Source of the DNA: Lactobacillus sp. UCMA15818
Lineage (GTDB): Bacteria > Bacillota > Bacilli > Lactobacillales > Lactobacillaceae
Length of the DNA stretch: 64,000 nucleotides
NCBI RefSeq assembly: GCF_030400225.1
Contig: NZ_VJYB01000001.1
Location: 186,001-250,000, forward strand
Reading direction: 5' to 3'
Shown piece after piece: positions 1 to 64,000 of this stretch (positions within the stretch are counted from its first letter, which is position 1; each line of letters opens with the position of its first letter). The translations under genes and the position numbers were made by a program. The notes beneath the pieces are model-generated. The model did not search any database and had not been told where the DNA came from. It worked only from the letters and a program-made list of their open reading frames with translations.

Positions 1-716
1 GACATAAATGAGATACGGTCAAATGAATCTTGTCTAATTGTCAATGCCTCGCCTTGTCCACCAAACAAGACCTGCTCATGTGCAACATAGCCTGGTAAGC
101 GGACACTATGGATACGCATCCCTTCATAGTCAGCCCCACGTGCTCCAATCAAGCTTTCCTTTTCTTCAGGATTTCCTTGAATTTTTTGCTTGCGAACTTC
201 CGAAATTAGTTTTGCAGTATTTAATGCTGTCCCGCTAGGTGCATCCAATTTCTTGTCATGATGCATCTCAATAATTTCTACATCTGGTAAATACTTTGCT
301 GCCTGTTGTGCAAATTGCATCAAGAGCACAGCAGAAATTCCAAAATTAGGCGCAATCAATCCCCCAACTTTATTTTTCTTTGCGATTTTTTTTAGTTCAT
401 CAACTTGATCATTAGCTAAGCCAGTTGTACCAATAACTGGTGAGATATTGTGTGCAAGAGCAAATTTAACATTTTCATACACTGAAGCAGGTGATGTGAA
501 ATCTATCCAAACATCTACTTTGCTTTCATCGATTTCATCTGGTTTAGTGTAAACCGGCACATCTTCATTTTTAAAATCAGGTAATTCACTAAGATTTTTT
601 TCAGTCGCTCTCGGATCATATACCCCAGTCAACTTAAAATCTGCATTCTCTAAAACCATTTTTGTTGTTGTATTGCCCATCCGACCTTTAAAACCAGCTA
701 CTAAAACCTTAATCAT
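1..716 (-). CDS. dapB: 4-hydroxy-tetrahydrodipicolinate reductase DapB (C-terminus cut by window edge)
   Basis: This gene encodes the NAD(P)H-dependent reductase of the diaminopimelate/lysine pathway. It starts at ATG 716 after AAGGATG and stays open to base 1, giving about 238 residues of a usual 260-270, so only the end is missing. The N-terminus has the Rossmann signature [18 protein letters not shown] and APNFGIS follow. The catalytic block [15 protein letters not shown] carries the His-His pair and the lysine expected in the family. It is divergent from the downstream yitT-like gene, with 170 bases between the two starts. The family assignment is firm. Confidence 0.95.
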
Positions 717-886
717 AACTATCATCCTTTTCACTTTTGTTTATTCTTATTTATTCTAACAGATTGTTGCTTTGCCTGCATCTGCAAGAATAATGAAATT
801 CTGCTTAGCAAGTGCTCAGAGAAGAGCTATTTTAATAAAACTTATGTTATGCTCTTAAAAGACACTAAGTTCTTGGAGGTAAAAAG

Positions 887-1774
887 ATGTATTCAACTGA
901 TTCAAAAGTTCGTCTAATTGATTTTATTATGATTGCTTTTGGCTGTGGGATGTATGCTTTTGGTTTCGTCATGATTAACATTGGTAACGACCTAGCTGAG
1001 GGTGGTGTAACGGGTATTTCGCTCATCACTCGCTATTGGCTGCATATTGACCCCGCCTTTACAACACTTGCAATTAATATTCCTTTAGTAGTTATTGGCT
1101 ATAGATATCTCGGGAAAAAGGCACTTATTTATACCGTGTACGGCACCGTTTCACTTTCAATCTTCATCTGGTTATGGCAAAGACTGCCATTCTCAATTAA
1201 TATTCACCATGACTTATTTATCGCTGGGATACTAGCTGGTGTGCTTGGAGGGATTGGCTCAGGAATTGTTTATCGTTTTGGCGGTACAACAGGTGGTGCA
1301 GATATTGTTGCACGAATTTTAGAGAAAAAGCAAGGTATCGCAATGGGGCGAACCTTGTTGATCCTTGACTGCATTGTTTTAACTGCTTCGCTAAGTTACC
1401 TTGATATCAGAAGGATGATGTATACCTTGCTAGCATCATATGTTTTTTCGAAAATTGTAACCTTTACTCTTGAAGGTGCATATACTGCACGAGGTGTCAT
1501 TATAATCAGTAATCAATATGAACAAATTACAAAAGATATTATGGATATTTTGGAACGTGGTGTGAGCCATTTACAGGCAACAGGTGCATATTCAAATGAA
1601 ACAAGACCGGCAATTTATTGTGTTGTCAGTCCAAGTGAATTGATGACTTTAAAACATATTGTAGCTAAACATGATGAAAAAGCTTTTGTTTCTGTCTTAA
1701 CGGTAAATGAGGTCTTCGGCGAAGGATTTAGTTATTCTATCCCGAAAAAAAGAATTTTTAAGTTAAAGAAATAA
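887..1774 (+). CDS. YitT family membrane protein (DUF161/DUF2179)
   Basis: This is a 295-residue integral membrane protein of the YitT family. The first two thirds hold about five to six hydrophobic segments. The family signature FGGTTGGADIVARIL lies near residue 130. A soluble C-terminal DUF2179 domain occupies about the last 80 residues (RGVSHLQATGAYSNETRPAIYCVV region). The start ATG follows GGAGG with good spacing. The molecular function of the family is not established, although some members are linked to transport. It is one of only five plus-strand genes here. A second paralogue is encoded at 46712-47587 on the other strand. Confidence 0.85.
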   Translation: MYSTDSKVRLIDFIMIAFGCGMYAFGFVMINIGNDLAEGGVTGISLITRYWLHIDPAFTTLAINIPLVVIGYRYLGKKALIYTVYGTVSLSIFIWLWQRLPFSINIHHDLFIAGILAGVLGGIGSGIVYRFGGTTGGADIVARILEKKQGIAMGRTLLILDCIVLTASLSYLDIRRMMYTLLASYVFSKIVTFTLEGAYTARGVIIISNQYEQITKDIMDILERGVSHLQATGAYSNETRPAIYCVVSPSELMTLKHIVAKHDEKAFVSVLTVNEVFGEGFSYSIPKKRIFKLKK

Positions 1775-1835
1775 GAGCCTGGACGTTATCAATCAATTCC
1801 TATGCACTAATAATAGATTACAAAGGAAGTATTTA

Positions 1836-1875
1836 GAGCTGGATCAAGGATAAAAACTTGCTCCGGCTTTTTTCA
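1836..1875 (+). terminator. Rho-independent terminator after the yitT-like gene
   Basis: GAGCTGGATCAAG pairs with CTTGCTCCGGCT (one G-T pair and one mismatch) around a short A-rich loop and is followed by TTTTTT. It lies about 60 bases after the stop. Its layout resembles the terminator-like end of the intergenic repeat family described elsewhere in this window. Confidence 0.75.
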
Positions 1876-1883
1876 TCTAAATT

Positions 1884-1948
1884 AAACATGGTTCATAAGT
1901 TAAAATTCTTTACAGCTAACCTTGAATTTTAACTTATGAACCATGTTT
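1884..1948. repeat. Perfect 25-bp inverted repeat, divergent member of the intergenic repeat family
   Basis: Bases 1884-1908 are exactly the reverse complement of 1924-1948, separated by 15 bases. The arm contains CATGGTTCATAAGTTAAAA, close to CATGTTTCATAAGTCAAAA of the full-length repeat at 33036-33205. Together with the terminator at 1836-1875 it reproduces the order terminator hairpin then long hairpin seen in that repeat. It lies between the convergent yitT-like and TPR genes and contains no gene. Confidence 0.85.
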
Positions 1949-2059
1949 TTCTTAATTACGAATTATTCTGCATTCATGCGCACAACGAAAAATTTGTTTT
2001 ACTGCCTTGATCAAACAAAATGATTCTGATTCTGATTTTGGATTATTGGTTAATACTTA

Positions 2060-3325
2060 CTAAAAATCTTCAAGTAATTCATCCTCAAAATCTTGCATTT
2101 CCAAATCATCAGGTGCAAGTTCGAGATAAAGAGCAACATTTTCACGAGCTGCTTCAAGATTACCAACTCGTCGATTCAAAATGGCAAATTCTCTGAGGAA
2201 TGTTGGATTATCATCGTATACACGCCTAGCTGCCTGATAATATTTAAGTGCTAGTTCATCATTATCAAGAGCATTATATGACTTTCCAAGATTCCAATAA
2301 ATTTGCGGATCTATTTCGTCATTTTGAACAAATGAACTCAAAAAGTCAATTGTTTCCTGATACTTTTGCCGACTGACTAACAAATTACTGAGTTCAATTA
2401 CTAATGTCAGACTGTCTGGTTCTAACTCGAGGGCTTTTTCTAGATACACCTGTGCTTCGTCAGGCTGTTGCAATTTCAAGGAAACCGCACTAGCCTTTTC
2501 ATACAATTTAATATTGTATTGATCTACCCGTAGCCCCTCTTGCAGTGTCTCAAGTGCATTCTGCAAAAAGCCCAGTTGCTCATATGCAGTTGCTAAGAAT
2601 GGATATAGTGTTGTGTAATCTTTATTATCTTTTTTTAGCTTTTTAAAACTTTCAATAGCATCTTCATAATTTTTGACTTGGAGCTGTGTAAACGCAATCT
2701 GGAAACGCGTATCTGGACTAATTTGCTCATCCTCTAATTGTTCAAAATATCCCAGTGCTTGCTCAAATTTGCCAACTTCCGCATATGCTTGTCCAAGACG
2801 CTGAACCATTGACACACCTGCTAATTGAGTAAATCCCATCTTGACTAGTGCCAAATATGATTCAATCGCCTTTCCAAATTTCTTAGTATTAAAATAAAAT
2901 TCTGCTAGTCCAAAGATAACCGCCTCTTCATTTGGGGCAATCTGCAGTGCCTCCAGCAACTTGTGCTCACTGACTTCCAGTAAGCCTTGCGTTTGATACA
3001 AATCTGCTGCAACCAAAAGTGAATTCACATAGGCATCAGAATCAGGCTTAATTGCAGATAAATACTCAAGTGCCTCATCATCATGCCCATCACTGACTGC
3101 AAGATCTGCCAATTGTGCACGTAAAATATCCTCATCTGGAAATTTGATTAGTAACGATTTATATGCTTTTACCGCAAAATTAGAAAAGCCAAGCATATAT
3201 AAATCTTCTGCCAAATTATAAATATCATCTGGATCAGCTTGCTTAAGAACCAGCTCAAAAACTTGAGCTGCTTCTTCAATGTTTCCTTCTTCAATTAAAT
3301 TAACTACATCTTCAGAACGATTCAT
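2060..3325 (-). CDS. Tetratricopeptide repeat protein, YpiA-like
   Basis: This is a 421-residue soluble protein built almost entirely of TPR helices. The pattern of small residue, aromatic and acidic linker recurs every 34 residues, for example AIESYLALVKMG, ALGYFEQLEDE and AQVYLEKALELEPDSLTL. There is no signal peptide or membrane segment. Length and position upstream of the hup/der/rpsA group match B. subtilis YpiA (about 420 residues), whose exact role is not defined. TPR proteins are usually protein-interaction scaffolds. The C-terminus is very acidic (DLEMQDFEDELLEDF). No catalytic motif is visible. Confidence 0.85.
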   Translation of the reverse strand: MNRSEDVVNLIEEGNIEEAAQVFELVLKQADPDDIYNLAEDLYMLGFSNFAVKAYKSLLIKFPDEDILRAQLADLAVSDGHDDEALEYLSAIKPDSDAYVNSLLVAADLYQTQGLLEVSEHKLLEALQIAPNEEAVIFGLAEFYFNTKKFGKAIESYLALVKMGFTQLAGVSMVQRLGQAYAEVGKFEQALGYFEQLEDEQISPDTRFQIAFTQLQVKNYEDAIESFKKLKKDNKDYTTLYPFLATAYEQLGFLQNALETLQEGLRVDQYNIKLYEKASAVSLKLQQPDEAQVYLEKALELEPDSLTLVIELSNLLVSRQKYQETIDFLSSFVQNDEIDPQIYWNLGKSYNALDNDELALKYYQAARRVYDDNPTFLREFAILNRRVGNLEAARENVALYLELAPDDLEMQDFEDELLEDF

Positions 3326-3460
3326 AAATTCCCCTTTTTCATTTGTTTATTCAGTAAAGTTAGTATGAAAAACTATAGGTTAGGACAGTGAAAAATGGCA
3401 AACAAATAAGACTTTATTTTAAAAGTACCAAGTCGATTTCTGGTTCTAATAAAAAAAGAG

Positions 3461-3566
3461 GAGGAAGTGTGATGTAAGCCCGGAAAATCTTGACTTATGT
3501 TACACATTTACTCGCAATAAATAAATAGAAGGGCTCGATCAAAATTTAACTTTTGACCTAGCCCCC
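3461..3566. repeat. Internally deleted copy of the intergenic repeat, acting as hup terminator
   Basis: This stretch begins GAGGAAGTGTGATGTAAGCC and ends TTTTGACCTAGCCCC. It matches the two ends of the 170-bp repeat at 36491-36660 but lacks the centre. Its end forms a hairpin, GGGCTCGATCAAAA (3531-3544) against TTTTGACCTAGCCC (3551-3564), with two mismatches. The hairpin lies just beyond the hup stop, so it probably terminates hup transcription. The U-tract on the hup strand is weak (CTTCTATTT). Confidence 0.7.
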
Positions 3567-3586
3567 TGACGAATAAGTATTAATGC

Positions 3587-3862
3587 TTATTTAACAGCAT
3601 CTTTTAAAGCTTTACCTGGCTTAAATGCAGGTACTTTGCTTGCAGGAATTTGAATTTCTTTACCAGTTTGTGGGTTGCGACCTTTACGGGCTGCACGATC
3701 ACGTACTTCGAAGTTACCAAATCCGATTAATTGAACCTTTTCGCCTTCTGCTAACGTAGTTTGAATTGTTTCAAAAACTGCGTCAACAGCAGTAGTTGCA
3801 TCTTTTTTTGTCAAACCTGTCTTTGTTGCAACTGTTTCGATTAATTGTGCTTTGTTTGCCAT
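3587..3862 (-). CDS. hup: DNA-binding protein HU
   Basis: HU is a 91-residue histone-like nucleoid protein that bends DNA as a dimer. The start is ATG 3862 ([17 protein letters not shown]), 8 bases after GAGGAGG. A longer open frame exists upstream, but it adds 29 non-HU residues and lacks a binding site, so it was rejected. The family signature [21 protein letters not shown] forms the beta-arm, with the conserved RNPQTG tip. The length is exactly that of Bacillus HU. A promoter lies about 120 bases upstream and a terminator hairpin follows. Confidence 0.97.
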
Positions 3863-3977
3863 GTGTTTCACCTCCTCATACGAAGAAATAGGCACAGATA
3901 ATAAATTATCTGTTGGCGTAATTTCGCCCTTATCATAATGACGAAACAATGACTAACAAATCATTATCTCTTTAAAT

Positions 3978-4006
3978 AAGATAGCATATAAAGCCTAACA
4001 TAACAA
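3978..4006 (-). promoter_or_regulatory. Probable hup promoter
   Basis: On the minus strand TTGTTA (4006-4001) and TATCTT (3983-3978) are separated by 17 bases, with TGC directly before the -10 (extended -10). It lies about 115 bases upstream of the hup start. Confidence 0.6.
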
Positions 4007-4100
4007 GGTTTTTCACCTTTTTTTAAGAAGTTTTAGCTTTTTGATAATTGTAAAATACTAGCGAAAAACTAAGTCTAACATATTGAGCAATTAATTAAAA

Positions 4101-5411
4101 CTATTTACGCTTGCGCTCAATTATATGAACAGGTGTACCAGTAAAATCAAATGAATCACGAATTTGATTCTCTAAGAATCTTTGATATGAAAAATGCATT
4201 AACTCAGGATCGTTAACAAAAACAATGAAAGTGGGTGGTTTGACCGCAACTTGTGTTGTGTAATAGACTCTAAGGCGCTTGCCATGATCAGTTGGTGTAG
4301 GATTACGTGCAATTGCATCCATGATTACATCATTCAACACAGCTGAAGCTATCCTTCGTTGATGATTATCATTGATTTTCTTAATTAACTCAGGAAGCTT
4401 ATCTAATCTTTGTTTCGTCACCGCTGAAACAAAGATTATCGGTGCATAGCTAAGATACTGAAACTCTTGGCGAATTTTTTCCTCAAATTCTGTCATCGTG
4501 CGATTATCCTTCTTTAACGTATCCCACTTATTGACCAAAATAATAATGCCTCGCCCTGCTTCGTGAGCATAACCGGCAACCTTTTTATCTTGTTCTCGGA
4601 TTCCCTCTTCAGCATTTAATACTACCAATACTACATCTGAACGATCAATTGCTCGCATAGCACGCAAAACGGAATATTTTTCAGTATTCTCATAGACCTT
4701 CCCTCGTTTTCTGATCCCTGCAGTATCAATAACTGTGAACTCGTCACCTTGAGTTGAAATAAAGGGTGTATCAATTGCATCTCTGGTTGTTCCCTCAATA
4801 TTTGAAACAATCACACGATTTTCACCCAAAATAGCATTTACAAGTGATGACTTGCCAACATTAGGGCGGCCAATTAAACTAAATTTGATTGTGGTATCTT
4901 CTTCTTCAACTTGTTTTTCTGGAAAAGAATGACAGATTTTATCAAGTAAATCACCAACACCTATTCCGTGTGTACTGGAAACAGCTAATGGTTCACCAAA
5001 ACCAAGTGAATAAAAATCAAAAATATCTCCTCGTAATTCTGGATTATCAACTTTATTAACTGCCAAAATAACAGGCTTGTCAGACTTATAAAGAATTCGA
5101 GCAACTTTTTCATCAGCATCAGTTATGCCTTCGCGAACACTAACAACAAAGACAATTACATCAGCCTCATCAATTGCAATTTCAGCCTGTTCTGTTATTT
5201 GAGTCAGAAATGGTTCATCACCAATATCAATTCCCCCAGTATCAATTAAACTAAATTTCTGTCCGAGCCATTCACTGTGAGCATAAATTCTATCTCTCGT
5301 AACTCCAGGAACATCCTCGACAATTGAAATTCTTTCTCCCGCAATTCTATTAAAAACAGTTGATTTTCCGACATTGGGACGACCAACAATTGCTACAACT
5401 GGATTTGCCAT
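4101..5411 (-). CDS. der: Ribosome biogenesis GTPase Der (EngA)
   Basis: Der is an essential tandem-GTPase protein required for 50S subunit assembly. The 436-residue length is canonical. It has two G domains, each with a P-loop GRPNVGKS (near residues 9 and 182), and G3/G4 motifs DTGG/NKVD in the first and DTAG/NKWD in the second. A C-terminal KH-like domain follows ([27 protein letters not shown]). The start [13 protein letters not shown] is standard. It lies between hup and the S1-like gene, as in Bacillus and lactobacilli. I see no clear terminator between it and hup. Confidence 0.97.
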
Positions 5412-5459
5412 TTTTGCAACCCTCTTTTCTATTTAAAATTAAAACATACTTATATCAGC

Positions 5460-5495
5460 AAAAAAACGATAGATTTGTTCAACAATCTACCGTTT
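5460..5495 (-). terminator. Rho-independent terminator after rpsA
   Basis: On the minus strand AAACGGTAGATT pairs with AATCTATCGTTT around an 8-base loop and runs directly into a T-tract. It lies between the rpsA stop and der, so der probably has its own promoter in this gap. Confidence 0.8.
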
Positions 5496-5548
5496 CCATA
5501 CTAAAGAATAACTACTAGATTTATCATACTAGAAAAATATACAATCAA

Positions 5549-6754
5549 TTAATCTTGATCCTTGTTCTTCAAATCACCAACAAGGTCACCTAGTGTAAAG
5601 CCAGTGCTTTCATCTGGAAGATCAACTTTTTCTTCAGAAACTGTCTCTCTTTTCTCTCCACCAGCAACACTTGGCTTTTCTTCAAGTGCTTTAATTGAAA
5701 GTGCCAATCTATGTTCATCTGCATGGACATTTAAGACCTTAACCTTAATTGTCTCACCAGAAGTCAAAACTTCATTTGGTGTAGCAATATGCTTGTGTGA
5801 AATTTGAGAAATGTGCACGAGACCTTCAACACCTGGGAACACCTCTACAAATGCACCAAAACTTGTAAGACGCTTAACTTTTCCTTCAAGGATATCGCCC
5901 TCAGCAACTTTTTCTGTAATATTATCCCATGGTTGTGGTAATGTCTGCTTAATTGAAAGTGAAATTCGATCCTTTTCAGCATCCACTGAAAGAACCTTAA
6001 CCTTAACGGTTTCGCCAACCTTCAATACATCAGATGGCTTGTTAACACGTTCAAATGAAATCTCTGAAACGTGAACTAATCCATCTACTCCTCCTAAATC
6101 AACAAATGCACCAAAACTTGTTAAGCGTGCAACTTTTCCTTCAACAACATCACCTACAACTAGATTGGCTAATATCTCTGCCTTCTTAGCTTCATGAGCT
6201 GCCTTAACAATTTCCTTATGAGAGAGAATTAAACGATTCTCACTTGGTTCAATTTCGATAATCTTTAGTTCAAGTTCTTGATTCTTATATTGATTTAAGT
6301 CCTCAACAAAACGATCATCAACCATTGATGCCGGAATAAAGCCACGAACACCAGCATCAACTACTAGACCGCCCTTAACAACTTGTGTCACAGGAGCAGT
6401 AATTGTTTCACCTGCTTCAAACTTCTTTTCAATATCATCCCAGACCTTGCGTGCTTCAAGACGGCGCTGTGATAACAAATAACTGCCGCCTTCCTTGTCA
6501 GAACCAATACGGGAAATAACAACTAGGTCGATTACATCACCGATAGTTACATCGTCTGAGACCTCTTGATCGGGTTTCAAGCCAAGTTCCTTAAATGGAA
6601 CTACACCTTCAACTCCTGCCCCTTCAATTCCAACAATAACTTGTTTAGCATCATCAACGGCCAAAACCTCGCCCTTAACAACATCACCAATTTTTACTTC
6701 ATTCACGCTATTTAAAGCTTCTAATAAATCCTTGTTTGCTTCTGATTCACTCAT
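5549..6754 (-). CDS. rpsA: 30S ribosomal protein S1 homologue (four S1 domains)
   Basis: This 401-residue protein has four S1 RNA-binding domains, at roughly residues 18-90, 105-172, 192-262 and 277-349. The last two are near-identical in their core (RLTSFGAFVD and RLTSFGAFVE, then GLVHVSEIS and GLVHISQIS). A charged, probably disordered tail ends the protein. This short four-domain form is typical of Firmicutes (B. subtilis YpfD), in contrast to six domains in E. coli S1. It likely helps mRNA binding or translation; the exact role in low-GC Gram-positives is uncertain. It follows cmk, the common order. Confidence 0.93.
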   Translation of the reverse strand: MSESEANKDLLEALNSVNEVKIGDVVKGEVLAVDDAKQVIVGIEGAGVEGVVPFKELGLKPDQEVSDDVTIGDVIDLVVISRIGSDKEGGSYLLSQRRLEARKVWDDIEKKFEAGETITAPVTQVVKGGLVVDAGVRGFIPASMVDDRFVEDLNQYKNQELELKIIEIEPSENRLILSHKEIVKAAHEAKKAEILANLVVGDVVEGKVARLTSFGAFVDLGGVDGLVHVSEISFERVNKPSDVLKVGETVKVKVLSVDAEKDRISLSIKQTLPQPWDNITEKVAEGDILEGKVKRLTSFGAFVEVFPGVEGLVHISQISHKHIATPNEVLTSGETIKVKVLNVHADEHRLALSIKALEEKPSVAGGEKRETVSEEKVDLPDESTGFTLGDLVGDLKNKDQD

Positions 6755-6845
6755 GGATCATGTCCTCCTTAACGACTCAACTCTAATCTCTATTCTAGCT
6801 GAATTCAATCAAAAATTCCAGTTAAAATACACTTTTAGTTAGATT

Positions 6846-7517
6846 TCAAGCTTTTTTTTCAATTATTTCCATTATTTTGTTAACAACTTGCTCAATTGTC
6901 AGGTTCGTTGTATCTAATTGAACGGCATCAGCAGCTTTTGAAAGCGGTGAAATCGTTCTGGTAGAATCTTTACGATCTCTCTCTTCTATCTCTTGTTCAA
7001 GAACCTCAAGCGGTGTTTGGATCCCTTTTTCAATATTTTCCTTATATCTTCTCAAGGCTCTTTCCCGTACACTTGCCACCATGAAAATTTTGATTTCAGC
7101 ATCAGGTAAGACTGTTGTTCCGATATCGCGGCCGTCCATTACAATTCCACCAGCATTTGCAATCTCTTGCTGCAAATCAGTAAGAGACTTGCGGACTGGA
7201 ACCTGCGCAGCAACTGTGGATACGTTATTGCTAATTTCAGGCATTCTAATTTCTTCTGTGACTTCTTTTTTATTCACAAAGACTCGTTGCCCAGTAGCAG
7301 ATGGTATAAATCTAATATTGATACTGTGTAAAAGTACTCTTAGTGATTTCTCATCATCAAGTCGAATTCCATCATGAATCGCTGCCCAAGTAACAGCACG
7401 ATACATTGCTCCAGTATCACAGTATATGTAATTTAATTTGTGTGCAACAAGCTTTGCGACCGTGCTTTTCCCTGCCGAAGCTGGGCCATCAATTGCAACT
7501 TGTAATAACTTCCCCAT
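6846..7517 (-). CDS. cmk: Cytidylate kinase
   Basis: This enzyme phosphorylates CMP and dCMP to the diphosphates. Its 223 residues start MGKLLQVAIDGPASAGKST, with the P-loop GPASAGKS at about residues 11-18. The CMP-binding DTGAMYRAVT and the conserved GRDIGTTVLPDAEIKIFMVAS follow. The LID region has Arg-rich ERDRKDSTRTISPL. Length and motifs are canonical. The gene is upstream of rpsA, separated by about 90 bases. Confidence 0.97.
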   Translation of the reverse strand: MGKLLQVAIDGPASAGKSTVAKLVAHKLNYIYCDTGAMYRAVTWAAIHDGIRLDDEKSLRVLLHSINIRFIPSATGQRVFVNKKEVTEEIRMPEISNNVSTVAAQVPVRKSLTDLQQEIANAGGIVMDGRDIGTTVLPDAEIKIFMVASVRERALRRYKENIEKGIQTPLEVLEQEIEERDRKDSTRTISPLSKAADAVQLDTTNLTIEQVVNKIMEIIEKKA

Positions 7518-7681
7518 CTTGACTAAACCTTCCTATCAAAACATTATTTTCTATCACTGCTAAATAGAGTTAAACCAAAAATCAAATTTTACTCTAATAT
7601 CTTTCTTGCTTTTTAGCTAAATGTCTTCCATAAATCAAAAAAACCGTCTAACTTCAATCTTAATTTTATGCTGCACATCCA

Positions 7682-8290
7682 TTATTTAATACGAATTGAC
7701 TCACCTGCAGTAAGTGTTGAAGTTGAACTCAATGTTGGATTCAGTTCAAGCAGTTCTTGCATTGTCAAACCATTATTAACAGCAACACGATAGATTCCTT
7801 GACCAGCAACAACCGTTACATATTGAGCGCTCGTTGATGAAGAACTGGCTGTGCTTGTGCTATACGAACTAGAAGAACCTGCTGTTTCGGTCGAACTGGC
7901 TGCTGCTACTTCACTTGAACTACTTGAAGAAGCAGCTTCTGTATATTCTTTAGTAGAGCTGGAAGATGATGATTCGGCAGTTGAACTTGCTGAACTTTTC
8001 TTAGCCGATGATTCTTCCTTTGAACTGCTCTTCTTACTAGAACTTGATTCAACAACACCTACATTATCACTACCTCCAGAAGAAGATTGTGATGTCTTTT
8101 GCGAAATAAAATAAAGTGCGACCGTTCCCAAAATAATTGCAATGAACACAACTAACAATGATGTGGTTAGTACGCTGTTGGCCCGGTTACTCTTTCGACT
8201 TGCTGACCGTGAATAGTTACCACTCTTGTCGCGAGCGTTGTCAAAAGATTTATCCCAAGGCTGTTGTTGGCCTGGAGTTTTTCGACTCAT
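7682..8290 (-). CDS. Membrane-anchored LysM protein with serine-rich stalk (YpbE-like)
   Basis: This is a 202-residue predicted surface protein. A polar cytoplasmic N-terminus of about 42 residues precedes one transmembrane helix (SVLTTSLLVVFIAIILGTVA, about 43-62). A long low-complexity Ser/Glu/Ala/Thr stalk follows, then a C-terminal LysM domain of about 45 residues (VVAGQGIYRVAVNNGLTMQELLELNP). LysM binds peptidoglycan, so the protein probably tethers membrane to wall. The neighbours recQ and the YpbB-like gene match the B. subtilis ypbB-recQ-ypbE locus. The ATG follows GAGGGGGA. No catalytic domain is seen. Confidence 0.85.
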   Translation of the reverse strand: MSRKTPGQQQPWDKSFDNARDKSGNYSRSASRKSNRANSVLTTSLLVVFIAIILGTVALYFISQKTSQSSSGGSDNVGVVESSSSKKSSSKEESSAKKSSASSTAESSSSSSTKEYTEAASSSSSSEVAAASSTETAGSSSSYSTSTASSSSTSAQYVTVVAGQGIYRVAVNNGLTMQELLELNPTLSSTSTLTAGESIRIK

Positions 8291-8380
8291 ACAAATTTCC
8301 CCCTCAAATAATCATTTATTATTCTACCATACGTTACCGTAGCAAGTCATAATTCTTTACTTAAGAATTACGTTTAATTA

Positions 8381-9814
8381 CTAAGTCCTAAAGAAAGAAT
8401 CAAGAGTTACCTTATAATTTGGCAGTGAATCACTTTGATATTTCCTTTTTTCAAATTTAAACTCATTTAAATTCAATTGTTTTCCTTTCAGCTGGCAACA
8501 TTTGTCATCATGTCTAGGCAGCATATTCTCTCCGAAGTATCTCAGTATGTATTTTCTTCTGCAGCCTTCAGTTGCAATATACTGCAAAAGTACATTCAAC
8601 TTCTCAAATTTTTCCTTACGCCTTTTGAAAAAAATATTTTTAATCGTGTCAATCTTCATATTTTGGTCAAAATAGTACTGCAAAACTTGATCCTTGCTGG
8701 ACAGATTATCCTGCTTTTTTAGATTGTTAAAATTATCAATATCAAATTCATCTGGTAAACTATCTATGCTAAGCTGTTGTTGCAATCCATTATCTGTTTT
8801 TGAGTACAACAAGATTGCAATGCTTTTTTTCCCATCTCTGCCAGCTCTTCCAATTTCTTGGACATAGCTTTCTAAATCACTTGGAAAATGGTAATGGATG
8901 ACATAACGTACATCCTGCTTATTTATTCCCATCCCAAAAGCACTAGTAGCACAGACAATATCTAATTGATTCTCCATAAACTGATGCTGAATTGTATATC
9001 GGCTCATTACACTTAAATCTGCGTGATATGGTGCTGCACGCAGATTTGTCTTCATTCCTATCATTTCACTAATTCTATCGGCTTGCTTTTTACTTGAAAA
9101 ATAAATCAAACCCGGTCCAGTGAGCTGAGAAATCAATTCTATCAAGTACTTATTTTTCTCTGTGACAGTTGGTGATTCATGGACCACCAGGAATATATTA
9201 GGACGGTCAACAGAGTAGCGAATTGTCCGTGGTGTCTCACTGCTGTCAAATAAACTAGTCTGGATATCTTGTGCAACTTTATTCGTCGCTGTTGCAGTCA
9301 AGGCTAACGTTAGCGGATTATGCAATAATTTTCGGAAATGCTTGATCTGCAAATAATCTGGGCGAAAATCAGGTCCCCATTGAGAAATACAGTGTGCTTC
9401 ATCGACAACTAAAAGCCCAATATCGATTGTTACTAGTTGAGCTGCGACTTTATCATTTTTTAGCATTTCTGGTGATAAGTAAATAAACGAATATGACGCA
9501 AGATTATGCAAAATAAAATTTCTTTCGCTATATGACAATTCTGATGTCAATGCAGTAACTTTTTTTTCGCCAATATATTTCAATTGTTCTACTTGATCAT
9601 TCATCAAAGACAGTAGCGGGGAGATTATCAAGACTGTCTTCTTAAGAATTTTGCCACTTAGCTGATAACATAATGACTTACCCATACCTGTTGGCAAGAT
9701 ACCTAACGTTGAATGATTGGCAAGCAAATTTTTGATGATTTCAAGTTGTCCTTTTTTAAATTCGGAATATCCAAAATATTGTTTTAGTAATCCCTTTAAT
9801 TGCAGATCATTCAA
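8381..9814 (-). CDS. recQ: ATP-dependent DNA helicase RecQ
   Basis: This is a superfamily 2 DNA helicase, 477 residues, of the short RecQ form. Motif I is TGMGKS, motif II DEAH, motif III ALTATAT, and motif VI is within QEIGRAGRDGK; motif 0 (QLEIIKNLL) is near the start. A zinc-binding region near the end has the Cys pattern CRRKYILRYFGE...CC. No HRDC domain follows. I chose TTG 9814 (LNDLQLKGLL), preceded by AAAGGAG at 7 bases. A 34-residue upstream extension exists but overlaps the previous gene and is not RecQ-like. It overlaps the YpbB-like stop by 8 bases, suggesting translational coupling. Confidence 0.93.
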   Translation of the reverse strand: MNDLQLKGLLKQYFGYSEFKKGQLEIIKNLLANHSTLGILPTGMGKSLCYQLSGKILKKTVLIISPLLSLMNDQVEQLKYIGEKKVTALTSELSYSERNFILHNLASYSFIYLSPEMLKNDKVAAQLVTIDIGLLVVDEAHCISQWGPDFRPDYLQIKHFRKLLHNPLTLALTATATNKVAQDIQTSLFDSSETPRTIRYSVDRPNIFLVVHESPTVTEKNKYLIELISQLTGPGLIYFSSKKQADRISEMIGMKTNLRAAPYHADLSVMSRYTIQHQFMENQLDIVCATSAFGMGINKQDVRYVIHYHFPSDLESYVQEIGRAGRDGKKSIAILLYSKTDNGLQQQLSIDSLPDEFDIDNFNNLKKQDNLSSKDQVLQYYFDQNMKIDTIKNIFFKRRKEKFEKLNVLLQYIATEGCRRKYILRYFGENMLPRHDDKCCQLKGKQLNLNEFKFEKRKYQSDSLPNYKVTLDSFFRT

Positions 9815-10832
9815 TTTTTTTACTCCTTTCAATCTGAAATAGCCTAAATTTAAAAAACTCAATTCGATTGTCCAACTGCTCATAACTCCAGTCAATTGCC
9901 ACACCCGAAAAAGCACCTTTTAGAATGGCATAATCATTCGCGGTGATTAGCCTACTATATGCAAAATCATCGCGAAAAATTGCACTTTCCAGCAAATGTT
10001 CTTTAATTGTACTCAATTTTAAGTTACGCTTTTTTGCAATTTGCTCTAGACTCTGATTTTCGTTAAACATTTGATAAGTAATCAAAGTACTCTTGGATAA
10101 TTTCTCCGTAATATTCAAGGGAATTACCAGTTGCCTAAAAACAGAATCTTCCTTTAAAAGAAAAAAAGCAAATTGCGTGCTTAGATCACGCCATAGCGAG
10201 ATAACATCTTCCCGTGAAAAATGCGGCAGCAAAACCGCGACTTGTTCAGCTGTTTTTCCTATAATTCCATGACCACTGAAGAAAACCATAAAAACATTAG
10301 CCTCTTCTTGCGAGAAATGTGCTAAAAAACAATTGAGTAATTGCTTTAAAACCTTAGCCAATTCATCTTTATTTACTATTGTCTGATACCAACTCTTAAA
10401 AAAGAACTGTGCTCTAATTGAAGAACCAACCACGTAGTAATGATGATTATGATATGACAGCTCAGATATCACTTGAATCACTAACGGCAAGAGTTCAATC
10501 CATTGCCTTTCATTTATATGCTGAAAAAGTGAGGGTTCAGTTATTATGTAATTCTTCTTTTGATAACTTTCTTTCTGAATAGTTCCCGTTTCTGATAAGA
10601 CAAGGCCTTTCGGAGCCGCTACAAGATATTTTGCCTTGCGCAAATTATTTATTTGTAAATCAAATTGTTTTTCATTTAATTCAGGTTCAACATTCAACCA
10701 ATCTAACAGATGATACTGCATTCCCCAATATAGGCTTGAGACAGTTCTCTTATTCCCTAATACTTGCCTGATTACTGCACTCCTTCTTGGTTGGGTATTC
10801 GAGAAAAAAAGTAACCATTTTTTTTCGTTCAC
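9807..10832 (-). CDS. Helix-turn-helix protein upstream of recQ (YpbB-like)
   Basis: This is a 341-residue protein without a clear enzymatic motif. The last 80 or so residues contain a helix-turn-helix block (MFNENQSLEQIAKKRNLKLSTIKEHLLE) of the type found at the C-terminus of B. subtilis YpbB and of some RecQ proteins. The rest is alpha/beta and unrecognised. It overlaps recQ by 8 bases, and the pair is conserved in Firmicutes. It may supply the substrate-binding module that RecQ proteins with HRDC-type tails carry themselves. That role is inference. Confidence 0.75.
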   Translation of the reverse strand: MNEKKWLLFFSNTQPRRSAVIRQVLGNKRTVSSLYWGMQYHLLDWLNVEPELNEKQFDLQINNLRKAKYLVAAPKGLVLSETGTIQKESYQKKNYIITEPSLFQHINERQWIELLPLVIQVISELSYHNHHYYVVGSSIRAQFFFKSWYQTIVNKDELAKVLKQLLNCFLAHFSQEEANVFMVFFSGHGIIGKTAEQVAVLLPHFSREDVISLWRDLSTQFAFFLLKEDSVFRQLVIPLNITEKLSKSTLITYQMFNENQSLEQIAKKRNLKLSTIKEHLLESAIFRDDFAYSRLITANDYAILKGAFSGVAIDWSYEQLDNRIEFFKFRLFQIERSKKIE

Positions 10833-10911
10833 TAATAAGTCTCCTTTATATATTCTACAATTATTCTACAATATTAATACGTATTTAGTTAGTATCGTTA
10901 CTTTTATCTGC

Positions 10912-10958
10912 AAAAAAATAAAAAAAACAGAACTAGAAGTTTTTTTACTTCTAACTCT
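10912..10958 (-). terminator. Rho-independent terminator after ribU
   Basis: On the minus strand CAGAGTTAGAAGT pairs with ACTTCTAGTTCTG (13 bp, two G-T pairs) with a hexamer loop. It is followed by a long T-tract. It lies between the ribU stop and the YpbB-like gene. Confidence 0.9.
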
Positions 10959-10980
10959 GCGTAAAATCGATCCAATAATG

Positions 10981-11559
10981 TTACTTCAGTACAACCGATT
11001 GCTTAACAATCCAGTCCTTCATCTTAATAAACAAGGTCCAAAATACTATTCCGACCAAAAGTCCCTTAATCAAATTGAAAGGAACAACTCCAATTAACAC
11101 AAACTTTGCCAATGGCATAGATAACTTCATCCCTAATACACTCATATACAGTGGCATAATTACAAAATAGTTGGCTAATGATAAGATTACCGTTAAGCTC
11201 ATCGTCCCCAAGAAAACAGAACGAACAATATTCCAGATACGCGCATCGTGATGCTTACGCAACGCATAAAAAATTGGTAATGTAAGTGTCATCGAAGCAA
11301 TAAAGTTAGTCACCACCCCAATTAAATTATCAATCGATGGACCAGAAATTAAAAAATATAGGATTGAACGAATTAAAGCAATTTCAATTCCTCCAAGCGG
11401 CCCAAGAATAAACATTCCAAAAAGAATTGGTAAATCTGAAAAATCAACCTTCATATAAGGAACTAGCGGAACTACCACAAAAGATAAGAACATTAACAAG
11501 TATGAAATACCTGCTAAACTAGCGGAAATAACATAACGACGTGTAGCTGTATAGACCAT
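10981..11559 (-). CDS. ribU: Riboflavin ECF transporter S component RibU
   Basis: This is a 192-residue membrane protein with about six hydrophobic segments. It is the substrate-binding subunit of an energy-coupling-factor importer that shares ATPases encoded elsewhere. The region VPLVPYMKVDFSDLPILFGMFILGP is characteristic of RibU-type S components. The FMN riboswitch directly upstream makes riboflavin or FMN the likely substrate. I start at ATG 11559, 7 bases after AGGAGG, rather than the TTG one codon earlier. No riboflavin biosynthesis genes are nearby, which fits dependence on uptake. Confidence 0.92.
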   Translation of the reverse strand: MVYTATRRYVISASLAGISYLLMFLSFVVVPLVPYMKVDFSDLPILFGMFILGPLGGIEIALIRSILYFLISGPSIDNLIGVVTNFIASMTLTLPIFYALRKHHDARIWNIVRSVFLGTMSLTVILSLANYFVIMPLYMSVLGMKLSMPLAKFVLIGVVPFNLIKGLLVGIVFWTLFIKMKDWIVKQSVVLK

Positions 11560-11604
11560 CAAAAAACCTCCTGATGTTCATCTTCACGGATCTTATTTGA
11601 GATA

Positions 11605-11782
11605 CAAAAAAGCCCTGCTGATCAGAGACCAACAGGGTTCAATTGACTTTTACAATCAAATAAGCCCTATCTTCTTTATCCAGACTTTACTGTCGGTTTT
11701 GGATTTGCACCAAATCAACTGCACGAATGCAGGTCGCGGACTGTCACCGCCGGTCGGGAGTTTCACCCTGCCCCTGAAGATA
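11605..11782 (-). ncRNA. FMN riboswitch (RFN element) with terminator controlling ribU
   Basis: The aptamer spans about 11782-11664 on the minus strand. It contains the conserved blocks GGGGCAGGGTGAAA, TCCCGACCGGCGGTGACAG, TCCGCGACC, and GGTGCAAATCC. It is closed by CAGGGGC-type and AAGATAGGGC strands. It is followed by a terminator hairpin, CCCTGTTGGTC against GATCAGCAGGG (11633-11612), and TTTTTT. FMN binding is expected to favour termination and so switch off ribU. Confidence 0.96.
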
Positions 11783-11845
11783 AACCATATTATTTTTATT
11801 ACAACTAAATCTTAGCATTGTCTAAAGAATAATGCAACCATTTAT

Positions 11846-12565
11846 TTACTTACTTTTTAGACGCTTAATTTCGTCATGTGTTAACTCTCTAAAATCACCA
11901 GAGGTTAAACCATCTAAGGTCAAAAAACCATATGTTTCACGTTTTAATTTTTCAACGGGATGACCAATTGCATCAAACATCTTTTTAACTTGATGATACC
12001 GACCCTCGTGAATTGTCAATGAAACAAGAGCCCTTTTCTTTTTCTGGTCTGCTGATAACAATCTTGCTTTTGCTGGTGAAGTCTTTTTTCCCTCAACCAT
12101 CATACCCAAGCGTAGTTTCTTAAAGTCTTCATTTTCAGGTATACCGGAAACCTTAGCAACATAGGTTTTATCAATCTTGTTTCTTGGGTGCATTAACTTG
12201 TTGGCCAAATCACCATCATTAGTCATCAAGAGCAACCCAGAAGTATCATAGTCGAGTCTTCCTACCGGATAAATTCGTTGCTCAATCTTCTTAAAATAAT
12301 CAGTTACAACTTTCCTTCCCTTATCATCACTTGCTGCAGTGATAACCCCACGTGGTTTGTAGAAAAGAAAGTACACCTTCTTCTCAGTATCCAAAGTCTT
12401 CCCAGCAACGACAACTACGTCACTGCCTGATACCTTTGTGCCAAGCTCATTGACCACTTTACCATTCACAGAGACCATCCCATCCAAGATCATTTTCTCA
12501 GATGCTCTCCTAGAAGCTACGCCTGCATTAGCCATAACTTTTTGTAAACGCTCATTTGATTCCAT
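11846..12565 (-). CDS. rluB: 23S rRNA pseudouridine synthase RluB
   Basis: This enzyme makes the pseudouridine of helix 90 of 23S rRNA (position 2605 in E. coli numbering). It has 239 residues: an N-terminal S4 RNA-binding domain (LQKVMANAGVASRRASEKMI) and then a RsuA/RluB catalytic domain with YPVGRLDYDTSGLLLMTNDG, whose Asp is catalytic. GRYHQVKKMFDAIGHPV follows. I start at ATG 12565 (MESNERLQ), 7 bases after AGGAG. The longer frame would run into scpB. It follows scpB by 19 bases, an order also seen in Bacillus. Confidence 0.95.
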   Translation of the reverse strand: MESNERLQKVMANAGVASRRASEKMILDGMVSVNGKVVNELGTKVSGSDVVVVAGKTLDTEKKVYFLFYKPRGVITAASDDKGRKVVTDYFKKIEQRIYPVGRLDYDTSGLLLMTNDGDLANKLMHPRNKIDKTYVAKVSGIPENEDFKKLRLGMMVEGKKTSPAKARLLSADQKKKRALVSLTIHEGRYHQVKKMFDAIGHPVEKLKRETYGFLTLDGLTSGDFRELTHDEIKRLKSK

Positions 12566-12584
12566 ATTTGCTTCTCCTATTTTT

Positions 12585-13175
12585 TCATTCGCCATCTTCG
12601 AGGGTCTCATTAAATAAGTCTAATAAATTTTGTTCACCATCATTTAACACACCTTCTTCAGATACTTCCGGCAAAGATGGTAATTCGTCTAATGAATGTA
12701 GACCAAAATAATTCAAAAAATTTTCTGTTGTTTTATACAAAATTGGGCGCCCTGGTGCATCAAGGCGCCCAGCTTCTTCAATCAGTTCAAATGCCAGCAG
12801 CTTTTGGATTGAACCATGGGATTTAACTCCACGAATCTCATCAATACGTACACGCGTAACCGGTTCCTGATATGCAATAATTGCAAGCGCTTCTAGTGCT
12901 GCCCGTGAGAGAACAGACATATTAGGAGCTTCGAAATAATCCCGTAAAAGGTCTGCATATTTGCTCTTAGTAGCCAAGCGATAGAATTCATTAGTTGTAA
13001 TTACTTCAAGGCAACAACCTTGATCGGCTGCATATTTTTTATTTAGCAGGTTAATCTGTTCTATCACAGCCGGCTTCATCAAGCCAGTCAATTGTGAAAG
13101 TTGTGCCAAAGATATTCCTTCATTTCCCGCAACAAAAAGAAGAGCTTCAATCTCTGCTTGAATTGTTGGTTGCAT
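12585..13175 (-). CDS. scpB: Segregation and condensation protein ScpB
   Basis: ScpB is a 196-residue subunit of the SMC-ScpAB condensin, needed for chromosome compaction and segregation. It has the typical two winged-helix domains: EIEALLFVAGNEGISLAQLS at the start, and LEALAIIAYQEPVTRVRIDEIRGV with GRPILYKTTENFL in the second half. The acidic C-terminus is normal. ATG 13175 lies inside the end of scpA (29-base overlap), preceded by GAGGAGTG, so the two are translationally coupled. Confidence 0.97.
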   Translation of the reverse strand: MQPTIQAEIEALLFVAGNEGISLAQLSQLTGLMKPAVIEQINLLNKKYAADQGCCLEVITTNEFYRLATKSKYADLLRDYFEAPNMSVLSRAALEALAIIAYQEPVTRVRIDEIRGVKSHGSIQKLLAFELIEEAGRLDAPGRPILYKTTENFLNYFGLHSLDELPSLPEVSEEGVLNDGEQNLLDLFNETLEDGE

Positions 13176-13917
13176 TAACTACACTCCTCAAAATAATGGT
13201 ATCTAAACTCTTTTTTTGAATTATCTCAATTGTTCCTCTTTTTACTAGTTCCAGCATCGCTAGAAAAGAAGTCACAACTTTTCCAACTTGGACTTCCTCT
13301 TCAATAATCAAGGAATCAAAGGAGATAACAACCTTCTTCGATAAGTGGTAAAGAATATTTGCCATTTCGCCCTCTATTGTAAAATGTTCTTTCCTAATAC
13401 TTCCTTTTTTGGCAATAACAATCTTTTTTCTAGTCATTAGCCGTATAAAAGTTTGCTGTAAGAGCGTCACAGGCTGACTGCCGTTGAGTAAAACCTTACG
13501 TGTTCCAGTTGGTTCATCCGACTGTTCTCTCGTATAATGTAAAGCCCTTGATTCAAAGAGTTCATCCAAGTTCTCAGCTGCCATCTGATAACATTGATGC
13601 TCCAAAAGCTGTTGCACGAGTTCTAGCCTTGGATCGTCAACTGTCCCATCATCTTCAAACTCATCATGATGCGGTAAAAGCAGCTTGCTTTTTATATTTA
13701 ATAATGTGGAAGCCATAACTAAATACTCTCCAGCTATATCCAATTCCATTGTCTGCATTTGATGTAACTGATCAATATACTGTGAAGTTATTTCTGCCAT
13801 CGGAATATCATAAATATTCATTTGATTCTGCCGTATAAGATGCAGTAATAAATCTAAAGGTCCCTCAAAACTTTTTAGTTTAAAGGTCAGCTTCTGATTC
13901 TCAAAACTAGTCGCCAT
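13147..13917 (-). CDS. scpA: Segregation and condensation protein ScpA
   Basis: ScpA is the kleisin subunit bridging SMC heads. It is 256 residues, starting MATSFENQKLTFKLKSFEGP. The kleisin signature FEGPLDLLLHLIRQNQMNIYDIPMAEIT lies at about residues 18-45. A helical middle and a C-terminal winged helix (VISFDSLI...VVTSFLAMLELVKRGTIEI) follow. The start overlaps the end of the RibT-like gene by 11 bases and the end overlaps scpB, so ribT-scpA-scpB-rluB behaves as one operon. Confidence 0.97.
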   Translation of the reverse strand: MATSFENQKLTFKLKSFEGPLDLLLHLIRQNQMNIYDIPMAEITSQYIDQLHQMQTMELDIAGEYLVMASTLLNIKSKLLLPHHDEFEDDGTVDDPRLELVQQLLEHQCYQMAAENLDELFESRALHYTREQSDEPTGTRKVLLNGSQPVTLLQQTFIRLMTRKKIVIAKKGSIRKEHFTIEGEMANILYHLSKKVVISFDSLIIEEEVQVGKVVTSFLAMLELVKRGTIEIIQKKSLDTIILRSVVNATNNSSRD

Positions 13918-14269
13918 CGTTATGATGCTCCCACTTGGTGATTAGTCCTGCTGTTTCGAGACTTCCCATCATCTTTCTTCCAGGATATAGCTCACATAAT
14001 CCACTAAGCATATTGAAACTGACTCCTTCATTTCTTTCTGTAGGTGTTATTGCAATGTGCCGTACCATCAAGATATCATCCGAAATTTCAACACCGATAA
14101 CGCCAATAAAATCACCATTATCGTTCTTCCAGAGATAAAGGCAACGTTCATCTGCACCACTATACCAATTCAATTCAGTTTTCAGATGTGAATATTCCTT
14201 CAAGTCTGGGATAAATGAAAGTAATCCCATCGTTATTTTTTCATAATCATTTTTATACTTATAAAGCAT
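13907..14269 (-). CDS. ribT: RibT-like GNAT family protein
   Basis: This 120-residue protein resembles B. subtilis RibT. The start MLYKYKNDYEKITMGLLSF and the block RHIAITPTERNEGVSFNMLSGL correspond to RibT's MLIRYKKSFEKIAMGLLSF and its acetyl-CoA-binding segment. GNAT proteins are acetyltransferases, but no substrate is known for RibT. I start at ATG 14269, 6 bases after AGGAGG. In Bacillus ribT closes the riboflavin operon next to scpA. Here the biosynthetic genes are absent and only this gene remains beside scpA. Confidence 0.8.
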   Translation of the reverse strand: MLYKYKNDYEKITMGLLSFIPDLKEYSHLKTELNWYSGADERCLYLWKNDNGDFIGVIGVEISDDILMVRHIAITPTERNEGVSFNMLSGLCELYPGRKMMGSLETAGLITKWEHHNDGD

Positions 14270-14353
14270 GATGACCTCCTGTGGTCGCAAGAAAGTATTA
14301 ATAAGTAAAGTTGCGTCAACTTTATCATAATTTTATTCTATAAACAATTTATT

Positions 14354-15241
14354 CTAAGCACGCGGGTGATATTTCCCATAAATTTCTGCTAATCTTCTTT
14401 TCGACAAATGGGTATAAATCTGAGTTGTTGCAATATCTGAGTGTCCTAAAAGCTCCTGAACAATCCTTAGATCTGCTCCATTTTCTAAGATATGCGTTGC
14501 GAACGAATGCCTCAGTGTATGCGGAGTAACATTCTTTTCTATTCCAGCCCTTAAAACATCTGCTTTTAGATTTTTCCAAATTCCTTGTCTCGTCAACTTC
14601 CTACCATGATGATTTAGAAATAGAAAATTACTTCGCTGTTTCTTCAATAACTGTGGGCGAATGTCATTCAAATACCTCTCAACCCATGAAATGGCCTGAT
14701 CCCCAATTGGAACAATTCTTTCTTTTTGGCCCTTTCCAATTGTTTGAATCAATCCCAAACTTAGATGCAAATCTGCAAGCTGAATATTTATTACTTCACT
14801 GACACGCAATCCAGTAGCATACATCAATTCCAAAATAGCTCGATTTCTAAGTCCAAGAGGTTTTGATGTATCAGGCGAATTCAGGAGTTTTTCAACTTCG
14901 GCTGTTGAGAGTACCTCGGGAAGATGTTCACTTTTTTTGGGAGCATCAATTAATTCCATTGGATCACTTTGAATAATACCTTCTTCAACCATATATTGAA
15001 AAAACTTTCTTAGGCTCGTCACAGATCGTACTATTGAACTTGTAGCCTTCTGCTGGTTAGATTCCAATTCCAGAAAATCGACAATGAGTTGCCTTGTAAT
15101 AATCTTAAAATTATCAACTTGTCGTGTTTTAAGAAAGGCAATAAATTGCATCAAATCATTTTGATAGCTATTAACCGTATTTTCAGAAAGTCCCCGCTCT
15201 ACTTTTAAATAATGTATATAATCTAAAATAGTATTTTTAAT
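14354..15241 (-). CDS. xerD: Site-specific tyrosine recombinase XerD
   Basis: XerD resolves chromosome dimers at dif. The C-terminal catalytic domain is complete: ATGLRVSE (Arg), HTLRHSFATHILENGADLRIVQELLGHS (His-x-x-Arg) and a terminal TTQIYTHLS tyrosine. The first standard start codons in frame (TTG 15154, ATG 15151) give about 266 residues and cut off the first helices of the core-binding domain. The frame stays open upstream and encodes ILDYIHYLKVERGLSENTV, a clear XerD N-terminus. The only plausible initiator there is ATT 15241, 8 bases after GAGG, giving 295 residues, the usual length. A lost base in the A-run at 15236-15240 is the alternative. Confidence 0.85.
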   Translation of the reverse strand: MKNTILDYIHYLKVERGLSENTVNSYQNDLMQFIAFLKTRQVDNFKIITRQLIVDFLELESNQQKATSSIVRSVTSLRKFFQYMVEEGIIQSDPMELIDAPKKSEHLPEVLSTAEVEKLLNSPDTSKPLGLRNRAILELMYATGLRVSEVINIQLADLHLSLGLIQTIGKGQKERIVPIGDQAISWVERYLNDIRPQLLKKQRSNFLFLNHHGRKLTRQGIWKNLKADVLRAGIEKNVTPHTLRHSFATHILENGADLRIVQELLGHSDIATTQIYTHLSKRRLAEIYGKYHPRA

Positions 15242-15265
15242 AAACTCACCCTCATTAATACTGCT

Positions 15266-15724
15266 TTAACGGCTCTTCTTCGCCAAGCAATCTGCACAGA
15301 TACCATGAAAAATCAAACGATGATCTGTTACCTCGAAACCAAATTTGTTTTTTACCTTTTCTTCAACATCTAAAAGCAAGTCTTCATGAACCTCTTGAAT
15401 TTTGCCACACACTTTACAAAGTAAATGATGATGAAAATGGCCCTGATCAGACAACCTTAAATCATAACGCGACATGCCATCTTCAAAATTAATCTTGTTC
15501 ACTATTCCAAGTTCAAATAAAATCTCAAGTGTTCGATAAACGGTAGCTAGACCAATATCCTTCTCTCTTTTTCGCACGAGGGTAAATAGCTCTTCTGCAG
15601 AAAGATGTTTCTCATAGTTATGTAAAAGAGTGCTGACAGTAGCACGTCTTTGCGGCGTTAGTTTCAGACCAGCTTGATGGAGTTGAGATTCAATGTCAGT
15701 TATTTGTGTTTCCAAAAATTCCAT
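15266..15724 (-). CDS. fur: Ferric uptake regulator family protein Fur
   Basis: This is a 152-residue metal-dependent repressor. The DNA-binding domain contains LKLTPQRRATVSTLL and DIGLATVYRTLEIL. The metal-binding motif HFHHHLLCKVCG and a second Cys pair CADC near the end are present, so both structural zinc cysteine pairs exist. Overall it is closer to B. subtilis Fur than to PerR or Zur as I remember them, and fur lies next to xerD in Bacillus too. The metal actually sensed cannot be read from the sequence. It ends about 24 bases before the xerD start, so the two are likely co-transcribed. Confidence 0.9.
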   Translation of the reverse strand: MEFLETQITDIESQLHQAGLKLTPQRRATVSTLLHNYEKHLSAEELFTLVRKREKDIGLATVYRTLEILFELGIVNKINFEDGMSRYDLRLSDQGHFHHHLLCKVCGKIQEVHEDLLLDVEEKVKNKFGFEVTDHRLIFHGICADCLAKKSR

Positions 15725-15756
15725 TGCATTAACTCCTTCTTTCTTACATCAAATAG

Positions 15757-16623
15757 TTATTTCTCGTTAAGATACATCTTTCCATCGGATTGCTTTACCA
15801 ATCCGGCCTTCATTAAATGCCCGACAGCCCGCTTGAATTGCCCTTTACTAACCCCAAAATAATCTTTAATATCTTCTGGTTTAGATTTGTCAGTGTAACT
15901 TAGCACACCTTCAGAATGCTGTAACGCTGCTAAAATCATCTGAGCATCATCACTGATTGCTTCATAGGCTCTTCTACGTAGTGAAAGATTCAATGTTCCG
16001 TCCGGTCTAATTCCAATTACACGAGCATTAAGATGTTCACCTAGACGTGGTTCACGGTCTCGTTCACTTGGATGAATAAAACCCAATTCAAAATCTGGAG
16101 TTATTACGTGAGTCCCTGCCATTTTTAAACGGTAAGCAACTGCTTCCACATTTTTATTTTTCATACTATCATCTGCTTTGCCAGAAATCCCTTTGAAAAT
16201 TTCTTCACTTGCAATTGACCCCCAAAGGCGGCCCTTTGAATCAACTCTAAGAGCAATCATCAAACTATCGCCCTTCTTGGGCCAGAGATTTGTCAACTCA
16301 GGTAGTTCATCTAATGAAACCGCGACATCCTTATTTGGTAACCCAATATCAACAAACACACCTAAGTCACGCCTGCTGGAAACAACTTCTCCAAATGCAT
16401 AACGACCAATTTGGCTAGTTGGAATTTTTTTTGTTATCTGCATTTCATGATTCTCATTTTCATATGCAAACCCAGAAATTAAACTACCGTTACCCAGTTC
16501 TGATTCAACCTCTTCTTTATCAAGTCTAAAAGTTGTCCCTTCACACTGTAAGAAATATAAATCATCATTTTGATCAGTTACACGAGCTTCTATAATGTGG
16601 CCAATCATTTTATCTTTTTCCAT
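15757..16623 (-). CDS. cvfB: S1 RNA-binding domain protein CvfB
   Basis: This 288-residue protein has the CvfB/YitL layout: several S1-type OB folds, then a C-terminal winged helix. Visible blocks are IGRYAFGEVVSSRRDLGVFVDIGLPNKDVAV (S1), GYIHPSE-like GFIHPSERDREPRLGEHLNARVIGIRPDGTLNLSLRRRAYE, and YFGVSKGQFKRAVGHLMKAGLV (winged helix). Family members bind RNA and affect virulence factor expression in staphylococci; the direct target here is unknown. ATG 16623 follows GGAGG. It lies between the membrane protein gene at 16636 and fur. Confidence 0.9.
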   Translation of the reverse strand: MEKDKMIGHIIEARVTDQNDDLYFLQCEGTTFRLDKEEVESELGNGSLISGFAYENENHEMQITKKIPTSQIGRYAFGEVVSSRRDLGVFVDIGLPNKDVAVSLDELPELTNLWPKKGDSLMIALRVDSKGRLWGSIASEEIFKGISGKADDSMKNKNVEAVAYRLKMAGTHVITPDFELGFIHPSERDREPRLGEHLNARVIGIRPDGTLNLSLRRRAYEAISDDAQMILAALQHSEGVLSYTDKSKPEDIKDYFGVSKGQFKRAVGHLMKAGLVKQSDGKMYLNEK

Positions 16624-16635
16624 TATTTTCCTCCA

Positions 16636-17094
16636 TTAGTTAAGACTCACATGTAACAAACTCATTATACAATAAGCAATTCCAGAAGCAATTACAGGTC
16701 CAGCAGCAACACCGCGCAAGAAGACGACCCCGATTATTGTACCAATCACCAAAGCAACTGTCACTTGTGGAGAAACTGACAGCAAGGAAACTCCTTGACG
16801 AGACAAAACTGCAACCAAAATTCCACACACAACTGAAATAAGACCTACAGGTGTTTTAAAAATCTGAATTAAGTCATTAAAAGTTATTTGTCCAGTAGCG
16901 ATTGGGATAAGAATAGCAACCGAAATGACTGTTACACCCCAATTGATACCCTTTGTTTGTATTACAGGCATCCATTCATTCGTAAATGGAATTGCTTTCA
17001 ATAACAAAACAACTACTGCAGCAATTGTAAGCGATGTATTCTTCGCAAAAAAAGCAACTAAAAAAATAATTCCCAAAAAAATCCAACTTTCCAT
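16636..17094 (-). CDS. UPF0756/DUF441 membrane protein (YtwI-like)
   Basis: This is a 152-residue, very hydrophobic protein with about four membrane helices and the conserved [18 protein letters not shown] and [21 protein letters not shown] blocks. It matches the YtwI family of unknown function. In Bacillus ytwI also sits close to pykA. Here it follows the pyk terminator by about 150 bases and precedes cvfB by 12, so it is probably transcribed with cvfB rather than pyk. No function is proposed. Confidence 0.85.
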
Positions 17095-17243
17095 TCTTTC
17101 ACCCCAAAGTATATATTCGCTACCTATTTTACCCGAAACAATTATAAATTGCTAATTAATATCTAAATTTACTCAACAAAGCAACAAAAAACATCATTCC
17201 AAAAGTCACATTCTGCTGAAAACCTGCATACTTTTATTCCAAC

Positions 17244-17282
17244 AAAATAAAAAAGCCATACCAACAGTTTTCTTGGTACAAC
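17244..17282 (-). terminator. Rho-independent terminator after pyk
   Basis: On the minus strand GTTGTACCAA (17282-17273) pairs with TTGGTATGGC (17264-17255), 10 bp including three G-T pairs. It is followed by TTTTTTATTTT. It lies about 90 bases after the pyk stop. The rest of the 280-base gap to the DUF441 gene shows nothing else that I recognise. Confidence 0.85.
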
Positions 17283-17373
17283 TTTCCTATTGAGTTATGT
17301 GCTAAAATCAGAAAAAGTAACTTCGACTGCACATACTTCTCTTAATTAAGATTCAAGTTTGAATTTCAATATC

Positions 17374-19134
17374 CTAAAGCGCGCTTGAAGCACCACGATA
17401 AACAATTCCGCGACGTGAATCAACCGTTACAACTTCACCATTCGAAATCAATGATGTTGCATTTTCAGCGCCAACAATTACAGGAATTCCCATAGAGATA
17501 CCCACAACAGCAGCATGTGATGTCAATCCACCGTTTTCAACGATTAAAGCACTGGATTTTTCAATAGCAGGAAGATACTCTTTGTCAGTTGTTTTTGTAA
17601 CTAAGATCCCACCTTCAACAGCATTTTTGTTTGCCTCTGCAGCTGAACCAGCTACAACAGCTTTTCCAATAACTGTTTCATCACCAACACCTTGACCTAC
17701 AACAAGCTTTGAACCGATTAATTGAATCTTCATAACATTTGTTGTACCTTTTTCTCCAACTGGCACACCAGCAGTAATCAAGATCAAGTCACCTTCTTTA
17801 GCAAAACCAGCCTCTTTAGCTTTTTCTGTTGCTAAAGCAAACATATCATCAGTTGAAGCAGGAGTTTCTGCAAGAACAGGATGAACACCCCAATTGATTG
17901 ATAAGCCACGGCGAGTACGATCATCAAATGTCACAGCTAAAATATCAGCATCTGGACGATACTTCGAAATCATTTGTGCTGTATGACCTGACTTTGTAGC
18001 AGCAACAATTGTCTTGATTCCAAGATTGTTAGCTGCTTCGGCAACGGCACGACCAACAGCTTCTGTGACATCTGTTTTGTCAAAATCATTAATTGAGAAT
18101 GTATGATGTTCACGTAAAGTATTCTCGGCTTTGATGTCAATCCTTGCCATCGTTGCAACTGATTCAACAGGATAGTCCCCGTTTGCACTTTCGCCAGAAA
18201 GCATCGTTGCATCAGTACCATCAAAAACAGCATTAGCAACATCAGAAGCTTCGGCACGTGTAGGACGTGGATTTTCTTGCATTGAATCAAGCATTTGTGT
18301 TGCAGTAATAACTGGTTTGCCAAGAGCATTACATTTCTTAATCAATGTCTTTTGAACCAACGGAACATTTTCTACAGGAATCTCAACACCCATATCACCA
18401 CGAGCAACCATCAAACCATCAGAAACCTTGATGATTTCATCAAAGTTATCAATACCTTCTTGTGATTCAATCTTAGGGAAGATTTGTACATGTTCCATAT
18501 GCTTTTCTTCAAGTAATTCACGAATATCTAAAACATCTGCTGGTTTACGAACAAAACTAGCTGCAATAAAGTTAATTTCATTATCCAAACCAAAACGGAT
18601 ATCGTCTGAATCTTTTTCAGTGATACCTGGTAAATTGATTGAAACGCCAGGAGCATTAACACCCTTACGTGAACCTAACACACCAGCGTTCAAAACTTTA
18701 CATACTAATTCTTTTTTGTCTTGATCGATTTTTTCGACTTGCATATCAATTAAACCATCATCAAATAATACATGGCCACCTACATGAACGTCATCAATCA
18801 ATCCAGGATAAGTAACTGCGATCTTCTCACGAGTTCCTTCGATAGAACTATCCATTGAAATACGAACCTCATCGCCGATTTCATAATGAATTTTGCCTTC
18901 TTTTTGAACAGTTGTCCGAATCTCAGCACCCTTGGTATCAAGCATGATACCAACCATTTTTCCTGTAATCTTTTCTGCTTCATGAACGAGCTTCATACGT
19001 CCTAAGTGTTCTTCATGATCACCGTGAGAAAAGTTAAAGCGGAATACGTTGGCACCTGCTTCGATTAACTTAACAATTGTTTCCAAACTATTACTAGCTG
19101 GACCAAGTGTACTTACGATCTTGGTTTTCTTCAT
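17374..19134 (-). CDS. pyk: Pyruvate kinase with C-terminal PEP-utilizer-like domain
   Basis: Pyruvate kinase converts phosphoenolpyruvate and ADP to pyruvate and ATP. The 586-residue protein is longer than the 470-residue E. coli type because of an extra C-terminal domain of about 110 residues related to the PEP-utilizing mobile domain (GGLTSHAAVVGISMGIPVIVGA), as in Bacillus and lactobacilli. Catalytic blocks are MKKTKIVSTLGPAS, FRFNFSHGDHEEH, IFPKIESQEGI and MVARGDMGVEIP. It starts 72 bases after pfkA and is in the classic pfkA-pyk glycolytic operon, closed by a strong terminator. Confidence 0.97.
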   Translation of the reverse strand: MKKTKIVSTLGPASNSLETIVKLIEAGANVFRFNFSHGDHEEHLGRMKLVHEAEKITGKMVGIMLDTKGAEIRTTVQKEGKIHYEIGDEVRISMDSSIEGTREKIAVTYPGLIDDVHVGGHVLFDDGLIDMQVEKIDQDKKELVCKVLNAGVLGSRKGVNAPGVSINLPGITEKDSDDIRFGLDNEINFIAASFVRKPADVLDIRELLEEKHMEHVQIFPKIESQEGIDNFDEIIKVSDGLMVARGDMGVEIPVENVPLVQKTLIKKCNALGKPVITATQMLDSMQENPRPTRAEASDVANAVFDGTDATMLSGESANGDYPVESVATMARIDIKAENTLREHHTFSINDFDKTDVTEAVGRAVAEAANNLGIKTIVAATKSGHTAQMISKYRPDADILAVTFDDRTRRGLSINWGVHPVLAETPASTDDMFALATEKAKEAGFAKEGDLILITAGVPVGEKGTTNVMKIQLIGSKLVVGQGVGDETVIGKAVVAGSAAEANKNAVEGGILVTKTTDKEYLPAIEKSSALIVENGGLTSHAAVVGISMGIPVIVGAENATSLISNGEVVTVDSRRGIVYRGASSAL

Positions 19135-19206
19135 GAGTAAAATCTCCCCTTTGAATAATTTTTAAAGACGACTTTAATGTCAATTCTTTACAAAGTTATT
19201 AGTGCA

Positions 19207-20253
<1,047 letters not shown>

Positions 20254-20287
20254 TTATAAATTAAATTCAATTTATCACATGATATTT

Positions 20288-23200
20288 TCATTTGCTTTCA
20301 TTTTGAAAGACGACATTGCTTCTACCAATCAAATTTACCAGCTGATCTTCCAGTTCTTGCGACCTGTTTACCCAGTATTTTTCATCTAAAACCCATTTCA
20401 CAGCTCGTTTTTCTTCATACAAAACAACTGGGACTGAGCCTGTGTGTAACTGTAATATTTTTAAAAGCTGCTTGTTTATAACGTCTGAATCATTTGCGGC
20501 CAGCCTTAAAAATAATCTTCTTTTCATTTCTGTTTTCAGTTTTTCCGCTGCAACCATCGTTGAAACAATAATCTGTATTTTTTGATTACGTTTTTCACTC
20601 TTTCCAGCAACAAGATAAACCTGATTTGTCTGCAAATCATTACTAATCTTTTCAAAAATGTTTGGAAAAAGGGTTAACTCGATTTCACCAGTCTGATCCT
20701 CGACCGTCAAAAAAGCCATTTGCTCGCCATTTTTTGTTCGGATTATTTTTATCTTCTTAATTAAACACAAAATTTTCTGTTGCTGATTTTCGTGGATATT
20801 TGTGATTGTCTCCACATTATGCAGCTGTGCAATTTCTGTAAATTGTTCCACCGGATGAGCCGAAAGAAAAATTCCAAGATATTTTTGTTCTCCAGCTAGA
20901 ATCTCTGCTAAAGGAAGTTCATCATATTCTTCTTGTTTTGGTGCAAGCAGTGATAACAATTCGCTGCTTGCACCACTTAGCTCCACATTGCTCATCTTTT
21001 TACTAAGATTACCCAACAACGTTGCTCGATTAACAGAAAATACATCAAAAGTACCAGAATATATCAAGGCTTTCAGCGGTTCTTCCTTCAAGTACTTGTG
21101 ATTAATTCTTCTTATGAAATCGTCAAATGAACTATAATGACCTGCGCTTTTGCGTTCCTCAATGATTTCCTTAATAAAGTCTCTACGCAGAGTCTTAATA
21201 TTACCTAAACCGATAATCAAGTTCTTTCTTCCAGAGAATGTATAATAATTGCTTCTATTTATATCTGGCGTTTCAATCTGCAATTGATGCTGTTTTGCTT
21301 CAATTATAAAGTCTCTTGTCTTGACCCCATCACCGATAACGGAATTCAGAACTGCTGCAAAAAAGGGGGCCGCATAATGAACTTTTAAAAATGCAAGCTG
21401 AAATGCTATTTTAGAGTAGGCAACAGCATGTGAACGGTTAAAGCCATAATTAGCAAAGCGTTCAATGTAATCATAGACTTGTTCTGCATTTTTTGAAGAA
21501 TACCCCAGTTTTGTGGCACCATTAACAAATTTCGATTTCAGTTCTTCAATCACACTAGCCTTCTTCTTGCTCATTGCTCTTCGCAATATATCAGCCTGAC
21601 CTAAAGTAAAGCCACCCATTATGGAAGCAGCCTGCATAACTTGCTCTTGATAAACTAATATTCCATACGTATTCTTCAAAATTGGAATCAAGGAATTATC
21701 TGGATAAATAATCTTTTCTTTGCCATGCTTACGTGCTATAAAATGTGTAATATTTTCCATAGGACCAGGCCTGAACAATGCATTTACAGCGGCAATGTCT
21801 TCAAAAGAGGTTGGATAAAGATTCCGTAAAACATTGCGAATACCAGATGATTCAAACTGAAATACTCCACTAGTATCAGCTTTTTGAAATAGTTCCAGTG
21901 TTTTTTCATCATTTAGCGAAATCTTATTAATATCAATAGCCTGACCAAAGCTTCTCTTCACTGCCGACAATGTATTATTTAAAATCGTCAGGTTTCTTAA
22001 TCCTAGAAAATCAATCTTAAGCAATCCCACACGCTCAACATCGTCCTTGGTATACTGTGTCAGCAAAACATCATCATTACCCATTTGCAATGGCACAACT
22101 TTTCTCAGATCCGTATCACTCAAGATCACTCCGGCAGCATGGACAGAATAATGTCTTGGTAAACCTTCTAGTAATGATGCAGTTTTAAATAAAAGATGAT
22201 TACGTTCACTTTTATTAATTAAATCATGTAACTGAGAAGATTTCTTTGCTGCTTCCGGCAACGTAATCCCAATTTGGCTAGGAATTACACGACTCCAATT
22301 GTTACTTTCTAATTGCGAGAAACCCATGACTCGTGCAACATCACGCAAAGCTTGTTTTGCTCCAAATGTCCCGAAAGTAATTATTTGTGCCACATGGTTT
22401 TCACCATATTTTCTATTAACATATTCAATGATTTCTTGTCTCCGGTTATCTGGAATATCCAAGTCAATATCAGGCATTTGCGCCCGTTCTTCATTCAAAA
22501 AGCGCTCAAAAAGTAGATTATATTTGATTGGATCAACATCTGTAATCCCTAAAAGATATGAAACCAGCGAACCTGCAGCAGAACCTCGACCTGGACCAAC
22601 AAGTATTCCATGCTCATGAGCATAGTTTGTAACATCCCAAACAATCAAGAAATAGTCAGCAAATCCCATCTTCTTAATAATATTTAGTTCCTTATTCATT
22701 CTCTGTAGATATTTTTCATTCACATCATTTGTTCGTTCATGCAACTTTATTTGCATTCCATTGTTGCATAATTTTTTCAAGTAACTATTGGCATTAATAT
22801 TTTGTGGCGTCTCAAATTTAGGAAGCATTACTCTCCTTGGCACAAAATCAAATGTAGCTCGTTTAATTAACGAAAGCATATTTTTAAATGGCTCGACTCG
22901 CTTTTTTTCCATATAATTCCGTTTAATATCATTTAGTGGTTTTAGCCATGAATTCCCATCAAAATCATTTGCATGCTGCAATTCTTTGCTATCTAGCTGT
23001 TTACCCTGCTTAATTGCGTCCATAACCTTACAAACAAACAACCCGTTCTTTTCCAAATATTTGACCGATTCAACAGCAACAGCTTTAACATTCAGTTCAT
23101 TTGCATATTGCAATGTTTTGCCATACAAAGCGTCAGACGTTTCTATACTTATTCCTATATATAGGTTTTCTTTTGCTAAATTTACCATTTGCTGCAAATT

Positions 23201-23635
23201 TTTTTTTGCAAGTTCATCCTTACCATTTAATAAATTGTTGGTAAGAAAACTGTTAGCGGGTGGAATTATTATAATTATATCTGTAAAAAGAGCAGGATTT
23301 TCACTGATTATGAATTCTGTAGAATTTTTTGCGAGTAATAATTGTTTTTGAGTCGAAATTTGAATCAAATTATGATAGCCATTTTCATTTTTTGCAATTA
23401 AAATCAATGTCTCTTTTTTTTCAGTGGATATCTCTAATGTCATCCCTATAAGTGGTTTGATTCCCTCAGCCTGACATGTGTCATAAAATGAAATAGCTCC
23501 GTACATAACATTAATATCAGTTAAGGCTAGTGCCGTATAACCCTTTGATTTAGCATTTATGACAATATCTTTTATTCGAATTGAACTTTGCAACAAACTA
23601 TAACTGCTAATCACTTGAAGTGCTGCACCACTCAT
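20288..23635 (-). CDS. dnaE: DNA polymerase III alpha subunit DnaE
   Basis: This is the DnaE-type replicative polymerase, 1115 residues. In Firmicutes with PolC it extends RNA primers on the lagging strand. The polymerase core is intact: VGPGRGSAAGSLVSYLLGI, the catalytic aspartates in PDIDLDIPDNRR, and ARVMGFS. A helix-hairpin-helix region and an OB fold (IKIIRTKNGEQMAFLTVEDQTG) follow. The N-terminal PHP domain looks degenerate: the usual H-x-H before YSLL is replaced by ISSYSLL, and TDH is TDI. It therefore probably lacks metal-dependent proofreading activity. It is divergent from the small gene at 23769. Confidence 0.96.
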   Translation of the reverse strand: MSGAALQVISSYSLLQSSIRIKDIVINAKSKGYTALALTDINVMYGAISFYDTCQAEGIKPLIGMTLEISTEKKETLILIAKNENGYHNLIQISTQKQLLLAKNSTEFIISENPALFTDIIIIIPPANSFLTNNLLNGKDELAKKNLQQMVNLAKENLYIGISIETSDALYGKTLQYANELNVKAVAVESVKYLEKNGLFVCKVMDAIKQGKQLDSKELQHANDFDGNSWLKPLNDIKRNYMEKKRVEPFKNMLSLIKRATFDFVPRRVMLPKFETPQNINANSYLKKLCNNGMQIKLHERTNDVNEKYLQRMNKELNIIKKMGFADYFLIVWDVTNYAHEHGILVGPGRGSAAGSLVSYLLGITDVDPIKYNLLFERFLNEERAQMPDIDLDIPDNRRQEIIEYVNRKYGENHVAQIITFGTFGAKQALRDVARVMGFSQLESNNWSRVIPSQIGITLPEAAKKSSQLHDLINKSERNHLLFKTASLLEGLPRHYSVHAAGVILSDTDLRKVVPLQMGNDDVLLTQYTKDDVERVGLLKIDFLGLRNLTILNNTLSAVKRSFGQAIDINKISLNDEKTLELFQKADTSGVFQFESSGIRNVLRNLYPTSFEDIAAVNALFRPGPMENITHFIARKHGKEKIIYPDNSLIPILKNTYGILVYQEQVMQAASIMGGFTLGQADILRRAMSKKKASVIEELKSKFVNGATKLGYSSKNAEQVYDYIERFANYGFNRSHAVAYSKIAFQLAFLKVHYAAPFFAAVLNSVIGDGVKTRDFIIEAKQHQLQIETPDINRSNYYTFSGRKNLIIGLGNIKTLRRDFIKEIIEERKSAGHYSSFDDFIRRINHKYLKEEPLKALIYSGTFDVFSVNRATLLGNLSKKMSNVELSGASSELLSLLAPKQEEYDELPLAEILAGEQKYLGIFLSAHPVEQFTEIAQLHNVETITNIHENQQQKILCLIKKIKIIRTKNGEQMAFLTVEDQTGEIELTLFPNIFEKISNDLQTNQVYLVAGKSEKRNQKIQIIVSTMVAAEKLKTEMKRRLFLRLAANDSDVINKQLLKILQLHTGSVPVVLYEEKRAVKWVLDEKYWVNRSQELEDQLVNLIGRSNVVFQNESK

Positions 23636-23768
23636 ATATCACTCAACCCCTTATCATCTTGTCTAATATTATAACAATACTCTTTTAAAAAAACATCTTC
23701 GACTTTTTTAGGGTGTCAAATTGCAAAAATTGTGCTAAACTACACTTATATTGTGAGGTGTTGATTAG

Positions 23769-23948
23769 ATGACTAAACAGTTAACAATTTTGTTTTGGGG
23801 CTTCATCTATGGTGAAGTCATTGGATATATCAGTGCTGCACTTTCAGGTGGCACATTTTCACCACTATTTAGCGGACTCTTTGCAATGGTAGTTGGAATA
23901 GTCATGGTAAATGGACTAAACTATTTTGTAAAGTCTCCAACCAAATAA
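23769..23948 (+). CDS. Small two-helix membrane protein, YjzD/DUF2929-like
   Basis: This is a 59-residue protein starting MTKQLTILFWGFIYGEVIGY, with two hydrophobic helices (about residues 5-23 and 33-53) and a short polar tail ending SPTK. The start follows GAGGTG with 9 bases spacing, and a bidirectional terminator follows the stop. Size, two-helix layout and position beside dnaE suggest the YjzD (DUF2929) family of unknown function. That assignment is tentative. Coding is supported by the binding site, the hydrophobic pattern and the terminator. Confidence 0.75.
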   Translation: MTKQLTILFWGFIYGEVIGYISAALSGGTFSPLFSGLFAMVVGIVMVNGLNYFVKSPTK

Positions 23949-23955
23949 ACAAAAG

Positions 23956-24011
23956 AAACAATAAAGGAACCTGATCAAAGTATAACTTTTGATCTGATTC
24001 CTTTATTGTTT
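23956..24011. terminator. Bidirectional terminator between the YjzD-like gene and clpB
   Basis: AAACAATAAAGGAA (23956-23969) is the exact reverse complement of TTCCTTTATTGTTT (23998-24011). An inner pairing GATCAAA against TTTTGATC lies within. T-rich tails follow on both strands. The inner core resembles the terminator end of the intergenic repeat family. Confidence 0.9.
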
Positions 24012-24054
24012 TTATGCAGATCATGTAGAGCACAATATTTCTTTAAGGTTGCTT

Positions 24055-26652
24055 TTATTCTGTAATTCCAGCTGACTCAAAAATCAAATTATATTCTGCA
24101 CCTAATGTAATTGTAACTAGCGAGTGTGGCATAATTTTGCCAGCAATTATCTCTTTAGCAAGTGGTGTTTCTACATTATTTGTGATAAACCTTTGCAGTG
24201 GTCTTGCTCCATAGGCAGGATCATAGCCTTCTTTTGTAATCCACTGCTTAGCTTCATCACTAATTTTAAGCTCGATTTCTTGCTCACTAAGTCGATTTGA
24301 TAACAAGTCAATGAACTTAGCCACAATTTCTTCAATCGCTTCAAAACTCAACGGTGCGAACATTATAACATCATCAATTCTATTCAAAAACTCAGGTTTA
24401 AAGTGCTGCTGTGCCAATTTCATTACCAATTGTTTTGTTTCAGCTGTGATTTTACCATCACCTGCATTATCCAGCAAAATATCCGACCCTAGATTTGAAG
24501 TCATGATTATAATAGTATTCTTAAAATCAACAGTTCTTCCCTGACCATCCGTCAAGCGTCCATCATCAAATACCTGCAATAAAATATTGAATACATCTGG
24601 ATGTGCTTTTTCAACCTCATCCAATAAAATAATTGTATACGGATTTCTTCTGACAGCCTCGGTTAATTGCCCACCTTCCTCGTAGCCGATGTATCCAGGG
24701 GCAGCACCAATTAACCGCGATACTGACTGTTTTTCCATATATTCACTCATGTCAATTCTAACCATGTGTTTCTCAGAATCGAATAAATTTTCTGCCAGTG
24801 CTTTAGCAAGTTCTGTCTTCCCAACACCCGTTGGCCCTAGAAACATGAAGGTTCCAAGTGGCTGATCAGGATCTTGCAAACCAGCACGAGCGCGGATAAC
24901 CGCATTAGCAACTGCATCCACGGCTTCATCTTGCCCAATTACACGTTTATGCAAAACCGTTGGTAAATTCAAGAGTTTTTCCCTCTCTCCTTGAACTAAC
25001 TTTGCAACAGGAATACCTGTGGTTCTGCTGACAACTTGTGCAATTTCATTTTCAGTTACTGATTCCTCAACTAACCAATTATCAGGTCGCTCAACTTGTT
25101 CTAAGTCTTTCAACTCTTTTTCAATTTGTGGAATTGTTGCATGCTGCAACTTAGCTGCTAATTCTAGATCATAATTATTTTCAGCCTCTTCAAGCTCATG
25201 CTTTGCTTTGTCTAATTTGGCCTTTTTGCTGCTAACTTTTTGGATGTCTTCTTTCTCATTTTCCCAGCGCATTTTTAAAGTATTGGCTTTTTCACGTGTT
25301 TCCGCTAATTCGCTTTGTAATTCTGTCAGTCTTTTTTGAGATGCCACATCTGATTCCTTCTTTAATGCAGCCTCCTCAACTTCCTGTCGCATCAATTGAT
25401 GTGTGACCTGATCAAGTTCAGTTGGCATTGAATTCATCTCAACTCTAATAGTTGCACATGCTTCATCCACCAAATCAATCGCCTTATCTGGTAAATAACG
25501 ATCTGTTACATAACGATTTGATAATGTGGCAGCTGCCACGAGTGCATTATCATGAATTCTAACGCCATGATGAATCTCAAAACGTTCACGTAATCCACGT
25601 AGAATTGAAATCGTATCTTCGACCGATGGTTCTTGCACTAAAACTTTTTGGAATCGCCGTTCAAGCGCCTTATCCTTTTCCATATATTCACGATATTCAT
25701 CTAAGGTCGTTGCTCCAATCAAGTGCAGTTCACCCCGTGCAAGCATCGGTTTCAACAAGTTACCAGCATCCATACTTCCCTCAGTCTTACCTGCTCCAAC
25801 AATATTGTGAATCTCATCAATAAAGAGAATAATCTGACCTTCACTTTTAGTGACTTCCTTTAGCACTGCCTTAAGCCGTTCTTCAAATTCACCACGATAT
25901 TTTGCACCCGCAATTAATGACCCCATATCTAAGGAAAAAATCTTCTTATCTTTTAAATTTTCTGGAATATCCTTGCGTACAATTCTTTGTGCTAGGCCTT
26001 CAATAATTGCCGTCTTCCCAACACCAGGTTCACCAATTAATACAGGATTATTTTTTGTCTTACGTGATAAAATCCTGACAACATCCCTAATCTCTTCGTC
26101 ACGCCCAATAACAGGATCTTGTTTCCCACTTCTAACTTGTTTTACAAGGTCAATCCCATATTTTTCCAGTGCCTTATAATTTTCTTCTTGATTCTTTGAT
26201 GTCACTTTTTCTCCTCCCCGCAAGTCATCGACCACTTCTTTTAATTTTTTCTCCGTCAATCCTTGCCTTTCAAGATATACCTTCAATGGATGACTTTTAA
26301 GCTTCATGAGCGCTAAAATCACTGTGTCCAAAGCAATATATTCGTCACCCTGTTTTTTTCTTAATTGTTCCGCTTCCTGCAATAATCTTGCTAGATTCTG
26401 ACTAAAATTTTGGCCATATGAAACTTGACCTTCAACAACTGAGACTCTATCCAGCTCCAAATCAATCTCTTTTTCTAGCAAACTCACGTCAAGTCCAGAC
26501 CGCTGAAAAAGATCAGCTCCAAATTCACCCGGTTGGATAATTACTTTGAAAAGTTCTGGAATATCAATTTCTTGATGATGTCTAGTCATAGCTACTTGTT
26601 GTGCCTCAGCAACTGCTGACTGGACAGCACTTGTTAACCGATCTTCTGGCAT
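24055..26652 (-). CDS. clpB: ATP-dependent disaggregase ClpB
   Basis: ClpB is an AAA+ hexameric disaggregase that works with DnaK to rescue aggregated proteins. The 865 residues hold an N-terminal Clp repeat domain and a first AAA+ module (GEPGVGKT, then LFIDEIHN). A long coiled-coil middle domain (about residues 400-520, rich in Lys/Glu/Leu) and a second AAA+ module ([21 protein letters not shown]) with C-terminal domain GARPLQRFI follow. I start at ATG 26652 after TGGAGTG, not the GTG three codons earlier. A strong promoter lies upstream, but no CtsR or CIRCE operator is visible. Confidence 0.97.
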
Positions 26653-26686
26653 AAATTTCACTCCATTTCATTTTTTTATTCACAAT

Positions 26687-26719
26687 AACGCCGATTGAAT
26701 AAATACTCCAATCGGCGTT
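26687..26719. repeat. Perfect 11-bp inverted repeat in the clpB leader
   Basis: AACGCCGATTG (26687-26697) and CAATCGGCGTT (26709-26719) are exact reverse complements around an 11-base loop. On the plus strand it is followed by TGTTTTTTGG like a terminator, but no plus-strand gene ends here. On the minus strand it lies in the predicted 5' untranslated region of clpB, about 35 bases before the start codon. Confidence 0.8.
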
Positions 26720-26761
26720 TGTTTTTTGGGGTGTCATTGTACAACACGCCTTTATTCTATT

Positions 26762-26790
26762 ATTATAATACGAACATAGGTTTGTGTTAA
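26762..26790 (-). promoter_or_regulatory. Strong sigma-A promoter upstream of clpB
   Basis: TTAACA (26790-26785) and a perfect TATAAT (26767-26762) are separated by 17 bases on the minus strand. The -35 overlaps the pepT stop codon. The predicted transcript has a leader of about 100 bases containing the 26687-26719 hairpin and then clpB. Confidence 0.75.
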
Positions 26791-28034
26791 CTGTTTTGCT
26801 CATTAGTTAATTTAATAATTTCGAGAAGGACATCAGTTGCTTTTTCCATGACTTGTACTGAAACATATTCGAAGCGTGAATGCATATTTTCGCCACCCGC
26901 AAATAAATTAGGCGTTGGCAACCCCATAAATGAAATCTTAGAACCATCAGTTCCGCCACGCACAGGATAAATTACAGGTGTGATGCCTAGGTTATTCATA
27001 GCCACTCTTGCTAGCCCAACAACATTCATATCTTTTTCAATTACTTCACGCATATTATAATATTGATCTTTTAGGTCTAAAATAAGTCTTGGTTCAGCAA
27101 ATTGTGCGTTCATTTTGTCCACTATTTCTTTGAATAGTTCTTTCCTAGCCTCAAATTTTGAACGGTCATGATCTCTTATAATATATGACATCTGTGCTTC
27201 ATCAACTGTTCCATCTAACTGTAGTAGGTGGAAGAATCCTTGCCGTCCTTCAGTTTTTTCAGGAACTTCATCTTGAGGCAATTGATTTTGAAAGTCAATT
27301 GCAAGTTGCAAGGCATTAATCATTACATTTTTAGCTGTCGCTGGATGAACATTTTTACCAATAATCTTTATTTTTGCTCCAGCTGCATTAAATGTTTCAT
27401 ATTCAAGCTCGCCTAATGGACCACCATCAACTGTATAAGCAATATCGGCACCAAATCCTGCAACATCAAAATGATCAGCTCCTGTTCCAATTTCTTCGTC
27501 AGGTCCTATGCCAACTTCAATCTCGCCATGCTTGATTTCTGGATGTTTGGCTAGATATTCAACTGCCGTAATAATTTCTGCAACACCCGACTTATCATCA
27601 GCACCTAACAATGTACTTCCATCGGTTGTAATTAAGTCATGACCTTTATATTTTTTCAAATTTGGGAAATCCTTAGGATCAAGTGTTAGTGTGCCAGTCT
27701 CATCTAATTTGATTACGGATTCACCATCATAGTCTTTTTGAAGTTGTGGAGAAACATTTTTTGCATTGAAGTCTGCAGTATCCATATGTGCAATAAATCC
27801 AAGCTTTTTTACATTTTTATTATCCGTATTAGCAGGTAGTGTTGCAAAAACATAGCCATCTCTAGCAGAAATTCTAACATTCTCCAAACCAATCTTCTTT
27901 AACTCTTCTGCAATATTCCTTGCAAATTCTACCTGTGTCGCTGTTGATGGAATCGTCGTTGAATTCTCATCAGATCGAGTTTCTTTTTTTACATATTCTA
28001 TAAATCTTGGAACCAATTTTTCATACTTTGCCAT
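26787..28034 (-). CDS. pepT: Peptidase T (tripeptide aminopeptidase)
   Basis: PepT is a 415-residue M20 family zinc aminopeptidase releasing the N-terminal residue of tripeptides in the cytosol. Metal-binding and catalytic blocks are [11 protein letters not shown] (His, Asp), [13 protein letters not shown] (Asp), [11 protein letters not shown] (catalytic Glu-Glu) and VRGGTDGS with a late [12 protein letters not shown] (His). The length matches characterised PepT (about 410). It follows the DUF34/Nif3 gene by 15 bases, suggesting a trmK-nif3-pepT transcription unit. Confidence 0.97.
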
Positions 28035-28049
28035 TAATAATTTCTCCTT

Positions 28050-29165
28050 TTATATAAACATGAATGGATCCGTATTTATCGCAGATTGTACTACTTTAAT
28101 TTGCCATCCATATTCGTTATTCCATTGCGCAAACAAATTTTGCAAATGCGGTTTGCAGATTTGCTCAATATGGTGTCCGGGGTCAATTGCTGTTAACCCA
28201 CTTACAATTATATCATGTCCTGTATGATAAGAAATATCACCAGTTATATAAACATCGGCTTTTTTTCGCAAGGCATCTGTGTAGAACTGACCACCGCTTC
28301 CACCAAGAATTGCAACTCTTTTGACTTTTTGTGTTGTATCTGCCGTCACGACTCGTAAATGCAAAACATCAAATTTTGTCTTGCAATATTCTGCAAATGC
28401 ACTGATTGTCATTGAACTTTTTAAATCACCGATCCTGCCCATTCCATACTTAGTTCCGTTTCCTTGAACTGCAAATAAGTCAAATACAGGCTCCTCATAG
28501 GGATGCACCACTCTCATCACTTTCAATATTTTAGAACAAATTCTCTTAGGAAAGACAACTTCAATTTTGTCCTCAGCAACTTCTGTTGGTTCTAATAAAT
28601 TACCAATCGTCGGATTGGATGCAGCTTGTGGTGTAAATCTTCCTGTTCCGCTAATCGTATATGAACAGTCTTGATACTCGCCAATCGTGCCAGCACCAGC
28701 ATCTGTTAACGCATTTCTGACAGTTTCCGCAGATTTCTTGGGTACAAAAACTGCCAGCTTAAATAGGCTGTCCTCATGTTGCGATAAAAGAATTTCAGTA
28801 TCTTGCAAGTCAAGTAAGCTAGCAAGCCAATCATTCATCCCACCATTTGCATTATCAAGATTAGTATGTGCAGCATAAACTGTAATATTATGTTTAATTA
28901 ATTCTGCGTACATTTTATTTTGTGGATTAGTCAAGTCAAATTTCTTTATTGGCCGAAAAAGAGCTGGATGATGAGCAAAAATGAAATCAACATTATTTTT
29001 AACTGCTTCAGTAACGACTTCTGGGCGCACATCCAGTGTCACCATTAATTTATGAACACTCTGCTGCATACTACCTATTTGAAGCCCCACTGGATCTCCT
29101 TCTTCTGCCCAGCTTTGCGGTGCAAATTGTTCAAAACGTGCAACTATTTCACTGACACTAGTCAT
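28050..29165 (-). CDS. Nif3/DUF34 family metal-binding protein (YqfO-like)
   Basis: This is a 371-residue protein of the Nif3-like family (B. subtilis YqfO). The metal-binding core is HHPALFRPIKKFD near residue 65, DLDNANGGMNDWL-type AAHTNLDNANG near residue 100, and GHHIEQIC near the end. A central insert domain (about residues 130-235, PII/CutA-like in known structures) is present, ending VVHPYEEPVFDLF. It is proposed to act as a GTP cyclohydrolase I type 2 or a metal-insertion/repair protein, but neither is settled. It overlaps trmK by 8 bases, as in Bacillus. Confidence 0.9.
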   Translation of the reverse strand: MTSVSEIVARFEQFAPQSWAEEGDPVGLQIGSMQQSVHKLMVTLDVRPEVVTEAVKNNVDFIFAHHPALFRPIKKFDLTNPQNKMYAELIKHNITVYAAHTNLDNANGGMNDWLASLLDLQDTEILLSQHEDSLFKLAVFVPKKSAETVRNALTDAGAGTIGEYQDCSYTISGTGRFTPQAASNPTIGNLLEPTEVAEDKIEVVFPKRICSKILKVMRVVHPYEEPVFDLFAVQGNGTKYGMGRIGDLKSSMTISAFAEYCKTKFDVLHLRVVTADTTQKVKRVAILGGSGGQFYTDALRKKADVYITGDISYHTGHDIIVSGLTAIDPGHHIEQICKPHLQNLFAQWNNEYGWQIKVVQSAINTDPFMFI

Positions 29166-29856
29166 CTAATATCCCTTCTATTCGTCTAATTTTAGCTAGC
29201 ATTTTTTGTTCCTGTTCGCTTGGAAACTCTTTTGCTTTTTTCATTTCTTCGAGAACATACTTGATTTTTTTCAGTTCTTCTTGCCATTTTGTAATAAAAG
29301 CTGTATTTTTTTGTTGCCTTAAGAAGGGACCAAATTCCAAATCCTCTGTTGTTAATTCAAATGATTCTTCATCATATTGAGCAGTAATTATCTCATAGAT
29401 ATGCTGATCTTCTGCTAAAATCTCTTCCGCAATAATCCTATAATTATTAATTAAAAGCCAATTGCGAACCTGTTTTTCACCAACATTTGGCTGTAGAATC
29501 AGTAATGGATGAGTGGTCAATTTTAACTTGCCCTTTTCAAGAATCTCGCTAATCAAGGGTCCACCCATTCCACAGATTGTGATCACATCAATACTATCTT
29601 CATTATTAATAACTGCTAATCCATCGGCATGACGAGCCTTAATTAAATTAGTTAATCCTTCTTTTTTAATTTCATTAACAGCATTTTGATATGGTCCTTC
29701 AACCACTTCGCCGGCAATCCCAAAAGCAAGTTGGTTATTCAATCCTAGGTATGCTGGCAAGTAAGCATGGTCAGATCCAATGTCAGCCAGTCTTGCATTC
29801 TTAGGAACATACGAAGCAACTCGCAAAAGCCGCTGTGATAAATGTCTTGCATCCAT
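29158..29856 (-). CDS. trmK: tRNA (adenine22-N1)-methyltransferase TrmK
   Basis: TrmK methylates A22 in the D-arm region of several tRNAs using S-adenosylmethionine. It has 232 residues. The SAM-binding motif I is LADIGSDHAYLPAYL, with ICGMGGPLISEIL as motif IV, both characteristic of the YqfN/TrmK family. The charged helical C-terminus (KWQEELKKIKYVLEEMKKA) is normal. I start at ATG 29856 (MDARHLSQRLL) after GGAGTG rather than the GTG three codons earlier. It is translationally coupled to the DUF34 gene. Confidence 0.93.
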   Translation of the reverse strand: MDARHLSQRLLRVASYVPKNARLADIGSDHAYLPAYLGLNNQLAFGIAGEVVEGPYQNAVNEIKKEGLTNLIKARHADGLAVINNEDSIDVITICGMGGPLISEILEKGKLKLTTHPLLILQPNVGEKQVRNWLLINNYRIIAEEILAEDQHIYEIITAQYDEESFELTTEDLEFGPFLRQQKNTAFITKWQEELKKIKYVLEEMKKAKEFPSEQEQKMLAKIRRIEGILDD

Positions 29857-29935
29857 TAAAAACACTCCTTCTTATAACTAAAGTATAGCGAAGATTTGGC
29901 AATAAAAAAAGATGAAAGAAAAGGATATTTTATGC

Positions 29936-29978
29936 AAAAAAAAAAGACTGACTTAAGCAATTGTCTCGTCGCAGTCTT
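29936..29978 (-). terminator. Rho-independent terminator after the nucleoside phosphorylase gene
   Basis: On the minus strand AAGACTGCGAC (29978-29968) pairs with GTCAGTCTT (29952-29944) with a two-base bulge and runs into a long T-tract. It closes the transcript of the gene ending at 30075. Confidence 0.85.
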
Positions 29979-30074
29979 TACAATGAATTAATTCAAAAAT
30001 TAAGTTCTAGCCTATTCTCTTTGTTTATTCCATATATCGAAGTTTTACTAACTTCCTTTTTGTAAATACACTAA

Positions 30075-30845
30075 TTATTTCAGCCTATTTCCAATCTCAA
30101 GTGCCAACTCAAAAAAGTCATAAACTGATGGGGTCCGTGCACGTTCATCGCTTCTTCTATCCCAAACACCCGTTTCAATGTTCAAATGATCTGCTGTGTA
30201 AAAAAACTGATAAACATTTTTGTGCCGATAATGCGCCCAAGCAGCAACAGCCGAAGCTTCCATATCAACAACTGAGCAGCCCATCGCAATTCTTTCTTTT
30301 GCTTTTTCTGGTGTTTCACGGAAGAAAGCATCTGTCGTCCATGTTTTAGCAGTCGTATAGCTAACATTCAATTCATCAAGAATTTTTATCAATTTCGCGA
30401 CTGAGTTTGGATTCATCTGTATTTCATCACTCGCAGGTACATAGTGAAAGCTAGTTCCTTCATCCCTGATTGCACTAGTTGGAATAATTAGTTGATGTGC
30501 GCCAATATTTTTGTCCAAAACGCCACATGTTCCAAACAAAATCACATTTTCGATTCCACCAGACATCAATTCTTCCAATCTGCCAATTAAAGCTGGCGCA
30601 CCCAAGTCAGCACCTGCAATGGTAAACTTTTGCATGCCAAACTCATAACTTCCAATTACTGCATCTTGGACAATACTATGTTGAATACCTATCTTTTGAT
30701 AGTTTGAATCTTGAAATATCCGTTGATTTATATTCTTATCAAATGGCATTATTAATGTTTTGGGCAAACACTCTACTGTTTTTTCTAAATCACTTTCCCA
30801 AGGAGTAATTATTCCTTCATTAGCATCAAATTGTTCCAATAACAT
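30075..30845 (-). CDS. Nucleoside phosphorylase family protein
   Basis: This 256-residue protein belongs to the PNP/UDP phosphorylase superfamily. Phosphate-binding and base-binding blocks are visible: GVILFGTCG-type ENVILFGTCGVLD, the sugar-binding VVDMEASAVAAWA, and TADHL near the end. It is not the short MTA/SAH nucleosidase type. Uridine phosphorylase-like or purine phosphorylase activity is likely; the substrate cannot be told. I start at ATG 30845 after GGAGG. It lies 79 bases beyond the cystathionine lyase gene but has its own promoter at 30883-30911, so a role in sulfur metabolism is only a possibility. Confidence 0.8.
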   Translation of the reverse strand: MLLEQFDANEGIITPWESDLEKTVECLPKTLIMPFDKNINQRIFQDSNYQKIGIQHSIVQDAVIGSYEFGMQKFTIAGADLGAPALIGRLEELMSGGIENVILFGTCGVLDKNIGAHQLIIPTSAIRDEGTSFHYVPASDEIQMNPNSVAKLIKILDELNVSYTTAKTWTTDAFFRETPEKAKERIAMGCSVVDMEASAVAAWAHYRHKNVYQFFYTADHLNIETGVWDRRSDERARTPSVYDFFELALEIGNRLK

Positions 30846-30882
30846 GGGTAATTCCTCCACAACCAAATTAATTATTTAGTTG

Positions 30883-30911
30883 ATACTAACATAGATCATT
30901 ACTCCTAACAA
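30883..30911 (-). promoter_or_regulatory. Probable promoter of the nucleoside phosphorylase gene
   Basis: TTGTTA (30911-30906) and TAGTAT (30888-30883) are spaced by 17 bases on the minus strand, with an extended -10 TG two bases before. It sits in the 79-base gap after the mccB stop. Confidence 0.5.
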
Positions 30912-30924
30912 TATCAAAAATTGT

Positions 30925-32085
<1,161 letters not shown>

Positions 32086-33003
32086 TTAATCATATATTTT
32101 TTGACTTAAATAGCGTTCACTACTATCTGGAAAAACTGTCACAATGTTACTGCCAGTGGGCAATTTTTCAGCTAACTTCAGACTGGCGGCCAATGCAGCA
32201 CCGCTCGAGCTTCCAGCAAAAATACCATAATCTTTTGCAAGTTTTTTGACTAATCCGAATGCTTCTTGATCACTAATTGTATAAATATAATCAAGATTCT
32301 CCTTTTCAAGAAAAGGTGGAATAAATTCAACTCCAATTCCCTCTGTCCGGTGACTATGTTTTGGACCACCGTTTAAAATCGATCCTTCAGGTTCGACAAT
32401 TGCTGTTTTGATATTTTTATCTTGCTCCTTAAAATATTTTGCCATTCCAACAAAAGTTCCACCACTACCAGCACCAGCTACAAAAGCACTAATCTGCAAG
32501 TTATTATCCTTCATTTCAGTATAAATTTCTGGGGCAATACTGTGATAATAAGCATCAGGATTATCCAAGTTTTCAAATTGCATGGGTACATAACTATTAG
32601 TACTGCTTGCCTCAAGATTCCTCGCTTTTTTGATTGCACCTACAATGCCATCTTCACTAGGTGTATGTACAATCTTTGCTCCAAGCGCCTGCATCAGCGT
32701 CTGCTTTTCTTGACTGAATTTCTCTGGAACAACCAATATGGTCTTCATTCCATAATACGACGCTGCCATTGCAACCCCAATACCAGTATTACCAGCAGTT
32801 GGTTCGATTACAGTCATTCCCTTTTTGAGTTTATTTTCCTTGATTGCTTGCTCAATCATATAAAAACCAAGTCGATCTTTGATGCTTCCTCCTGGATTAC
32901 TTGACTCGATTTTTGCAAAAATATGGGAGCCATTGGCAACGTCAACACTAAGTTCCAGCAGCGGTGTATTTCCAACTAATTCTTCAACAGTATGATAGAT
33001 CAT
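32086..33003 (-). CDS. cysK: Cysteine synthase / O-acetylserine-dependent cystathionine beta-synthase (CysK/MccA family)
   Basis: This is a 305-residue PLP enzyme. The PLP lysine is K42 in [27 protein letters not shown] and [17 protein letters not shown] bind substrate and phosphate. NPGGS in place of the EPSGS/NPAGS of true cysteine synthases, and pairing with a cystathionine lyase gene, point to the MccA (YrhA) type that condenses homocysteine with O-acetylserine. CysK activity cannot be excluded. ATG 33003 follows AAGGAGG. Between it and the nearest good promoter (33417-33445) lie a Cys-rich leader ORF, a terminator and a 170-bp repeat. Confidence 0.88.
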
Positions 33004-33035
33004 CGTAAGTCCTCCTTATTTTTAGAAAAGAAAAA

Positions 33036-33205
33036 GGGGCTGGGTCAAAAGTTAACTTTTGATTCAGTTTCTCTATTTATTACGTATAAACATGTTTCAT
33101 AAGTCAAAATTCTCCGTCTAACTTCGAATTACTCATAGTAAAGTGCTTGCTATGTTCGTAATTTCGAGCTAGTACTCAAATTTTCCCGACTTATGGCACA
33201 CTCCC
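33036..33205. repeat. 170-bp intergenic repeat, copy A
   Basis: Bases 33036-33205 are about 97 percent identical to the reverse complement of 36491-36660 by eye (about five substitutions and one single-base indel). The element has a palindromic end (CAAAAGTTAACTTTTG near 33046-33061). It also has a long foldback: CATAAGTC 33098-33105 with GACTTATG 33188-33195, and inside it CGAATTAC 33125-33132 with GTAATTTCG 33158-33166. No coding frame fits. It starts exactly where the attenuator T-tract ends and finishes 32 bases before cysK. Confidence 0.92.
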
Positions 33206-33241
33206 AAAAGAAAAAGGCACGAATCTATTAAGATTCGCGCC
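33206..33241 (-). terminator. Terminator (putative attenuator) between the Cys-rich leader ORF and cysK
   Basis: On the minus strand GGCGCGAATCT (33241-33231) pairs with AGATTCGTGCC (33226-33216) around TAAT, 11 bp with one G-T pair. It is followed by TTTTTCTTTT. It lies 39 bases after the stop of the leader ORF. The segment GGAATCT in the last codons of that ORF could pair with the 3' arm AGATTC and act as an antiterminator strand; this is inference. Confidence 0.85.
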
Positions 33242-33279
33242 CTAGCCTGGAAAGCTCTTCAAATGGAATTTTTCTTAAC

Positions 33280-33387
33280 TCAACCTACAAAAAGATTCCA
33301 ACTCAAAGCAGCCATTTCATCCACACTAACACGCGGAATGAGACAGCAACATGCATTATTCGTCTTTTTAAAGTTAAATACACCCAT
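33280..33387 (-). CDS. Small ORF with Cys-Cys-Cys, probable cysteine leader peptide
   Basis: This is a 35-residue open frame beginning MGVFNFKKTNNACCCLIPRV and ending SWNLFVG. Cysteines 13-15 are encoded TGT TGC TGT. ATG 33387 follows AGGAGAAGGGG at 8 bases, one of the better binding sites in the window. A promoter at 33417-33445 would start transcription only about 15-20 bases before that site, and a terminator follows 39 bases after the stop. The genes beyond make cysteine. This is the layout of an amino-acid attenuator in which ribosomes stall at Cys codons when Cys-tRNA is scarce. A small Cys-rich metal-binding peptide is the alternative. I know no named family for it. Confidence 0.65.
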   Translation of the reverse strand: MGVFNFKKTNNACCCLIPRVSVDEMAALSWNLFVG

Positions 33388-33416
33388 TTGTTAAACCCCT
33401 TCTCCTGATAAGTTGA

Positions 33417-33445
33417 ATATTAAACCATCTATTTCCAAAAAGCAA
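33417..33445 (-). promoter_or_regulatory. Probable promoter of the leader ORF / cysteine operon
   Basis: On the minus strand TTGCTT (33445-33440) and TAATAT (33422-33417) are spaced by 17 bases, just beyond the rpoD stop. The predicted start is only some 30 bases before the leader ORF ATG, giving the short untranslated leader typical of attenuated operons. Confidence 0.5.
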
Positions 33446-33452
33446 GTAAATT

Positions 33453-34577
33453 TTATTCTAAAAAGTCTTTTAATTGCTTTGAACGTGAGGGATGTCGTAA
33501 TTTGCGCAATGCCTTTGCCTCAATCTGACGAATACGTTCGCGCGTAACACCAAAGACCTTACCTACTTCCTCAAGTGTACGTGTCCGACCATCATCTAAA
33601 CCAAAACGAAGACGCAAGACATTCTCCTCACGATCAGTCAATGTATCAAGCACACTCTCAAGCTGCTCCTTCAATAACTCATATGCAGCATGATCAGCAG
33701 GGCTGGTAGCGTCACGATCTTCAATAAAGTCGCCTAAGTGTGAATCATCCTCCTCACCAATTGGAGTCTCCAAAGATACTGGTTCTTGCGCAATTTTTAA
33801 GATTTCACGAACTTTGTCTGTCGGCATATCCATTTCAGCACCAATTTCTTCTGGCACTGGTTCACGCCCAAGGTCTTGCAGCATTTGTCTTTGAATTCTG
33901 ATTAATTTATTGATTGTTTCAACCATATGGACAGGAATACGAATTGTACGAGCCTGATCTGCAATTGCACGTGTGATTGCTTGCCTAATCCACCATGTCG
34001 CATAGGTAGAAAACTTGAATCCCTTGCGGTAATCAAATTTTTCAACGGCTTTCATTAGTCCCATATTGCCTTCTTGAATAAGGTCAAGGAAAGACATTCC
34101 ACGACCAACATAACGCTTGGCAATTGAAACAACTAGGCGTAAATTAGCCTCGGCTAACCGCTGCTTTGATTCTTCATTGCCCTCCTCAATCTTCAATGCT
34201 AAGGCAACCTCTTCATCAGCTGTCAACAAGTTCACGCGTCCAATTTCCTTAAGATACATCCTGACTGGGTCGTTAATCTTGACCCCCGCAGGTGCCGACA
34301 CATTCTTATCTTTTGCTGCCTTTTCAGCAACACCTGAAGCAGCCTTTAAACTATGTTCACTTGGTTCACCTTTTTCATCAACAACTGAAATACCAGAGTC
34401 TTCAAGCTTCTGAATCAATTCATCCATCTGACCAGAATTTAAGCTAAAAGGAGTAACCAGTTTTTCACTCAAATCATCATAGTTAATTTCTTTTGATGCT
34501 TTATATTCTTTAATTAACTCATTCAAGGCTTTAATATATGCTGCACTTTCAGTTCCATTATTCATATTCTCTGCCAT
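33453..34577 (-). CDS. rpoD: RNA polymerase primary sigma factor RpoD (SigA)
   Basis: This is the housekeeping sigma factor, 374 residues. Region 1.1 is acidic ([18 protein letters not shown]), and region 1.2 is [16 protein letters not shown]. Region 2 ([37 protein letters not shown]) reads the -10. Region 3 follows, and region 4.2 ([20 protein letters not shown]) reads the -35. All are intact. It starts 11 bases after dnaG, the classic macromolecular-synthesis pair; rpsU is elsewhere (44445). No terminator hairpin is evident before the next promoter at 33417-33445. Confidence 0.98.
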
Positions 34578-34588
34578 GTTGGGCCTCC

Positions 34589-36436
34589 TTATAATGATGC
34601 CGATTTATTCATTTGCTGCTGTTGAAGTACTGCTACCAACTTTATTGTCAAGCTAGTAACAAGTTCACTGTTATTAACTCTTTTTGCATCTGCTAATTTT
34701 TGCTTCAATTCCGTGATTACCTGTTCAAGTGGTGACTGCCTGCTTATCACATCAATGCAATCTTCAAATTCTTCATCACTTGACTCCAAAGCATAATTAT
34801 CCAATTCAAGACTTACAATAAGTTGCCTAGTACGCTCATTGTCCAAAAAATCTAAAAATCGGGCAGTTTCGTACTCGGCATATACATTAAAATATCCTTC
34901 TGAAATAATATAAATTAACTGATAATCATCATGAACAAATGAAAAGTCTGCATAATTTTTCATTCTGATTCGTGTATTCTGTTCATGCAATATCCGATAT
35001 AATAATAAACGCTCTGCACGCTCAACCCTTGAATATTTTTGTGAATCAGCAGCATTTAGATTACCAGGATATCTTAGATTATTATCTTTAGCTGCTTTAA
35101 GTTGTATTTGAGGCTTGAGCTTCCCAATAAACTCACGCAATTGAAGTTTCAAACTCTCTTTTTCGAGTGAGAATCGAGTTGCTAGCTGATTAAGATATAA
35201 ATCCTGCTCAACTGGTGATTCAATAACTGCCAATTTCTGCATTATATTTGCAATATAAGCAAGTTGATCACTCTCATTTGCCAAGTTTCGATCCTTTTGA
35301 TAATAGCGCATATAAAAAGCAATCTTCGTCTCATGCGCATCGGATATAAGTCGCTCAAATCCAGCTTCTCCATATTTTTGTACATATTCATCAGGATCTA
35401 GCTTCTCCGGGATTCCGATTACTCCCAATTTTAATTTGGTTACAGGTTCAAGTAATTCTAATGCCCGTGCAATTGCGTTTTGTCCAGGGTCATCACCATC
35501 ATAGCACAAAAATAATTCATTGGTGGATCTTTCAAGCAGGTAAATTTGTTCATTAGTTAAGCTTGTTCCCATGGAAGCAATTCCATTTCTTACACCTGAA
35601 CGATAAGCTGCTAGAACATCCATGAACCCTTCAAATAAAATAGCAAATTTTTTTTTCCTGATTTCACTTTTAGCCTTGTCAAAATTAAAAAGAACCTTCC
35701 GTTTATTAAAAATTTCTGTTTCCGGACTATTCAAATACTTAGGCTGTTTGTCAACTTTATGCAATAATCGGCCAGAAAAGGCAATAGTAGAGCCTTGATC
35801 ATCCCTGATTGGAAATAAAACACGATTACGAAAGCGATCGTTCATGGTTCCATCGCCATATTCCACAAATAATCCAGACTTTCTCAGTAATTCAATATCA
35901 ACCTTTCGTTCTTTGAAGAAAGCTTCAAGTATTGCTTTTTCAGGTGCATATCCTAAATTAAATTCACCAATGAGATCATCATTTAGACCACGCTCGTGTA
36001 AATAACCAAGGGCTTCTTCACCGATTTGAGTGTTAATTAAGATGTGATGATAAAGCTGAGCCGCATCTGTATGAATTTGCTTTAACCTGCGCACGTTAGA
36101 AAATTCTTCATCTGAAGCATCGAAGTCTTGCATAATTTCCCCATCAATTTCAACATTACCTAATTCAGCAACTTTAAGAACTGCCTCGGGAAAACTAATA
36201 TTTTCAATATCCATAATAAATTTAAAAACATTCCCACCTCTATGACATGAAAAACAGTGAAAAATCTGCTTTTCTTCTGTCACTGAAAAAGACGGTGTTT
36301 TTTCTTCGTGAAAAGGACATAGGCCAAATAAATTCCTGCCCGACTTACTTAGCTGAACATATTGCCCAACAATATCAACAATATTAACATTATTCCTGAC
36401 ATTCTCAATCACTTGTTCAGGTATTCGTTGGCTCAC
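34589..36436 (-). CDS. dnaG: DNA primase DnaG
   Basis: DnaG makes RNA primers for replication. It has 615 residues. The N-terminal CHC2 zinc finger is CPFH...[10 protein letters not shown]. The catalytic TOPRIM core contains [15 protein letters not shown] and [12 protein letters not shown] with the metal-binding acidic residues. A helical C-terminal domain should bind the replicative helicase. I start at GTG 36436 ([13 protein letters not shown]), 5 bases after GAGGTG; the ATG eight codons earlier has no binding site. It is followed by rpoD after 11 bases. Confidence 0.96.
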
Positions 36437-36490
36437 AAAATCACCTCGCTTCACTCTCATAGTATAAAAAACAGACTTAAAGAAATAACA

Positions 36491-36660
36491 GGGAGTGTGC
36501 CATAAGTCGGGAAACTTGAGTACTAACTCGAAATTACGAACATAGCAAGCACTTTACTATGAGTAATTCGAAGTTAGACGGAGAATTTTGACTTATGAAA
36601 CACGTTTATACGGAATAAATAGAGAAACTGAATCAAAAGTTAAATTTTGACCCAGCCCCC
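36491..36660. repeat. 170-bp intergenic repeat, copy B (inverted relative to copy A)
   Basis: This is nearly identical to the reverse complement of 33036-33205, so the two copies bracket rpoD-dnaG as inverted repeats about 3.3 kb apart. It begins GGGAGTGTGCCATAAGTCGGG and ends TTTTGACCCAGCCCCC, followed by TATTTTTT, so on the plus strand the end resembles a terminator. The remaining bases of the 345-base gap between dnaG and glyS (36661-36781) are A/T-rich with no recognised element. Confidence 0.92.
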
Positions 36661-36781
36661 TATTTTTTCAATAAAACACTCTAAAAACAATCATTTCTAA
36701 TTATACAATAATACGAATAAAAATCAAAGAATAAAGAAAATGCAACTAAAAGTCTAAGACACAGCCGTGAATAGACCATCC

Positions 36782-38860
36782 TTATTTAACATTTAATTTT
36801 GTTAAATCTCCTAATTTATAGGCAAATGCAGCATATAAGCTTAACTGCTGCAATCGATTATTACGGACGTTCATATCTTTTACCATCACCATTGTCTCAT
36901 CAAAATAATTATTAATAACAACGCGCATTTTTCGTAATGTCTGGAATACTTCTTCAACATTATCGAAATTTTCCTTTTCAACTTCAGTTACTTTATCTGA
37001 AAAGATTTTTTCGGCATCATTCTCAAATAATTCAGGTTTAAGCAGAATATCTGCCGGCAATTCTGCTTTTTTAGCAAGCCGCATGACACGTGTAGTTGCC
37101 TCAACTGTCTCCTTGAAATCCTCATCGACACTATGAACTTTAAGAACCTTAGCTGCCGCAATCATTTCTTTAAACCCATTAATCGTTTCAGCTGTCACGG
37201 TCTCAATTACATCGAAATTATAATGCTCTGCCTCAAGAATCTTCTTGATTCGTTCAACAATAAAACTCGTAACTTCTGTTGCTGTGTTATCAGCAGGAAT
37301 AATTTTTTGATATAATTTCGGATTTGCTGCCGCATTTTTTGATACAGCACCAAATAACTGAACTGCAGACAATGACCAATCTTGATCCATCACTATCCGC
37401 GCTATCCCAGCAGCCTGTCGCCGAAGTGCATAAGGATCGTTTGATCCAGTTGGAATCATTCCTGCTGCAAAGAATGCTGCTATACTATCGAGCTTGTCGG
37501 CAACCGCCAACAAGGCTCCTACAGCTGTTTGTGGAAGCTTGCCTTCAGCAGAAATCGGCATGTAATGCTCTCTGATTGCTGTCGCCACTTCCGGTTTCTC
37601 ACCCATCAACAGCGCATACTTTTCCCCCATTACACCTTGTAGTTCTGAAAACTCACCGACCATTCCCGTTACAAGATCAAACTTATAGATTTGAGCAGCA
37701 CGCTTCAAATCAGATTTACTTTCTTCATCAAAACCTAAGTAATCTGCAAGAATAGCACTAAGCAGTTGAACACGCTCCATTTTTTCAAAAGTTGTTCCGA
37801 TTTTGTCATGGAACATTACCTTCTTTAGACGTTCAACATAAGCTGCAATCGAATTTTTTTGATCTTCATGAAAGAAGAAAGCTGCGTCTTCAAGTCGTGC
37901 GGTCAAGACCTTCTCATTTCCTGCAATTACGGTATCAATATTATCCGATACACCATTTCTAACAGAAACAAAATTAGGCAATAACCTGCCAGCTTCATCT
38001 TGAACATAGAAGAAGCGCTGATGATCTTTCATCGAGGTAATCAGAACTTCATCAGGAATTTCTAAGTACTTTTGCTCGAACTCACCCGCAAAAACCGTTG
38101 GATATTCAACCAGGTTATTAACTTCTTCAAGCAAATCATCATCAACAATAATTCGCCAGTCATTCTTGGTTGCTAGATTCTTAATCTGTTCGACAATAAG
38201 GTTCTTCCTTGCCTGACTGTCAGCAATCACATATTCAGAGATGAGTACTTCAGGATATTCAGCCGCATTCTTAATCGTAACTGCTTTACCTAAAAAACGA
38301 TGACCTTGCGTAATATTGCCAGATCTCACATCCAAAATATTAAATGGCACAACTTCATCATCTAATAAAGCAATAATCCATTTTAATGGACGTACAAACT
38401 TAAAATCGTTGCTCCCCCACCGCATCATTGTGGGAAATATCATTGCTGTAATCACTGTTTTAATATCACTAAGAATTTCAAATGCTTTTTTGCCAGCGAT
38501 AAACTTATTTACATAGGCGTATTCAACACTCTTTAATTCCTTAAAGAAAATATCATCGGGTGTCATTCCTTGCCCACGTGAAAAACCAATTGCCGCTTTA
38601 GACCAGTTGCCCTCAGCATCCTGTGCAATTTTTCTAGCAGGTCCCTTGGCTTCTTCTTCAATGTCCGCTTGCTGGTCAGCTAAGTTTAAAACTTTAATTG
38701 CCAGGCGACGTGGTGTTGAGAACGTTTCAATACTCTCAAAAGACAAACGTTGCTCTTTCAGAAATGAACTGACACGCTCTGTAAATTGCTGCGCACTTGG
38801 AGTTACAACATGTGCTGGAATTTCTTCCAAACCAATTTCCACTAAGAATGTATGAGTCAT
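36782..38860 (-). CDS. glyS: Glycyl-tRNA synthetase beta subunit
   Basis: This is the beta subunit of the bacterial heterotetrameric glycyl-tRNA synthetase, carrying tRNA-binding functions. It has 692 residues, the usual length. Typical features are FLVEIGLEEIPAHVV at the start, EEAKGPARKIAQDAEGNWSKAAIGFSRGQG, the HD-like DKIGTTFEKMERV region, PTGSNDPYALRRQAAGIARI, and a C-terminal anticodon-binding domain with NNYFDETMVMVKD. ATG 38860 follows GGAGG. It is one base beyond glyQ and both are controlled by the T-box upstream. Confidence 0.97.
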   Translation of the reverse strand: MTHTFLVEIGLEEIPAHVVTPSAQQFTERVSSFLKEQRLSFESIETFSTPRRLAIKVLNLADQQADIEEEAKGPARKIAQDAEGNWSKAAIGFSRGQGMTPDDIFFKELKSVEYAYVNKFIAGKKAFEILSDIKTVITAMIFPTMMRWGSNDFKFVRPLKWIIALLDDEVVPFNILDVRSGNITQGHRFLGKAVTIKNAAEYPEVLISEYVIADSQARKNLIVEQIKNLATKNDWRIIVDDDLLEEVNNLVEYPTVFAGEFEQKYLEIPDEVLITSMKDHQRFFYVQDEAGRLLPNFVSVRNGVSDNIDTVIAGNEKVLTARLEDAAFFFHEDQKNSIAAYVERLKKVMFHDKIGTTFEKMERVQLLSAILADYLGFDEESKSDLKRAAQIYKFDLVTGMVGEFSELQGVMGEKYALLMGEKPEVATAIREHYMPISAEGKLPQTAVGALLAVADKLDSIAAFFAAGMIPTGSNDPYALRRQAAGIARIVMDQDWSLSAVQLFGAVSKNAAANPKLYQKIIPADNTATEVTSFIVERIKKILEAEHYNFDVIETVTAETINGFKEMIAAAKVLKVHSVDEDFKETVEATTRVMRLAKKAELPADILLKPELFENDAEKIFSDKVTEVEKENFDNVEEVFQTLRKMRVVINNYFDETMVMVKDMNVRNNRLQQLSLYAAFAYKLGDLTKLNVK

Positions 38861-38861
38861 C

Positions 38862-39779
38862 TTATTTGTCCTCCTTTAATAAACTTCGACGCAGTTTTTC
38901 GTCTTTAACCAATGGAAATCCCAATTTTTTACGTTCTGCCACGAATGCTTTTGCGACATCTTTCGCCATATTTCTAATACGGGCTAAATAACCAGCACGT
39001 TCCGTTACTGAAACAGCACCTCTTGCATCTAACAAGTTAAAAGTATGACTGCATTTCAAAACATAGTCGTATGCAGGATGGACAAGTCCATTTTTTATTT
39101 GTTTTTTTGCCTCTTCTTCGTATGCATCAAAGAAGTTAAGCAGCATTTCTTGATTACTTTCTTCAAATGAATACTTTGAATGCTCATATTCAGGCTCACC
39201 GAATATATCGCCATACTTAACACCATCTGCCCATTCTAAATCAAAGACAGAATTAACATCTTGAATATATGACGACAAACGTTCTAAGCCATACGTAACC
39301 TCTGCAGCAACGGGTCGAACTTCAAGCCCACCAACTTGTTGGAAGTAAGTAAATTGTGTAATTTCCATTCCATCTAACCAGACTTCCCAACCAACACCGG
39401 CACAACCCATTGAAGGGTTTTCCCAGTTATCTTCAACAAAACGGATATCGTGCTCTTGGGGGTCGACTCCCAGAGCACGCAAACTATCAAGATATAATTC
39501 CTGAATATTAGAAGGTGAGGGCTTCATGATTACTTGGAATTGATGATGTTGATATAAACGATTCGGGTTTTCACCATAACGGCCATCCGCGGGTCTTCTA
39601 GATGGTTCAACATAGGCTGCATTCCAAGGTTCAGGCCCAATTGCACGCAAAAATGTGTAGGGACTCATCGTACCTGCACCTTTCTCAGTATCATAGGATT
39701 GCATCAACATGCATCCTTGTTTTGACCAAAATTGCTGTAAAGTCAAGATAATATCTTGTAAGGCTAACTTCTTTGACAT
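38862..39779 (-). CDS. glyQ: Glycyl-tRNA synthetase alpha subunit
   Basis: This is the class II catalytic subunit that activates glycine and charges tRNA-Gly together with GlyS. It has 305 residues. Characteristic blocks are [62 protein letters not shown] (split motif 2) and [12 protein letters not shown] (motif 3). The start follows AGGAGG. A T-box leader precedes it. Confidence 0.97.
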
Positions 39780-39828
39780 ATTTTTCCTCCTAATTTTACC
39801 ATTTATCTACTGAAAATGGTCTGGACAC

Positions 39829-40000
39829 AAAAAAGCCTATATAACCACAATCAGCGGTTACATAGGGACGATTTCTATTAATCGCGGTTCCACCCTACTT
39901 CTAGCATACACTAGCAGCTTCATTCATGTTATGAAGATTCCAAAAATGCCAATGTCAAATCTCATTTGTCCGCTCACACTAACCCGAACTCGCTGCTAAA
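39829..40000 (-). ncRNA. Glycine T-box riboswitch controlling glyQS
   Basis: The T-box sequence AGGGTGGAACCGCG lies at 39896-39883 on the minus strand. A terminator, CCTATGTAACC against GGTTATATAGG with TTTTTT, follows at 39867-39829. Stem I closes with AGCAGC (39998-39993) and GCTGCT (39918-39913). The likely specifier is GGC at 39950-39948, followed by the usual purine, matching tRNA-Gly. Uncharged tRNA-Gly would stabilise the antiterminator. Confidence 0.95.
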
Positions 40001-40052
40001 CAAAATATAGACACCCTTTTTCATCATTACCTTCACATTTATCTACCAAGTA

Positions 40053-40081
40053 AGAATAGTCGTTTACATGCTTTTTGTCAA
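40053..40081 (-). promoter_or_regulatory. Promoter of the glyQS T-box transcript
   Basis: A perfect TTGACA (40081-40076), overlapping the recO stop codon, is followed after 17 bases by TATTCT (40058-40053) on the minus strand. Transcription would start about 45 bases before stem I of the T-box. Confidence 0.65.
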
Positions 40082-40878
40082 TCCTTAGTTTGCTTCTCTT
40101 GCTGATTGTGCAAAATTTCTTTCGGCCATTTTTCCATCTCATCAATAAAATGTTTGGCTTTGATATTAACACCAACCTCATTGTTATATATTTGGTCAAG
40201 AGCAGCTCGTAAATTCTTCTTGGTATTGTCTTTAACATTAATATTGCCAATCTTTAAAATATCAACTGCACTGAATTGCCTCAAGAAGAAAATAGTTCTT
40301 TTATCCAAATGCATTCTCTGTGGATCCACGTGCCAATGGTTTCGGCATAATAAGCCACCCAAGCTCTGCGAAAAATCAAATTCCCCCTGATTTTCGGCAC
40401 AGACTACACAATTTGCTAGATTTGGCTTAACACCAAAAAAGCCGAGCATTTGCACCTCAATCATATTAGTCAGAATTGCTGCATCAATCCCATCGTCAAT
40501 CAACTTTAATACATGTACCAATTTTTCATACCAGATATTTAGTGGAACTGCATCTCCAAAGGCAACTTCTCCAAGCCCAAGGATATATGAAGCATAAGCA
40601 TTCAGCACAATGTCGTTGCAAATGGTTTGGAACTGTTTAACTTCCTTCACTGCAGAGATAAAAGAAAGCCCACTATCATTGATTGTTCCAATAAAGGTTG
40701 CCGAAGTGAACGGTAAGATAGCAGCAGCCAACTTAAATCCCCTTTTTCTTGCACCCCTTACGAAAAACATTTTGAATCCATAGTGATCTGTCAGAATCTT
40801 AACCAGCATATCTCGTTCACGATAATCCTTGCGATAAACAACGATTCCGGAAAATTCAGCCATTTTAGTGGTTCCCAC
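40078..40878 (-). CDS. recO: DNA repair protein RecO
   Basis: RecO loads RecA with RecR in the RecFOR pathway. The N-terminal OB fold is seen in FSGIVVYRKDYRERDMLVKILTDHYGFKMFFVRGARK. The central zinc-binding cysteines are in NCVVCAENQGEFDFSQSLGGLLCRNH. I use GTG 40878, 6 bases after GAGGTG (266 residues); ATG 40863 (MAEFSGIVVYR) is a possible alternative with a weaker site. It is 32 bases beyond era and in the era-recO order common in Firmicutes. The C-terminus is charged (QQEKQTKD). Confidence 0.92.
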   Translation of the reverse strand: MGTTKMAEFSGIVVYRKDYRERDMLVKILTDHYGFKMFFVRGARKRGFKLAAAILPFTSATFIGTINDSGLSFISAVKEVKQFQTICNDIVLNAYASYILGLGEVAFGDAVPLNIWYEKLVHVLKLIDDGIDAAILTNMIEVQMLGFFGVKPNLANCVVCAENQGEFDFSQSLGGLLCRNHWHVDPQRMHLDKRTIFFLRQFSAVDILKIGNINVKDNTKKNLRAALDQIYNNEVGVNIKAKHFIDEMEKWPKEILHNQQEKQTKD

Positions 40879-40910
40879 AGATCTCACCTCAGTATTCATA
40901 AAATTATCTT

Positions 40911-41813
40911 TTAATAGTCATCTTGCTTATAACCAAGTGCTTGCAAATCGGCCTTCTTGTCTTTCCAGTTAGGCTGGACCTTTACCCAAAGTTCAAGATA
41001 AACTTTATCACCAAGCAGCTTTTCGATTTCCTTGCGTGCTCTTGTTCCAATTGTCTTAAGCATCTTGCCGCCTTTGCCAATCAGAATACCCTTTTGTGAT
41101 GAACGTTCAACAATAATCGTCGCCTGTACCAAGACTTTCTCTTCATCTTCGCGCCTAATTCGTTCAACAACCACTGCTACAGAATGAGGAACTTCTTCAT
41201 GCGTCAAATCTAAGACCTGTTCACGAATCAATTCACCTGCAATAAAACGTTCTGGATGATCAGTTATCTGGTCATCAGGATAAAATTGCGGCCCTTCTGG
41301 AAGCATATTGCTGACTGTACTGACTAATTCTGGGCAATTAATACCTTGCAATGCAGAAATAGGATACACTTCAGTAAAATCTAACTCTTCGCGGTAGCTT
41401 TCGACAATGCCTAGGAGTGCATCTGGATGAATTTTATCAATTTTATTAATTACCAAGAAAATTGGCTGTTTAACTTGTTTCAACCGCTTAATGATAAATT
41501 CGTCTCCACGTCCTTTTTTCTCGGTTGCATTAACCATGAAGATTACAGCATCGACTTCATTTAAAGTTGACAATGCCGATTCAACCATAAAATCTCCCAG
41601 ACGACTATGAGGTTTATGAATTCCCGGGGTATCAATGAATACAATTTGTGTCTCATCGGTTGTATAGATTCCCTGAATTTTATTTCGTGTTGTTTGTGCT
41701 TTATCACTCATAATCGCAATTTTTTCACCGATTACTTGATTTAAAAAAGTCGACTTACCAACGTTTGGCCGTCCGATTATTGCAATAAAACCAGAATGTT
41801 TTTTTGTTTGCAT
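40911..41813 (-). CDS. era: GTPase Era
   Basis: Era is an essential GTPase that binds 16S rRNA near its 3' end during 30S maturation. It has 300 residues. The P-loop is GRPNVGKST (near residue 14), G3 is [13 protein letters not shown], and G4 is NKID. The C-terminal KH domain contains [32 protein letters not shown] 41813 follows AAAGGA. It is between dgkA and recO in the usual phoH-ybeY-dgkA-era-recO order. Confidence 0.98.
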
Positions 41814-41825
41814 TTAATATCCTTT

Positions 41826-42233
41826 CTAAGAAAAAAATACATGCCATAGATAAGGCAAGAAGATTGTGAGTCCAACAACTAAAGAAAATAATGAAGCAAT
41901 TAGTACAGCTCCCGCAGCAATATCCTTTGCTTTTTTCGCCAACTGATTGCTTTGCGTTCCAACAATCAGGTCAACCACATTTTCAATCGCAGTATTAATC
42001 AGTTCACATACTAAAACAATAGTAATACTCAAACCAAGCCATAACCATTCAATCATGGTAACTCTAAAAATTAAGGCGGCAAGGATTACCAAAACTGTCA
42101 TGACAGAATGAAAACGCAAATTACGCTCCTCTTTCCAAGCAGTCTTTAAGCCCTGATATGCATGACAAAAAGATACCCAAAAATGATGATGTTTCCAGTT
42201 AGCAGCACGTTTATTTTTTAAGTCCATAGGCAT
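41826..42233 (-). CDS. dgkA: Undecaprenol/diacylglycerol kinase family protein DgkA
   Basis: This is a small membrane kinase of about 135 residues with three transmembrane helices and the signature ELINTAIENVVDLIVG. In Gram-positives this family phosphorylates undecaprenol for the wall lipid carrier pool; diacylglycerol is the E. coli substrate. The start is uncertain: ATG 42233 (MPMDLKNK) with GTGAG upstream, or ATG 42227. Both overlap the end of ybeY by about 20 bases. A longer open frame upstream is inside ybeY and was rejected. Confidence 0.92.
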   Translation of the reverse strand: MPMDLKNKRAANWKHHHFWVSFCHAYQGLKTAWKEERNLRFHSVMTVLVILAALIFRVTMIEWLWLGLSITIVLVCELINTAIENVVDLIVGTQSNQLAKKAKDIAAGAVLIASLFSLVVGLTIFLPYLWHVFFS

Positions 42234-42690
42234 CCAAAATCTCACGTTGTAGTCCAAACATGACTTCTTCATCTTCCTTACGCATGTGATCATATCCGTT
42301 CAAATGTAAAAAACCATGAACAACTAAGAATCCAAGCTCACGTTCTTCAGAATGCTCAAGATATTCCGCTTGCTCCTTGACTTTATCCATTGAAACCATA
42401 ATATCACCAATATTTTTGGGAACATCGAATTCTTCATCATCAGGAAGAATTATTGGTAAATCATCTTCACTAGTTTCTTCAATCGCAAAACTAATAACAT
42501 CGGTTGGCTTATCAACACCACGATATTGTTTATTTATTTCATGTATTCGCGGGTTATCCATCAAAGTGACTGACATTTCTGTGTCATCAGGCAGTTTAAT
42601 ATATTTCCCAGCATACTCCAATACATTCTTCACCAGCTCAATTCTTTCTTCAGAAACTTTATCTGTTTCATCAAAAACCTCTAAATCCAT
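42211..42690 (-). CDS. ybeY: Endoribonuclease YbeY
   Basis: YbeY is a zinc-dependent rRNA maturation and quality-control nuclease. It has 159 residues from ATG 42690 (MDLEVFDETDKVS), after AGAGGG. The zinc motif HGFLHLNGYDH gives the three histidines (H-x3-H-x5-H), preceded by the substrate region NKQYRGVDKPTDVISFA. An acidic insert EETSEDDLPIILPDDEEFDVP is typical of lactobacilli. The start lies 4 bases beyond the phoH stop, and the end overlaps dgkA. Confidence 0.96.
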   Translation of the reverse strand: MDLEVFDETDKVSEERIELVKNVLEYAGKYIKLPDDTEMSVTLMDNPRIHEINKQYRGVDKPTDVISFAIEETSEDDLPIILPDDEEFDVPKNIGDIMVSMDKVKEQAEYLEHSEERELGFLVVHGFLHLNGYDHMRKEDEEVMFGLQREILDAYGLKK

Positions 42691-42694
42691 TAAT

Positions 42695-43672
42695 TTAACC
42701 CTCTTCTTCACCTTGTTTTGAATATGCATCAATTATTTCTGCAACCACAGGATGACGTACAATGTCAGCCGCATCAAAATTAACAAAACTAATATGAGGC
42801 CGTCCTACCAATATCTTCTCCGCATCTACGAGTCCACTCTGATTGTGCCCCTTTGGTAGATCAATTTGCGTCTTATCACCATTGACAACCATCTTAGAAC
42901 CAAATCCAAGTCTCGTAAGAAACATTTTCATTTGTGCTCGTGTTGTATTTTGTGCCTCATCTAGAATTACAAAAGCATTCTCAAGCGTACGACCACGCAT
43001 ATAGGCAAGCGGCGCAATTTCGATGATTCCACGATCTAACAAGCGCTCAGTGTGCTCCTTACCTAAAACACTATACAGAGCATCATAAATTGGGCGCAGA
43101 TAAGGATCAACCTTTTCTTTTAAATCACCTGGCAAAAAGCCAAGTGATTCACCAGCCTCAACCGCAGGCCTTGTTAAAATAATTCGTTCAACTTCATTCT
43201 TTTTTAATGCAGCCACGGCCATGACAACAGCTAAAAAAGTCTTACCTGTTCCAGCAGGCCCAATTCCAAAAACCAAGTCATTATTAGTGATTGCCTGCAC
43301 GTATTGGCGCTGGCCGTAATTCTTAACTCTAATTGGCTTCTTTTTTTGGTCTCTTAAAAGTATATCAGTGTATAAATCCTGAAAGTATGTCAATGTATCT
43401 CGCTTTGCCATCTTGATAGCTGACAAAACATCGGTACTGTTAATTGCAACTCCTTGACTTAGCAAATCACTTAATTGTTTCAAAATCGCTATGGTCTTAT
43501 CAACTGACTCCGATGAACCGCTAATCTTGATAACTTCACCAAAAGGCTTAACAACAACCGCTTCGCTTTCTTCAAGCAACTTGATATACTTATCATGAGT
43601 ACCCAATAGCGCAACACTTTGCTGTGGATCCTCTAATCTGAATTCCTTTTCAACTAATTGTTCTTCCGTCAA
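42695..43672 (-). CDS. phoH: PhoH family ATPase
   Basis: This is a 325-residue PhoH/PhoL-type protein: an N-terminal KH-like RNA-binding region (FGEVIKISGSSESVDKTIAIL) and a P-loop ATPase core with GPAGTGKTFLAVVMAV, the Walker B region FVILDEAQNTT, and GDKTQIDLPKG. It is thought to act with YbeY in RNA metabolism, but its activity is unproven. The start is a TTG at 43672 following AAGGAG at 10 bases; no in-frame ATG with a site exists nearby. A probable promoter is just upstream. Confidence 0.93.
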   Translation of the reverse strand: MTEEQLVEKEFRLEDPQQSVALLGTHDKYIKLLEESEAVVVKPFGEVIKISGSSESVDKTIAILKQLSDLLSQGVAINSTDVLSAIKMAKRDTLTYFQDLYTDILLRDQKKKPIRVKNYGQRQYVQAITNNDLVFGIGPAGTGKTFLAVVMAVAALKKNEVERIILTRPAVEAGESLGFLPGDLKEKVDPYLRPIYDALYSVLGKEHTERLLDRGIIEIAPLAYMRGRTLENAFVILDEAQNTTRAQMKMFLTRLGFGSKMVVNGDKTQIDLPKGHNQSGLVDAEKILVGRPHISFVNFDAADIVRHPVVAEIIDAYSKQGEEEG

Positions 43673-43710
43673 TCCGCATGGGCTCCTTCAAATAACCATA
43701 TTATGCTTAA

Positions 43711-43739
43711 ATCATAGCATAAATCCATTATCTAATAAA
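43711..43739 (-). promoter_or_regulatory. Probable promoter of the phoH-ybeY-dgkA-era-recO operon
   Basis: An extended -10, TGCTATGAT (core 43716-43711), with TTTATT 17 bases upstream (43739-43734), sits about 40 bases before the phoH start. The 306-base gap 43673-43978 otherwise holds only the yqeY terminator at its far end; the middle is A/T-rich without a recognised element. Confidence 0.4.
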
Positions 43740-43918
43740 GTCCACTAGTCTATATAAGACCAAAGCGAAATGAATCATCACAATACATATTGCAAGTCTT
43801 CGAATACCACCTTAAAAATTGAGAATTGTAAAATATTTTCAGTCATATATGAATTGATACTTAGCAGTAAGAAGACAATCTTTGTAGAACATATTTAATT
43901 AAAAGGTGATACAAACTG

Positions 43919-43954
43919 CAAAAAAATTGTACCAAAACCGAAGTTTCAGTACAA
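43919..43954 (-). terminator. Rho-independent terminator of rpsU-yqeY, with TTCG tetraloop
   Basis: On the minus strand TTGTACTGAAAC (43954-43943) pairs with GTTTTGGTACAA (43938-43927), 12 bp with two G-T pairs. It is capped by a TTCG loop and followed by TTTTTTT. It is one of the strongest terminators in the window. Confidence 0.92.
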
Positions 43955-43978
43955 CCTTTTCTACTAACTATATCTACA

Positions 43979-44422
43979 TTAGTTCAATAATGATTTTACA
44001 ACTGAGTTAACAATCTTCCCATCAGCTTGACCCTTGAGTTTAGGCATAACTGCACCCATTACTTTACCAAAATCAGCTTTAGATGTTGCTCCAACTTGTC
44101 GAATCGTTTCTTCAACAATAGACTTTACATCGTCCTCACTAAGTTGCTCCGGCAAATAACGTTCGACAATCTCGATTTCCTTCTCAAGTGCAGGGACTAA
44201 ATCGGTACGGTCAGCTGCTGTAAATTCATCAACTGAGTCCTTACGTTGCTTTAGTTCACGAGACAAGACACTAACTTCTTCATCAGAGGTCAAAGTACGA
44301 CCAACCTTAATCTGTTCATTAGTTGCTGCAGCTTTTAGCATGCGGACAGTACTTAAGGTTTCTTTGTCGTGAGCCTTCATCGCAGTCTTCAAATCATTAT
44401 TCAATGAATCAAGTAAGCTCAT
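43979..44422 (-). CDS. GatB/YqeY domain protein
   Basis: This is a 147-residue soluble helical protein of the YqeY family. Its C-terminal half resembles the tail domain of GatB (VERYLPEQLSEDDVKSIVEETIRQVGATSKADFGKVMGAVMPKLKGQADGK, in pieces). No enzymatic activity is known; binding of tRNA-like ligands is an inference from GatB. ATG 44422 is preceded by GGAGGGG. It follows rpsU by 22 bases, the standard rpsU-yqeY pair. Confidence 0.93.
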   Translation of the reverse strand: MSLLDSLNNDLKTAMKAHDKETLSTVRMLKAAATNEQIKVGRTLTSDEEVSVLSRELKQRKDSVDEFTAADRTDLVPALEKEIEIVERYLPEQLSEDDVKSIVEETIRQVGATSKADFGKVMGAVMPKLKGQADGKIVNSVVKSLLN

Positions 44423-44444
44423 CAGTTCTACCCCTCCTTAGGAA

Positions 44445-44630
44445 TTAGAAACGACGCTTGTTCTTACGCTTTCTTGCTGCTTCTGACTTTTTCTTACGTT
44501 TCACACTTGGCTTCTCGTAAAATTCACGCTTACGGTATTCTTGTAAAGTACCTGTTTTTGAAACGGTGCGTTTGAAGCGACGAAGAGCATCATCAAGAGA
44601 TTCGTTTTTACGAACGACTGTCTTTGACAT
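44445..44630 (-). CDS. rpsU: 30S ribosomal protein S21
   Basis: S21 is a 61-residue, strongly basic protein. The start [21 protein letters not shown] at 44630 follows GGAGGG. A longer open frame adds 19 unrelated residues and was rejected. The Arg/Lys-rich tail ([18 protein letters not shown]) is typical. S21 binds near the 3' end of 16S rRNA and aids initiation. A near-consensus promoter lies 80 bases upstream. Confidence 0.97.
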
Positions 44631-44708
44631 ATTGTTTCCCTCCCTCCGAGCTTTAAAGTAACCGTCTAATCTTGTATAAAAACACAAATTTAATAACAGT
44701 TCCTAACT

Positions 44709-44737
44709 ATTATACATAAACGTTGACAAACCGTCAA
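44709..44737 (-). promoter_or_regulatory. Near-consensus promoter of rpsU-yqeY
   Basis: TTGACG (44737-44732) and TATAAT (44714-44709) are 17 bases apart on the minus strand. The -35 is the left arm of a small palindrome, TTGACGGTTTGTCAA. Confidence 0.8.
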
Positions 44738-44781
44738 TACACCAAATATAACATCTTGAAAAAATAATGAAATCGTTTCCT

Positions 44782-44810
44782 TTACGTGTGCTGTATTCAT
44801 AATGTATAAT
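44782..44810 (+). promoter_or_regulatory. Probable promoter of the PpsR gene
   Basis: TATAAT (44805-44810), preceded by TG one base upstream (extended -10), has TTACGT 17 bases before it (44782-44787). It lies about 40 bases before the ATG, back to back with the rpsU promoter. Confidence 0.55.
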
Positions 44811-44850
44811 TGGCTATAGTAATATCTATTAAATTTAAGGGGAATTTATA

Positions 44851-45660
44851 ATGACACAAGATAAAAAAATGGCTATTTTTGTAATCTCAGACTCACTTGG
44901 TGAAACTGGCAATAACTTAGCTGAAGCCGCAACTGTCCAATTTCCAAACGTAAAATTTGAATATCAACGTTTTCCTTTGATAAAGACAACCTCACTTTTA
45001 GCAGGAATCCTTGAACAAGCAAAAAGATTGGATGCCTTTGTCGTACACACACTCGTTGGAGAAGGTTTGGCTTCTTATGTTAATGACTATTGTGCAGAAA
45101 ACGAGCTCTGTGTGTTAGATGGAATGTCAAAAATTATCAATACAATCCAAACAAAAACAGGCGAAACTCCTTTATACCAATCTGGAAGAAACCATAAATT
45201 AAATAAAAATTATTTTAATCGTATTGAAGCGTTGGAATTTGCAGTTACTTATGATGATGGGAAAGACCCTGCAGGTTTTGAGAAAGCAGATATTGTTCTT
45301 TTAGGTGTTTCTAGGACTTCAAAGACCCCGCTTTCACTTTATTTAGCCAATAAAAATTATCGTGTTGCTAATCTTCCACTTGTTCCAAAAGCTGGTATCC
45401 CCGATGAGATTTGGAAAGTTGACCCCAAGAAAATTTTTGGTCTAACAAACGATCCAACAGTTCTCAACAACATTCGTCGTGAACGCATGATTACCTATGG
45501 ACTGAATCCTGATACAAATTATTCTAATATGGAAAATATTGAAGCAGAATTAGCCTATGCGAATAAACTTTATAGAAAGATTGGTTGTCTGATTATTAAT
45601 GTCTCAAATAAGTCAATTGAAGAAACTGCAACCTTAATCATAGAAAGCCTACCTCAATAA
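44851..45660 (+). CDS. Pyruvate phosphate dikinase / PEP synthase regulatory protein (PpsR, YqfL family)
   Basis: This is a 269-residue bifunctional kinase/pyrophosphorylase family protein, which in characterised members switches PPDK or PEP synthase by phosphorylating and dephosphorylating a threonine. The start reads MAIFVISDSLGETGNNLAEAA, and the P-loop-like ILLGVSRTSKTPLSLYLA lies near residue 150, as in the family. The target enzyme is not in this window. In Bacillus yqfL is near glyS and dnaG. It is on the plus strand, unlike its neighbours, and convergent with nfo. Confidence 0.9.
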   Translation: MTQDKKMAIFVISDSLGETGNNLAEAATVQFPNVKFEYQRFPLIKTTSLLAGILEQAKRLDAFVVHTLVGEGLASYVNDYCAENELCVLDGMSKIINTIQTKTGETPLYQSGRNHKLNKNYFNRIEALEFAVTYDDGKDPAGFEKADIVLLGVSRTSKTPLSLYLANKNYRVANLPLVPKAGIPDEIWKVDPKKIFGLTNDPTVLNNIRRERMITYGLNPDTNYSNMENIEAELAYANKLYRKIGCLIINVSNKSIEETATLIIESLPQ

Positions 45661-45673
45661 CCTCTGCTTTAAA

Positions 45674-45711
45674 GGGAGTGTGACTTATGAAACACATTTA
45701 TTCGTAATAAA
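45674..45711. repeat. Short remnant of the intergenic repeat
   Basis: GGGAGTGTG followed directly by ACTTATGAAACACATTTAT and TCGTAATAAA matches the first 9 bases and an inner segment of copy B (36491-36660), with about 90 bases between them missing. It lies between the convergent ppsR and nfo genes. No clear terminator is visible in the rest of the 129-base gap. Confidence 0.7.
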
Positions 45712-45789
45712 GCAATCTAAGATTAGTTCTAGGACTTCAAGTCTGGACTTTAAAAAGACGTTTCTTGCCTGATTAATTGAAGATTTTAC

Positions 45790-46692
45790 TTATTGTTTCC
45801 CTTTTTGTGCAAAGACCTTCTCTTGCATTTGGGGATCAAATGTTTGTTCTTCAAACATTTTAATCTCAAAACCATATGGGGCATACTGATTCTTCTTATC
45901 GGGTCCGACATACGGAGTTTCCATAATCTTTGGTACATCAACCAATGCTTCATGATGAACGATATAATTCAATGCATCGAAGCCAATTGTACCAAAGCCG
46001 ATATTTTCATGCCGATCTTTGTGTGCGCCCATTTCATTCTTCGAATCATTCACATGAACAACTTTTAAACGGTCAAGCCCTATTATTTTATCAAACTGAT
46101 TCAAGACACCATCGAAGTCTTCCTTGACATTGTATCCTGCGTCGCTTGTATGACAAGTATCAAAAGTAACTGACAACTTTTCATTGTATGTTACACCTGC
46201 AATCATCTGGGCAATTTCCTCGAAGGTTCTGCCTACTTCAGTACCCTTTCCTGCCATCGTCTCAATTGCAATTTGGAGAGTCTGCTTAGGTGTAATAACT
46301 TCATTAAACCCCTTTATAATATTCGCGATTGCGGCATCTGCCCCCGCACCAACATGAGCTCCTGGATGAAAAGTCATCTGCGTTGCCCCAAGTGCCTCCG
46401 CACGCTCAACTTCGGCTCTGAGAAAATCGACTGCGAAAGTAAAATTTTCGGGTTTCTTAGTGTTACCCAAATTAATAATATAAGGTGCATGAACAACAAT
46501 ATTACTTAAATTATGTTCTTTCATGTACGCATGTCCAGCTTCAATATTCATTTCTGAAATAGGTTTTCTTCTAGTATTTTGTGGTGCTCCTGTATAAATC
46601 ATGAAGGTCGATGCCCCATAAGATTCGGCCTCTTTGGCTGAACCAAGAAGCATATCCTTTCCTTTCATTCCAACATGTGATCCAATTAACAT
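45790..46692 (-). CDS. nfo: Endonuclease IV
   Basis: This is a 300-residue AP endonuclease for base-excision repair, an AP_endonuc_2 TIM barrel with three zinc ions. Metal ligands lie in [47 protein letters not shown] and [25 protein letters not shown] start at ATG 46692 after AGGAGG; 12 extra residues upstream are not conserved. It is 19 bases beyond the YitT-like gene and may be co-transcribed with msrA, which would group two oxidative-damage repair functions. Confidence 0.96.
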
Positions 46693-46711
46693 CTTAATCC
46701 TCCTCTTAAAT

Positions 46712-47587
46712 TTAAGGTTCGGGTTCATAAAAATGACCCATTATTTGTACATTTTCAGAAATACTTACAAAAGCATATGGATCAGACTCTTCCATCGCAG
46801 CTTTTAATTCTGCTTGCTCATATCTTGAAATAACAGTAAATAAAATTGATTTTTCATCATGCCGGTATGCACCTTCAGCACCATGTACAATTGTAATTCC
46901 ACGCCTCATGTGGCTTTGAATGCAGTCAACCACACTCTTTGGCTTGTTAGTAACAATCATTACCTGCATCTTCTGCTGACGAGTATAAACCATATCCATA
47001 ACACGTGCATTGATTACGATTCCAAGTGCTGAGTAGAATGCATAGGGCCACCCATAAACAGCCCCTGCAGCTAAAACTATCAATGCATTAAATGTCATAT
47101 TAATTGTCCCTATACTTTTGCCAGTTTTCTTGCGCAAAGTCAGTCCAATAATATCTAAACCACCTGTTGAAATTCCATTTTTAAGTGCTAATCCCGTACC
47201 AAATCCATTGATTGCAGCTCCAAAAATCGCACAAATTATTGGATCCGTTGTCAGTGTGATTGGCTTTAATGACTTAATCATAATACTTGAACAGATAACC
47301 GCCAAAAAAGTAAAAAAAGTAAAACGGTGCCCAATATTCTTCCAAGCAATCAAAAACAGCGGTAAGTTCAATAGTAAAAGAAGTATCGCAGTTGATAAAT
47401 GAACTGGTCCATATTGGCGTGTAAGAGTCTCAACCAACTGCGCTAATCCCGTAACACCAGACGAATAAATCTTACCTGGTGTCCAAAAAAAGTTCATCGC
47501 GATTGAAACTAAGATTCCATAAATAAATGCAGTAGAAGCTCGCGCAACATACTGGTGTCTTTTCCATATTCGCTGAAATTCATCCAT
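46712..47587 (-). CDS. YitT family membrane protein (second paralogue)
   Basis: This is a 291-residue membrane protein with about five to six helices and the family block [26 protein letters not shown], then a C-terminal DUF2179 domain of about 80 residues ([29 protein letters not shown]). It is clearly related to, but diverged from, the protein at 887-1774. The function is unknown. It lies 35 bases beyond msrA and 19 before nfo. Confidence 0.85.
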
Positions 47588-47622
47588 TTATTTTTCTCTA
47601 TTCTCCTCTTATTTAGGTGTCT

Positions 47623-48141
47623 TTATGAAAAGTGACTCTTGTATTCCATTCTGCCAATCTCTTCCATTGCAAAGCGCTCTGGATTTTTCTTATAGAAGTC
47701 TTGGTGATATTCTTCTGCCTTGTAAAATGGTTTAGCATCTTCAATTGAAGTAACAATTGGCTTGTTATATTTACCACTTTGCATCAGCTTCAAGCGTGAA
47801 GCTTGCGCAATTTCTTTTTGTTCATCATTTTTTGTAAATATTACTGGGCGATAACTATCTCCCCGATCTTGGAATTGTCCCATCGCATCTGTCGGGTCTG
47901 TCTGCTGCCAATAAATCTCTACTAATTTCTCATACGAAACGACCGCTGGATCAAAAGTTATTTCAACTGCTTCTGTGTGACCAGTTGTATGTGAACAAAC
48001 TTGCTCATAAGTCGGATTTGAAACATGCCCACCAGTATATCCTGAAACCACTCTAATAATTCCAGGGTATTCATCAAATGGTTTTACCATACACCAGAAA
48101 CAACCACCAGCAAATATTGCCGTATCAATCTTTTCACTCAT
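47623..48141 (-). CDS. msrA: Peptide methionine sulfoxide reductase MsrA
   Basis: MsrA reduces methionine-S-sulfoxide in proteins. It has 172 residues. The catalytic cysteine is in [18 protein letters not shown] near residue 14. [27 protein letters not shown] and [24 protein letters not shown]-like [17 protein letters not shown] follow. Only MsrA is present; no MsrB domain is fused. ATG 48141 follows AGGAGG. It heads the msrA-yitT-nfo group. Confidence 0.96.
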
Positions 48142-48256
48142 TGAAATTCCTCCTAGTAAATGTATAAAATAACCTATCTATTTTCATACTTCAATTGTTA
48201 ATACTCCTAATTATGCTTTTAAAAAGGTAATTTGTAAAATAATTTACTGACAAAAA

Positions 48257-48339
48257 GAGGACTGGGTCAAAAATTAAATTTTGATCTAGCCTCCTTCTTG
48301 ATTTCGTATAAACATATCTTGCATCCCATTAAGTCACAC
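48257..48339. repeat. Truncated intergenic repeat doubling as aspS terminator
   Basis: GAGGACTGGGTCAAAAATT and the following bases match the start of copy A (33036 onward), including TTTCGTATAAACAT, then break off before the long foldback. On the minus strand GAGGCTAGATCAAAA pairs with TTTTTGACCCAGTCCTC and is followed by TTTTTG, so it probably terminates hisS-aspS transcription. Confidence 0.75.
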
Positions 48340-48352
48340 TTGTTGCTGCTAA

Positions 48353-50122
48353 TTAATCCTCTATTGTTTCCAAGTGTAATTCATCTAGTTGCTTTGGCGC
48401 AACCGTACTTGGTGCATTAGTAAGCGGTTCAGATGCTTTTGAATTCTTTGGAAATGCAATAACCTCACGAATATTATCACGTTTGGCTAACAGCATTGCA
48501 AACCGATCTAATCCAATTGCTAAGCCGCCATGAGGTGGGAACCCGTAATCAAGCGCATCAATAAAGAAACCGAACTGTGCTTCTGCACTTTCTTTTGTAA
48601 ATCCAAGTGCCTTAAACATTTTTTCTTGAATTTTCCGTTGATGAATACGAATTGACCCCCCACCCAATTCGTAACCATTCAACACGATATCATAACTTTG
48701 TGCATGTGCCTTATGGGGATTGGTATCTAGTAAAGCAACATCTTCTTCGTTAGGCATTGTGAATGGATGGTGAGCTGCAATGTATCTATGAAAGTCCTCA
48801 CTATACTCAAACAGTGGCCAATCAACAACCCATAAAAATGCAAATTTACTTTCATCGATCATGTCTAATTCCTTAGCAATACTTGTACGTAAATATCCTA
48901 ATGAAGCTGCAACAACATCTCTTGTATCGGCAACAAATAAGATTAAGTCTCCTACTTGAGCTTCCGCTGCTTCACACAAAACGGCCACGTTTTCATTGAA
49001 GAACTTAGCAATAGGTCCAGAAAACCCATCATCAGTTACCTTCAACCATGCCATCCCTTTTGCACCAAAACGTTTGATGTAATCTTGCTCGGCATCAATT
49101 TCTTTACGTGAGTATTTGTCTGCTCCACCTGGTACAGTAATTGCTTTAACTTGACCACCATTTTCAAGTGTGTTCTGAAATACCTTGAAATCAACATCTT
49201 TGACCGCACCCGCCATATTCTTCAATTCCATTCCAAAACGTACATCTGGCTTATCTGATCCAAAGCGATCCATTGCTTCGTTCCAAGTAATTCGCTTAAG
49301 CGGAAGTTCAATATCGATATCTAAAGTATCCTTCATGACACATTTCAACAAGCCCTCTGTTAAATCCTGAATTTCTTCAGCCGTCATAAACGAGGTCTCT
49401 AAGTCAATCTGTGTAAATTCTGGTTGACGATCCCCCCGCAAATCTTCGTCACGGAAACAACGTGCAATTTGATAATAGCGGTCAAACCCAGCACCCATCA
49501 ATAGTTGTTTGAATAACTGTGGTGATTGTGGAAGTGCATAAAAATGTCCTGGATATACACGAGAAGGTACAAGGTAATCGCGTGCACCTTCAGGGGTCGA
49601 CTTTGTCAAATATGGAGTTTCAATATCAATAAATTTATTTTCGTCAAGATAGCGATGAATCGATTGTGTAATTTTGCTGCGAAGAATCAAACCTCGCTGC
49701 ATCTCAGGGCGACGCAAATCAAGATAGCGATACTTCAAGCGCAGATCGTCTGCAACATTGATACCATCTTCAATATAAAACGGTGGTGTTTTCGCCCTAT
49801 TCAAGAGGTTAATCTCATGAACTTCAACTTCAAACTTACCTGTTGCCATTTTTGGATTGGTTGCATCTTCGCCACGATTTACAACCTTGCCAGTGACTTC
49901 AATTACATACTCGCTGCGCAGTTCATCGGCGACTTTAAGAGCAGCCTCGTCAAAAGCCTGACTAAATACTAATTGGACAATTCCTTCACGATCTCTCAAA
50001 TCAATAAAAATTAAATTTCCAAGGTCACGTCGTTTTTGAACCCAGCCTTTCAAAGTCACATTTTTGCCTAAAAATGATTCATCTACTAGTCCACAATAAA
50101 CTGTTCTCTCCATGTTATTCAC
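48353..50122 (-). CDS. aspS: Aspartyl-tRNA synthetase
   Basis: This is a class IIb synthetase of 589 residues, the bacterial type with the GAD insertion. It has an N-terminal OB anticodon-binding domain ([26 protein letters not shown]), motif 2 ([25 protein letters not shown]) and motif 3 ([28 protein letters not shown]). The GTG at 50122 overlaps the last base of the hisS stop (TAGTG) and has GGGAG nearby; ATG 50113 is the alternative start. It is co-transcribed with hisS under the T-box. Confidence 0.97.
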
Positions 50123-51423
50123 TATTCTCCCTTTGTAGAATTGATGTTTTGTATAACTTCACCAAAATTTGTTTGAATATCTGAAAGATTCACTGTAACT
50201 TCTTGACCACTGGACATTTCTTTCAGATTTGCCTTACCTGCTGCAAGTTCCTCTTCACCAACTGTAAGCGTGTATTTAGCAGCTAAGCGACTAGCTGCTT
50301 TAAATTGACCTTTGGGTTTTCGTTCTAAATAGTCACGCTCCGCACTAAAACCCGCTTTACGAATCGCATGCACAAGCTTCATTGTTCCGGAAAGAGTCTG
50401 CTCTCCAATACCAACCACATAAACATCCAAACCATTATCCGTCTTTAACTCTATTCCCTCAGCATCCAAAATCAGTAGTAGTCGCTCCACACCGAGTCCG
50501 AAACCAATTCCTGGTGTTTCTGGTCCGCCTAATTGTTCAACAAGACCGTTATAACGGCCACCAGCACAAACTGTAGTCCATTTACCACCAAAAGCCTTAG
50601 AATCACTCATAATCTCAAAAATTGTATGATTATAATAATCAAGTCCGCGAACCATATTCGAGTCAATCTCATATGGTATTTCAAGTGTATCTAGCAGCAA
50701 CTTGACCTTAGCAAAATGTTCTTGTGCGTCAGGAGTCAAATAATCAAGAATATCAGGTGCATCCGCAACAATTTTCTGATCATCTTGGTCTTTGCTGTCA
50801 AGAACACGTAATGGGTTTTTGTGGAGCCGTTCTTTTGAATCAGCACTTAGTTGCTCCTCAAATGGTTCAAGATACGCAACCAAAGCATTACGATAATTAG
50901 TCCGCGACTCGCTATCACCCAAAGTATTGATAGCAAGCTTCAACTTTTTTAAGCCAAAACTGCGTAAGAGTTCAACTGCCATTGACATCACTTCAACATC
51001 TAATGCTGGGTTGTCAACCCCAAACGCTTCAACTCCAATTTGATGAAACTCTCGTAACCTACCAGCCTGTGGTCGCTCATAACGAAACATCGGTCCCATG
51101 TAAAATGTCTTGCACGGTTTTTGAATCTCTGGTCCATATAATTTGTTTTCAACATATGCGCGTACTACTCCTGCAGTTCCTTCGGGGCGTAATGTAATAT
51201 GCCGTTCTCCCTTATCAAAGAAATCATACATCTCCTTTGTAACAATATCTGAAGTCTCACCTGAAGTACGAGAAAAGACCTCAAAACTTTCAAATATTGG
51301 TGTACGAATTTCATTATAACGATATTTATTAAATAGCTTGCGTGCTTTTTCTTCAACACTTTGCCATTTTTCAGATTCTCCAGGTACGATATCTGTCGTA
51401 CCCTTTGGACGTTGATATTTCAT
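50122..51423 (-). CDS. hisS: Histidyl-tRNA synthetase
   Basis: This is a class IIa synthetase of 433 residues. It starts [17 protein letters not shown]. Motif 1 and 2 regions are [16 protein letters not shown] and [26 protein letters not shown]. The histidine-specific loops are [13 protein letters not shown] and [29 protein letters not shown]. The C-terminal anticodon-binding domain completes it. It is the first gene of the T-box-controlled hisS-aspS operon. The start follows GGAGGAG. Confidence 0.97.
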
Positions 51424-51457
51424 TATTTACTCCTCCTCAATTTTTCACAGTTTAACT

Positions 51458-51665
51458 AAAAAAAACCTTGCCGAAAAAATTCGACAAGGGTGCAAAACAG
51501 CACGGTACCACCTTAATTAGTTACTCATTTGGATAACGTTCCACAACGGTATGCATTGCACATACACCTCAAAAGTGTCTTTCACTGCTTATCTTAGTGG
51601 GGCTTTCACCAATTGCTCCACTCTCTGCTTAAGAATTCTCAGCTACTCCTCTTCCATCCGGCTCT
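51458..51665 (-). ncRNA. T-box riboswitch controlling hisS-aspS
   Basis: The T-box sequence AAGGTGGTACCGTG is at 51514-51501 on the minus strand. A terminator, CCTTGTCGAA against TTCGGCAAGG with a T-tract, follows at 51489-51458. Upstream are stem I features AGAGGAGTAG, AGAGAGTGG and GGTGAAAGCC. The specifier region reads GAAAGACACT (GACAC at 51579-51575): GAC (Asp) is followed by the usual A, while the overlapping CAC (His) is followed by T. Asp is therefore favoured, but both tRNAs are relevant to this operon. Confidence 0.93.
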
Positions 51666-51673
51666 AATATACA

Positions 51674-51702
51674 ATTATAAACATACTTTAATTTTACTAC
51701 AA
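51674..51702 (-). promoter_or_regulatory. Promoter of the hisS-aspS T-box transcript
   Basis: TTGTAG (51702-51697) and a perfect TATAAT (51679-51674) are 17 bases apart on the minus strand, just before the T-box leader. Confidence 0.65.
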
Positions 51703-51726
51703 AGTCAAGATTTGCATCCAAAATAG

Positions 51727-52584
51727 CTAATTTTCAAAGTATTTTGTCAAACCCGTCACAACATCTGAAGAAATTGTATTTTGATAAGATTTAGCTTTAA
51801 TCTGTGCAAAATCCCGCTCACTGTTGATATAACCCATTTCTAGCAGAATTGCTGGAAATTCATTGTCGCGAATGACCAAAAAATTGCCCACATCAATCCC
51901 ACGATTGTCTAAACTTAATGTATTAAATTCAGAATTCACGGTCTTAGCTAAGCGATAAGACCATTTTTTATGATAGTAGTACGTTGTGACACCTGAAGCA
52001 TCATTTGCAACTGGTGAAGAATCAAAATGAAAACTGATAAAAGCATCGGCATGTACTTTGTTTGAAAGTTTTGCTCTCGCTGACAATCCTACGTACTTAT
52101 CTGAATCTCTAGTCATATAGACCTTTGCACCTTTTGCACGCAGCTTTGCGACTACTTTGCGTGCAACCTTCAAAGTATAGGTTTTCTCCATCTTACCGGC
52201 CGTGGACAGCGCACCTGAATCAGCGCCACCATGTCCTGGATCAATTACAATTGTAGCATTTGAAAGATTGCTTATCTTATTACGATTTTTTTTTGCTAAA
52301 TTCCAATCGGCAATCCAACCAAATTGATTACTCACATCTTTAATATAAATCCAATGGTACTTCCTCCGAATTATTGTGACCCTCTGCTCTCTTTTTAAGG
52401 TGCTTTTCTTTGAGTATTCAGCCCCTGGTCCACTTCGTAAGGCAGTTTTTGTTGTCATAATAGTTACTTGTTGAAAGTATCCAAATGTTTTAGCAGCTAA
52501 TATCGTAGTAAGAATGATTACAATTACTAGTAAAATTAAATTGCTTTTGTTTCTATATGTAAAAGATTTATTTTGCTTTCTCAT
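51727..52584 (-). CDS. N-acetylmuramoyl-L-alanine amidase with SH3 domain, membrane anchored
   Basis: This is a 285-residue peptidoglycan hydrolase. An N-terminal hydrophobic helix (NLILLVIVIILTTILAAKTF) anchors or exports it. A bacterial SH3 domain follows (about residues 43-95, TALRSGPGAEYSKKSTL...WIADWNLAKK). The Amidase_3 catalytic domain then has zinc ligands in IVIDPGHGGADSGA, YMTRDSDKYVGLSARA, FISFHFDSS and the catalytic Glu in ILLEMGYINSERDF. I start at ATG 52584 after GGGGA. It follows the esterase gene by 77 bases. The pairing with rel and dtd upstream is common in lactobacilli. Confidence 0.93.
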   Translation of the reverse strand: MRKQNKSFTYRNKSNLILLVIVIILTTILAAKTFGYFQQVTIMTTKTALRSGPGAEYSKKSTLKREQRVTIIRRKYHWIYIKDVSNQFGWIADWNLAKKNRNKISNLSNATIVIDPGHGGADSGALSTAGKMEKTYTLKVARKVVAKLRAKGAKVYMTRDSDKYVGLSARAKLSNKVHADAFISFHFDSSPVANDASGVTTYYYHKKWSYRLAKTVNSEFNTLSLDNRGIDVGNFLVIRDNEFPAILLEMGYINSERDFAQIKAKSYQNTISSDVVTGLTKYFEN

Positions 52585-52661
52585 CAACAGTTCCCCATCG
52601 CTCAAAATTACTCTTCAATTCAATTCATAAAGTGTCCCATCAAAGTCCCATATAAAGTCTT

Positions 52662-53624
52662 TCAAACTTGACTTTCTTCTTGCCTTCTCCTAATCCAATC
52701 AACCGCAGTGTTCATCGCTAAACGACAGGTATTCGTCTTATCTAATACATTATGTACCATAAATTCATGAATCGTTCCTTGAAACCTAATCTGTGTTACA
52801 TCTCCTCCAGCATCACGCATTTTGCGGGCAAAGGACTCTGCTTCATCTCGGACAACATCAGCTTCAGCAGTGATTATCAATGTCTCTGGTAACCCTCCAA
52901 GTGTTGCAAAATCTGCCTGTAAGGGGGAAATACTACTGCTCTGGGTATCAGTGTCAAATGCTAAATATTGTTCCCATGACCATTTCATCTGTTCACGAGT
53001 CAAATCGTAGCCGCCAGCAAATTGATGATATGAATTTGTATCAAAGGCCGCATTCATTACTGGACAAAATAACAAAATCTTATAAATTTTCTTGCCTGTG
53101 GTCTGCTGAACATGATAAGCCAAACAAGTTGCCAGCGTTCCGCCAGAATCATCACCAGATAACATTATCCGTGACAAATCCAATGGAAATTCTTCTGCTA
53201 ATTCAGGAAGCCGTTTGTAGACTTCTTCTAGTTCAGCAAGTGCTTCAGGCGCTTTTGCTTCAGGTGCCAGCGAATATTCTGGAAAAACAACTGCAACATG
53301 TGCGCGACAAGCCAATTCTCGTACAAGCTTACTATGCGTTGCAATTCCACCAGAAATAAATTGCCCACCGTGAACATAAAAGAGTACTGGAACTTTTTCA
53401 TTTTCAATGTTAGGCGGTAAAATCACATGGACCTCAATATTGTCAGCCCCGCTGATTGCCAAAAATTTTTTTTCAGCCGCCACTTCATGCAAATAGACCT
53501 TTGTCCTCTGTTCCAGTTCAAACCGTTCACGAATTACTTTAACTCCAAAAGTAGTTGGTACAAAAACATTTTCTCTTTTTCGGCTGAACTCCTGAGCTTC
53601 TTTTTCCAATGAAATTAAGCGCAA
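52662..53624 (-). CDS. Alpha/beta hydrolase, hormone-sensitive-lipase type esterase
   Basis: This is a 320-residue alpha/beta hydrolase. The oxyanion motif is FYVHGGQFISGG, the nucleophile elbow is GDDSGG (Ser), the Asp is in TAEADVVRDEAESFA, and the His is in GTIHEFMV, so the triad is complete. HSL-type enzymes hydrolyse short acyl esters; the true substrate is unknown. I start at TTG 53624, 6 bases after GGGGGAG. The ATG nine codons earlier would overlap dtd by 14 bases and has no clear site. Confidence 0.88.
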   Translation of the reverse strand: MRLISLEKEAQEFSRKRENVFVPTTFGVKVIRERFELEQRTKVYLHEVAAEKKFLAISGADNIEVHVILPPNIENEKVPVLFYVHGGQFISGGIATHSKLVRELACRAHVAVVFPEYSLAPEAKAPEALAELEEVYKRLPELAEEFPLDLSRIMLSGDDSGGTLATCLAYHVQQTTGKKIYKILLFCPVMNAAFDTNSYHQFAGGYDLTREQMKWSWEQYLAFDTDTQSSSISPLQADFATLGGLPETLIITAEADVVRDEAESFARKMRDAGGDVTQIRFQGTIHEFMVHNVLDKTNTCRLAMNTAVDWIRRRQEESQV

Positions 53625-53637
53625 TAGACTCTCCCCC

Positions 53638-54087
53638 TTATTTGAGATCATTGGTATCGTAAATAATGGTTACTGGCCCATCATTCGTCAGAATCACTTG
53701 CATATCAGCACCAAAGACCCCTGCTCTAACAATGATTCCTTCTTGACCCAAAGCTGCATTAAACATTGTGTAATTTTTCTTTGCCTCTTCTGGATTTTGT
53801 GCCGCAGTAAAACTTGGTCGATTGCCCTTCTTCAAAGCCGCATATAATGTAAATTGTGAGATAGACAGAATCTGCCCTTGAACTTGTCCAATGCTAAGAT
53901 TCATTTTACCTTCGGCATCAGAAAAAACACGCAACTCGCTAATTTTATGAACTAAATATTTAATCTCAGCTAATCCATCACCTTCTGTGAAACCGACAAG
54001 CAATAAAAAGCCATTAGCTATTTCATTATATGTTTTATTATTAATTGTAACACTTGCTTGAGTAACTCTTTGGACTATAACTCTCAC
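53638..54087 (-). CDS. dtd: D-aminoacyl-tRNA deacylase
   Basis: Dtd hydrolyses D-aminoacyl-tRNAs. It has 149 residues with start MRVIVQRVTQASVTI, the active-site block SQFTLYAALKKGNRPSF (usually SQFTL.A..KGRRPSF) and the cross-subunit Gly-Pro motif in NDGPVTIIYDT. ATG 54087 lies 16 bases after rel. The rel-dtd pair is widespread in Firmicutes. Confidence 0.96.
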   Translation of the reverse strand: MRVIVQRVTQASVTINNKTYNEIANGFLLLVGFTEGDGLAEIKYLVHKISELRVFSDAEGKMNLSIGQVQGQILSISQFTLYAALKKGNRPSFTAAQNPEEAKKNYTMFNAALGQEGIIVRAGVFGADMQVILTNDGPVTIIYDTNDLK

Positions 54088-54102
54088 TTGTCAGCTTTCT
54101 CC

Positions 54103-56328
54103 TTAATGAATTGTTCTTTTAACTACATAGACATCCGGTACACGCTTAATATTATCAATAACTCGCTGCAAGTGAATTCCATCACGTATCCCAACCGTAA
54201 CGTCCATTGTTGCAAGTTTATTGTTGTCAACTCGCCCATTAACTGACTTCAATTGGCGAGTACTATTATTAAGAGCTTGTAAAATATCATTCAGCAAACC
54301 TGAGCGGTTATACCCTTGAATTTGTAGATCTGCATTATAAAATGTTTTAGCATCCGGCACGATATTCCAGGTTACCTCAATAAAGCGACTTCCAGCTTGT
54401 TTAGCATTCTTCACATTAGGGCAGTCTACACGATGTACAGAAACTCCACGCCCTTTTGTAATATAACCTACAATCTCATCTCCTGGGATTGGATTACAGC
54501 AATGACTCAATCTAACTAATAGGTTGTCAACCCCTGCGATTACAACATCTTCACCACTCTTAGCTTTTGGAGTACTTTGTCCATTTTCTTTTGTAAGTTC
54601 CTGGTGATCTTCTAACAGAGCCTTTTCTTCTTGTCGCTTTCGGCTTGATTCTTTTTCAGCTCTAATTTTCTCAGTGAGAATATTAATAACGCCAAGCGGT
54701 GCAACCTCACCAAACCCAATTGCTGCAAATAGGTCATCAGCACTTGAAAATTTACGTTTTTTCAAAACTTTTGCAATATTATCATTTATCAAAACAGCTT
54801 TCGGCTCGAAACCCATTTCAAGTAAATTCTCATCAATAATTTCTTTACCCTTATCAACATTTTCAACTCGATCTTGCTGTTTGAAGAAGCGTTTTATCTT
54901 ATTGCGTGCCTTATTTGTATGCACCAATTTCAACCAGTCTTGACTGGGTCCCGCAGAATTCGATGAAGTTAAAATATCAACAATATCACCATTTTTAACC
55001 TGATAATCAAGTGGCACCATCTTGCCATTGACTTTTGTACCAACAGTCTTATTCCCGATTTCAGTATGGATCGAATAGGCCATATCTAGTGGGCCGGCAC
55101 CTTTAGGTAATTCAAACACATCACCTTTAGGAGTAAATACATAAACACGGTCGCCAAATAAGTCACCTTTCACACTCTCGACAAATTCTGCAGCATCACT
55201 GCTGTCATCTTGCAACTCAATAATCTCTTTAAACCAATTAAGTTTTGTGCCAGTATCATTGCTAGCAATTGCTTCTGTCTTGCCTTCCTTATACGCCCAA
55301 TGAGCAGCAATTCCATATTCAGCAACTCGGTGCATCTCAGAAGTTCTAATTTGTACTTCAAAGGGCTGACCTTTCGGACCGATTACAGTTGTATGCAGAG
55401 ATTGGTACATATTTGCTTTTGGCATTGCAATATAATCTTTAAAACGCCCTGGCATAGGCTTCCATTGAGTATGAATTGCTCCTAAAACCGCGTAACAATC
55501 CTTGATAGAGTGCACAATGACTCTGACAGCCAAAAGATCATAAATCTGGCTAAACTGCTTATGCTGGTCTTTCATCTTACGATAAATTGAATAGATATGC
55601 TTGGGACGTCCATAAATTTCACAATCAACATTTAAGTCTGCAATTGATTTCTTAATATCAATAATTGCTTTATCAATATACTGAACTCTTTCTGTTCTCT
55701 TTGAGTTCATTAGGTGAACAATTCGATAATACTGCTGTGGATTAAGATAACGCAAAGAACCATCCTCTAATTCCCATTTGATGGTACTGATACCTAAGCG
55801 ATCTGCCAGAGGAGCGTAAATCTCAAGTGTTTCGTTAGCAATTCTGCGTTGCTTGTCAGGGCGTAAATGGGATAAGGTTCGCATATTATGCAAACGATCA
55901 GCAAGTTTCACAATGATTACTCTTAGGTCTTTGGACATTGCCAATAGTAACTTGCGATGATTCTCTGCTAGCTGCTGCTGATGTGATTTATATTCAATTT
56001 TACTAAGCTTAGTAACCCCATCAACAATTATTTCAACATCTTTGCCAAATAATTCAGCTAAATCCCCTAAGGTAACCGGTGTATCCTCGACGACATCATG
56101 TAAGAATCCAGCACAGATTGTTGCTGGATCCATCTTCAAGTCCACAAGTATTCCCGCAACTTGGATTGGATGGATGATGTATGGTTCGCCTGACTGGCGC
56201 CGTTGATCTTTGTGCACATAATTAGCAAAGTCATATGCCTTTTTTACTAATGCTACGTGCTTTTCATTCATGTACTGCTGGACACCTCTGATTACATCAT
56301 CTGCACTCCAGTTAGTTTCTTTTTCCAT
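54103..56328 (-). CDS. relA: Bifunctional (p)ppGpp synthase/hydrolase Rel
   Basis: This is a long RSH protein of 741 residues controlling the stringent response. The N-terminal HD hydrolase domain keeps its key residues (YIIHPIQVAGIL, GFLHDVVEDTPV). The synthetase domain has YDLLAVRVIVHSIKDCYAVLG and GRFKDYIAMPKANMYQSLHTTV. TGS, zinc-finger/CC (LSHCCNPIPGDEIVGYITKGRGVSVHR) and ACT domains complete it. Both activities therefore seem intact. I start at ATG 56328 after GGGAGTGG; the TTG five codons earlier overlaps the site. Confidence 0.97.
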   Translation of the reverse strand: MEKETNWSADDVIRGVQQYMNEKHVALVKKAYDFANYVHKDQRRQSGEPYIIHPIQVAGILVDLKMDPATICAGFLHDVVEDTPVTLGDLAELFGKDVEIIVDGVTKLSKIEYKSHQQQLAENHRKLLLAMSKDLRVIIVKLADRLHNMRTLSHLRPDKQRRIANETLEIYAPLADRLGISTIKWELEDGSLRYLNPQQYYRIVHLMNSKRTERVQYIDKAIIDIKKSIADLNVDCEIYGRPKHIYSIYRKMKDQHKQFSQIYDLLAVRVIVHSIKDCYAVLGAIHTQWKPMPGRFKDYIAMPKANMYQSLHTTVIGPKGQPFEVQIRTSEMHRVAEYGIAAHWAYKEGKTEAIASNDTGTKLNWFKEIIELQDDSSDAAEFVESVKGDLFGDRVYVFTPKGDVFELPKGAGPLDMAYSIHTEIGNKTVGTKVNGKMVPLDYQVKNGDIVDILTSSNSAGPSQDWLKLVHTNKARNKIKRFFKQQDRVENVDKGKEIIDENLLEMGFEPKAVLINDNIAKVLKKRKFSSADDLFAAIGFGEVAPLGVINILTEKIRAEKESSRKRQEEKALLEDHQELTKENGQSTPKAKSGEDVVIAGVDNLLVRLSHCCNPIPGDEIVGYITKGRGVSVHRVDCPNVKNAKQAGSRFIEVTWNIVPDAKTFYNADLQIQGYNRSGLLNDILQALNNSTRQLKSVNGRVDNNKLATMDVTVGIRDGIHLQRVIDNIKRVPDVYVVKRTIH

Positions 56329-56471
56329 AATGTCCACTCCCAAAATCAGCTGCTCTTATTCTTTTTCTTCTACTCACTCAGAAATCGGCATACAAAGAAA
56401 TGTGATAAAAGTTTTTGTTCCTTTCAAACACATTTTCCTCACAGGCTAAACCTGTTCTGATACTTTTTAAG

Positions 56472-56798
56472 CTAATCCTTAACTGCACCATATGTTAAAA
56501 AACCAATTAAGAGATAAATAAGCGCAATATAATATGCAAAACTCTCAAAAAACAATTTTACCCCAACGAGATATAAAAGCGGGAAAAAAAGTAAATAGAT
56601 AAGCGACTGTTTCTTAATTCCCACAACTAATCCAGATAAAATTGTAAATACTACATTAATTCCAAAAAAAGCAAAAGTATATTTTTGAACATCTGTTAAG
56701 TCCATAAAGCTAAAAATAATTGGAACGACAATCGCTACCGCAGCTGCAAATGCCAAATACCATAAAGTCGTTACTGAAAATATTTTTTTTAAAGTCAT
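56472..56798 (-). CDS. Small membrane protein of unknown function
   Basis: This is a 108-residue protein with three to four hydrophobic helices (about residues 9-31, 41-60, 66-83 and 87-105) and few charges. No motif is recognised. It lies 34 bases beyond rsmE and 143 before rel, likely as the last gene of the DUF3013-prmA-rsmE group. A small hairpin AACAGG/CCTGT beyond the stop lacks a T-tract. Coding is supported by the regular hydrophobic pattern and same-strand context. Confidence 0.7.
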   Translation of the reverse strand: MTLKKIFSVTTLWYLAFAAAVAIVVPIIFSFMDLTDVQKYTFAFFGINVVFTILSGLVVGIKKQSLIYLLFFPLLYLVGVKLFFESFAYYIALIYLLIGFLTYGAVKD

Positions 56799-56832
56799 TT
56801 TTAATCCTCACTTAATTATAATTGTCTATATT

Positions 56833-57591
56833 TTACCCTAATTCTAATGCGAATGAAAGTGCAGCGAGTAGATACAGTGGAGCTGTCTCAGCACGCATAA
56901 TTCTTGGCCCGAATCCTGCAAAAATAAAACTATTTTCATCCATATATTCAACTTCCAGAGGTGATATCCCACCCTCAGTTCCAAAAACAGCAAGCAGTTT
57001 AGGTTGAGTTGAAGCTGTAATTTTCTTTTTAATTGAAGCAGTTAATTTGAATAAGTTGCTTTTCTCACCCTTTTTTGCTGATTCTTCATAAGCAACTAAT
57101 CGGTAATCAAAGTGTGGTAATTCAATCGCAGTCAGACTTGGGCAATACTGAACACTTGGAATCTGAGTTCGATGTGCTTGTTGTGCAGCATTCAAAGCCA
57201 CTTTCGTTAAACGTTCGACTTTTTTTGCTACTTTTTTTGGATCCCATTTTGCAACAGAGAATTCTCCAGCAAAAAAAATAAATTTACTGGCACCCAGTTC
57301 AGTTCCTTTTTGCACTATCCACTCAGCTTTGTCATTTTTGGAAAGTGCACAGGCAATTGTTACAGAAACCGGAAGCTCAACATCAGTTTCAACCCAACTG
57401 ATCAATTCAGCATGAGCCTCTTCTTTTGTAATTTTTTTAATTCTCATCAAAGCCACTTTTTGAGTCTGCAAAACAAGTTCAAATTGGCTATCAATATGCA
57501 GCCTCATGACTCTAATTGCATGATGATAGATATCTGCCGGTAGAACTAAGTCATCAGCTATCTCGAACTTAGCAATGAAATATCGCTGCAT
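56833..57591 (-). CDS. rsmE: 16S rRNA (uracil1498-N3)-methyltransferase RsmE
   Basis: RsmE is a SPOUT-class methyltransferase modifying U1498 of 16S rRNA. It has 252 residues: an N-terminal PUA-like domain (HHAIRVMRLHIDSQFELV) and a C-terminal knotted domain with KNDKAEWIVQKGTELGASKFIFF, LNAAQQAHRTQIP, AVFGTEGGISPLEVEYM and FGPRIMRAETAPLYLLAAL, which are the SAM-binding loops. It starts 3 bases after prmA, the usual prmA-rsmE pair. Confidence 0.96.
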   Translation of the reverse strand: MQRYFIAKFEIADDLVLPADIYHHAIRVMRLHIDSQFELVLQTQKVALMRIKKITKEEAHAELISWVETDVELPVSVTIACALSKNDKAEWIVQKGTELGASKFIFFAGEFSVAKWDPKKVAKKVERLTKVALNAAQQAHRTQIPSVQYCPSLTAIELPHFDYRLVAYEESAKKGEKSNLFKLTASIKKKITASTQPKLLAVFGTEGGISPLEVEYMDENSFIFAGFGPRIMRAETAPLYLLAALSFALELG

Positions 57592-57594
57592 TTT

Positions 57595-58491
57595 TCAATC
57601 CTCCAAATCTTTTTGGGCAATAAGTGCAATCCATTTTCCATCGCTCAGTGTCTCAATAATCTTTAATCCAGCCGCTTGTACCTGTGCTGTCATCTCGTCT
57701 TCTTTCTCAGCAATAATTCCCGCCATGATGAGCTTGCCTTGTGATTTTAAATGTTCTGGTATTTGCGGCAATAATAGAGTCTGCACCGTAGGCAATATAT
57801 TGGCAAGTATGAGATCAGCTTGTCCGTTTGCTCCAGTTAATAAACTATTTAGTTCTAGCTTGACATTATCAACAGTCCCATTTAATTCTAAGTTCCGTCT
57901 TGCAGATACAATGGCAGCATCTTCCACGTCACAGGCGTAGACACTCTTAACACCCAGCAGGCTTGCTGCAATGCTCAATATTCCAGTTCCAGTTCCAACA
58001 TCAAAAACAACTTCAGATCCACGCACATGGGTTTCTAGTGCACGCAAAGCAAGTACTGTGGTCGGATGTGTTCCAGTCCCGAATGCTTGTTGCGGATCTA
58101 ACCTAATAACAATTTCTGAACTTTGTTGTTTTTGATACTCTTCCCAAAAAGGAACGATCGCTAGAAAGCGGGTAATTCTTTGTGCATGATAATACTTCTC
58201 CCACTCATCTTTCCAAGCCTGATCATCTATGACACAGCACTTGATGGTAACGTCTTTGGCATCAAACCCATACTCTTCGAGCTTAGTAATGCGTGTTCTA
58301 ATAAAATCAACCTGATCATTGATCTTTTGGCGTAACTCAAAGAAACCGCTGATAATGACAGAATCACTTCGACCCGCTAAAAAGTCATCCTCATTTTTCT
58401 CAATTCCCTGTGCTTTCAAGTCCAACAGAATATTCTCAAGTGGTGCTTGTAATTCATTATTGGCCTCAATCGTTAATTTATTCCAGCGCAA
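57595..58491 (-). CDS. prmA: Ribosomal protein L11 methyltransferase PrmA
   Basis: PrmA trimethylates ribosomal protein L11. It has 298 residues. An N-terminal substrate-recognition domain is followed by a Rossmann methyltransferase with PQQAFGTGTHPTTVLALRAL, VFDVGTGTGILSIAASLLG (motif I) and ADLILANILPTVQTLLL (motif IV, NILP). The start is TTG 58491 (MRWNKLTIEANNE), 7 bases after GGAGG; there is no suitable ATG. It is preceded by the DUF3013-like gene and followed by rsmE. Confidence 0.96.
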   Translation of the reverse strand: MRWNKLTIEANNELQAPLENILLDLKAQGIEKNEDDFLAGRSDSVIISGFFELRQKINDQVDFIRTRITKLEEYGFDAKDVTIKCCVIDDQAWKDEWEKYYHAQRITRFLAIVPFWEEYQKQQSSEIVIRLDPQQAFGTGTHPTTVLALRALETHVRGSEVVFDVGTGTGILSIAASLLGVKSVYACDVEDAAIVSARRNLELNGTVDNVKLELNSLLTGANGQADLILANILPTVQTLLLPQIPEHLKSQGKLIMAGIIAEKEDEMTAQVQAAGLKIIETLSDGKWIALIAQKDLED

Positions 58492-58525
58492 ATGAAATCC
58501 TCCAAACTGATTTTATCTCTTATAC

Positions 58526-59020
58526 TTAGTATGGCAGCGTACCAGACACATTTTTTTGCTTTTCTCTAACCAAGTTCTCAAAGGTTTCTTCTGACCATTT
58601 CAATTCAAAATTCAATAAAAAATCCAGCTGCTCACTATTACTCAAAAATTGCTGCAGATTTTTGCGACCAGATAGCAATATTACTTTTAGGTACTCCAAA
58701 AAAGCTACGCCTCGTGCTCTCTTCCAACCAAGTCTACCCTCATATGCTATACAAGCCAAGAAGTCATCATTCCAAGCAGGCTTAAACTTTTGACGTGTGC
58801 TGTCATATAAAAGAATAGAATCTACAAATTCTATTGGGTTTTCTTTGGAGCTGTCACCAGTCATGTCCAATAGGAAGTGCTGTCCCTTTTGTTCAATACT
58901 AAAAGTGATGTCAACCGTAAAAGTATGCTCATCTTTGTTCCAAATTAAGTCTAAACCCCCGTCGAATCCTAGATTAGCCAAGCCCGCAACCAAAAACTCA
59001 TTTAGACTTTGTTTCATCAC
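58526..59020 (-). CDS. DUF3013-like protein
   Basis: This is a 164-residue soluble protein with no signal or membrane segment. It seems to match the DUF3013 proteins that commonly sit directly before prmA in streptococci and lactobacilli; the family has no known function. Tryptophan-rich blocks (LDLIWNKDEHTFTVDITF, FKPAWNDDFLACIAYEGRLGWKRARG) stand out. The start is GTG 59020 with GAGG at 8 bases, or ATG 59017. It is 34 bases before prmA. Confidence 0.7.
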   Translation of the reverse strand: MMKQSLNEFLVAGLANLGFDGGLDLIWNKDEHTFTVDITFSIEQKGQHFLLDMTGDSSKENPIEFVDSILLYDSTRQKFKPAWNDDFLACIAYEGRLGWKRARGVAFLEYLKVILLSGRKNLQQFLSNSEQLDFLLNFELKWSEETFENLVREKQKNVSGTLPY

Positions 59021-59138
59021 TTCACCATCCTCATCAAATAGCTGAAAAGTTACTACTATATCAATAGTAATGTTTCATCTTGTTTGTGACAACATATTTA
59101 TTCAGATATTTCCTCATTTAACTTTATTTAAACTTTTT

Positions 59139-59738
59139 TTAACTTAATTGCTGATCTACCATGCTAGATAATAACTCATACCCAGTTTGTAATATCAGCT
59201 GGCTTTTCTCAGGATTACCTAATGCACTCTGTCCTGTACTTAAAACAAATTGCCATAATAACTCACTTTTCATCTTAAATGTATCAGTTTTAAATTCAAA
59301 AAATTCCAATAGACTATCCAGTAATTCTTTCCTTAATTGCTGATATTCAGCAACTTTGTAAGTATCCTGTATCTGTTCATCACAACTTTCAAAAAAAATA
59401 ATGGCGTTTAGATACCCCTTGTGCGTACCTGAAAAATTATCAAATGCCTTCCAAAATTCCGCAAAGTGTTGGCTTGAATTTAGTGGATGACTTTCTTGTT
59501 GCTGAATCTGTATCATTTCTAACAATTGTTTATACCCACGCAACATTATTTCAAAATATATCTGGTTCTTACTATCAAAGTAAGCATACAATGTTTTCTT
59601 ACTAAATTCTGCTTCCTTAGCAATTTCATCAATGGTAGTTGTTTCAAAACCATTTTTAAAAAATTTGTTTTCAGCCGCAACTAATAAATCTTGTTTTTTT
59701 AATTCACGAATTTCAAATCTCCGCTCAATTTGTCCCAA
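59139..59738 (-). CDS. TetR family transcriptional regulator
   Basis: This is a 199-residue regulator. The N-terminal TetR DNA-binding domain reads KKQDLLVAAENKFFKNGFETTTIDEIAKEAEFSKKTLYAYFDSKNQIYFE. The C-terminal ligand-binding part is helical and unassigned. I start at TTG 59738 (LGQIERRFEIRE), 8 bases after AGGTG; the ATG 21 codons earlier gives a hydrophobic, non-TetR extension. It is divergent from the nucleoside hydrolase gene, which is therefore a candidate target, as is its own promoter. The ligand is unknown. Confidence 0.85.
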   Translation of the reverse strand: MGQIERRFEIRELKKQDLLVAAENKFFKNGFETTTIDEIAKEAEFSKKTLYAYFDSKNQIYFEIMLRGYKQLLEMIQIQQQESHPLNSSQHFAEFWKAFDNFSGTHKGYLNAIIFFESCDEQIQDTYKVAEYQQLRKELLDSLLEFFEFKTDTFKMKSELLWQFVLSTGQSALGNPEKSQLILQTGYELLSSMVDQQLS

Positions 59739-59814
59739 AATAGTCACACCTATCTTTTTATTTTGCAAAAGGTAACTCTTAGTATACTTTATAATAATCA
59801 TAGTGTATCATATT

Positions 59815-59827
59815 AAACTCCGAGTTT
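59815..59827. promoter_or_regulatory. Candidate TetR operator between divergent genes
   Basis: AAACTC-C-GAGTTT is a perfect 13-base palindrome in the 192-base gap between the TetR gene and the nucleoside hydrolase gene. Another short palindrome, AGTATACT, is at 59781-59788. Position alone suggests an operator; binding is inference. Confidence 0.3.
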
Positions 59828-59930
59828 CCAATCTTCGCCAATCCTCATTAAGCAACAGACTACCTAGTCACCTTTACTATTCTTTGGTAAGATATAAGTA
59901 AATATATATTTGAATTCTTGGAGGCAGCAA

Positions 59931-60890
59931 ATGGCTAAATATAAAATGATATTAGACCTAGATACTGGTATTGACGATGCACTGGCACTAGCGTATGCGC
60001 TAGCAGATCAAGACTGTGATTTAATTGGCATCATTGGCTCTTATGGGAATGTACTTGTTAAGCAGGGTACACAAAATAGCCTCGACTTGCTTTCGTTACT
60101 CGGAGCAGGCAGTATTCCAGTCTACGAAGGTCTCTCACATTCATCAACTACCTCAAGTTTCGCTGTGCAACCAGTTAGTGCACGCATTCATGGGGTTAAC
60201 GGAGTAGCAAACTTAGAAATTACCCATACCTCAACAAAAATTGCAAGTCAATCCGGCATCGACTTTCTAATTGATGCAATTCACAAATATAAAAAAGACC
60301 TGCTGTTAGTTCCAACTGGGCCGCTTACCAACTTAGCTGCTGCAATTAAGCAGGATCCCGCAATTACAAAATTGATTGGTCATGTAACATTAATGGGTGG
60401 CGCGTTAACAGTTCCTGGCAATGTTAGTCCTGTTTCAGAAGCAAACATTCATCAGGATCCGGAAGCAGCAAACGAAGTGTTCCAATCCGATATTCCTCTG
60501 ACAATGGTCGGCTTAGACGTTACTACAAGAACATTGTTAACACAGCACGAAACTACGATTTGGCGTAATCTTAAAACAAAATCTGGCGATATTTATGCTG
60601 ATTTAGTTGACTATTATATTGCTGCCTACAAAGAAACAAATCCTCATCTGCATGGGTGTGCTCTTCATGACCCCCTTGCTGTAGCTGCCGCACTTGAACC
60701 GAAGCTCCTTGAGACAGTTTATCTAAACATGAAAGTAGATACACAGGAACCTTATGAAGGACGCACAATTGGAGATGGGACTCGCTTGAACTTACCTGCA
60801 ACAACAACGCAAGTAGCTGTCAATGTTGATGTTGAGCGTTTCGTTGCAAAATTTATGGAGCGACTTACATCGTTATTCGAGAAACATTAA
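59931..60890 (+). CDS. Inosine/uridine-preferring nucleoside hydrolase family protein
   Basis: This is a 319-residue ribonucleoside hydrolase that cleaves the N-glycosidic bond to release base and ribose. The calcium-binding DxDxGxDD motif is D9-L-D11-T-G-I-D15-D16. VPTGPLTNLAAAI, HVTLMGGAL and the distal catalytic His-Asp in HGCALHDPLAVAAAL are present. I start at ATG 59931, 6 bases after GGAGG. Substrate range (purine or pyrimidine) cannot be told. It is followed after 13 bases by a small membrane protein gene and faces a TetR regulator. Confidence 0.9.
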   Translation: MAKYKMILDLDTGIDDALALAYALADQDCDLIGIIGSYGNVLVKQGTQNSLDLLSLLGAGSIPVYEGLSHSSTTSSFAVQPVSARIHGVNGVANLEITHTSTKIASQSGIDFLIDAIHKYKKDLLLVPTGPLTNLAAAIKQDPAITKLIGHVTLMGGALTVPGNVSPVSEANIHQDPEAANEVFQSDIPLTMVGLDVTTRTLLTQHETTIWRNLKTKSGDIYADLVDYYIAAYKETNPHLHGCALHDPLAVAAALEPKLLETVYLNMKVDTQEPYEGRTIGDGTRLNLPATTTQVAVNVDVERFVAKFMERLTSLFEKH

Positions 60891-60903
60891 TTGGGGTGAT
60901 AAA

Positions 60904-61254
60904 ATGACGAAAATTGCTTTAGGTTTGTATATCTTTTGGTTAATCTTGTTGATACTCAAGTACCTCTCGCTTGAAAAAGATTCGTCCTTTTCTTATTTCC
61001 GCGTTTTCTTCGGGAGAATTACATGGTATCGAAATTCTCGGATTTTGATATTATTAATAAGTTTGTTTTTGGTCGAGCTTTTTCTCCCGCTTAAACAAGT
61101 ATATCTGCTTTTTTTCATCACGGGATGCATAACCATCCTTATGCCACTAGCCAACTTTAAATTTGGAGCGGGCAAGGGATGGTCAAATCTGTTTGTCCTA
61201 CTTATTGGTATTTGCATAACTGGTTTTTCAAGTTTGTTCCTTTTCCAAAATTAA
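60904..61254 (+). CDS. Small membrane protein of unknown function
   Basis: This is a 116-residue protein with about four hydrophobic helices (near residues 5-22, 44-63, 67-85 and 92-112) and a basic first loop (FGRITWYRNSR). No family is recognised. ATG 60904 follows GGGGTG at 6 bases, 13 bases after the nucleoside hydrolase stop, so it is probably in the same transcript. A terminator follows. Confidence 0.7.
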   Translation: MTKIALGLYIFWLILLILKYLSLEKDSSFSYFRVFFGRITWYRNSRILILLISLFLVELFLPLKQVYLLFFITGCITILMPLANFKFGAGKGWSNLFVLLIGICITGFSSLFLFQN

Positions 61255-61307
61255 TTCATACTATTGCCAAAAGTAAAAAAAGTTCTTTAATCACTAATTT
61301 ATTATAT

Positions 61308-61355
61308 ATAAAAAGAACGAGCCTTAACATTTTTACTTGTCAAAGTTCGTTTTTT
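61308..61355. terminator. Bidirectional terminator between the 60904 gene and lepA
   Basis: AAAGAACGA with CCTT pairs with AAG and TTCGTTTTTT across a loop of about 20 bases. T-rich tails exist on both strands (TTTTTTCT on plus, TTCTTTTTA on minus). The two genes converge here. Confidence 0.7.
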
Positions 61356-61378
61356 CTATACATATATTTTAAGACATA

Positions 61379-63202
61379 TTATTCTTCATTTGTTTTTAAG
61401 ACTGCCATAAATGCTTCTTGCGGTACCTCGACAGTTCCAACGGATTTCATACGTTTTTTACCACGTTTCTGCTTATCCAATAATTTAGCACGTCGATCCG
61501 GATCACCAGTATGAATTTTAGCTGTAACATCCTTACGATATGCCTTAATATTTGTCCTAGCGATAATTTTCGCTCCTATTGCAGCCTGAATAGGAATTTC
61601 AAAATTCTGACGTGGAATTATTTCTTTTAGCTTACCAGTAATCACGCGGGCTCTTTGCGGTGCGAATTCACGATGAGCAATAAAACTGAGCGCATCAACC
61701 TTGCCACCATTCAACAAAATATCAATCTTTACCAAGTCTCCTGCACGAGTACCATCTAAGTCATAGTCAAGTGATGCATACCCTTTCGTACTGGACTTTA
61801 GCTTATCAAAGAAATCAAAAATTATTTCTGAAAGCGGCATCTCATAGATTACATTCACACGATAATCATCAAGATACTCCATTGTCACAAACTTTCCGCG
61901 TTTTGCCTGGCAAAGTTCCATAACAGACCCTACATAATCATTAGGAACCATAATCGTGGCTTTTACAAAAGGTTCATTGATTGTCTTTATTGCAGTTGAT
62001 TCAGGCATTTCCGCAGGGTTAGAAACAATCTTATGCGCCCCATCAGTCAGCTCAACATCATAAGTCACCGATGGAGCAGTTGTAATCAAGTCCATATTAA
62101 ACTCACGTTCGAGTCTTTCTTGGACCACATCCATATGCAAAAGTCCTAAAAACCCACAACGAAATCCGAACCCAAGTGCTGTTGAAGTCTCGGGTTCAAA
62201 CTCCAATGCTGCATCATTTAACTGTAATTTTTCAAGTGCTTCCCTTAAATCATTATATTTTGCATTATCAGTCGGATAGAGTCCAGAATAAACCATTGGA
62301 TTCATTTCACGATAGCCTTCCAATGCCTTTTCTGCCGGATTATCCGCGCTAGTTACTGTATCACCTACTCGGGTATCCTGGATATCCTTGATACCTGCAG
62401 TTAAATATCCAACATCACCTGCCATCAGCAGATCTCGCTTAATTGGTTTAGGGGAATTAACCCCTACTTCAACAACTTCATATTCTGTTTGACCATTCAT
62501 CAACCGAATATGGTCACCGGGTTTAACGATACCCTCAAAAACACGAATGCTTAAAACAACTCCACGATAATCATCATAAACAGAATCAAAAATCAATGCT
62601 TTTAACGATCCTGCTATGCTACCCTTTGGAGCAGGAATATCGCGTACAATTTTTTCAAGCATCTCCTCAATGCCAATTCCCTTTTTTGCGCTTGCTAAAA
62701 CAGCCTCTGAGGCATCAAGCCCGATGACGTCTTCAATCTCCTGTCGAACCACTTCAGGTTGTGCAGATGGTAAATCCACCTTGTTAATCACAGGTACAAT
62801 CTCCAAGTCATCGTCCAAAGCCAAATAAACATTGGCAAGTGTTTGCGCCTCAACACCTTGTGCTGCATCAACAACCAAAACTGCTCCTTCACATGCAGCA
62901 AGACTTCTTGAAACCTCATAGGAGAAATCCACATGGCCTGGTGTATCAATCAAATGAAAAATATATGTTTTGCCATCTTTTGCATGATAGTTAAGTTCTA
63001 CAGCATTTAACTTGATTGTAATACCACGTTCGCGTTCTAATTCCATGGAATCAAGAAGCTGTGCCTGCATTTCTCTTTTTGATACCGTCTCGGTTAATTC
63101 CAAGATTCGATCTGCCAAAGTAGATTTTCCGTGATCGATATGCGCTACAATTGAGAAATTGCGAATTCTTTTTTGGCGCTCCTTCAATAATTCAACATCC
63201 AT
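61379..63202 (-). CDS. lepA: Translation elongation factor 4 (LepA)
   Basis: LepA (EF4) is a ribosome-associated GTPase thought to act in back-translocation or initiation. It has 607 residues, the canonical length. G1 is [10 protein letters not shown]3 [12 protein letters not shown], and G4 NKVDLPSA. Domains II and III follow, and the LepA-specific C-terminal domain ([51 protein letters not shown], in pieces). It lies downstream of dnaJ on the same strand, separated by a terminator. Confidence 0.98.
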
Positions 63203-63295
63203 GTATTAATTCCTACTTTCTTACTTGAAATGTTCTTTGAATCTAATTATAGCAAGCTGCCATACTAAATACAACGCACCCAGAAAGAACGTACA

Positions 63296-63344
63296 AATAA
63301 AGCCCAGCTCAAATTTAGTAATCCTAAAATCAAGCTAGACTTTA
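63296..63344 (-). terminator. Rho-independent terminator after dnaJ
   Basis: On the minus strand AAAGTCTAGCTT (63344-63333) pairs with GAGCTGGGCTTT (63311-63300), 12 bp with several G-T pairs. It is followed by ATTTG, a rather poor T-tract. Confidence 0.6.
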
Positions 63345-63348
63345 TCTA

Positions 63349-64000
63349 TTATTTTTTGTGTTTCTTTAATTTATCAAAAATTGATTCATTTTGTGTTTTT
63401 TCTCCACTGGCATCAGCAAAAGCGCGTAACGCTTCTTTTTGCCTCTGATTCAAGCCTTTGGGCGTTTGAATCTTAACAGTGACTTGCTGATCACCGTTAC
63501 CATTACCACGTAGATATGGTGCTCCCTTACCTCGTAGCCTGAAGACTGTACCTGATTGAGTTCCAGCCGGGACCTTCATCTGTACCTCGCCATGAACAGT
63601 CTTGACTGTAACTTCATCTCCTAGTGTTGCCTGTACAAAACTAATTGGCATTTCAAAGAAAATATTAGCTCCATCTCGCTTAAATATCTTACTTGGAGCA
63701 ACATTGAAGACAACATACAAATCACCATAAGGACCACCGTTCTCACCGGCTTCGCCTTGTCCTTGCAAACGCATTTGATTTCCATCTTCAACCCCCGCTG
63801 GAATTGAGACCTCAACCTCATGCTTGTCATGGACATGACCATCACCATGACAAGTTTCGCACTTGTCCTTGATAATCTTACCTGTCCCGTGACACACTTC
63901 ACATTCTTGTTGTGTAACTACCTGTCCGAGTGGGGTTGATCTCTTGACACGGACAACACCACTACCACCACAATGTGAACAATTTTCTGGAGTGGTTCCT
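63349..64000 (-). CDS. dnaJ: Chaperone DnaJ (N-terminus beyond the window edge)
   Basis: This is the Hsp40 co-chaperone of DnaK. Only the C-terminal 216 or so residues are in the window; the frame is open to base 64000 and the J domain lies beyond. Visible are three of the four zinc-finger repeats, [16 protein letters not shown] and CETCHGDG. The client-binding C-terminal domains have [33 protein letters not shown] and [23 protein letters not shown]. It is followed by a terminator and then lepA. Confidence 0.96.

Follow-up and report, generated by a model that had tools for sequence, protein, structure and literature searches.

A candidate cysteine-codon leader peptide and transcription attenuator upstream of cysK in Liquorilactobacillus and other Lactobacillaceae

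Described cysteine leaders and the layout of the locus

Polycysteine leaderless sORFs of mycobacteria were reportedly described by Canestrari et al. in 2020. Cys-run leaders are on record in mycobacteria and in other actinobacteria (PMC1262725, PMC9094748, PMC13236596). In the excerpted text of a computational forerunner of 2005, the Cys codons lay near the stop and conserved terminator hairpins were not seen (PMC1262725). As presented in the excerpts of the later papers, the mycobacterial sORFs resemble the element described here in that a cysteine-responsive Cys-run leader stands upstream of cysteine genes, but they are leaderless and are described as translation attenuators (PMC9094748, PMC13236596). 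In the Rhodobacterales, uORFC-8-2 precedes cysS; it is a short ORF whose Cys codons stand in tandem, in most cases at positions 14–15, ahead of a terminator stem and a U run, and ribosome-mediated transcription attenuation was proposed for it (excerpt of PMC8632094). Amino-acid leader peptides also occur in Gram-positive bacteria, where T-boxes are usual, and the excerpted sources describe His leader attenuators in Firmicutes (PMC2965389, PMC9413887) and a Leu-rich ilv attenuator in S. aureus (PMC5794164); these concern other amino acids, genes and lineages. With a Cys attenuator in Rhodobacterales, Cys-run leaders in actinobacteria and His and Leu leaders in Firmicutes, this kind of element is therefore already known. 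Among the matches listed by our literature search, which covered few subscription papers, none described a Cys leader in lactobacilli.

In L. paracasei FAM18149, the genes cysK2, ctl1 and cysE2 showed log2 values of −2.9 to −3.2 in Met-deficient versus Cys-deficient medium, corresponding to an approximately 7–9-fold higher expression in the Cys-deficient medium (PMC6004538, seen in excerpt). The 5'UTR had a high read coverage and contained a terminator-like palindrome, AAGGGCGCGAAA-N16-TTTCGCGCCCTT; the authors considered premature termination, possibly with an antisense RNA, and the mechanism was "yet to be discovered" (PMC6004538). This 5'UTR precedes a gene pair similar to ours and possesses the same kind of terminator palindrome. 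The excerpt of the study describes a terminator and an antisense RNA and names no leader ORF, whereas in other Lacticaseibacillus sequences, carried by plasmids, a CCC leader was located just before that kind of palindrome, and it is from these that the likeness is drawn. The expression data fit Cys attenuation and come from L. paracasei, another species.

The locus lies in a stretch of 64,000 nucleotides (the window), and its elements follow one another on the minus strand in the order rpoD, promoter, SD, Cys-codon ORF, intrinsic terminator and cysK (Table 1). The name of the first gene was given from its sequence, and we take it to be rpoD. All the parts announced in the original prediction, namely a −35/−10 pair after rpoD, a strong SD and a 35-codon ORF with Cys codons at positions 13–15, were present. 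The promoter is putative, as the TTGCTT/TAATAT pair was read by eye and was absent from the output of the hexamer scan. At the same place the relatives had TTGCTT with TATTAT or TACTAT (G256, G066, G190) or TTGATT with TAACAT (G096). The transcript is expected to start near position 33410, approximately 23 nt before the ATG. A leaderless start, without SD and at the 5' end of the transcript, does not describe this ORF, which is preceded by the SD AGGAGAAGGGG. SD-like purine-rich stretches also preceded the leader starts of the relatives where the script had picked no inner ATG; an inner ATG was picked as start in several leaders (e.g., G096, G030, G169, G208, G146), which left the Cys positions unaffected. 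The RNA from 33410 to 33206 folded at −65.7 kcal/mol, compared to −46.3 ± 4.0 kcal/mol for shuffled sequences (z −4.8; 0/200 as stable). At E 0.001, neither Pfam nor NCBIfam had a family that matched the leader peptide.

The announced GC-rich hairpin of 11 bp with a T-tract was found with its T-rich tail, the stem being slightly longer: 13 pairs, six of them G-C, followed by TTTCTTTT, or 12 pairs by a second measure. The downstream genes agreed with the amino acid of the codon run, with a cysK-like and a cystathionine synthase/lyase-like gene at this locus and an HTS-family gene in four genomes. The PNP/UDP phosphorylase-superfamily gene is possibly in the same operon as cysK. It was placed by profile at the superfamily level, so that the "methionine-to-cysteine operon" of the original prediction rests on the cysK and cystathionine enzyme pair.

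Compared to uORFC-8-2 by description, which belongs to Alphaproteobacteria, serves cysS only and has two Cys codons in the excerpted account (PMC8632094), the present leader serves cysK and HTS genes of Lactobacillaceae, mostly with three consecutive Cys codons. It differs from the mycobacterial sORFs in its SD-led ORF and its intrinsic terminator.

Table 1. Elements of the locus and neighbouring genes (numbering of the window)
Feature	Position	Strand	Remarks
rpoD (presumed)	33453..34577	-	conserved upstream neighbour
Promoter (putative)	-35 TTGCTT 33445-33440; 17 nt; -10 TAATAT 33422-33417	-	by eye
Shine-Dalgarno AGGAGAAGGGG	33396..33406	-	ends ~8 nt before leader ATG
Leader ORF, 35 codons, MGVFNFKKTNNACCCLIPRVSVDEMAALSWNLFVG	33387-33280	-	ORF call
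Cys codons 13-15, TGT TGC TGT	33351-33343	-	
Hairpin 1:2, directly after Cys codons	33317..33341	-	covarying pairs across 28 leaders
Antiterminator, 5' strand (predicted)	33285..33335	-	starts with CGCGU in codons 18-19
Antiterminator, 3' strand (predicted)	33236..33278	-	GCGCG 33240-33236 belongs to terminator 5' arm
Predicted intrinsic terminator	stem 33243-33214; T-rich tract 33213-33206	-	
MITE-like repeat, ~187 bp	33019..33205	-	between terminator and cysK; outside conserved switch
cysK-like PLP enzyme (PALP)	32086..33003	-	first regulated gene (predicted); profile match, below NCBIfam cysK cut-offs
Cystathionine gamma-synthase/lyase-like	30925..32070	-	profile match, below NCBIfam cut-offs
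PNP/UDP phosphorylase superfamily, nucleosidase-like	30075..30866	-	profile match

Distribution of the leader within and outside the genus

The genus was taken to be Liquorilactobacillus from its named relatives, Liquorilactobacillus mali (two loci) and L. cacaonum, which encode close relatives of cysK (84–93%), and 14 genomes were compared, including that of the window. The succession rpoD, Cys leader, terminator and cysK was observed in 14/14 genomes, with a Cys run of the CCC type in 12 and CC-S-C in two. The window locus is thus confirmed as real and as more than a chance arrangement, the ORF, the Cys run, the terminator and their place being kept in every genome of the genus. A profile search for the leader recovered it in 12 of the 14, and the two missed (G225 and G285) were recognised by direct reading of the sequence. 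A TTG start with a better SD spacing is likely for the leaders of G225 and G271. At locus L112 (G241) the cysK match begins at residue 68 (open frame of 238 aa), and in this draft genome the frame is apparently broken.

Four of the 14 genomes (G208, G122, G146, G241) have, upstream of an HTS-family (metA-like) gene, a further leader (CCCRISC) that is followed by a terminator of its own. No CCC leader was visible within 400 nt upstream of the HTS genes of seven genomes (including G000, that of the window), and three carried a different Cys-rich element at HTS, called type 2 below. The genus-wide search for the CCC pattern led to 30 loci that were read by eye, of which those at cysK and HTS were leaders and the others were not; four matching places yielded no locus.

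The conserved core of the leader consisted of the Cys run, the flanking hairpin and the antiterminator. Positions N11, C13, C15, I17 and R19 were invariant among nine aligned leaders of the genus. The mean column identity of the peptide was 34% across 18 leaders, and the residues after the Cys run differed by lineage (LIPR, RIPR, RISR, RSSR, RNSR, RTTR, RISC). The Cys codons were retained, T and C varying synonymously within them (split 14:14 in the second codon). As the original prediction had anticipated, the Cys codons and the terminator stayed constant and the remainder of the leader drifted, both within the genus and in three further genera (ten genomes).

In other genera the leader has a patchy distribution. 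The palindrome pattern GGCGCGAA-N9-20-TTCGYGCC had a match in 21 and the CCC-R-x-x-R pattern in 36 of 397 genomes of the family. From both patterns 22 non-genus loci were read: nine were leaders (G633, G693, G625, G657, G667, G701, G704, G688, G186), and twelve were not, having no in-frame start codon or another context. The leader of G264 was missed by the script pattern and recognised by hand; it was left out of the statistics on 28 leaders. Four non-genus places from the CCC-R-x-x-R search gave no locus, and seven from the palindrome search (L170–L173, L188–L190) were not leaders. Among the genomes searched, CCC leaders with a terminator upstream of cysK were present in 6/24 of g14, 3/25 of g23 and 1/21 of g38 (genus totals counted by hand); MNQSMFNAINCCCRTTRFWRCSAC, upstream of cysK, is an example from outside the genus.

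Plasmids pLC1 (L. rhamnosus Lc 705) and pBD-II (L. paracasei) also carry the Cys leader, at a place where the PLSDB gene table, itself incomplete, has no annotated feature. Thirty-two plasmid records, all from Lacticaseibacillus, matched the g14 stretch at 90–99%, and in the best 20 of the 32 matches the alignment spanned the Cys codons through the terminator. A tblastn search of the plasmids with the peptide gave a single chance-level match (E 6). Among 395 genomes of the order, the genus-leader profile matched its own genome and nine others (E 0.001–0.009), the nine loci being without a leader at a cysteine gene by eye; a broader profile matched 45 further genomes (E 0.0017–0.05), and none of the 19 loci read was recognised as a leader before a cysteine gene.

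Alternative folds and the position of the ribosome

Besides the ORF, the Cys run and the terminator, two alternative pairings, conserved and co-varying, could be read from the sequence. The hairpin 1:2 has arms that change by lineage: CGUAUU/AAUACG, CGCAU/AUGCG-type, and CGAACA/UGUUCG in Lacticaseibacillus and others. Position 3 of the arm was U-A, C-G or A-U, position 5 was U-A or C-G, and position 6 was U-A, U-G or A-U. Several leaders had an unpaired position, either position 1 (the group of the window) or position 5 (G225, G285). When arms were exchanged between lineages, 22 of 200,000 permutations were as good as the true assignment (28 leaders), and 30 of 720 in another grouping.

The predicted antiterminator joins the codons after the Cys run to the stretch before the terminator and to the terminator 5' arm. 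In the nascent fold of the window, at −37.7 kcal/mol, CGCGU 33335–33331 pairs with GCGCG 33240–33236, followed by UUAGU/GCUAG, UGGA/UCCA and so on. The stalled ribosome was modelled with the first Cys codon in its A site and, as an assumed footprint, with its front edge 12 nt beyond the first nucleotide of the Cys run. In all 28 leaders modelled in this way, the nascent RNA up to the loop of the terminator had as its best fold one in which the codons downstream of Cys paired with the 5' arm of the terminator. The stability of this fold was compared to shuffled sequences for 18 of the 28, with z values from −1.7 to −5.4 and 0/200 shuffles as good in 15 of the 18; G030 was weakly better than its shuffles (13/200 as good).

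The two strands of the antiterminator also appeared to evolve together. Matched strands averaged −28.4 kcal/mol compared to −20.2 kcal/mol for strands swapped between lineages, and 0 of 200,000 permutations were as good (28 leaders in 11 groups); with 18 leaders in six groups, one of 720 was as good, and this one was the true assignment. Taken separately, the terminator 5' arm alone gave 610/200,000 and the stretch before the terminator 54/200,000. The groups were set by the analyst's judgement and are related to each other, so these permutation figures are to be read as support and not as exact probabilities. For the two CC-S-C leaders, a shift of one codon was applied in the 28-leader permutations and none in the 18-leader one. 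In the HTS leaders, one C-G pair of the antiterminator is U-A and the encoded Arg is replaced by Cys, which indicates that the RNA pair was kept, not the residue. The sequences thus contain a candidate antiterminator that would exclude the terminator by using its 5' arm and that co-evolves.

The antiterminator first proposed was a different one, GGAATCT of the last codons with AGATTC of the terminator 3' arm, and it was not borne out. This pairing averaged −8.6 kcal/mol over the 28 leaders and had a probability of 0.0 in the equilibrium fold of the window leader. It displayed no co-evolution (matched −8.56 versus swapped −8.32 kcal/mol; 91,981/200,000 permutations as good). In 5/28 leaders, four of them the closest relatives, pairings of this type were stronger than the one formed by the post-Cys codons and the terminator 5' arm taken by itself. 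In the long antiterminator, the GGAAU of the last codons is used instead with AUUCC at 33269–33265.

In full-length folds at equilibrium, the terminator was favoured whatever the ribosome state in each of the 18 leaders tested (mostly P ≥ 0.9; lowest 0.63), with values of 0.77–0.89 in G030. A switch must therefore be kinetic, the choice being made during RNA synthesis. As no switch was visible in the folds of the whole leader, the nascent RNA was folded as it stands before the terminator 3' arm exists. Placing the ribosome between one and three codons beyond the Cys run reduced the pairing of the 5' arm by at least half in 21/28 leaders; the seven others were G030, G146 HTS, G625, G657, G667, G701 and pLC1. 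The leader without ribosome paired its 5' arm less than the stalled leader in only 13/28. In the window, this pairing was 0.56 without ribosome and 0.55 with the ribosome stalled, then 0.11, 0.16 and 0.74 with the ribosome one, two and three codons past the run, the return to 0.74 being due to other upstream partners. The folding models speak for the antiterminator and for its beginning at the Cys run; the switch is not proven by folding alone.

Proposed mechanism, rival explanations and a second element

Upstream of cysK, charged tRNA-Cys is very probably sensed by ribosome-mediated transcription attenuation. The original prediction, in which a Cys-codon leader peptide and an attenuator of transcription precede cysteine genes, is supported by the conservation and by the co-evolving folds; we infer that the leader is translated, that the ribosome stalls on it, that stalling depends on tRNA-Cys, and in which order the folds form. 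In this model, when Cys-tRNA is scarce, the ribosome would stall at codons 13–15 with its front edge just before UUCCGCG, and would partly mask the 5' arm of the hairpin 1:2, which would be blocked. The next codons would then be free to pair, over approximately 100 nt, with the pre-terminator region and the terminator 5' arm, and transcription would continue into cysK and the cystathionine gene. When cysteine is supplied, the ribosome of the leader would pass the Cys codons and cover the first strand of the antiterminator. Once it has left the leader, the hairpin 1:2 could reform. The terminator would then fold, and transcription would end before cysK.

Three other explanations of the same elements were considered. 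The GC-rich palindrome might be bound by a repressor or activator protein at the DNA level, the short ORF being incidental. A palindrome, AAAGGGCGCGAA-N11-18-TTCGCGCCTTTT, is indeed reported upstream of cystathionine genes in lactobacilli, and such a reading would agree with what the same excerpt cites from Liu et al. 2012 as a "potential regulatory motif" (PMC6004538). This explanation is very unlikely, in view of the T-rich tail that follows the palindrome in 28/28 leaders (the scripts required one, and that of G241 was set by hand), of the mismatch that breaks its symmetry in the HTS leaders, and of the Cys codons retained through 14:14 synonymous T/C variation at the second one. The 5' arm of the palindrome co-evolves with the post-Cys codons, which binding of a protein would not need. 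It is still less probable that a peptide with the conserved motif CC(C/S)C-R-x-x-R stalls in the exit tunnel upon binding of a thiol metabolite. The post-Cys residues are conserved among the nine leaders of the genus, as an arrest peptide would have them, but between lineages they vary together with the RNA pairs formed by their codons, and the peptide as a whole reaches the 34% mean column identity given above for 18 leaders.

A degenerate or unrecognised Cys T-box, to which uncharged tRNA would bind directly beside an incidental ORF, would be natural in a genome with 33 T-box matches at E ≤ 0.001, 12 of them over the cut-off, and Cys T-boxes in front of cysK are on record for Clostridium perfringens (excerpt of PMC6004538). 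We consider this most improbable. The Rfam model RF00230 had no match at the leader, at the gathering score or at E up to 10, and what is conserved is the Cys run, its flanking hairpin and the antiterminator. At the relaxed Rfam threshold, the leader gave only sub-threshold matches, the best being NmsRb with 24.1 bits for a gathering score of 52. According to the excerpt of PMC6004538, the 5'UTR of L. paracasei cysK2-ctl1-cysE2 likewise contains no T-box.

The attenuator would offer a mechanism for the cysteine-dependent regulation in lactobacilli that the 2018 study left "yet to be discovered", and the proposed regulatory palindrome would be reinterpreted as the terminator of the attenuator. 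If true, leader-peptide attenuation for cysteine would exist in a family known for its T-boxes, on the pathway of methionine-to-cysteine conversion, which is relevant to cheese flavour.

The type-2 element was located upstream of HTS-cysK2 at L161, L162 and L163 (G285, G271 and G225, respectively). Its first small ORF ends with CCC-stop, and GAUUUCUAUACU follows directly. A pairing is possible between this segment and AGUAUGGAGGUC-U6/7, which is the SD of a further small, Cys-rich ORF; the latter ends with GGVRACC-stop in two of the loci and has an internal CCC in the third. The element resembles an attenuator of translation for Cys or else a terminator of a second type. There is perhaps an even chance that poly-Cys leaders of at least two mechanical types replace the Cys T-box in Lactobacillaceae: type 1 would act by terminating transcription ahead of cysK and of certain HTS genes, type 2 would hide the SD of the second ORF or terminate, and with type 2 a shortage of cysteine would be read twice in succession ahead of the enzyme gene. 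The second HTS paralogue of the genus (L164–L167, L169) was preceded, by eye, by a T-box-like leader with GGGTGGTAACACG, GGGTGGTAACGCG or GGGTGGTACCGCG, in place of a Cys leader.

Between the terminator and cysK, before the SD of the latter, the window carries a MITE-like repeat whose insertion was seen by eye in this genome only among the 14 of the genus. It is flanked on both sides by CTTTTTCTTTT, resembling a target-site duplication. The genome contains at least 47 matches to it, approximately 40 of them near full length; this count is a lower bound, as 40 of 261 candidates were scored. In this species the repeat might decouple the switch from cysK. Elsewhere in the window, Rfam models matched an FMN riboswitch at 11665–11785 (minus strand, 103.8 bits) and T-boxes at 39861–40036 and 51483–51667 (minus strand, 60 and 77 bits, below the cut-off of 93), the former lying upstream of a gene that resembles glyQ by eye. 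A second copy of the repeat was located at 36491–36675 on the plus strand.
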